DNA of 27,715 nt, from positions 334 through 28,048 of IMG/VR virus record IMGVR_UViG_3300030107_001470, one strand, 5' to 3'. Positions 1 through 27,715 of the stretch are shown here, piece after piece. The translations under genes were made by a program, and so were the position numbers. The notes under the pieces were generated by a model that was given only the letters and a program-made list of their open reading frames with translations, was not told the DNA's origin and made no database searches. How positions within the stretch are numbered: the stretch's first letter is position 1; each line of letters starts with the position of its first letter. Source of the DNA: a virus.

Positions 1-1407
1 CGTCAGTCTGGTAAATCAACTATTGTTACTTCATACCTATTATGGTATGTTCTTTTTAATGCTAATGTAAATGTCGCAATCCTCGCAAACAAAGCAGCCA
101 CTGCAAGAGAAATGTTGGGCCGCTTACAACTTTCTTATGAGAATCTCCCAAAATGGCTTCAACAAGGTATTGTCGGATGGAACAAAGGGAGTCTGGAGTT
201 GGAAAACGGAAGTAAGATCTTGGCTGCTTCTACTTCTGCTAGTGCTGTACGGGGTATGTCCTTTAACGTTATATTTTTGGACGAATTCGCATTTGTTCCG
301 AACCATATTGCTGACCAGTTTTTCAGTTCTGTCTATCCTACTATATCTTCTGGTAAATCAACAAAAGTTATTATCATATCTACCCCTCATGGGATGAATA
401 TGTTTTATAAACTCTGGCATGATGCAGAGCGTGGAACGAATGAATATCTTCCTACAGAAGTACATTGGTCTGAGATACCTGGTAGGGATGAGGTTTGGAA
501 AGAACAAACCATTAGAAACACTTCTGAGCAACAGTTTAGAGTTGAGTTTGAGTGTGAATTTTTAGGATCTGTTGATACTCTTATTGCTCCTTCTAAATTG
601 AGAGTAATGCCATATCATGATCCTCTAATGGAAAAGAAAGGATTGGCAGTATTTGAACAGGCAATACCAGAACATAATTATATTATAACTGTTGATGTTA
701 GTAGAGGAGTTGGTGGAGATTACTCCGCATTTACTGTAATTGATACATCTAAGTTACCGTATAAGATGGTAGCAAGATATAAGAATAATGAAATTAAACC
801 TATAGTATTACCTAATATAATAGTTGATGTTGCTAAGAATTATAACGCAGCATATATTTGTTGTGAGGTAAATGATATTGGTGGACAGGTAGCAGATATA
901 ATTCAGTACGATTTAGAATATGAGAATCTACTTATGGCATCTATGAGAGGTAGAGCAGGGCAACAATTAGGACAGGGATTCTCAGGTAAGAAGACACAAC
1001 TTGGTGTGAAGATGAGTACTGCTGTCAAGCAAGTTGGTTGTTCTAATCTTAAAGCACTTATAGAAGAAGATAAATTAGTTATAGAAGACTATGATACCAT
1101 AGCGGAACTTACTACCTTTATTCAGAAAGGTCAATCATTCCAAGCAGAAGAAGGATGTAACGATGACCTTGCTATGTGCTTGGTTATATTCGGTTGGATG
1201 GCTATGCAACCATACTTCAAAGAGATGCATGATAATGATGTTAGAGCACGGATATATGAAGCACAAAAAGATGCTATAGAACAGGACATGGCACCATTCG
1301 GATTTGTATCTGATGGACTAGAAGAAGATCAATTTGTAGATGCTCAGGGAGACGTTTGGCAGGTTGCGGAATACGGAGATAAGTCCTACATGTGGGAGTA
1401 CAGGTGA
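1..1407 (+). CDS. 17: Terminase large subunit gp17 (5' partial)
   Basis: DNA-packaging motor: an N-terminal ATPase drives DNA into the prohead and a C-terminal nuclease cuts the concatemer. The open frame runs from base 1; its first residues RQSGKST are the Walker A loop, so the N-terminus lies outside the window. Walker B (VIFLDEFAF, Asp near residue 94 of the fragment) and the coupling motif (IIISTPHG) follow. The nuclease domain shows the acidic residues expected in T4 gp17: VDVSRGVGGDYSAF, then CCEVND, then CNDDLAM. The final ~60 residues are acidic. It is the first gene of the conserved 17-18-19-20-21-22-23 order. An internal ATG at 112 is not the real start, because the Walker A motif lies upstream of it in frame. 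Family assignment is very secure. Confidence 0.97.
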   Translation, partial: RQSGKSTIVTSYLLWYVLFNANVNVAILANKAATAREMLGRLQLSYENLPKWLQQGIVGWNKGSLELENGSKILAASTSASAVRGMSFNVIFLDEFAFVPNHIADQFFSSVYPTISSGKSTKVIIISTPHGMNMFYKLWHDAERGTNEYLPTEVHWSEIPGRDEVWKEQTIRNTSEQQFRVEFECEFLGSVDTLIAPSKLRVMPYHDPLMEKKGLAVFEQAIPEHNYIITVDVSRGVGGDYSAFTVIDTSKLPYKMVARYKNNEIKPIVLPNIIVDVAKNYNAAYICCEVNDIGGQVADIIQYDLEYENLLMASMRGRAGQQLGQGFSGKKTQLGVKMSTAVKQVGCSNLKALIEEDKLVIEDYDTIAELTTFIQKGQSFQAEEGCNDDLAMCLVIFGWMAMQPYFKEMHDNDVRARIYEAQKDAIEQDMAPFGFVSDGLEEDQFVDAQGDVWQVAEYGDKSYMWEYR

Positions 1408-1418
1408 CGTTTCAAAAA

Positions 1419-1426
1419 TATAAATA
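1419..1426 (+). promoter_or_regulatory. Late promoter -10 element upstream of gp18
   Basis: TATAAATA, the T4-type late -10 sequence read by gp55-RNA polymerase, lies 12 nt after the gp17 stop and about 40 nt before the gp18 start, in a short intergenic gap. There is no -35 box, as expected for a late promoter. Confidence 0.7.
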
Positions 1427-1466
1427 ATCTTAGACAACCGATAAGGCATTCTAGGAGTATATAAAC

Positions 1467-3719
1467 ATGGCAGCCAATCAATTATCGCCAGGTGTAGTAG
1501 TACAGGAGAGAGACCTGACCACTATTACAACCCTGTCAACAGCAAACGTGGGTGTGATTGCTGCACCTTTTGAATTAGGACCTGTTGAAGAGATAGTAGA
1601 GATTTCAAACGAGAGAGGATTAGTAGAGCGTTTCGGAAAACCAAATGATCAGAACTATGAGTATTGGTTTACTGCTGCTCAGTTCCTATCATACGGAGGT
1701 GTTCTTAAAACAATCCGTGTTACGTCAACATCTCTAAAGAATGCAGTTGACTCTGGTACTGCCCCTCTAATTAAGAATTTACAAGATTATGAAACCACTT
1801 TTGAAGGTGCAAACAATAACTTCAAGTGGTCTGCTAGGACTGCAGGTTCAAAAGGTAACTCCATAGGAGTTTTTGTAACAGACGCAGGTGCCGATCAGAT
1901 TGCCGTAATTCCTGCTCCTGGATCTGGTAACGAATATGAATTCGTTGCTGACGCTGCTGTTTCTGCTTCCTCTGGTGCTTCTGGTAAAGTATTTAAGTAT
2001 AGTATAGTATTAACAGTACAAACTGTTGTTGGTGATTTTGTTCCTGGAACTACTACTACAATCGGTATTGGTGGATCTAATGAGGCTGTAACAGTTCTTG
2101 CTTGGGATCCTGCTAATAAGAAACTTGAAATTGCATTACCTGGCGGTGGTGTTACTGGTATTATTGCTGCTGCACAAACAGTTACTCAAGGATCTAATAC
2201 TGCAGTAATTTCTGCAAATGGTATTGAGCGTCAACTCTACGTTGGTCTTGATAAGTCAAGCATCTCTTTCGCTGCTGCTGATAGTGTTCAGGATACTAAC
2301 TCAACTGCTGTTGCAATTACTTCAGTAAGAACTGAGTATAACGAGCGTGAGTATCTTCCTGGTGTAAAATGGATCAACGTTGCTCCACGTCCAGGTACTT
2401 CACAGTTTGCTTCTAATGCAGGTGGTCATCGTGACGAATTACATGTAGTTGTAGTTGACGTTGATGGTAAGATCACAGGAACTGCTGGTGCTGTTCTAGA
2501 AAGATTTGTTGGAGTCTCTAAAGCATCTGATGCTAAGACATCAGTTGGTGAGACTAACTACTATCCAGAAATAATTAAGCAACGTTCTGCTTATGTTTAC
2601 TGGGCTGAGCATGAGACTGGAGTCTTTAATGCAACTTCTACTCCTTCAGATGGTAACTGGGGATTGACTGCTACAAGTCGTCAGTTTAACCTATTACGTT
2701 CTTCTGGTGGATCTACTGATTATCCTGCTGGACGTACAACAGTTGGTTCTAAGAACAACGCAACTTACTACTACAGACTTGCTGATGGTGCTGACTATGC
2801 TACAGCTTCTGGAGAGTATACACTTACTAATGCTGATCTTGCAACTGCATATGGTCTTGTAGAAGATCCTGAATCACAAACAATTGATTACATCCTTACT
2901 GGTCCTTCTGGTGCTGATGATGCTGCTGCTATCGCTAAGATTACTTCACTAACAAATATTGTTGAAGAGCGTCGTGATTGCCTACTATTCGTTTCTCCTC
3001 GTAGAGGAAATATTGTTGGAGTAAGTAATTCAACAACTGCTACTGATAACATAGTTAAGTTTATGGATCAGTTACCAAGTTCTTCTTACTCAGTATTTGA
3101 TTCTGGATACAAGTATATCTACGACAAGTATAATGATGTTTATCGTTATATTCCAACTAACGGAGATACTGCTGGACTATGTTTACAGACAACAGAAGCT
3201 GCAGAACCTTGGTTCTCACCTGCTGGTTTTCAACGTGGTATCTTGAGAAATGCTATTAAATTATCATTCTCACCTAACAAAACTCAGAGAGATACACTCT
3301 ATGCAAATAGAATTAACCCAATAGTTTCCTTCCCAGGACAGGGTGTAGTACTATATGGAGACAAGACTGCTCTTGGATTTGCAAGTGCATTCGATAGAAT
3401 TAACGTTCGTCGTTTGTTCCTAACAATCGAGAGAGTTATCTCTGGTGCTGCTAGATCACAACTCTTCGAGCAAAACGATGAGGCACAAAGAAGTCTCTTC
3501 TTGAACATCGTTGAACCTTATCTTCGTGACGTACAAGGTCGTCGTGGTGTAACTGACTTCTTAGTCAAGTGTGACAACGACAATAACCCACCTGAGGCAG
3601 TTGACCGTGGTGAGTTCTATGCGGAGATATTTGTGAAACCAACCCGCACAATTAACTACATTACTCTAACATTTGTTGCTACACGTACTGGTGTTGCATT
3701 TACTGAGGTTGCAAGTTAA
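1467..3719 (+). CDS. 18: Contractile tail sheath protein gp18
   Basis: Polymerises around the tail tube and contracts during DNA injection. 750 residues, longer than T4 gp18 (659). The N-terminus (SPGVVVQERDLTTITT) is typical of phage sheath proteins, and the C-terminal ~150 residues form the conserved sheath core (GILRNAIKLSFSPNKTQRD, then a final strand ending RTGVAFTEVAS). The region around residues 140-480 is Ala/Gly/Ser/Thr rich, poorly conserved in appearance and rich in GCT and ACT codons; it probably holds the surface-exposed insertion domains. Start ATG 1467 has GGAG at 1454-1457. A late promoter precedes it and a strong intrinsic terminator follows it, so it is probably a monocistronic late unit. 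Confidence 0.96.
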   Translation: MAANQLSPGVVVQERDLTTITTLSTANVGVIAAPFELGPVEEIVEISNERGLVERFGKPNDQNYEYWFTAAQFLSYGGVLKTIRVTSTSLKNAVDSGTAPLIKNLQDYETTFEGANNNFKWSARTAGSKGNSIGVFVTDAGADQIAVIPAPGSGNEYEFVADAAVSASSGASGKVFKYSIVLTVQTVVGDFVPGTTTTIGIGGSNEAVTVLAWDPANKKLEIALPGGGVTGIIAAAQTVTQGSNTAVISANGIERQLYVGLDKSSISFAAADSVQDTNSTAVAITSVRTEYNEREYLPGVKWINVAPRPGTSQFASNAGGHRDELHVVVVDVDGKITGTAGAVLERFVGVSKASDAKTSVGETNYYPEIIKQRSAYVYWAEHETGVFNATSTPSDGNWGLTATSRQFNLLRSSGGSTDYPAGRTTVGSKNNATYYYRLADGADYATASGEYTLTNADLATAYGLVEDPESQTIDYILTGPSGADDAAAIAKITSLTNIVEERRDCLLFVSPRRGNIVGVSNSTTATDNIVKFMDQLPSSSYSVFDSGYKYIYDKYNDVYRYIPTNGDTAGLCLQTTEAAEPWFSPAGFQRGILRNAIKLSFSPNKTQRDTLYANRINPIVSFPGQGVVLYGDKTALGFASAFDRINVRRLFLTIERVISGAARSQLFEQNDEAQRSLFLNIVEPYLRDVQGRRGVTDFLVKCDNDNNPPEAVDRGEFYAEIFVKPTRTINYITLTFVATRTGVAFTEVAS

Positions 3720-3746
3720 TAAATACTTTTGAGTTCGAGATGGATC

Positions 3747-3770
3747 AGAGACCCTACGGGGTCTCTTTTT
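3747..3770 (+). terminator. Intrinsic terminator after gp18
   Basis: Perfect 8-bp stem AGAGACCC / GGGTCTCT with loop TACG, followed by a U tract ending at 3770. It lies 27 nt after the gp18 stop. The same stem sequence is reused after gp23 (9642-9668). Confidence 0.9.
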
Positions 3771-3793
3771 CATGCCTGAAAAAAGTTATTATT

Positions 3794-3800
3794 CTAAATA
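3794..3800 (+). promoter_or_regulatory. Late promoter -10-like element upstream of gp19
   Basis: CTAAATA, a variant of the T4 late -10 element, lies 30 nt before the gp19 ATG and just after the gp18 terminator. The same heptamer precedes gp20 and the synthetase-like gene at 9701, which supports a real signal. Confidence 0.6.
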
Positions 3801-3829
3801 ATATCGACGGAGTATTCTGATAATCAATC

Positions 3830-4414
3830 ATGGCAAAAAGAGGAACAATTGACGATTTTAAAGCGAATGTCGCATCAGACTTTGCTCGTCCTAATTTATT
3901 CCAAGTAGATCTTTCTTTCCCTCAAAGAATTATTAATAACGCATCATTAATAAACCTAGGGAAATTTACTGTTCGTGCAGCAAATTTACCTGCATCACAG
4001 ATAGGTGTTATTGAAGTTCCTTTTAGAGGAAGAGTATTAAAGATTGCTGGAGACAGAACATTTGAACCTTGGACAATTACTATCCAGAACGATAGTGCAT
4101 TTGCTCTAAGAAGTGCATTTGAATTATGGACTTCTTCCATACAATCATATAATGAGAACTTTACTCAGGCTTCAGGACTAGGTAGTGCTGATGATGCTAC
4201 TGGTTATTTCTCTGATATGCTTGTACACCAACTTGCTAGAGATGTTAAGGATGGAGAGGCTCCAAAAATCCTTAAATCTTACAAGTTCTACAACGTATTC
4301 CCTTCTAGTATTGCTGCCATCGATCTTGATTATGGTAATAATGATGCTATCGAGGAATTCACAGTTGAGCTTCAGACTCAGTACTGGACTCCAGTTGATT
4401 CAGCACAGTTCTAG
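3830..4414 (+). CDS. 19: Tail tube protein gp19
   Basis: Forms the inner tube of the contractile tail through which DNA passes. 194 residues, somewhat longer than T4 gp19 (163). Recognisable by the N-terminal PNLFQVDLSFP strand, the AANLP...VPFRGR segment, the FEPWTITIQND strand and the central SAFELWTSSIQSYNE helix. It stands directly between sheath and portal genes, the canonical T4 place. The start ATG 3830 has the CGGAG-type site at 3807-3811, which is distant, so start choice rests mainly on the family-like N-terminus. A paralogous tail-tube-fold gene occurs at 12872. Confidence 0.95.
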   Translation: MAKRGTIDDFKANVASDFARPNLFQVDLSFPQRIINNASLINLGKFTVRAANLPASQIGVIEVPFRGRVLKIAGDRTFEPWTITIQNDSAFALRSAFELWTSSIQSYNENFTQASGLGSADDATGYFSDMLVHQLARDVKDGEAPKILKSYKFYNVFPSSIAAIDLDYGNNDAIEEFTVELQTQYWTPVDSAQF

Positions 4415-4421
4415 AAGTAGG

Positions 4422-4428
4422 CTAAATA
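4422..4428 (+). promoter_or_regulatory. Late promoter -10-like element upstream of gp20
   Basis: CTAAATA in the 39-nt gap between gp19 and gp20, 25 nt before the portal ATG. It is the same variant late element as at 3794 and 9673. Confidence 0.6.
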
Positions 4429-4453
4429 AGACAGGACCAAACGTTTAATTATA

Positions 4454-6076
4454 ATGTCGCAACTCTTTGGATTTTCACTAGAGAGAGCAAAGAAGGTTCC
4501 TAAGGGGCCTTCTTTTGTTCAGAAGGATAGTTTAGATGGATCGCAACCTATCGTAGGTGGTGGTTACTATGGCTATTCGGTTGACTTTGATGGTCAATTA
4601 CGTAATGAGTATGAGTTAATTACTCGTTACAGGGAAATGGTTTTGCAACCAGAATGTGATAGTGCGGTTGATGATGTAGTCAACGAAACTATATGTGGTA
4701 ACTTTGAAGACGTACCAATTGCTGTAGAGTTATCAAATTTAAAACAATCAGAAAAAATTAAGAAGTTAATTCGTGAGGAGTTCGATGAAATTCTCCGTCT
4801 TCTTGATTTTGATAATAGATCTTATGAAATCTTCCGTCGATGGTATGTTGATGGAAGACTTTTTTATCATAAAGTAATCGATCCTAAAAACCCTAGAGGT
4901 GGATTGGTTGAATTACGTTATGTAGATCCTCGTAAGATTCGTAAGGTAACTGAGTATGAGGCAAAGAATCCTAATCAGTTACGAACTCAAGACCTTAATC
5001 AACAACTAACACAGCAAAGTGCTAGTTACTATCTGTATAATCCAAAAGGTTTACGGAATGCTACGAATCAGGGTATGAAAATTGCACCAGATTCAATTAG
5101 TTATTGCCACTCTGGTATTCAAGATCTTAATAAAAATATGGTCTTGTCTCATTTGCACAAAGCAATCAAGGCAGTTAACCAACTGCGAATGATCGAAGAC
5201 TCTCTTGTTATCTACAGATTGTCACGTGCTCCAGAAAGAAGAATTTTCTATATTGATGTAGGTAACCTTCCAAAGAATAAAGCGGAACAATATCTACGTG
5301 AAGTAATGGGTCGTTACAGGAACAAACTTGTATACGATGCACAAACTGGTGAGATTAAGGATGACAAAAAATTCATGTCTATGCTAGAAGACTTCTGGCT
5401 TCCTAGACGTGAAGGTGGTAGAGGAACTGAGATTACTACATTACCTGGTGGTCAGAACCTTGGAGAACTAGAAGACGTTAAGTACTTCCAGAAGAAACTA
5501 TACAAATCACTGAACGTTCCTAACTCAAGATTGGAAACAGAGACTACCTTTAACATAGGTCGTGCTGCTGAGATCACAAGAGATGAGGTTAAGTTCCAGA
5601 AATTTGTTGCACGTTTACGCAAACGTTTTGGGGAATTGTTTATTGATCTTTTAAAAACACAATTAATTTTAAAAGGTATCTGTTCCATTGAAGAATGGGA
5701 AGATATGAAGGAACATATCCAATTCGATTTTATTGCTGATAACTATTTCTCAGAATTGAAGGACATCGAAATCCGTAACGAACGGATGAATGAAGTCAAT
5801 CAAATGGATCCTTATGTTGGTAAGTACTTCTCTATAGAACATATTCGTCGTCACGTTCTTAAACAGACAGACGTAGAAATGAAAGAAATCGATAAACAGA
5901 TTGAGAGTGAAATGGAACAAGGACTTATTTCTGATCCAGCGATGGAAATGGAAATGGGTATGGAAGCAGGTGTTGATCCAGCTGCTATGGGTGGAGATCC
6001 AGCTGCACAAGCGGGGGCTGCACCCGACCCAAAGTCCGTAGTTAATGCTGCCGATCAACGTAGGGCGGAATTTTAA
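4454..6076 (+). CDS. 20: Portal vertex protein gp20
   Basis: Dodecameric portal through which the genome is packaged and ejected; it also nucleates head assembly. 540 residues, near T4 gp20 (524). Visible conserved segments are YRNKLVYDAQTGE, then SMLEDFWLPRREGGRGTEI, then LPGGQNLGELEDVKYFQKKL, all hallmark portal sequences. The C-terminal ~60 residues are low complexity (a Met/Glu run followed by Ala/Gly/Pro-rich sequence). It sits between gp19 and the head-assembly genes, and carries a terminator-like hairpin at codons 13-21 (see 4492-4516). This is the gene widely used as a cyanomyovirus marker. Confidence 0.97.
   Translation: MSQLFGFSLERAKKVPKGPSFVQKDSLDGSQPIVGGGYYGYSVDFDGQLRNEYELITRYREMVLQPECDSAVDDVVNETICGNFEDVPIAVELSNLKQSEKIKKLIREEFDEILRLLDFDNRSYEIFRRWYVDGRLFYHKVIDPKNPRGGLVELRYVDPRKIRKVTEYEAKNPNQLRTQDLNQQLTQQSASYYLYNPKGLRNATNQGMKIAPDSISYCHSGIQDLNKNMVLSHLHKAIKAVNQLRMIEDSLVIYRLSRAPERRIFYIDVGNLPKNKAEQYLREVMGRYRNKLVYDAQTGEIKDDKKFMSMLEDFWLPRREGGRGTEITTLPGGQNLGELEDVKYFQKKLYKSLNVPNSRLETETTFNIGRAAEITRDEVKFQKFVARLRKRFGELFIDLLKTQLILKGICSIEEWEDMKEHIQFDFIADNYFSELKDIEIRNERMNEVNQMDPYVGKYFSIEHIRRHVLKQTDVEMKEIDKQIESEMEQGLISDPAMEMEMGMEAGVDPAAMGGDPAAQAGAAPDPKSVVNAADQRRAEF
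4492..4516 (+). other. Terminator-like hairpin inside the 5' end of gp20
   Basis: GAAGGTTCC (4492-4500), loop TAA, GGGGCCTTC (4504-4512): nine consecutive pairs of which two are G-U, followed by TTTT. It begins 38 nt after the gp20 ATG and about 70 nt after the CTAAATA element. Structure is read from the sequence; a regulatory role is inference and chance is possible in coding DNA. Confidence 0.4.
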
Positions 6077-6086
6077 TAAATAAATA
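6074..6086 (+). promoter_or_regulatory. Possible late promoter element after gp20
   Basis: TAATAAATAAATA contains two overlapping ATAAATA late-type elements, starting at the gp20 stop codon and ending 17 nt before the next ATG (6104). The short distance makes it weaker than the other late elements. Confidence 0.45.
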
Positions 6087-6103
6087 CTAAAGTGGGAATT
6101 ATT

Positions 6104-6478
6104 ATGCCTAGTGAAATTGCCAATAAAATTGTAGATCATATCTTTAGCGACGAAAAAGCGAAAGCAGTAGACGCTACTAATGATGCAATTAGTGCAACTA
6201 CATATGACGCTATTCAAGCAAAGAAACTTGAATTTGCAAAAGAGTGGGGATTCAATCCAGATCAAACTGGACAGTCTACTGCTGATGAACTCGAAAATTC
6301 TATGCCAGATGGTAGTGAAAAACCTGAATTGGCACCTACTGCTACTGAAGTTGATCAACAAGATCAACAACCAGAAGTAGAAGAACCAGAAGAAATCCCA
6401 GATCCATTACCACCAAATACTGCGGTAGTTGATTCAATCGAACCAATAGAGGAACCCAAAGATGAGACTGATAGCTGA
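6104..6478 (+). CDS. Small acidic head protein between gp20 and gp21 (prohead core candidate)
   Basis: 124 residues from ATG 6104, which has GGGA at 6094-6097; a GTG four codons upstream (6092) would overlap that site and is less likely. The N-terminal two thirds looks helical (IANKIVDHIFSDEKAKAVDA). The C-terminal ~45 residues are extremely acidic and proline/glutamine rich. In T4 the small prohead core genes 67 and 68 lie exactly here between portal and protease, so a prohead core or scaffold accessory role is inferred from position, size and charge rather than from a recognisable motif. The 3' end overlaps gp21 by 17 nt, suggesting coupled translation. Confidence 0.7.
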   Translation: MPSEIANKIVDHIFSDEKAKAVDATNDAISATTYDAIQAKKLEFAKEWGFNPDQTGQSTADELENSMPDGSEKPELAPTATEVDQQDQQPEVEEPEEIPDPLPPNTAVVDSIEPIEEPKDETDS

Positions 6479-7109
6479 AGAAATAACTCAAGTAGAATTT
6501 CTATCTGAGGAAAAAGACGGTAAGAGGTCACACTTCATTGAAGGTGTATTTCTACAAGCAGAGATACAGAATAAAAATGGACGTAAGTATCCATTATCTA
6601 CACTTCAACGTGAAGTTGCTAAATATACTGAGAATCATATCCATAAAGGACGTGCTCTTGGTGAGCTTGGCCATCCCGATGGTCCTTCTCTAAATTTAGA
6701 TCGTGTTTCTCATAAGATAGAATCTTTGAAAGAAGATGGAAATAATTTCATCGGAAGAGCAAAGATACTTGACACTCCTATGGGTAAGATTGCAAAGTCA
6801 CTTCTTGATGAAGGTGTACGTTTGGGAGTTTCTTCCAGAGGTATGGGTTCATTAAAGACTGAAAGTAAAGGTTGTTCTGTTGTTCAGGATGACTTTATGC
6901 TTGCAACTGCTGCAGATATAGTAGCAGATCCTTCAGCTCCTGATGCATTTGTAGATGGAATTATGGAAGGAAAAGAATGGGTATGGGATAATGGCATCTT
7001 GAAAGAGTCCCATGTTGCTCAATTTAAGCAAGAAATAGATGCTGCAACCCTTATAAACATCCAAGAACGGAAGGTTTCCGCATTTGAGAAGTTTTTAAGA
7101 AGTATTTAA
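6462..7109 (+). CDS. 21: Prohead core protease gp21
   Basis: Serine protease that cleaves scaffold and capsid proteins after prohead assembly. 215 residues, near T4 gp21 (212). The herpesvirus-assemblin-like catalytic residues are visible: His71 in GELGHPDGPS and Ser124/Ser125 in RLGVSSRGMGSL. The N-terminal GVFLQAEIQNKNGRKYP strand is typical. The start overlaps the preceding acidic gene by 17 nt and has GAGGAA at 6449-6454. It is followed by scaffold gp22 and capsid gp23, its expected substrates. Confidence 0.95.
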   Translation: MRLIAEEITQVEFLSEEKDGKRSHFIEGVFLQAEIQNKNGRKYPLSTLQREVAKYTENHIHKGRALGELGHPDGPSLNLDRVSHKIESLKEDGNNFIGRAKILDTPMGKIAKSLLDEGVRLGVSSRGMGSLKTESKGCSVVQDDFMLATAADIVADPSAPDAFVDGIMEGKEWVWDNGILKESHVAQFKQEIDAATLINIQERKVSAFEKFLRSI

Positions 7110-7111
7110 TT

Positions 7112-7119
7112 TATAAATA
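7112..7119 (+). promoter_or_regulatory. Late promoter -10 element upstream of gp22
   Basis: TATAAATA located 3 nt after the gp21 stop and 38 nt before the gp22 ATG, closely matching the T4 late consensus and the spacing seen at gp18. As no late element is evident in the gp22-gp23 gap, this promoter may also serve gp23. Confidence 0.7.
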
Positions 7120-7157
7120 AATACAGATCAACGCTAATGCTAACGGAGAATATTAAA

Positions 7158-8198
7158 ATGGCCGAGACCCAAAACACCGAACTTGATAATATGGAAGAAG
7201 TGAGTGAAGGTTCTAACGCTGTAACCAAAAACGCAAAACCAGGTGAAAAGATTGACACATCGAAAGGTGGTGGCAAGAAAGTTATAAATGTAACAACCGA
7301 TTCCCTTGAGGGTGCGGCTGGTACTAAGAATGCTGGTTCATCTGCTGCTGGTTCGGTTAGCGTGGAAGGATCCAAATCACTTAATACTAAGCCTTCCGAT
7401 GCAAGTTCTAAACAGGAGGACGTAGAGAATGACACAGAAGAAGTCATCCAAGAAGAAACCCCTGAAACCAAGTACGACTTTAGTCAAGATGTTGACGCTC
7501 TTGTCGCTGGTGAAGAACTGAGTGAGGAGTTTAGGTCTAAGGCAATAACTATCTTTGAAGCTGTTGTAACAGAGAGAGTTAATACCGAAGCTAAAGCGTT
7601 GCAAGAGAGCTATGAATCTGCTCTGACTGAAGAAGTCGAAAAGATCAAAACAGAATTGGCTGAAAAAGTAGACGACTATCTATCTTACGCTGCTGAAACC
7701 TGGATGAAAGAAAATTCATTAGCGGTTGAGCACGGTATCAAGACTGAGATGGCCGAGTCGTTCTTTGACGGTCTAAAGAAACTGTTCGTGGAACAAAACT
7801 TTACTGTTCCCGAAGAGAAATTCAACCTACTTGACGGTATGGCTGAAGAGCTAAATGATATGGAAACAAAACTCAACGAGCAAATCGACGCTAACGTCTC
7901 TTTAAATAAGAGAATTGGTGAATTTACAAGAATGGAAATAGTGAGCGAATGTGCTACTGGACTCGCTGAGACCCAGAAAGAGAAACTCGTTTCTCTAGCA
8001 GAGGGGGTTGAGTTTGAAACTGAAGAAGATTTTCGCAAGAAAGTCGAAACTATCAAGGAATCATACTTCACTAGGAAGGCCGAGGCTGCTGATAAAGCAA
8101 CTGAACCCACCGAAGAAGCAACTGCACCTTTGGTAGAAGAAACAACGACTGGCACTATGTCGAAATACGTAGATGCACTCTCTCGTTGGTCTAATTAA
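7158..8198 (+). CDS. 22: Major prohead scaffold protein gp22
   Basis: Internal scaffolding core of the prohead, degraded by gp21 during maturation. 346 residues from ATG 7158, which has GGAG at 7145-7148; an ATG at 7137 lies upstream of that ribosome site and is rejected. Composition is strongly Glu/Lys rich and helical, with a disordered Ser/Gly/Asn N-terminal third, then a coiled-coil-like stretch (EEVEKIKTELAEKVDDYLSY onward) and a short basic/aromatic C-terminus. T4 gp22 is 269 residues, so this is a longer relative. Assignment rests on composition and strict position between gp21 and gp23. Confidence 0.92.
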   Translation: MAETQNTELDNMEEVSEGSNAVTKNAKPGEKIDTSKGGGKKVINVTTDSLEGAAGTKNAGSSAAGSVSVEGSKSLNTKPSDASSKQEDVENDTEEVIQEETPETKYDFSQDVDALVAGEELSEEFRSKAITIFEAVVTERVNTEAKALQESYESALTEEVEKIKTELAEKVDDYLSYAAETWMKENSLAVEHGIKTEMAESFFDGLKKLFVEQNFTVPEEKFNLLDGMAEELNDMETKLNEQIDANVSLNKRIGEFTRMEIVSECATGLAETQKEKLVSLAEGVEFETEEDFRKKVETIKESYFTRKAEAADKATEPTEEATAPLVEETTTGTMSKYVDALSRWSN

Positions 8199-8231
8199 TT
8201 AATTTAAACTTACTACAATTTTCGGAGAAAA

Positions 8232-9620
8232 ATGACGATTAAACAACTCCAAGAAAAGTGGGCTCCCGTTCTTAACCATGATGCTCTTCCAGAGATCAAG
8301 GATACTTACAAGAAAGGTGTAGTTGCACAACTTCTTGAAAACCAAGAAAAGGCTCAAATAGAGGAAGGACAAATCCTTAATGAGACTTTACAAACAACAG
8401 GTTACACTACTGCTGACACAGCAACTGGTGCTACTGCTGGTTTCGACCCTGTATTGATCAGTCTTATTAGACGTTCAATGCCTCAGTTGATCGCTTATGA
8501 CATCGCTGGCGTTCAACCTATGACTGGTCCTACTGGACTAATCTTTGCGATGAGAACATTCTACGGTACAGAACGTAGACCTGCTAACGGCAACTTCCGT
8601 GAAGCTCTATTCAACGAGCCTAACGCTGGTTTCTCTGGTGGAGCTGGTGAAGATCTTGCTGAGTACGATCCAACTGCTTCATCTTCTGCTGTTAACGACG
8701 CTGAAGGTGCTAACCCAGGACTTCTTAACGATTCTCCTGCTGGTACTTACGAGCAGACTGGTGATGCCACAGGCATGACAACAGCTACTGTTGAAGGACT
8801 AAACGATGCTACGGATACTAATGAGTTCCGTGAGATGGGTTTCTCAATCGAGAAAGTCACAGTTACTGCTAGAGCTCGTGCGTTAAAGGCAGAGTACAGC
8901 ATCGAGATGGCTCAAGACCTCAAGGCAATTCATGGATTGGATGCTGAGACTGAGCTTGCTAACATCCTTTCTACTGAGATCCTTGCTGAAATCAATAGAG
9001 AAGTTGTTCGTACAATCTACACAAACGCTGTAGCTGGTGCTCAGAACAACACAGCAGCTGCTGGTATCTTTGACCTTGACGTTGACTCTAATGGTAGATG
9101 GTCAGTTGAGAAGTTTAAGGGATTACTCTTCCAGATAGAAAGAGATGCTAACGCTATCGGTCAGCAAACTCGTAGAGGGAAGGGCAACATCTTGATCTGC
9201 TCTGCAGACGTTGCTTCTGCTCTAGGAATGGCTGGAGTTCTAGACTACGCTCCTGCTCTTAATGGTAACAACAGTTTGACTAGTGTTGATGACACTTCTT
9301 CAACTCTTGTTGGTACACTTAACGGTAAGATCAAGGTTTACGTTGATCCTTATTCTGCTAACGTTGCTGATAAGCACTTCTACGTTGCTGGATACAAAGG
9401 TACTTCACCTTACGATGCTGGATTATTCTATTGCCCATATGTACCTCTACAGCAGGTCAGAGCAATTAATCCTAACACCTTCCAACCAAAAATTGGATTT
9501 AAGACTCGTTACGGCATGGTTTCAAACCCATTCTCAGGTGGTCTTACACAAGGTTCTGGTGCTCTTACAGCTAACGCTAACAAGTACTACAGACGTACAC
9601 AAGTTGCTAACCTCATGTAA
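8232..9620 (+). CDS. 23: Major capsid protein gp23
   Basis: Hexamer-forming shell protein. 462 residues. The conserved segment RRSMPQLIAYDIAGVQPM followed by GPTGLIFAMRTFYG is diagnostic, as is the C-terminal TRYGMVSNPFSGG. In T4 the first 65 residues are removed by gp21 after a Leu/Ile-x-Glu site; here LNE at residues 49-51, just before the TTGYTTADT segment, is the best candidate (inference). Start ATG 8232 has a good CGGAG site at 8223-8227. Codons are unusually uniform (GCT, GGT, ACT, AAC, TTC), as expected for a very highly expressed gene. A strong terminator follows. Confidence 0.97.
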   Translation: MTIKQLQEKWAPVLNHDALPEIKDTYKKGVVAQLLENQEKAQIEEGQILNETLQTTGYTTADTATGATAGFDPVLISLIRRSMPQLIAYDIAGVQPMTGPTGLIFAMRTFYGTERRPANGNFREALFNEPNAGFSGGAGEDLAEYDPTASSSAVNDAEGANPGLLNDSPAGTYEQTGDATGMTTATVEGLNDATDTNEFREMGFSIEKVTVTARARALKAEYSIEMAQDLKAIHGLDAETELANILSTEILAEINREVVRTIYTNAVAGAQNNTAAAGIFDLDVDSNGRWSVEKFKGLLFQIERDANAIGQQTRRGKGNILICSADVASALGMAGVLDYAPALNGNNSLTSVDDTSSTLVGTLNGKIKVYVDPYSANVADKHFYVAGYKGTSPYDAGLFYCPYVPLQQVRAINPNTFQPKIGFKTRYGMVSNPFSGGLTQGSGALTANANKYYRRTQVANLM

Positions 9621-9641
9621 TTTGAGATTAACACATAACTT

Positions 9642-9668
9642 AAAGAGACCCTATATGGGTCTCTTTTT
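9642..9668 (+). terminator. Intrinsic terminator after gp23
   Basis: Ten-pair stem AAAGAGACCC / GGGTCTCTTT with loop TATAT, continuing into a T run. It begins 22 nt after the gp23 stop. The core stem AGAGACCC/GGGTCTCT is identical to that of the gp18 terminator at 3747. Confidence 0.92.
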
Positions 9669-9672
9669 TTGT

Positions 9673-9679
9673 CTAAATA
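9673..9679 (+). promoter_or_regulatory. Late promoter -10-like element upstream of the synthetase-like gene
   Basis: CTAAATA directly after the gp23 terminator and 21 nt before ATG 9701; same variant as at 3794 and 4422. Confidence 0.55.
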
Positions 9680-9700
9680 GATTAGTTTTGCAAAGAAATA

Positions 9701-10498
9701 ATGACGAGTTTGATTGACCCAAAAGAATTTACGGATGCGGTGACCGAATTACGGTCATTTTTTTTGTCTAAAAATTTTTATGAAGTACACACACAGAACC
9801 GTCTAAGTATCCTTGCTGCATGTGAAGATCCAGAAACTGTAGCAGAATATAATTACGGTGGTAATGTTTGGCCATTACCTCAGACAGGTCAGATGTGGCT
9901 TGAACATGAATTACTTTCTAACCCCAAAGCAGAGGGGTTTTTCTGTGTCTCAACTTCATATAGGGCAGAACCTAATCCTGTAGAAGGTAGACATGAAACT
10001 ATCTTTCCCATGTTTGAGTTTGAGATGAAGGGTGGTGTTAAAGAACTAGAAGAGATGGAGATAGAATTGTGTCGATGGTTAGGAATACCATTAGATGAAC
10101 AGACTATTAAAACCTATAGTGATTGGTCTGATGTTTTTAAAACACGTGAACTTGATCACGACCATGAGAAAAAGATTGGACGTGGTATGATTACTGACTT
10201 CCCTGAGTGGACATCACCATTCTGGAACATGGCACGTAATGAAGATGGTACCAGTAAAAAGATTGATGTTATATTAGGTGGCATGGAAACTATCGGTAGT
10301 GCTGAAAGAAGTACCGACAAGAATCAGATGAGAGATACCTTCTACACCATATCAGATGGTGAGTATGCTCAACTTATTATTAATAAGTTTGGTAAGGAAA
10401 GAGTAGAAGCAGAACTTGAGAAATTTCTTGAGTTTGATTTCTTCCCTCGTAGTGGGGGTGGAATAGGTATCACTCGTCTGATATCAGCCCTGAAATAA
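9701..10498 (+). CDS. AsnRS/AspRS-like class II synthetase catalytic core, no anticodon-binding domain
   Basis: 265 residues matching only the catalytic domain of asparaginyl/aspartyl-tRNA synthetases. Visible: WPLPQTGQMW, motif 2 (SYRAE with Arg88 and Glu90, then RHET and FEFEM), a METIGSAER segment like the AsnRS substrate loop, and motif 3 GGGIGITRL with Arg259. The usual N-terminal OB-fold is absent, so it resembles stand-alone paralogues such as AsnA or archaeal AsnRS-related asparagine synthetase. It could make asparagine from aspartate, modify a protein or small molecule, or charge a tRNA; the sequence alone does not decide. Two terminator-like hairpins lie inside its 5' part, and a tRNA gene starts 8 nt after the stop. 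Ribosome site is weak (AAAGAAA). Confidence 0.85.
   Translation: MTSLIDPKEFTDAVTELRSFFLSKNFYEVHTQNRLSILAACEDPETVAEYNYGGNVWPLPQTGQMWLEHELLSNPKAEGFFCVSTSYRAEPNPVEGRHETIFPMFEFEMKGGVKELEEMEIELCRWLGIPLDEQTIKTYSDWSDVFKTRELDHDHEKKIGRGMITDFPEWTSPFWNMARNEDGTSKKIDVILGGMETIGSAERSTDKNQMRDTFYTISDGEYAQLIINKFGKERVEAELEKFLEFDFFPRSGGGIGITRLISALK
9741..9765 (+). terminator. Terminator hairpin within the synthetase-like CDS
   Basis: Perfect six-pair stem TGACCG / CGGTCA with loop AATTA, followed by eight T residues. It is inside the reading frame, at codons 14-22. It has the full form of an intrinsic terminator and starts 40 nt after the ATG and ~68 nt after the CTAAATA element, so it could act as an attenuator or as a back-up for the gp23 terminator. 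Confidence 0.6.
9920..9942 (+). other. Second terminator-like hairpin in the synthetase-like CDS
   Basis: AACCCC / GGGGTT six-pair stem with an eight-base loop and a short U run directly after. Weaker than the hairpin at 9741 because of the loop size and short U tract. Confidence 0.35.
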
Positions 10499-10506
10499 GG
10501 GCTCTT

Positions 10507-10596
10507 TGTGAGGTGACGAAACTGGTAAACGTGGCAGGCTGTTTCCCTGCTGATTCCTTTGCGGGGGTCTTGGTGGTTCGACTCCACCCCTCACAG
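10507..10596 (+). tRNA. tRNA gene with long variable arm and GUU anticodon
   Basis: Full cloverleaf: acceptor TGTGAGG (10507-10513) pairs CCTCACA (10589-10595); D arm ACG/CGT with GG at 10524-10525; anticodon stem GCAGG/CCTGC (10534-10538, 10546-10550); long variable arm GATTCC/GGGGTC; T stem GGTGG/CCACC with loop TTCGACT. Discriminator is G (10596) and CCA is not encoded. The anticodon loop CTGTTTC gives GUU, formally Asn, but the long variable arm and the D arm (GACGAAACTGGTAAACG) are of the Leu/Ser type, and base 37 is T instead of the purine normally found. It lies immediately downstream of the AsnRS-like gene. Cloverleaf confidence is high; amino-acid identity is uncertain. Confidence 0.85.
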
Positions 10597-10610
10597 TTTA
10601 AAAGAATATT

Positions 10611-10618
10611 TATAAATA
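10611..10618 (+). promoter_or_regulatory. Late promoter -10 element after the tRNA
   Basis: TATAAATA 14 nt after the tRNA and 22 nt before ATG 10641, in a short non-coding gap. Confidence 0.6.
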
Positions 10619-10640
10619 AATGGTAATCTAACTTTACATT

Positions 10641-10931
10641 ATGCAGACTCTTTTAATTTTTATGAGTTTCTTGAACTTTATGTTCTATCCTTTAGTGGTA
10701 GCAACTATTGTTGCGGTTATTATTGAACAGATCGTAAGGAGACTAGCAACGTCAGAACCCATGACTTATGATGATGAGAGATTGATTAACCGTGTTATGG
10801 GAATAAGAAAATTTATGTGGAGACAAGCATGGATTGTTAATATCTTATGGTTTGTGGGATACATAATTGTTATGATAATGGTTAGAGGACAAGCACAACC
10901 TCAAATGCCAGATATGATTTGGGAAGGATAA
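10641..10931 (+). CDS. Small two-helix membrane protein, unknown
   Basis: 96 residues with two clear hydrophobic segments: residues ~2-30 (LLIFMSFLNFMFYPLVVATI) and ~65-82 (VNILWFVGYIIVMIMV). They are joined by a charged loop (RRLATSEPMTYDDERLINR). It is probably an inner-membrane protein with both termini on the same side. No family recognised. It is preceded by a late-type promoter element and followed closely by another small gene, so it may be made late. No strong ribosome site is visible. Confidence 0.75.
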   Translation: MQTLLIFMSFLNFMFYPLVVATIVAVIIEQIVRRLATSEPMTYDDERLINRVMGIRKFMWRQAWIVNILWFVGYIIVMIMVRGQAQPQMPDMIWEG

Positions 10932-10933
10932 CT

Positions 10934-11137
10934 ATGATGCAATTCAGAGAACAGGAAATTGATCGCCTAATATGGGCGTGTCAATATCGTAAAGAGCATG
11001 TCGATTTTAAAAAGACAGGTGCTCAATATTGGTATGATACTTACAATAAACTTCAACACAAACTAGAAACTTATAGAGAAGAAATAGATTGTGATGATTG
11101 TAAGTACGTCCAATGTGATGTACATTATGAAGCATAA
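10934..11137 (+). CDS. Hypothetical 67-residue protein with Cys cluster
   Basis: Start ATG 10934 (a second ATG follows at 10937) has GGGAAGG at 10921-10927. The protein is helical and charged. Near the C-terminus it has three cysteines in CDDCKYVQCDVH, which with the nearby histidine could bind a metal; this is a visual suggestion only. It begins 2 nt after the preceding membrane-protein gene and its 3' end overlaps the next gene by 11 nt, so it is part of a compact operon leading to purM. Function unknown. Confidence 0.7.
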   Translation: MMQFREQEIDRLIWACQYRKEHVDFKKTGAQYWYDTYNKLQHKLETYREEIDCDDCKYVQCDVHYEA

Positions 11138-11387
11138 TTATAAAAACCCTTCTAAGAAACAAGACCTATCACACCTAGAAGCACAGGTCACTAAAGGTAA
11201 GAAGTATTATGATGAACAGGGATGGGAAATCAAAGGTCCTATTAGTGATAGGGAATGCATTTATAAATGTCTTGATAACTGCCAACAACTAGCAGGACTA
11301 GATAGAAAGCAAGTATCACGATTAATGAAAGAATTTGAAGTCATGAGTGATGATGTTAAAGTAGAAAGTGAGTTTCCTCCGTTATGA
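11127..11387 (+). CDS. Hypothetical 86-residue protein upstream of purM
   Basis: Start ATG 11127 lies inside the preceding gene (11-nt overlap); earlier in-frame ATGs exist at 11091, 11094 and 11118 but would lengthen the overlap. Basic N-terminus (MKHNYKNPSKK), then a helical region with Cys pair KCLDNCQQLAGLDRKQVSRL. No recognised family. The stop overlaps the purM start (ATGA), implying translational coupling. Confidence 0.65.
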   Translation: MKHNYKNPSKKQDLSHLEAQVTKGKKYYDEQGWEIKGPISDRECIYKCLDNCQQLAGLDRKQVSRLMKEFEVMSDDVKVESEFPPL

Positions 11388-12316
11388 ATTACAAAGACTC
11401 TGGTGTTGATATAGAAGCAGGTAATGCTTTTGTAGAAAGACTAATGAAGAAAGCACCTGCTATTGGTGGATTTGGTGGAATGTTTAGGGTACCATCAGGA
11501 TATGAAAAACCTGTATTGGTATCTGGTGCTGATGGTGTTGGTACTAAAATTAATATTTGTAAGATATCAAGGAACTTCAAAACTATTGGTATAGATTTAG
11601 TTGCCATGTGTGTCAACGATGTGATCACATGTGGTGCAAAACCATTATACTTCTTAGATTATATTTCTACTGGTAAGTTATCTCCTATTGTAGATGAGAT
11701 AATAGAAGGTGTTATTAAAGGATGTGAGATAGCAGGGATAGAACTTATTGGAGGAGAGACTGCTGAACATCCTAGACATGGACCACCACCAGCACATGAT
11801 GATGATATTGATCTTGCTGGATTTTGTACTGGTATAGTAGAAGAGAATGAACTTATAGATGGTAGTCTTATTAAACCAGGTGATAAAGTTATTGGATTCC
11901 CTAGTAATGGTATCCATAGTAATGGATATAGTTTGATTAATGATATGTTATGGAGACATAAGATAGCATGGGCAGATACTCCAGAACTTATTACTCCCAC
12001 TACAATCTATGCTCCTTTAATTCAGACTTTAATTGATGAAGTTCCTATTCTTGGTATGGCACATATAACTGGTGGTGGTATTCCAGAGAATCTTCCAAGG
12101 TGTTTACCAAAAGGATTGGATGTACATGTAGATTATAATTCATGGCCTATGCCAGAGATCTTTAAAAAGATTCAACTTGCGGGTGAGATTGCACCAGAGG
12201 ATATGAAGACCACTTTTAATTGTGGCATAGGGTTCTGCATAATAGTTCCACCTGATGTTACAATAGATAGTAGTATAGAATCATGGGAGATTGGACATGT
12301 CAAAACAATCGATTAG
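11384..12316 (+). CDS. purM: Phosphoribosylformylglycinamidine cyclo-ligase (AIR synthetase) PurM
   Basis: Catalyses ATP-dependent closure of FGAM to AIR, step five of purine synthesis; in a cyanophage it supports nucleotide supply for replication. 310 residues, shorter than the usual ~345, with a trimmed C-terminus. Recognisable order: YKDSGVDIEAGNAFV, LVSGADGVGTK, IGIDLVAMCVNDV, FLDYISTGKL, LIGGETAE, IHSNGYSL, AHITGGGIPENLPR, TFNCGIGF. After GGETAE the sequence reads HPRHGPPPAHDDD rather than the MPGMY-type of E. coli PurM. The 5' end is coupled (ATGA) to the preceding gene, and the last 20 nt overlap the DUF2997-like gene. Another purine gene, purS, is at 21747. Confidence 0.95.
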   Translation: MNYKDSGVDIEAGNAFVERLMKKAPAIGGFGGMFRVPSGYEKPVLVSGADGVGTKINICKISRNFKTIGIDLVAMCVNDVITCGAKPLYFLDYISTGKLSPIVDEIIEGVIKGCEIAGIELIGGETAEHPRHGPPPAHDDDIDLAGFCTGIVEENELIDGSLIKPGDKVIGFPSNGIHSNGYSLINDMLWRHKIAWADTPELITPTTIYAPLIQTLIDEVPILGMAHITGGGIPENLPRCLPKGLDVHVDYNSWPMPEIFKKIQLAGEIAPEDMKTTFNCGIGFCIIVPPDVTIDSSIESWEIGHVKTID

Positions 12317-12506
12317 ATTTAAAATCAGACAAGATGGTAAAGTTGAAGAGACAGTAGAAGGTGTTGCAGGAGATACTTGCGAATCTTTAACTAGAGATCT
12401 TGAAAAGAAATTAGGTGATTTAGAAAATCGTATACATACAGCAGAATACTACAAACAAAACGAAGTAACAGATGTCACACTTCAGCACAATCAAGACCAA
12501 GCTTAA
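12297..12506 (+). CDS. DUF2997-like small protein
   Basis: 69 residues from ATG 12297 with GGGAGA at 12285-12290. The pattern IRFKIRQDGKVEETVEGVAG followed by a Cys and LTRDLEKKLGDLENR matches what I know of DUF2997, a small cyanobacterial/plastid-associated family whose gene commonly sits next to ycf35 (DUF1257). Here the next gene is indeed DUF1257-like, which strengthens both calls. Its 5' end overlaps purM by 20 nt and its 3' end overlaps the next gene by 35 nt. Biochemical function unknown. Confidence 0.8.
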   Translation: MSKQSIRFKIRQDGKVEETVEGVAGDTCESLTRDLEKKLGDLENRIHTAEYYKQNEVTDVTLQHNQDQA

Positions 12507-12855
12507 GGATCGTAAGGCATTACTTCACGCATTAATGCTTATGGGTTATCCTGTAGACATCAATCAAACGATGAAAAATCCTGCTGATCATATCCATGAA
12601 GAAGTTATTGCGGATGTTACAGCTGGAAATAATATTGGTTTTCGTATGAATCGTACAACAGGTGAGTATGAGTTGGTTACGGATTTACAAACATGGGATG
12701 AACCCATACCTGTAAAAAGATTCATAGATAAGGTATCACAAGAGTATGCTATATGGGTTGTTACTATGGCTGCAGAAGAAAAGGGATATGAAATTGAATC
12801 ACAGGAAGTCAAGAATGATGGATCTGTAGAAATGTTGGTTACTAGATGGACATAA
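12472..12855 (+). CDS. Ycf35-like (DUF1257) protein
   Basis: 127 residues beginning MSHFSTIKTKLKDRKALLHA, the characteristic N-terminus of Ycf35/DUF1257 proteins of cyanobacteria and algal plastids, followed by GYPVD. The central part (ADVTAGNNIGFRMNRTTGEY ELV) and the C-terminal GYEIESQEVKNDGSVEM strand also fit. Function unknown in hosts; there it usually accompanies DUF2997 and sometimes an AAA ATPase. The ATG at 12472 lies 35 nt inside the DUF2997-like gene with no obvious ribosome site, so translation is probably coupled. Confidence 0.85.
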   Translation: MSHFSTIKTKLKDRKALLHALMLMGYPVDINQTMKNPADHIHEEVIADVTAGNNIGFRMNRTTGEYELVTDLQTWDEPIPVKRFIDKVSQEYAIWVVTMAAEEKGYEIESQEVKNDGSVEMLVTRWT

Positions 12856-12858
12856 ATA
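12852..12858 (+). promoter_or_regulatory. Possible late promoter element before the tail-tube-like gene
   Basis: ATAAATA overlapping the Ycf35-like stop, only 13 nt from the next ATG. A transcript starting here would have almost no leader, so this is weak. Confidence 0.3.
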
Positions 12859-12871
12859 ATTAAAAACTCTG

Positions 12872-13426
12872 ATGGCTAACTGGTATAACGAGCAATTAAC
12901 AAATAAGAACTACTTGTCTCCAATTGGATTTGTTTTTATATTGGATAAAGCAAGGAGAACATCTTTCTTATGCCAGAGAGCAGAGATACCTGACATAAGA
13001 TTGGGTGCAATTCCGATGCCCACTAGAGGTATGGTTACAGTTCCTTTAGAAGGGAATATGGAATATGGTAATCTGAATATAGATTTTTTAGTTGATGAAG
13101 ATCTAAGAAATTATATGGAACTTCACAACTGGATTAGAGCATTAGGTACTCCTCAGGATTATCAAGAGAGAGTTGATTGGGTGGACAAATATAGTGCAGG
13201 TTTAGGTAAGAATGCAGATACTAAAACATCTGATGCAACTTTACAGGTACTTAACAATAATAATATTGTAAATTTTGACGTAGTATTTAAAGATCTATTC
13301 CCAGTATCATTATCAACAGTTAATTTTGATGTAACGCAAGACGATAATAATTACTTTACCGCACAAGCAACGTTTGAGTATGTCCTCTATGAAGTAAGGA
13401 ATAAGAACAGTCAGACCAGACGTTGA
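12872..13426 (+). CDS. Tail-tube-fold protein (gp19 paralogue; gp3 candidate by position)
   Basis: 184 residues. Aligning by eye with gp19 at 3830: IGFVFILDKARR and CQRAEIPDIRLGAIPMPTRG correspond to FQVDLSF and VRAANLPASQIGVIEVPFRG, YGNLNIDFLVDEDLRNYMEL to FEPWTITIQNDSAFALRSAF, then HNWIRAL to ELWTSSI. So it has a tail-tube fold. Marine T4-like phages carry a tail completion gene called gp3 between gp23 and uvsY; this gene is the candidate, but a tube-initiator role is also possible. It is isolated from the tail module, between accessory genes and the uvsY operon. No good ribosome site is visible. Confidence 0.75.
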   Translation: MANWYNEQLTNKNYLSPIGFVFILDKARRTSFLCQRAEIPDIRLGAIPMPTRGMVTVPLEGNMEYGNLNIDFLVDEDLRNYMELHNWIRALGTPQDYQERVDWVDKYSAGLGKNADTKTSDATLQVLNNNNIVNFDVVFKDLFPVSLSTVNFDVTQDDNNYFTAQATFEYVLYEVRNKNSQTRR

Positions 13427-13451
13427 CAAAATGAGATACCTGTGCTAGGGT
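13423..13451 (+). promoter_or_regulatory. Sigma70-type promoter upstream of the uvsY-uvsW operon
   Basis: TTGACA (13423-13428), 17-nt spacer, TAGGGT (13446-13451) preceded by TG at 13443-13444 (extended -10). It lies between the tail-tube-like gene and GTG 13492, giving a leader of roughly 35 nt. Perfect -35, weak -10 rescued by the extended element. Confidence 0.7.
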
Positions 13452-13491
13452 ATTAGGGTCTATACATATAACGGTATGGGAGGTAGAACCA

Positions 13492-13764
13492 GTGGGATTA
13501 AGAAAAGGGGACAAACCCCGAAATAAAAAACTTATAACAGACTTCGATGACTCCAACTGGAGAGAAGAATACAAAGCATACACAAGTGACAAGAAACAAC
13601 TTGAGTTGCTAGAGAATGGACCTAAGAGTCTATCCCAGTCTTGGTTACTTGGTGCTATGCGTCAGAAGTGGATGAAGATTAAAGGGTATGGTTATCCAGA
13701 GCCACCTGATGTTTCATCATCGATGAAAGAATTTTTTGAAAAAACTAAAGACCAAGGTATTTGA
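13492..13764 (+). CDS. Hypothetical 90-residue protein, first gene of the uvsY operon
   Basis: Starts at GTG 13492, with GGGAGG at 13478-13483. The protein is hydrophilic and helical: a basic N-terminus (LRKGDKPRNKK), then SWLLGAMRQKWMKIKGYGYP and a C-terminal amphipathic helix. Not recognised. It overlaps the next small gene by 4 nt (TTGA) and is the first gene after the sigma70-type promoter, so it should be made early or middle with UvsY and UvsW. Confidence 0.75.
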   Translation: MGLRKGDKPRNKKLITDFDDSNWREEYKAYTSDKKQLELLENGPKSLSQSWLLGAMRQKWMKIKGYGYPEPPDVSSSMKEFFEKTKDQGI

Positions 13765-13943
13765 ATCAGAGATCACATGCTATTAGAATGTTATTTGCTG
13801 CTAAATGGAATGTACCCCAAGCAGCAAAACATTGTAGTCTCTCGCATGATGAAATGAAAAGGGTATTCAATACCTATTGCTATAATAACGGTACAACTTA
13901 TAATAAATTTATTATTAATGTTCAATTGAGTTTAGATGTATGA
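13761..13943 (+). CDS. Small helix-turn-helix-like protein upstream of uvsY
   Basis: 60 residues if started at TTG 13761, which overlaps the previous stop (TTGA); an ATG at 13788 would give 51 residues. The segment AAKWNVPQAAKHCSLSHDEMKRVF has the spacing of a helix-turn-helix, with a hydrophobic first helix, a turn and an SHDEMKR recognition-like helix. In T4 small genes uvsY.-1 and uvsY.-2 lie near uvsY, so this may be a counterpart, but I cannot confirm homology. Its stop overlaps the uvsY ATG (ATGA). Confidence 0.65.
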   Translation: MNQRSHAIRMLFAAKWNVPQAAKHCSLSHDEMKRVFNTYCYNNGTTYNKFIINVQLSLDV

Positions 13944-14368
13944 ATCTGGAATCTCTACAGGATAAATGGAAAGAAGATAGTGTAATTAAAGAAAGGGAGT
14001 ATGGTGAAGAATCTGTAAGGATTCCTCAACTCCATATGAGATATATGGAATTTTATAATACATACTCTCTAATGAAGAAAGATAGAGAAAGTGAAATGAG
14101 AGGATTGGTTAAATCAAAATGGATATATTATAAAGGAAAAGCACCTGCAACAATATACAGAGATACACCATTTGATTTTAAATTGACTACTAAAGAAGAA
14201 ATTAATATGTTCATCGAAGCAGATGAAGATGTCAGAAAATTACAATTAAAAATAGACTACATAGAGCAGACAATACTTTTCCTTGATAGTGTATTGCGAC
14301 AAATTAATAATCGCAATTATCAAATTAAAAACGCTATAGATTGGGAGAAGTTTCAAGCAGGTATGTAA
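13940..14368 (+). CDS. uvsY: Recombination mediator UvsY
   Basis: Loads UvsX recombinase on gp32-coated single-stranded DNA. 142 residues, near T4 UvsY (137). Similar layout to T4: N-terminal LESLQDKWKEDSVI, central KSKWIYYKGKAP (T4 has a comparable LDYYSGRG), a long helical stretch with LQLKIDYIEQTILFLD, and a C-terminus ending FQAGM (T4 ends FEAGK). Upstream ATGA overlap couples it to the HTH-like gene; the stop overlaps the next ATG (TAATG). The context of uvsW two genes downstream supports the call. Confidence 0.92.
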   Translation: MNLESLQDKWKEDSVIKEREYGEESVRIPQLHMRYMEFYNTYSLMKKDRESEMRGLVKSKWIYYKGKAPATIYRDTPFDFKLTTKEEINMFIEADEDVRKLQLKIDYIEQTILFLDSVLRQINNRNYQIKNAIDWEKFQAGM

Positions 14369-14940
14369 TGAGATACGGTGATCTTTATAGAGTTATAGAA
14401 CTCTCTCCAGCAGCATTAGATATAGTAAAGAAGGCTATATCAAATAAGGAATTAGAATGGAGAGATAGTGCTATAGATGGTAAAGGAAGTAAGATCGCTA
14501 TTAGAAAAAGTGAAGTAGCATGGATTAACGACACGAATCTATTTAAGATGTTGATGAGTGTTGTAGGAGAAATTAATAAATTAACTGAATGGAATTTAAA
14601 TATACAAGGATGTGAACCAGTTCAGTTTGGAATTTATACTGAAGATAATTTTTATGATTGGCATGTAGATCAACATAATAGATCACATGATCCTAGAATG
14701 CATGGATGCATTAGAAAAATTAGTATGTCCCTTCTCATGAATGATGAGTCTGAGTTTGAAGGTGGCGAGTTGGATATCGAGATATATAAACCAGGAACCA
14801 ATCCAAGGTATGATACTGTGAAATTACCAAAAGGTTCTGCTGTATTCTTTCAGTCTGATATGTGGCATAGAGTCAGACCAGTAACAAAAGGAATACGAAA
14901 GTCGTTGGTAGCTTGGTTTTATGGATCTCCTTATACATAA
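14368..14940 (+). CDS. 2OG-Fe(II) oxygenase (prolyl-hydroxylase type)
   Basis: 190 residues from ATG 14368, which forms TAATG with the uvsY stop; a TTG at 14341 would only extend into uvsY. The Fe-binding triad is visible: His99-x-Asp101 in DWHVDQHN and His167 in MWHRVRP, with Arg177 (GIRKSL) as the 2-oxoglutarate ligand. FEGGELDI and GSAVFFQSD are typical of the prolyl 4-hydroxylase-like double-stranded beta-helix. The substrate is unknown; such enzymes are common in cyanophages and may hydroxylate protein, DNA or small molecules. The 3' end overlaps uvsW by 20 nt. Confidence 0.92.
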   Translation: MRYGDLYRVIELSPAALDIVKKAISNKELEWRDSAIDGKGSKIAIRKSEVAWINDTNLFKMLMSVVGEINKLTEWNLNIQGCEPVQFGIYTEDNFYDWHVDQHNRSHDPRMHGCIRKISMSLLMNDESEFEGGELDIEIYKPGTNPRYDTVKLPKGSAVFFQSDMWHRVRPVTKGIRKSLVAWFYGSPYT

Positions 14941-16390
14941 GAAAAATGAAGTCTACTTAAAGGTAGAAGCAGAACCTCATCTTCATCAAGAGGCTGCTGA
15001 ATTCTTTTCCTTTGAAGTAGAGTCTGCAAAATATATGCAGAGGAAGAATAGGTATAGAGGATGGGATGGTAAGGTACACTTATACTCACCTGCTACTGGT
15101 GAGATATATTGTGGTCTTGTTAGTTATCTTACTGAGTGGGCTGGAAAGAGAGGGTACTCATATGAATTTAAAGAGAATGAAAAGTTTGGACACCCTGAAG
15201 AAAAAAATGATTTAATTACTCCTGAATCTGTCGTTGGATTTGTGAAGGCACTTCGTTTACCTGTACAGGTTCGTGATTACCAATATAAGGCAATATATGA
15301 GTCCTTAAGATATAACCGAAGACTACTCCTGTCACCAACAGCTTCTGGTAAATCGTTGATGATTTATTCATTAGTTAGATTCCATGTTAATGTTGACAGA
15401 AGAGTGTTGATTGTAGTTCCTACTACATCTTTAGTTGAACAGATGTATAAGGATTTTGAAAGTTATGGATGGAAAGCAGAAGCATATTGTCATAAAATTT
15501 ATGCGGGTGAAGCAAAGAACACCGATCATAAAGTAATTATATCAACTTGGCAATCCATTTATAAACAACCTCGTAAATGGTTTGAGAGGTTTGATGTCAT
15601 TATAGGTGATGAAGCACATTTATTCAAGGCCAAGTCTTTAACTACTTTAATGTCTAAGTTGCATGGATGTAAATATCGTATTGGATTTACTGGTACGTTA
15701 GATGGTGCTAACGTTAATCAGTTAGTATTAGAAGGTGTGTTTGGTAGATGTTCTCAAGTAACAAGAACTAATGAATTGATGAAGCAAGGTCATGTTGCTA
15801 AGTTGAAAGTTAAGATTTTAGTATTAAAACATCACGAACAAATCTTTGAAGGATATCAAGATGAGATGGATTATCTTGTTTCGCATGAGCAAAGAAATAA
15901 ATTCATTCGTAATTTGACATGTGATCTAAAAGGAAACACATTAGTGTTATTCAATTACGTAGAGAAGCACGGTTACCCTTTGTATGAGATGATAAATAGT
16001 CATACAGACAGACCAGTACACTTTGTTTATGGTGGAGTGGATGTCGATGATAGAGAACATATACGGAGCTTAGTAGAAAATGAAAGTAATGCGATTATTG
16101 TTGCCAGTTATGGCACTTTCAGTACTGGGATTAACATTAAACGGTTGCACAACCTCGTCTTCGCCAGTCCCTCCAAGTCCAGAGTCAGAAATCTCCAGTC
16201 AATCGGAAGGGTACTTCGACAGTCTAAAGGAAAAGTAGAGGCAACGCTATATGATATAGCTGACGATATTAGTAGAGATAATGGGAAGAACTATACTCTT
16301 CTCCATCTCTTTGAGAGATTAAAAATATACAAAGAAGAAGATTTTAACTATGAAATCGTAGAGATTAAACTTAAGGATTATGGCAATTAA
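14921..16390 (+). CDS. uvsW: RNA-DNA and DNA helicase UvsW
   Basis: Superfamily 2 helicase that unwinds R-loops and branched recombination intermediates. 489 residues, near T4 (502). The N-terminal domain (EAAEFFSFEVESAK, RYRGWDGKVHLY) matches T4 UvsW. Motifs: I SPTASGKS (138-145), II DEAH (230-233), III FTGTL, and VI QSIGRVLRQ (426-434). ATG 14921 lies inside the oxygenase gene, and the stop overlaps the Sm-like gene start by 11 nt. A patch of C-ending codons covers motif VI (~16140-16220). Confidence 0.97.
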   Translation: MDLLIHKKNEVYLKVEAEPHLHQEAAEFFSFEVESAKYMQRKNRYRGWDGKVHLYSPATGEIYCGLVSYLTEWAGKRGYSYEFKENEKFGHPEEKNDLITPESVVGFVKALRLPVQVRDYQYKAIYESLRYNRRLLLSPTASGKSLMIYSLVRFHVNVDRRVLIVVPTTSLVEQMYKDFESYGWKAEAYCHKIYAGEAKNTDHKVIISTWQSIYKQPRKWFERFDVIIGDEAHLFKAKSLTTLMSKLHGCKYRIGFTGTLDGANVNQLVLEGVFGRCSQVTRTNELMKQGHVAKLKVKILVLKHHEQIFEGYQDEMDYLVSHEQRNKFIRNLTCDLKGNTLVLFNYVEKHGYPLYEMINSHTDRPVHFVYGGVDVDDREHIRSLVENESNAIIVASYGTFSTGINIKRLHNLVFASPSKSRVRNLQSIGRVLRQSKGKVEATLYDIADDISRDNGKNYTLLHLFERLKIYKEEDFNYEIVEIKLKDYGN

Positions 16391-16826
16391 CTACGCTAAA
16401 CATGAAGAAGAATTCTATGGAGTCTTTAAACTGCACAACGGTGAGGAGATTCTAGCTAAGTCTGTTCTTACAGATGATAATGGAGAAACATTATGTTTCC
16501 TTCAAGACCCAGTTGTTATTGAAATTTTTAATAAAGAGATGGGTGAGAATAAATTAATGCGTGGTGTAGGTTTTCATAAATGGATGCAACTATCTGATGA
16601 AGAATTTATTATTGTTCGTGAAAAAGATGTTATTGCTGTTGCTTCTATGAGTAAGGAAGTAGTATTAATGTATGAAACTTATCTATCTACTAACGAAGGA
16701 CAAGAGACTGAAGAAGAAAAGAAAATTCGGATCTCACGTCGCAGGGCAAAAATTAATGAAGCGTCTGGATATCTAGGAACAATCGATAAAGCAAGAGTTT
16801 TATTTGAAAAAATATATAATACATAA
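16380..16826 (+). CDS. Sm-like beta-barrel protein
   Basis: 148 residues. The N-terminal ~85 residues show the strand pattern of an Sm/LSm barrel: YGVFKLHNGEEILAKSVLTD, then TLCFLQDPVVIEI, then WMQLSDEEFIIVREKDVIAVA. Sm-like proteins of putative cyanophage origin are known from structural work on marine metagenomic sequences, and this fits their general pattern. A charged helical tail (EEEKKIRISRRRAKINEA) follows. A role in RNA binding is possible but not shown. It is the last gene of the uvsY-uvsW operon; the sigma70-type promoter for gp55 follows it. Confidence 0.7.
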   Translation: MAINYAKHEEEFYGVFKLHNGEEILAKSVLTDDNGETLCFLQDPVVIEIFNKEMGENKLMRGVGFHKWMQLSDEEFIIVREKDVIAVASMSKEVVLMYETYLSTNEGQETEEEKKIRISRRRAKINEASGYLGTIDKARVLFEKIYNT

Positions 16827-16865
16827 TATATCCCTGAACCCTTAACATGGTTAGTCTACAGGTGA

Positions 16866-16894
16866 TTGACAATCTTGTCAAGCCCTGTTAAAAT
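16866..16894 (+). promoter_or_regulatory. Sigma70-type promoter upstream of gp55
   Basis: TTGACA (16866-16871), 17-nt spacer, TAAAAT (16889-16894): a near-consensus promoter 23 nt before the gp55 ATG, so the leader is ~15 nt with AAAGGAG at 16907-16913. Host sigma factor control of the late sigma gene fits a delayed-early role. Confidence 0.85.
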
Positions 16895-16917
16895 AGAAAC
16901 ACTGAAAGGAGAACAAT

Positions 16918-17391
16918 ATGAAGAGAGCTGCTCCTAAAAAGAAACAACATTATGTCAATAATGCCGAGTTCCTTGCTGCTATCGTAAAGTACAAAGAGAA
17001 AGTAGAAATTGCCAAAGAGAAAGGTCTTCCTAAACCTCGTGTCAATAATTACATAGGAGGTTGTTTTTTAAAGATTGCAACTCATCTATCATATAGACCA
17101 AACTTTATCAACTACATGTATAAGGATGATATGGTTTGTGATGGTATAGAAAACTGTATACAATACATAGATAATTTTGATCCAGCAAAGAGTAAGAATC
17201 CATTTGCTTATTTTACACAGATAGTTTACTATGCATTCTTAAGACGTATTGCTAAAGAGAAACGTCAGATGGATATTAAAGATAAAATTTTAGAGAAGTC
17301 TGGGTATGATCATGTGTTCTCTACTGATGGAGATACTAGTGCTGATTATGCAGGAATAAAAAATAGAGTGGAGATGAATACGAAGAGATAA
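16918..17391 (+). CDS. 55: Late-transcription sigma factor gp55
   Basis: Recruits host RNA polymerase to late TATAAATA-type promoters with the sliding clamp. 157 residues (T4 gp55 is 185). Shared landmarks with T4: YVNNAEFLAAIV near the N-terminus, YKDDMVCDGIENCIQYIDNFD, then KNPFAYFTQIVYYAFLRRI and AKEKRQ. Start ATG 16918 has a strong AAAGGAG site. The late elements in the first 11 kb of this window are its expected targets. The C-terminus lacks an obvious T4-like SLDFLY clamp-binding end. Confidence 0.95.
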   Translation: MKRAAPKKKQHYVNNAEFLAAIVKYKEKVEIAKEKGLPKPRVNNYIGGCFLKIATHLSYRPNFINYMYKDDMVCDGIENCIQYIDNFDPAKSKNPFAYFTQIVYYAFLRRIAKEKRQMDIKDKILEKSGYDHVFSTDGDTSADYAGIKNRVEMNTKR

Positions 17392-17395
17392 TATT

Positions 17396-18064
17396 ATGAT
17401 CCCCACTACTATTCAGGATAACTTTTTTGAGAGACCAGATGAGATAGTTCGTCTTGCAGATTCATTACCATATCAACCTGCTCCTGAAAATACTTATCCT
17501 GGAAAAAGGACTGCTCCATTTTCTGAAATTGATGTAGAATTGGATAGGTATATTGGTCAACGTATCCTTAGATCATGGTTTCATGATGGTGAATTCAAAA
17601 AAGATACAAGTTTAAATTGGATGGCTGATATTAGATTTCAGATTTGCCATCCTATGCATGATGATCAATATCATTTAAAGAATAGAGGTTGGGCTCATTA
17701 TGATTCATCTATTAAGTTTGGTGGTATCATTTATTTAAATCCAGATCCTGAACCTGATACAGGAACATCTATCCTACAAATGAAGAAAGGATATTTTTGG
17801 AATAATGCTGAAGGTATTAAAGTGGAACGTGCTCATTATAATGGTGAAGATATTCCAGATGATGTATTTGAAAAAGGATGGAGATCTATAAATGATGAAT
17901 GGGAAGAAACTATAACAGTACAGAATCGATATAATAGGATGATGTGTTTTAATAATCAACAAGCACATAGAGTTAATACATTTGGACACAAACAAAATAG
18001 ATTAACTATTGCATTCTTCTTCCATCAACTTCGTGGTATCAATCCACCATATATGAGATTTTAA
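17396..18064 (+). CDS. 2OG-oxygenase-like protein, tandem copy 1
   Basis: 222 residues. Shows an HxD...H...R arrangement of Fe/2-oxoglutarate dioxygenases: His101-x-Asp103 in GWAHYDSS, His191 in QQAHRVNTFG, and Arg202 in NRLTIAFFF. It also has the IIYLNPDPEPDTGT segment. It resembles the DUF6445-type phage and bacterial proteins. Clearly paralogous to the next gene: both share DQYHLKNRGW, PEPDTGT and KGY-W. Starts 4 nt after gp55 (ATG 17396). Substrate unknown. It lies between the late sigma factor and gp47, so its timing is probably early/middle. Confidence 0.8.
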   Translation: MIPTTIQDNFFERPDEIVRLADSLPYQPAPENTYPGKRTAPFSEIDVELDRYIGQRILRSWFHDGEFKKDTSLNWMADIRFQICHPMHDDQYHLKNRGWAHYDSSIKFGGIIYLNPDPEPDTGTSILQMKKGYFWNNAEGIKVERAHYNGEDIPDDVFEKGWRSINDEWEETITVQNRYNRMMCFNNQQAHRVNTFGHKQNRLTIAFFFHQLRGINPPYMRF

Positions 18065-18066
18065 TT

Positions 18067-18741
18067 ATGTCTATGTTTCCTGTTATCTGTGTAGAGAACT
18101 TCTTCCCAGATCCTCAAAAAATTATTGACTATGGTGAATCTCTTCAATACTTTCTTGCAGAAGAACATCAATATCCTGGTGTTAGATCAGATACTTTGTT
18201 TAATATAGATCAGGATCTAGATAGGTATGTTGGTAATAGAATTTTAAGAAACTATTATCATAGTAATAATTGGAGTAATTATAATCATGTTAATTGGAAT
18301 GCTGAAATTAGATTCCATAAAATAAGACCATTACATAAGGATCAATATCATTTAAAGAATAGGGGATGGGTACATCAAGACGCATCTATTTTACTTGCAG
18401 GTCTAATTTACTTAAATAGAGTACCAGAACCTGATACTGGTACTAATCTTTTTACGATGAGAAAGGGTTATGCTTGGACTGAGGATGAGCATACTCAAAT
18501 TGAACATCGACATTATGCTGGCGAAAGCATACTTGACGAAAACTATGAAAGAGCATATAATGCGGTTAACGGACAATACGATCTGTCTGTTGACTTTAAG
18601 AATGTATTCAATCGTATGATTGCTTACGATAGTCAGGTTCCTCATTGTGCTCAGACTTATGGAACACAAGAAAGATTAACCCTTACATTTTTCTTTAAAG
18701 ATCTTGTAGGATCACAACCACCACTTGCTAGATTTGGATGA
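18067..18741 (+). CDS. 2OG-oxygenase-like protein, tandem copy 2
   Basis: 224 residues, paralogue of the preceding gene by tandem duplication. Putative metal and cosubstrate residues: His103-x-Asp105 in GWVHQDAS, His193 in SQVPHCAQTYG, Arg203 in ERLTLTFFF. Shared segments with copy 1 include LDRY-G-RILR, DQYHLKNRGW, PEPDTGT and FNRM. The copies differ most in residues ~60-80 and ~140-180. It begins 2 nt after copy 1 and its stop overlaps gp47 (ATGA). Substrate unknown; the two may form a heterodimer or act on different substrates. Confidence 0.8.
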   Translation: MSMFPVICVENFFPDPQKIIDYGESLQYFLAEEHQYPGVRSDTLFNIDQDLDRYVGNRILRNYYHSNNWSNYNHVNWNAEIRFHKIRPLHKDQYHLKNRGWVHQDASILLAGLIYLNRVPEPDTGTNLFTMRKGYAWTEDEHTQIEHRHYAGESILDENYERAYNAVNGQYDLSVDFKNVFNRMIAYDSQVPHCAQTYGTQERLTLTFFFKDLVGSQPPLARFG

Positions 18742-19769
18742 AAGTACTCTTAATTACTGATCAACATTTTGGGGTCCGTAATGACAATCAATATTTTATT
18801 GAACACTATAGAAAATTTTATAGTGAAATTGTTATACCTTTTTTAAAAGCATCTGGTATTAAGGAGATAATAAATCTAGGAGATACCTTTGATAGAAGAC
18901 GGTATATTAATTTCATGTCTTTGGATGCTGCAAAGGAAATGTGGTTTGATCCTGTTAAGGAATTGGGATGTCATATGACTGCCTTGATTGGTAATCATGA
19001 CATATATTATAAAAATACACTAAGGATCAATTCACCAGAAGATCTGTTGGGAGACTATGATATAGATGTTATCGATAAACCTACTACCCGTAACTTTGAC
19101 GGTACTGACATATTACTTCTTCCTTGGATATGTGATGAGAACTACGACAGAACCTTACGAAGCATCACAGAAAGTACTGCACCTATCTGTATGGGCCATC
19201 TTGAGCTTAACGGCTTTGAGGCTCATCCTGGTCATGTAATGAATACAGGTACTGATATGAGTATGTTTAGTAAGTTTAATAAAGTATTCTCAGGACATTA
19301 TCATACTAAATCTAATATGGGTAATTGCTATTATCTTGGTAACCCATATCAGTTGTATTGGAATGACTATGGCAGTAAGAGAGGGTTCCATGTATTTGAT
19401 ACTGAAACATATAAAACTACTTTCTATAGAAATCCCTTTGACACTTTCCATAAGTTGTACTATAATGATGGTGTACATATTCCCGATAAATCAGAACTGC
19501 ATGGAACGTTTGTCAAACTCATAGTAGAAGACAAGGGTGACTATGCTAAATTTGATTATGCAGTTAAGCAACTTCAGGATCTTGGTCTAGCAGATCTAAA
19601 AATTATTGAGGATCTTAGTGTTGACTTAGAAGATGGTGATGCAGTCATGGAGACTGAAGACACTATGACTCTATTAGACAACTACATAGATGAGATAGAT
19701 CTTAAAGTTGACAAGTCTAATGTTAAAGGCATTATGAGATCTCTTTATATGGAGGCTTCAGAACTGTAA
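18738..19769 (+). CDS. 47: Recombination endonuclease subunit gp47 (SbcD/Mre11-like)
   Basis: Mn-dependent nuclease subunit that with gp46 resects DNA ends for recombination-dependent replication. 343 residues (T4 gp47 is 339). Phosphoesterase motifs in order: ITDQHFG (Asp8, His10), NLGDTFDRR, LIGNHDIYYKN, MGHLELNGF, SGHYHTKSN. KPTTRNFDG and LLPWICDEN match T4 gp47 closely. The start overlaps the preceding stop (ATGA); the stop overlaps the next ATG (TAATG). Confidence 0.97.
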   Translation: MKVLLITDQHFGVRNDNQYFIEHYRKFYSEIVIPFLKASGIKEIINLGDTFDRRRYINFMSLDAAKEMWFDPVKELGCHMTALIGNHDIYYKNTLRINSPEDLLGDYDIDVIDKPTTRNFDGTDILLLPWICDENYDRTLRSITESTAPICMGHLELNGFEAHPGHVMNTGTDMSMFSKFNKVFSGHYHTKSNMGNCYYLGNPYQLYWNDYGSKRGFHVFDTETYKTTFYRNPFDTFHKLYYNDGVHIPDKSELHGTFVKLIVEDKGDYAKFDYAVKQLQDLGLADLKIIEDLSVDLEDGDAVMETEDTMTLLDNYIDEIDLKVDKSNVKGIMRSLYMEASEL

Positions 19770-20026
19770 TGTTCATCTTAGTCGATAAGAATACTGGTGG
19801 TGTTTATGCTGTCAGTAATAACAAGCAAACAAAGACAGTCCATATGTTTGAGCAAAAAGAAGATGCTGAAAGATATATGGGTTATTTGGATGCGTCCAGT
19901 TATGGAAAACCTTTGGAACTAATGAATATTGATGTTAATGCTGTTGCTATAAACTGTGAAAAGTTCGGTTATACTTATGCAATTGTTTCTAAAAACGATT
20001 TAGTTGTCCCTCCTATTAAAGAATGA
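19769..20026 (+). CDS. DUF3110-like small protein between gp47 and gp46
   Basis: 85 residues: MFILVDKNTGGVYAVSN, then MFEQKEDAERYMGYL, then NIDVNAVAINCEKFGY. The FE-x-x-x-DAERY core and the Cys-x-x-x-GY ending resemble DUF3110, a small family known from cyanobacteria and plants. Sandwiched between the two subunits of the nuclease with TAATG and ATGA overlaps at each end, so its synthesis is stoichiometrically linked to gp46 and gp47. T4 also has small genes between 46 and 47, but I see no clear homology to them. Function unknown. Confidence 0.75.
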   Translation: MFILVDKNTGGVYAVSNNKQTKTVHMFEQKEDAERYMGYLDASSYGKPLELMNIDVNAVAINCEKFGYTYAIVSKNDLVVPPIKE

Positions 20027-21744
20027 TCGTATTTGAGAGCATCAAGTGGAAGAACTTTCTTTCTACTGGTGACCAATGGACTGAGATCCAATTGAATGAT
20101 AGTCCATCTACACTTGTTGTAGGTACTAACGGTGCAGGGAAGTCTACTATGTTAGACGCTCTGTGCTTTGCTTTATTCAATAAACCTTTTCGTAAAATTA
20201 ATAGAGGGCAATTAGTTAATAGTATAAACGAGAAGGGACTAAAAGTTGAAGTATGTTTTTCTATAGGTAAAGATGAATACAGAGTTTTCAGAGGTGCAAA
20301 ACCCAATCTCTTTGAGGTTTACAAGAACAATAAGATGGTTGACCAAGAGGCTGCTGCCAAAGACACGCAGAAGTATCTGGAACAATCAGTACTCAAACTC
20401 AACTTTAAGTCCTTTACACAAGTCGTCATCCTCGGATCATCCACTTTTGTCCCATTCATGCAACTCGGAGCAAGTGTCAGGAGAGAAGTTATTGAAGATC
20501 TACTCGATATCCAGATCTTCTCAAACATGAATACACTCTTGAAAGATCGAATGCGAAATACATTAGGTCAGAGTAAAGATTGTAAACACCTTTTAGGTAT
20601 TGCTGAAGAGAGAGTACAGTTACAACAAAAATTAATTGATTCCCTTAAGGAAGTTAATGAGACAAGAAAAAAAGAAAAGGAGAAAAAGCATAAAGCAAAT
20701 GCAAAGGATGTAATTGAAAAGGAAAAACTACGTATATCTAAGAAAGCAGAATTAAAAGAACGTGAGAAGGAAGTAATTGATATTGCAGAATATAAAACTC
20801 AATTACAATCATTACGTAATGAACAAGCAGAGAATAAAGCAGAACTAAAACGTCTTACAAAGGAAGCAAAGTTTTTTGAGTCTAATGATGTTTGTCCTAC
20901 TTGCACTCAAGCAATTGGTAAGACATTTAAAAAGAGTAAGATGTCAAAGCTTAAAACTAATGGAGTTGCATTAACTAAAGAAGTCTCGAAATCTAAAGAA
21001 AGTATTAAGGATGTATTAGAAACTATTGATAAGATTGAAACTATTTCTTTAGAATTGTATGAACTTCGTACTGAAATATCTAATCATGAAAGAGAAGTAG
21101 TTCGTATTGAATTAGAAAATTTAGAAATAAAAAAAGAATTACAAGAGTTAAAGGATAACACTCCTAATATTGATAAGGAGATGGAGACTATTAGAACTTT
21201 GGAATCCCAGTTAGATAAAACTCAAAAAGATTGTTCTGAAATTAATAAGACTCTTGATGAGTTTCAAGTTGTGTCAACTCTATTAAAAGATTCTGGTATT
21301 AAGAGACAGATTATTAAAAAATATATTCCTATTTTTAATAACTTAATTAATAAGTACTTACATAGTATGGATACCTTCTTTAACTTCACTCTTGATGAGG
21401 AGTTTAATGAAGTTATCAAGAGTAGATTTAGAGATGAGTTTAGTTACTCTTCTTTCTCTGAAGGTGAAAAGCAGAAGATAGATCTAGCACTTCTCTTTAC
21501 ATGGAGAGAGGTAGCACGTATGAAGAACTCTGCTGCTACTAATCTTCTTATACTTGATGAAGTATTTGATAGTTCTCTTGATGCTTCTGCTACTGGTGAA
21601 CTTCTTACTATACTTTTAAAGTTAGGAGGAGATACTAATCTATTTGTTATATCACATAAAGGTGATATACTTAGGGATAAATTTAAGAGGTGTCTTAGAT
21701 TTGAAAAGATTAATGATTTTTCTAAAATGACGGATGATGAATAA
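20023..21744 (+). CDS. 46: Recombination endonuclease subunit gp46 (SbcC/Rad50-like)
   Basis: SMC-type ATPase partner of gp47. 573 residues (T4 gp46 is 560). Walker A GTNGAGKST (34-42); coiled coil from ~180 with a zinc hook CPTC (Cys291, Cys294); second coiled coil; signature SEGEKQ (479-484); Walker B LLILDEVFD (Asp512, Glu513); and a switch His in VISHKGD. The start overlaps the DUF3110-like gene (ATGA). Codons in ~20340-20530 shift to C-ending ones (CTC, GTC, ATC, TCC), unlike the AT-rich coiled-coil part. Confidence 0.97.
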   Translation: MIVFESIKWKNFLSTGDQWTEIQLNDSPSTLVVGTNGAGKSTMLDALCFALFNKPFRKINRGQLVNSINEKGLKVEVCFSIGKDEYRVFRGAKPNLFEVYKNNKMVDQEAAAKDTQKYLEQSVLKLNFKSFTQVVILGSSTFVPFMQLGASVRREVIEDLLDIQIFSNMNTLLKDRMRNTLGQSKDCKHLLGIAEERVQLQQKLIDSLKEVNETRKKEKEKKHKANAKDVIEKEKLRISKKAELKEREKEVIDIAEYKTQLQSLRNEQAENKAELKRLTKEAKFFESNDVCPTCTQAIGKTFKKSKMSKLKTNGVALTKEVSKSKESIKDVLETIDKIETISLELYELRTEISNHEREVVRIELENLEIKKELQELKDNTPNIDKEMETIRTLESQLDKTQKDCSEINKTLDEFQVVSTLLKDSGIKRQIIKKYIPIFNNLINKYLHSMDTFFNFTLDEEFNEVIKSRFRDEFSYSSFSEGEKQKIDLALLFTWREVARMKNSAATNLLILDEVFDSSLDASATGELLTILLKLGGDTNLFVISHKGDILRDKFKRCLRFEKINDFSKMTDDE

Positions 21745-21746
21745 CT

Positions 21747-22067
21747 ATGAGATTTAAAGCAACTGTAAATGTAAGACTAAGAGGATCTGTATCAGATGCT
21801 GCTGGTAATGCTGTGATGAATAATACTCACAGGGTTGCTGAAGGTCTTCAATCACATCTATTGCGAATTGGTAAGGTAATTGATTATTGGTTTGATGCAA
21901 AAGATTATGAAACAGCAGAGAAAGAGTTATTTAAACTTAGTGATTTGTTGTTGGCAAATACTGTAGTGGAAGATTGGAGTTATGAATTGACAGAAACAGA
22001 AGAGACTGGCATAGGAAATATATCAAATGATAATGCTGGTACATCAAAACATAGTATATTTGATTAA
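21747..22067 (+). CDS. purS: Phosphoribosylformylglycinamidine synthase subunit PurS-like
   Basis: 106 residues. KATVNVRLRGSVSDAAGNAV, then LRIGKVIDYWFDA, then LLANTVVEDWSYEL follow the PurS pattern (N-terminal strand, DxxG loop, VGK-type strand, then LLANPVIEDY). PurS bridges PurL and PurQ in the FGAM synthetase complex, the step just before PurM. The last ~20 residues (NISNDNAGTSKHSIFD) extend beyond the usual ~84-residue family length. It starts 2 nt after gp46, and its stop overlaps the next ATG (TAATG). No purL or purQ is in this window; the host enzymes or genes elsewhere must supply them. Confidence 0.85.
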   Translation: MRFKATVNVRLRGSVSDAAGNAVMNNTHRVAEGLQSHLLRIGKVIDYWFDAKDYETAEKELFKLSDLLLANTVVEDWSYELTETEETGIGNISNDNAGTSKHSIFD

Positions 22068-22282
22068 TGATTAAAGTATGGAGGATTTGGAAGTATGCGT
22101 TGGGTAGCTTCTCTGACGAAAAAACTGAACCCTACGACAACTACGTTGTTCTGGTACGTTCTATTATTTTCGTATCTTATCTCGTCACTAACTGTTTTAT
22201 TACTGCAGGGGTCATAAGACACTGGGGTGACAGTCCACAAACTGTCCCTCCTACCAAACCTGTCATCGTAGAAGTGGTATAA
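22067..22282 (+). CDS. Small single-pass membrane protein, unknown
   Basis: 71 residues with one hydrophobic segment at ~28-49 (LVRSIIFVSYLVTNCFITAG), a basic/aromatic N-terminus (MIKVWRIWKYALGSF) and a Pro/Val-rich C-terminus. Coupled to purS by TAATG. The extended -10 element of the next gene lies at its 3' end (22275-22283), including the stop codon. Codons are notably C-rich compared with neighbouring genes. No family recognised. Confidence 0.7.
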   Translation: MIKVWRIWKYALGSFSDEKTEPYDNYVVLVRSIIFVSYLVTNCFITAGVIRHWGDSPQTVPPTKPVIVEVV

Positions 22283-22283
22283 T
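22275..22283 (+). promoter_or_regulatory. Extended -10 promoter upstream of the VWA-zincin gene
   Basis: TGG followed by TATAAT (22278-22283): a perfect -10 hexamer with an extended TGn element, 21 nt before ATG 22305, which has AAAGGAAG at 22296-22303. No good -35 is seen, as is tolerated with an extended -10. Confidence 0.7.
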
Positions 22284-22304
22284 AAGTATATACACAAAGG
22301 AAGT

Positions 22305-24461
22305 ATGGCAAACTCAGAAGTAAAAGGAACACTTGCTAGACTGTTAGCAACAGAAAATCTTACTGTAGAACATCGTAAGGTTAGTACTGCATCGTTTGAT
22401 GTTAATAATCGTGTTCTTGTTCTTCCTATTTGGAAGACTGCTTCTGATACTGTTTATGACCTTCTAGTTGGACATGAAGTCGGACATGCTCTATATACCC
22501 CTAACATTCCTATAGACGCTCCTAAAGCGTTTGTGAACGTCATAGAGGATGCACGTATAGAACGTATGATGAAGGTTACATATCCTGGTCTTCGCAAGTC
22601 TTTCTTTGAGGGTTATCGTGAGTTATGGCATCAAGATTTCTTTGGTGTTGCTGAGACAGATGTTAACCAGATGTCCTTTATTGATAGAATCAATCTTTAT
22701 TTTAAAGGATGTGTTGATTTAGAATTTACAGATGAAGAGCAAGTATATGTAGATCGTGCTGCTAAAACAAATACTTTCCAAGATGTTATAGATCTTTCTA
22801 ATGATTTGTATGAGTATGCTAAGGGTAAAGAAGATCAGAAAGAAAGTATAACACCACCTCAAGTTGATATGGATCTTGAAATGGATCTACCTCAGGATAC
22901 TGATGAGCAAGAAACAGTAACTCCTGACAGACCTGATTTGGGTGAGGACGATACTGAGTATGAAGATGGTGAAGGTGATAGACAGGATGGTAAGGAAGGT
23001 GGTGACACTTCTGATTTAGAGACACCTAGTTATGAAGCAGGTAATGAAGAGTGCGATGAACTTAAGAGTGAAACTGAAGAAGCACTTAGACAGGCATTAG
23101 AAACATTAGTTGATGATGATGACAGAGAGTGGATTTATTTAACTACTCCAGAAATAGATATTGATAGTGCTGTTATAGATTATTGGACAGTACAGGAAGA
23201 TCTTTATTATCATTATGAAGGGTATGCTACCGCAGATAAGCACACTCATGATTGGATGTTTGGTCAACTTAGAGAGGCAAAGCAACAGTATTTAAATTCT
23301 AAGAAGGAAGCACAACGTAGTGTTAACTATCTTGTTAAGCAATTTGAGATGAGAAAATCTGCTGATGAGTATAAGAGAGCAGCAGTTTCTAAAACAGGTG
23401 TTATTAATACAAATTCTTTATTCAAGTATAAGATTACTGATGATATCTTTAAGAGAGTTACTACTGTTAAAGAAGGTAAGAATCATGGTTTGGTAATGTT
23501 TATTGATTGGTCTGGTTCTATGCAGCATCAATTAATTGATACTCTTATTCAGACTTACAATCTTGTTTGGTTCTGTAAGAAAGTTGGTATTCCTTTTAGA
23601 GTTTATGCATTTCAATCTGCACATTCTAGCAGAGGTGAAGTTCATCCTGCTATTAAAAATCCTAAGAATAATATTTTAGGACTGACTGGTGACTTTGCAT
23701 TATTAGAATTCTTTTCATCTAAACAGAATGCTAAGTCTCTAGAGAAGTCTATGATGTATATTTACTGTCAAGCATATGGTATGTCACGTCATGGTTTATC
23801 TTATATGCATAAGTATACTCTTGGTGGTACTCCTCTTGCTGAAGCAGTAATTTGTGCTCCTGCACTTGTTGATAGACTTAAGAGAATTGAGAATGTTACT
23901 AAGGTAAATGTAGTTTGCTTATCTGATGGTGAATCACAACCTATGGTTTATCTTAAAGAGAAATCTGGAGATCAATATTATTATAATGGTGATGATGATT
24001 TTATAACTAGATCAATTCAATACAGTTCAAGACACCAGAAATTTATTCTTAGAGATCCTAAGACTGGATACTCTAGAGAGATTTCATCTTCTCCATACGA
24101 AACTACAAAAGAGATTGTTAGCTTCTATAGAGAGATTACTAATTACAATTGGGTTGGTATTCGTATCTGTACTGGAAATGAATTGAAAAGGTTCTTACGC
24201 ACTTTAACATGGGAGGAATCTGAAGTTGTTGACAAACAATGGAAGAGAGAAAAGTTTGCATCTGTTAAGATGAATGCAGGATTTACAGAGTCTTTCTATA
24301 TTGCAGATAAATCATTAGGTGGCAATACTCAAGATCTTGAAGTTAAGCAGAAGGGTGAAGTTGCTACTAGGGCAGAACTAGGACGTGCATTTAAAAAGCA
24401 CATGGGTTCTAAGATGACTAATAAAAAAGTCCTTAATGCATTTATTGAGCAGATAGCATGA
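22305..24461 (+). CDS. Zincin + von Willebrand A (CobT-like) protein
   Basis: 718 residues in three parts. Residues ~1-180 carry a metalloprotease-like HEVGH motif (57-61) and a downstream IEDARIER segment (Glu81) that could supply the third zinc ligand. Residues ~180-260 are a very acidic linker (Glu/Asp/Gln). The C-terminal half holds a VWA domain with MIDAS residues DWSGS (401-405), Thr509 in GGTPLAEA and Asp541 in CLSDGES. This layout resembles CobT-like proteins that pair with CobS/MoxR AAA+ ATPases; such an ATPase is at 25996. Cyanophage relatives are often annotated only as peptidase. Overlaps pebS by 4 nt (ATGA). Substrate unknown. Confidence 0.85.
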   Translation: MANSEVKGTLARLLATENLTVEHRKVSTASFDVNNRVLVLPIWKTASDTVYDLLVGHEVGHALYTPNIPIDAPKAFVNVIEDARIERMMKVTYPGLRKSFFEGYRELWHQDFFGVAETDVNQMSFIDRINLYFKGCVDLEFTDEEQVYVDRAAKTNTFQDVIDLSNDLYEYAKGKEDQKESITPPQVDMDLEMDLPQDTDEQETVTPDRPDLGEDDTEYEDGEGDRQDGKEGGDTSDLETPSYEAGNEECDELKSETEEALRQALETLVDDDDREWIYLTTPEIDIDSAVIDYWTVQEDLYYHYEGYATADKHTHDWMFGQLREAKQQYLNSKKEAQRSVNYLVKQFEMRKSADEYKRAAVSKTGVINTNSLFKYKITDDIFKRVTTVKEGKNHGLVMFIDWSGSMQHQLIDTLIQTYNLVWFCKKVGIPFRVYAFQSAHSSRGEVHPAIKNPKNNILGLTGDFALLEFFSSKQNAKSLEKSMMYIYCQAYGMSRHGLSYMHKYTLGGTPLAEAVICAPALVDRLKRIENVTKVNVVCLSDGESQPMVYLKEKSGDQYYYNGDDDFITRSIQYSSRHQKFILRDPKTGYSREISSSPYETTKEIVSFYREITNYNWVGIRICTGNELKRFLRTLTWEESEVVDKQWKREKFASVKMNAGFTESFYIADKSLGGNTQDLEVKQKGEVATRAELGRAFKKHMGSKMTNKKVLNAFIEQIA

Positions 24462-25087
24462 GTAATTTATGGGATGGATATAGGGAAGCGGTATTCAATA
24501 CGTTTCCCGATATGGTTTTTGAAAGTAACCATACAACTTGGAAAAATAAAAGAGGTGTCAATCTGACTGCTGACCGATATTCTGGTAAGCATTTTATTAA
24601 GTCTAGGCACGTTGATATATGGGATGATACTATTAACATCCATAATAATGTAATCTATCCTAAGACAGGACATAACCTTCCTTGCTTTGGTATGGACTTG
24701 ATGGGATTTAATAAAAAGAAAGTTATAATAGTATTTGACTTTCAACATCCAGTAGAGAATTATCTATTGAAAGTACCACCATTACCTCAGACAACAGAAA
24801 CATATCGTTTCTTTGAGAAGGGTAATCATTTCTCTGATAATATCTTTGTGAGGTATTGTGAGATGGATATGGTTAATACATATCTTCCTACATTTAAATA
24901 TTATTTGTCACTCTATAAAGAGATGATAGATAAGGCACAACCGACTGAAGAAGATACTACAGTCTATAAAGATTTTGATTCCTATATGATAAGATTGGAT
25001 CCTATCTCAGGATATCTTTCTAATCAATTTGGTAAAGAAGAATCGGAACAATTAATCAAGGAGTTCTTTTTTAGTTATGCAGAATGA
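24458..25087 (+). CDS. pebS: Phycoerythrobilin synthase PebS
   Basis: Ferredoxin-dependent bilin reductase converting biliverdin IXa to phycoerythrobilin in two two-electron steps. 209 residues. Near-identical blocks to the PebS of Prochlorococcus phage P-SSM2 as I recall it: YPKTG, LPCFGMDLM, KKVIIVFDFQHP, YRFFE-GNHFS-NIFVRYC, KEMID and EDTTVY-DFD-YM. The two aspartates essential in P-SSM2 PebS (105 and 206) correspond to Asp80 (GMD) and Asp181 (LDP). The protein is ~24 residues shorter at the N-terminus. Coupled to the VWA-zincin gene (ATGA) and overlapping pcyA by 11 nt. No heme oxygenase gene is in the window to make biliverdin. Confidence 0.95.
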   Translation: MSNLWDGYREAVFNTFPDMVFESNHTTWKNKRGVNLTADRYSGKHFIKSRHVDIWDDTINIHNNVIYPKTGHNLPCFGMDLMGFNKKKVIIVFDFQHPVENYLLKVPPLPQTTETYRFFEKGNHFSDNIFVRYCEMDMVNTYLPTFKYYLSLYKEMIDKAQPTEEDTTVYKDFDSYMIRLDPISGYLSNQFGKEESEQLIKEFFFSYAE

Positions 25088-25766
25088 TATAGTACAAGAC
25101 ATAGCAGTATTACTTTCATATACTATGCAAGATATTACTGGTGTGGAACCTTTAGAGAGTCCTATAGGGGAAGTTAAAAAGGATGATTTGATTATTAGGA
25201 ATACGATGTATAAAGCACCTGGTCTCAGGAAAATACATTTAGAATTGGCAGAGATTAAAGGGATGAAGATATTACATTCTGTATTCTTTCCTGATCCAAA
25301 TTATAATATTCCTATCTTTGGGTGTGATATTGTTGCTACTGATAAGGTAGTGACTGCTGCTATAGTTGATATTTCTCCTGTATCAGGGTTTGATAAATGG
25401 GATGATGTTAAAGAGATTAGTAATGAATTTAATATTGGTGAGAAGAGAGAACTTCCTTCATGGGGTGGAGAAATATTTTCTCCTTATTGTAAGTTTATGC
25501 GTCTTACTGAAGATATAGATATGGCAAATTTTTACTGTCTTGTTTTAAATTATCTTGGAATATATTGTAAGACAGTTGCATCTGCTGAGAAGGGAAGTAT
25601 GGAGGATGCATATAAAAGGTATCAAGATCAATGTAAGTACTGTGATCAACAAAGAAAGAATGATAAGACTCGTGGAATTTTAGAAAAGTGGTTTGATAAA
25701 GAATGGGTTGATCATTATATTGATGAGGTATTATTCTGTAAACCAAAACCTATGTTGGTATTATGA
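25077..25766 (+). CDS. pcyA: Phycocyanobilin:ferredoxin oxidoreductase PcyA
   Basis: Reduces biliverdin IXa to phycocyanobilin with four electrons from ferredoxin. 229 residues (Synechocystis PcyA is 248). Matching segments: MYKAPGLRKIHLELAE, ILHSVFFPDPNYNIPIFGCD, VDISPV, RELPSWGGEIFSPYC, QQRKNDKTRGILEKWF. The three PcyA active-site residues (Glu76, His88, Asp105 in Synechocystis) align with Glu56, His67 and Asp84. That argues for PcyA-type chemistry, though the phage-type PcyX (PcyA-related, phycoerythrobilin product) must be excluded by phylogeny. It overlaps pebS by 11 nt and the next small gene by 4 nt. Confidence 0.93.
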   Translation: MQNDIVQDIAVLLSYTMQDITGVEPLESPIGEVKKDDLIIRNTMYKAPGLRKIHLELAEIKGMKILHSVFFPDPNYNIPIFGCDIVATDKVVTAAIVDISPVSGFDKWDDVKEISNEFNIGEKRELPSWGGEIFSPYCKFMRLTEDIDMANFYCLVLNYLGIYCKTVASAEKGSMEDAYKRYQDQCKYCDQQRKNDKTRGILEKWFDKEWVDHYIDEVLFCKPKPMLVL

Positions 25767-25930
25767 AACAAACTAAATGGTCTGCTTACGTTTTGTTACA
25801 ATCTAATAGATTGACAAAAGTTGAGTTCCTTTGTGCGTCTAACTTAAGAGAGGATGCAGAACAAAGATGTAAAGCTTTGTTTGGGTCTAGTGATATCAGG
25901 CAATTGAAGAGAGAGTGGACAGATCTATAA
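25763..25930 (+). CDS. Hypothetical 55-residue protein after pcyA
   Basis: ATG 25763 overlaps the pcyA stop (ATGA). The 55-residue product starts MKQTKWSAYVLLQSNRLTKV and ends KREWTDL. It is predicted strand-then-helix (EFLCASNLREDAEQRCKALFG), with two cysteines. The overlap style matches the whole operon, which supports real translation. No family recognised. Confidence 0.6.
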   Translation: MKQTKWSAYVLLQSNRLTKVEFLCASNLREDAEQRCKALFGSSDIRQLKREWTDL

Positions 25931-25944
25931 GTGTCTACTCTGGC

Positions 25945-25972
25945 TTGTTTCTTTAAGCCTCTATGCTATAAT
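25945..25972 (+). promoter_or_regulatory. Sigma70-type promoter upstream of the CobS-like gene
   Basis: Perfect -10 TATAAT at 25967-25972 with a weak -35 TTGTTT at 25945-25950 (16-nt spacer). A five-pair hairpin (GGCTT/AAGCC, 25942-25958) overlaps the -35 region. ATG 25996 follows with AAAGGAC at 25987-25993. Confidence 0.6.
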
Positions 25973-25995
25973 TAATATATCAAAACAAAGGACTT

Positions 25996-27069
25996 ATGAC
26001 TTTCAAAGCAAAATTCTCAGACAAAGATCTGATTTCATTCTTCAAAGTTGGAGATGTAAATAGTGACCAAGTAAAAGAATTTGCTGATAGTCAGGGTGTT
26101 CAGATTCAAAGTGTTACTAAGAGAATGAACAAACTACCACAGTTCTCTAAAATTGGACGTGGTAAATGGAATTTAACTTTAGCAGAAAGATTAGAGAAGA
26201 CTTATAATGCAACATCAACAGAATCGACAACGGTCAAATATGTTCCAGAGCGTGATCAAAACTATGTACCCTTTGGGAACGCACCGTCTCTTAAGAAGAT
26301 TGTTTCTTCTAGACAGTTTTACCCTGTTTTTATTACTGGTCTTTCTGGTAATGGTAAGACATTAGGAGTAGAACAAACATGTGCTCAACTAAATAGGGAG
26401 CTCATCAGAGTAAACATTACTATAGAAACAGATGAAGATGATCTTATCGGGGGGTTCCGTCTTGTTAATGGCGATACCGTCTGGCACAACGGACCAGTTA
26501 TTGAAGCTCTCGACAGAGGGGCTGTATTGCTCCTTGACGAAATCGACCTTGCCTCAAACAAGATTCTCTGTCTCCAGTCCATCCTTGAAGGTAAAGGAGT
26601 TTTCCTTAAAAAGATTGGAAAGTACGTCAAACCAACAGCAGGATTCACAGTCATCGCCACCGCAAATACTAAAGGTAAAGGTTCAGACGACGGAAGATTT
26701 GTTGGAACTAATGTGCTCAACGAAGCCTTTCTCGAAAGATTCCCAGTAACTTTTGAACAGGACTATCCTTCAGCAGCGATAGAGACAAAGATTTTATCTA
26801 ATGTTGGATGTGAATTGACATTTGCTGAAAATCTGGTAAAATGGGCAGGAGTGATAAGAAAAACATTCTTCGATGGAGGAGTGGATGAAGTTATTACAAC
26901 TCGTCGATTAGTTCACATAGTTCAAGCATATCAGATCTTTGGTGATCGTTTAACTGCTATTACTAATTGTGTGAATCGTTTCGATGATGATACAAAGCAG
27001 TCATTCCTTGATCTATATACCAAGGTTGATGCAGGAGAATCAAACGAGGAGGAAGATGCCAGTATATAG
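25996..27069 (+). CDS. cobS: CobS/MoxR-like AAA+ ATPase
   Basis: 357 residues. Walker A GLSGNGKT (115-122), Walker B LLLDEIDLA (Asp181, Glu182), sensor-1 ATANTKGKG with Asn224, and a candidate arginine finger Arg248 (FLERF). Residues ~8-62 form a small helix-rich, possibly winged-helix domain not typical of CobS. CobS with CobT and CobN inserts cobalt into the corrin ring in B12 synthesis, and cyanophage copies are usually called cobS. However MoxR-type AAA+ proteins also work with VWA partners as remodelling chaperones, and the likely partner is at 22305. No cobN-like gene is present here. The central part (26450-26760) uses strikingly C-ending codons. Confidence 0.85.
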   Translation: MTFKAKFSDKDLISFFKVGDVNSDQVKEFADSQGVQIQSVTKRMNKLPQFSKIGRGKWNLTLAERLEKTYNATSTESTTVKYVPERDQNYVPFGNAPSLKKIVSSRQFYPVFITGLSGNGKTLGVEQTCAQLNRELIRVNITIETDEDDLIGGFRLVNGDTVWHNGPVIEALDRGAVLLLDEIDLASNKILCLQSILEGKGVFLKKIGKYVKPTAGFTVIATANTKGKGSDDGRFVGTNVLNEAFLERFPVTFEQDYPSAAIETKILSNVGCELTFAENLVKWAGVIRKTFFDGGVDEVITTRRLVHIVQAYQIFGDRLTAITNCVNRFDDDTKQSFLDLYTKVDAGESNEEEDASI

Positions 27070-27319
27070 AGACTACGAAATTCGTATCAATCTAAATGAA
27101 TTGATTGAGAAACGAGTACCATGTTGTGATCTATTACATCCCGATCATTGCTTTTCAGCAGATCAAATATCACAGATAGCACATGATATTAATATGGACT
27201 TGGATCTACATCCAGTCTATCATCAAATCGATGAACATATCATGCGTTATGTGAAGGCAGCAGGGATTGATAATACAGATCACTGGGTTGAAAAGAAACT
27301 ACCAGATCTGGAGGAATAG
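27056..27319 (+). CDS. Hypothetical 87-residue protein
   Basis: Start ATG 27056 sits 14 nt before the end of the CobS-like gene, with GAGGAGGAAG at 27046-27055. Upstream in-frame ATGs are inside the ATPase gene and lack such a site. The protein is acidic, with several Cys/His (VPCCDLLHPDHCF), then SADQISQIAHDINMDLDLH. It might bind metal through the CC-H-H-C cluster, but no family is recognised. Followed 2 nt later by the DUF3310-like gene. Confidence 0.7.
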   Translation: MPVYRDYEIRINLNELIEKRVPCCDLLHPDHCFSADQISQIAHDINMDLDLHPVYHQIDEHIMRYVKAAGIDNTDHWVEKKLPDLEE

Positions 27320-27320
27320 A

Positions 27321-27704
27321 ATGCTCTCTGATTTAGATGCCCTTGAAGATGGGTTAGATTATGAAACTGATTATTACACAGTAGATTCTATGCAGAAGTA
27401 TAACGAAAAAGAACTCTTAAAAGAGATCGAAGATTACATTAGTAACACCTACAGAGGACATTACTCTGTAGGAAATGTACAAACTCTCGATCTAATTGAT
27501 TCAGTTGGTGACGCTGAAGCATTTTGCAGAAGTAATGTGCTAAAATATGCATCACGATATGATAGAAAAGGAACAGCACGTAAGGACATCATAAAGATTA
27601 TCCATTACGGATTGCTTCTATTACACTTTAACGATAAGCGAGAAGTTGCTAATCGTGCAAACGCAGGTAACCCAACTGCATTCACCGTTGATTATGACAA
27701 ATGA
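27321..27704 (+). CDS. DUF3310-like protein
   Basis: 127 residues from ATG 27321 with GGAGG at 27310-27314. The part from HYSVGNVQTLDLIDSVGDAE through FCRSNVLKYASRYDRKG to DIIKIIHYGLLLL follows the DUF3310 pattern (a nucleotide-kinase-like phage family): a helix with Asp/Leu, an N-x-x-K-Y helix, a Lys/Gly turn and a final helix with a YGLLLL core. The N-terminal ~35 residues are very acidic. Function not established. Confidence 0.75.
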   Translation: MLSDLDALEDGLDYETDYYTVDSMQKYNEKELLKEIEDYISNTYRGHYSVGNVQTLDLIDSVGDAEAFCRSNVLKYASRYDRKGTARKDIIKIIHYGLLLLHFNDKREVANRANAGNPTAFTVDYDK

Positions 27705-27715
27705 CTATGATTACT
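27701..27715 (+). CDS. Possible start of the next gene (partial)
   Basis: ATG 27701 overlaps the DUF3310-like stop (ATGA), the coupling used throughout this region, and remains open to the end of the window (MTMIT). Too short to identify. The in-frame ATG at 27707 is an alternative start. Confidence 0.3.

Follow-up and report, generated by a model that had tools for sequence, protein, structure and literature searches.

An AAA+ ATPase and its zincin-VWA partner in phages, conjugative plasmids and ICEs: a possible machine acting on recombination or replication proteins

We analysed a 27,715-nt stretch of viral DNA (the window) in which the genes for an AAA+ ATPase and a zincin-VWA protein lie on either side of the bilin reductase genes pebS and pcyA. 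The analysis established the gene content of this locus, the conservation of the active sites, the obligate pairing of the two genes, their separation from genuine CobS and CobT, and their genomic context. With moderate confidence, we propose that the pair works as an AAA+/MIDAS/zincin machine on proteins of DNA recombination or replication, remodelling or cleaving them. An earlier note on this DNA had offered two hypotheses, a tetrapyrrole-directed module or a protein-remodelling protease unit that merely neighbours the bilin genes. Judged by the intact zinc site, the obligate pairing and the role of the bilin genes as mere cargo, the second appears to fit best, and there is little support for a chelatase or a bilin-directed module.

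Organization of the locus

All open reading frames of the locus lie on the plus strand, exactly at the coordinates claimed before, and the zincin/VWA gene and the CobS/MoxR-like ATPase gene indeed flank pebS-pcyA (Table 1). The 718-aa protein matches phrog_459 ('peptidase') over its full length (E 1e-286), and the 357-aa ATPase matches phrog_249 (E 9e-135) as well as AAA_5. The two genes between them were identified as pebS and pcyA by their top matches, PebS 2vck (E 6e-71) and 2d1e (E 4e-43), respectively. The description of the locus as one compact transcription region holds for the first three genes, with overlaps of 4 nt (zincin-VWA gene and pebS) and 11 nt (pebS and pcyA), but not for the ATPase gene, which is separated from pcyA by a 229-nt gap. 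A scan for promoters and terminators gave hits no more frequent than in shuffled sequences.

Table 1. Features of the locus (positions refer to the window)
Feature	Position	Strand	Remarks
gp46-type recombination nuclease subunit (SMC_N/AAA_23)	20023..21744	+	conserved left neighbour of the pair
Zincin - acidic linker - VWA (MIDAS) protein	22305..24461	+	718 aa; phrog_459 'peptidase'; called CobT in PMC8651126
N-terminal zincin-like domain, aa 1-182	22305..22850	+	strands, helix 48-64 with HExxH, helix 74-92 with glutamate motif
HEVGH, aa 57-61	22473..22487	+	predicted zinc ligands and catalytic Glu
E81-D82-x-R84-I85-E86	22545..22562	+	predicted third zinc ligand, next helix
Acidic disordered linker, aa 184-246	22854..23042	+	pLDDT mostly <50
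VWA module and C-terminal extension, aa 390-718	23472..24458	+	
MIDAS DWSGS, aa 401-405	23505..23519	+	further MIDAS residues T509, D541
pebS	24458..25087	+	optional cargo, slot between the pair
pcyA	25077..25766	+	optional cargo, slot between the pair
AAA+ ATPase, CobS/NorQ/CbbQ branch of MoxR proteins	25996..27069	+	357 aa; phrog_249
Extra N-terminal domain of ATPase, aa 9-60	26020..26175	+	winged-helix-like by predicted secondary structure
Walker A GLSGNGKT, aa 115-122	26338..26361	+	invariant or nearly so

The large protein carries a conserved zincin motif and a complete MIDAS

In the AlphaFold model of the large protein, aa 11-180 form a block (pLDDT 73-94) in which the HExxH helix is followed by the glutamate helix; the adjoining region (aa 181-255) consists to 37% of D and E. 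The HEVGH motif noticed earlier was found at aa 57-61, and together with the residues of a full MIDAS (D401-x-S403-x-S405, T509, D541) it is invariant or near-invariant, far beyond chance, among 56 homologues of 16-79% identity. H57, E58, H61, E81 and D82 are invariant in all 56, giving the HExxH and the glutamate on the following helix that define a zincin motif. HExxH, ED.RIE and MIDAS were all present in 134/134 distinct phage-type proteins; one locus set had been fetched with the HExxH pattern itself, a selection bias, and the count to use is that of the proteins fetched via the ATPase gene, without selection for the motifs, where HExxH, glutamate helix and MIDAS were intact in all 47 distinct proteins. 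On sequence and structural model, the N-terminal domain is a predicted zincin with an intact zinc site, for which zinc binding and peptidase activity are predicted. Phages nickie and BUCTxx99 have lost the site and ICP2 has an altered one, so it is not essential everywhere. In CT_L241 it is also lost (aligned residues SLR).

A structure search with the whole large protein returned VWA matches only, since the VWA domain filled the listing. The best solved match of this module was the VWA domain of NorD, 9qh6_G (Z 16.3, 263 aligned residues, rmsd 5.3), followed by the MIDAS domain of midasin (Z 15.6). A sequence search of solved structures with the phage profile gave no match.

The pair is separate from genuine CobS and CobT

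The ATPase carries an extra N-terminal domain, as noticed earlier, with a predicted H-E-H-H-E-E order that would be winged-helix-like. The closest solved structures to its core are NorQ and CbbQ, and midasin/Rea1 shares its AAA branch (phmmer E 8e-48). CobS structures (9ujv etc.) matched it by sequence and were absent from the structural look. As a MoxR-branch AAA+ gene adjoining a VWA gene with complete MIDAS, it has the arrangement of a MoxR-VWA pair. The aerobic cobaltochelatase CobS-CobT (TIGR01650/TIGR01651; PF06213 plus PF11775) is likewise an AAA+ and VWA/MIDAS pair, and the same gene pair has been described as a viral cluster "CobST, mis-annotated as peptidase", core in cyanophages and present in tailed viruses of eight orders (PMC8651126). 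There, the two proteins are the AAA+ and VWA subunits of the chelatase, which borrow the host CobN and raise B12 output.

Similarity of the ATPase to CobS is real, but its TIGR01650 score of 65.2 bits is far below the equivalog cut-off of 558.55. In a quick tree, with CobS sequences from one phylum only, the phage clade (17 sequences) and the CobS clade (16) were separate, each with 100% SH-aLRT. The ATPase falls outside the CobS clade. The doubt voiced in the earlier note about the B12 reading of cyanophage cobS is supported. For the 718-aa protein, neither Pfam nor NCBIfam gave a CobT hit (TIGR01651, PF06213). When the profiles of the phage N-domain and genuine CobT were compared directly, nothing was found either (0.9%). 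The phage domain did match a set of plasmid/phage intermediates (hhalign 98.5%, E 2e-15), which in turn matched the N-domain of genuine CobT (94.8%, E 5e-8); in several of them, the zincin region scores above the cut-off of PF06213. On this profile evidence, the phage zincin domain is homologous to the CobT N-domain (PF06213), linked to it only through plasmid, phage and ICE intermediates. The zinc ligands, however, are lost in CobT and kept in the phage protein: in every genuine CobT aligned, the site positions hold S/A (or similar), a variable residue and K/R. The VWA-domain tree, which is poorly supported, shows that the site was lost more than once, and we therefore make no case for a single event.

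The distribution of the pair also bears on a chelatase function. CobN/ChlH is missing from the genomes of E. coli (control), Xenorhabdus, Morganella, Nonlabens, Desulfacinum and Methylocaldum, yet these genomes, or phages and plasmids of E. coli, harbour the zincin-VWA gene, in most cases together with the ATPase gene. Even where CobN is missing from a genome, the pair can be intact. A Prochlorococcus genome with a cyanophage-type copy does have two CobN/ChlH-type proteins, which would suit the CobST reading, but with the retained zinc site and the occurrence of the pair without CobN/ChlH we regard that reading as improbable.

The bilin reductases are occasional cargo

The ATPase gene was never found without the VWA gene, as the two co-occurred in all 57 ATPase-fetched loci with room. 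Of the outcomes that the earlier note would have taken as refuting, two were checked, an ATPase gene lacking its VWA partner and an ATPase placed inside true CobS, and neither was observed. At this locus, adjacency and overlapping start and stop codons would suggest that the pair acts with PebS and PcyA on bilins. But bilin genes were present in only 27 phage records, compared to about 458 with the pair, and in 69 of 149 viral loci the pair lies at most 300 bp apart without a bilin gene. The pair is also present in elements of non-phototrophs, and homologous pairs are found on Enterobacterales plasmids and ICEs. The tetrapyrrole-directed module is thus largely refuted and hardly tenable; the bilin reductases are occasional cargo in a variable slot between the pair.

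Recombination and replication genes adjoin the pair

The pair, which commonly bears a vitamin B12 label, is present in nearly all ocean T4-like cyanophages. Homologues are located on >1,000 plasmid records, mostly conjugative and including IncA/C and drug-resistance plasmids, and on SXT/R391 elements; the copies examined from IncA, IncC and SXT/R391-type elements have intact motifs. These plasmid and SXT/R391 homologues with intact motifs appear to be new. In nearly every element examined, recombination or replication genes adjoin the pair. In viral loci, gp46 lies upstream (79/81) and gp45 downstream (80/81), but these 81 T4-like loci count as one lineage because their gene order is inherited, so that the independent genomic contexts number about eight to ten. 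The genes bet-exo accompany the pair on IncA and IncC plasmids and on a Methylomonas plasmid. An SXT/R391-type element has ssb-bet-exo and radC there, and in ICP2, nickie, BUCTxx99, SSU5 and RHEph10 the context is primase/helicase/polymerase. The context is weaker in Roseobacter phage CRP-810, with an endonuclease V gene nearby. Regarding transcription timing, the relevant passages of PMC5082946, PMC7238727 and PMC12753301 name neither gene.

Discussion

Cdc48-Wss1 and p97-SPRTN are pairs of an AAA+ protein and a DNA-protease, and the machine proposed here would, by analogy, work alike. Together, the two gene products would make up a single ATP-driven machine, with the MoxR-branch AAA+ protein assembled into a ring on which the large protein may dock via its VWA/MIDAS module, as NorD does on NorQ. 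The MIDAS would recognise a protein target, ATP would power pulling on it, and the zincin domain with its intact zinc site would cleave or otherwise act on it. The target proteins probably sit on DNA or belong to the recombination/replication apparatus, since the pair is kept next to recombination and replication genes by phages, conjugative plasmids and ICEs that are unrelated. Both parts have their closest solved structures in NorQ-NorD and CbbQ-CbbO (NorQ/CbbQ core, NorD VWA module), but the CbbO-like partners examined keep only the EDxRxE stretch, and no HExxH was found in them. Midasin/Rea1, which shares the AAA branch and has a similarly folded MIDAS module, differs in being a single giant six-AAA protein of ribosome assembly, and we know of no zincin in it.

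The same architecture by description, in which a MoxR-type ATPase neighbours a vWA protein whose N-terminal domain is a metallopeptidase, has already been published for group 2.2 jumbo phages as "MoxR plus metallopeptidase-VWA" (PMC7824862). Of the two conflicting published readings we favour this one over CobST, which calls the peptidase annotation a mistake (PMC8651126), whereas the zinc site is intact here and degenerate in genuine CobT. For the jumbo phages, a chaperone-protease that folds and processes structural proteins during virion assembly was proposed. The intact peptidase and the MoxR-VWA architecture would suit this, as would the MoxR-VWA pair of Acidianus two-tailed virus, which assists tail assembly (cited in PMC7824862). 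However, the pair lies in replication rather than structural modules, and its intact plasmid and SXT/R391-type homologues belong to elements that make no virion. A virion-only role cannot be general, and we consider virion assembly an unlikely function. Another reading is that the pair removes or cleaves proteins of the host, or of its defences, that attack DNA on arrival; it is shared by phages, conjugative plasmids and ICEs, whose DNA reaches each new cell naked. The analysis linked the pair to no particular defence system, however: neither protein of the locus matched a PADLOC defence model at E <= 0.01, and plasmid ATPases match mad8 only weakly (AAA). High conservation and constant position rather suggest a housekeeping role for the element, and takeover or counter-defence seems rather unlikely to us.

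The proposed machine for recombination and replication proteins would have wider consequences. The cobS gene occurs in practically all marine T4-like cyanophages; it serves as a marker gene and is listed among the B12 auxiliary metabolic genes (PMC9983427, PMC2984593), although its function is unproven. If its product belongs to an AAA+/zincin machine tied to DNA recombination, B12 metabolic inferences drawn from it are wrong, the two conflicting published readings would be reconciled, and the origin of the cobaltochelatase subunit CobT might be explained. Only tentatively, we suggest the broadest version, in which an AAA+/MIDAS/zincin protease common to phages, conjugative plasmids and ICEs clears or processes proteins on DNA that is being recombined or replicated, as the mobile-element equivalent of Cdc48-Wss1/p97-SPRTN, and in which CobT arose from such a protein by zinc-site loss. 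Since the same kind of machine is present on IncC plasmids and SXT/R391 elements, a core phage function would be testable in easy hosts. Against the proposed machine speaks a result from SXT, where transfer fell by no more than 10-fold when bet, exo, s067, s068 or s070 was deleted (PMC2791158); from gene order, we infer that s067 encodes the ATPase and s070 the VWA protein.

Conservation and pairing of the two genes

The four open reading frames named in the earlier note were all confirmed in the window, which covers nearly the whole virus record of 28,048 bases. The large protein is a full-length member of phrog_459 ("peptidase") and gave nothing above cut-off in a Pfam and NCBIfam search. 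The ATPase (phrog_249, AAA_5 domain) scores 65 bits against the CobS model, for which the cut-off is 558. The gap preceding its gene may hold a promoter of its own or a processing site.

Features of the window around the zincin-VWA and ATPase genes
Feature	Position	Strand	Remarks
PurS gene	21747-22067		FGAM synthase subunit; between gp46 and the pair
Zincin-VWA gene	22305-24461	+	718 aa
pebS	24458-25087	+	between the paired genes
pcyA	25077-25766	+	between the paired genes
Intergenic gap	25767-25995		229 nt; folds better than shuffles (z -2.8); TATAAT present
ATPase gene	25996-27069	+	357 aa

The two genes consistently occurred together: the zincin-VWA partner was present in all 57 loci fetched via the ATPase gene with more than 2.5 kb upstream, and 458 records of annotated phages carry a near-full copy of both genes. 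The suggestion of a tetrapyrrole- or bilin-directed module fared badly, since the paired genes lie at most 300 bp apart with no bilin gene in 69 of 149 viral loci, and a pcyA-like gene occurs in only 27 phage records. Bilin genes are present in 48 of the 149 loci; what occupies the slot between the paired genes varies.

The zinc site and its relation to CobT

Residues P41, H57, E58, H61, N78, E81, D82, G95, D401, S403, S405, F436, D541, and G542 are invariant among 56 aligned relatives (16-79% identity to the window protein). Because some of these loci were picked by the HExxH pattern itself, the fair count of motif retention comes from the loci fetched via the ATPase gene, where HExxH...ED.RIE and the MIDAS are kept in 47 of 47 distinct partner proteins. 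The predicted structure has a zincin-like arrangement of three strands followed by helix 48-64 with HExxH and helix 74-92 with the glutamate motif. In phages nickie (L347) and BUCTxx99 (L349), HExxH is gone and MIDAS and ATPase are retained, so that zinc-site loss extends beyond CobT; the machine may be functional without this site in some phages. The second motif is altered in ICP2. Pseudoalteromonas phage XG4 (4869-7111; record marked UNVERIFIED) has a split large protein in swapped order (VWA ORF, separate zincin ORF with HEVSH...EDIRIE, ATPase, gp45/gp44-like genes), and the two domains may act in trans.

A comparative alignment joined PF06213 proteins from one phylum (200 genomes searched) to cellular relatives as well as those of phage and plasmid type. 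In genuine CobTs the three HExxH positions are mostly S/A, variable, and K/R, with E81 mostly kept; all phage and mobile proteins in this alignment retain HExxH. Genuine CobT, not the phage protein, is the degenerate one at the zinc site. Direct profile comparison of the phage and genuine CobT N-domains gave no detectable similarity (0.9%). The phage N-domain matches plasmid and phage intermediates (98.5%, E = 2e-15), and these match the CobT N-domain (94.8%, E = 5e-8); in the latter alignment, the degenerate segment faces HExxH. Several intermediates exceed the PF06213 cut-off across the zincin region. The two N-domains are linked through these intermediates. The name of PF06213 is misleading: in some members of this "CobT" N-terminal family (loci L210, L213, L215, L217, L221) the HExxH zincin site is intact. 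At CbbQ/CbbO-type loci (L302, L304, L305, L306), CbbO-like partners have the EDxRxE stretch without HExxH; CbbO/NorD may derive from the same ancestral zincin domain.

The ATPase

Clustering inside true CobS, which according to the earlier note would speak against its reading, was not seen for the phage ATPase: in a tree of 53 sequences (including 17 phage-type and 16 genuine CobS), the two clades stand apart with 100% support each. SSU5/RHEph10-type ATPases adjoin CobS with 87% support and long branches. The nearest solved structures to the core are NorQ and CbbQ. The expected extra N-terminal domain is present, its predicted secondary-structure elements following the order of a winged helix. 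It lies outside the core machine, as the N-terminus is far shorter in ATPases of the plasmid type and of the Ochrobactrum phage.

Genomic context and possible function

Neither the pair nor its peptidase reading is new. One study named it CobST, considered cobT "mistakenly annotated as a peptidase", and proposed that phage CobST hijacks host CobN (PMC8651126); another described a jumbo-phage MoxR-vWA pair whose vWA protein bears an N-terminal metallopeptidase, and proposed virion assembly (PMC7824862). CobN/ChlH (PF02514) was absent from the examined genomes of E. coli (complete control), Xenorhabdus, Morganella, Nonlabens, Desulfacinum, and Methylocaldum, of which the drafts are possibly incomplete. 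The latter five encode a zincin-VWA relative, as do phages and plasmids of E. coli. Plasmid searches with two queries gave 1,389 and 2,832 records; in 1,063 of these, mostly conjugative plasmids, the match spans 80% or more of the second query. This distribution argues against a role restricted to virions, bilins, or CobN-bearing hosts.

Judged from its anatomy, the pair would form an AAA+ ring with a MIDAS adaptor and a predicted zincin. A general machine of this kind, for protein remodelling and not chelation, is probable. That its targets are proteins in DNA metabolism is an even bet, to which the recurrent recombination/replication setting points. Of 81 viral loci, 79 have gp46 upstream of the pair and 80 have gp45 downstream; in Ochrobactrum phage OC the pair sits between gp46/47 and the clamp, and in SSU5, RHEph10, nickie, BUCTxx99, and ICP2 it adjoins polymerase, primase, or helicase genes. 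Similar neighbors occur on IncA pRA1 and IncC pKHM-1 (AAA-x-bet-exo-DUF3150-VWA), a Methylomonas plasmid (bet-exo-AAA-DUF3150-VWA), and pR997 (ssb-bet-exo-AAA-x-DUF3150-x-VWA-radC), which we take to be an SXT/R391-type element, in agreement with this gene order. HExxH, glutamate motif, and MIDAS are present in these proteins. In SXT, deletion of bet, exo, s067, s068, or s070 cut transfer at most 10-fold (PMC2791158).

A 188-kb contig in the genome of the flavobacterium Nonlabens xiamenensis (L187), of T4-like phage size, encodes both proteins and is perhaps a co-sequenced phage; its ATPase and that of the window share 69% identity. A DUF3150 protein is encoded between the ATPase and VWA genes in all four mobile contexts (IncA, IncC, SXT/R391-type, Methylomonas; L342, L343, L344, L345), a possible third component of the machine.
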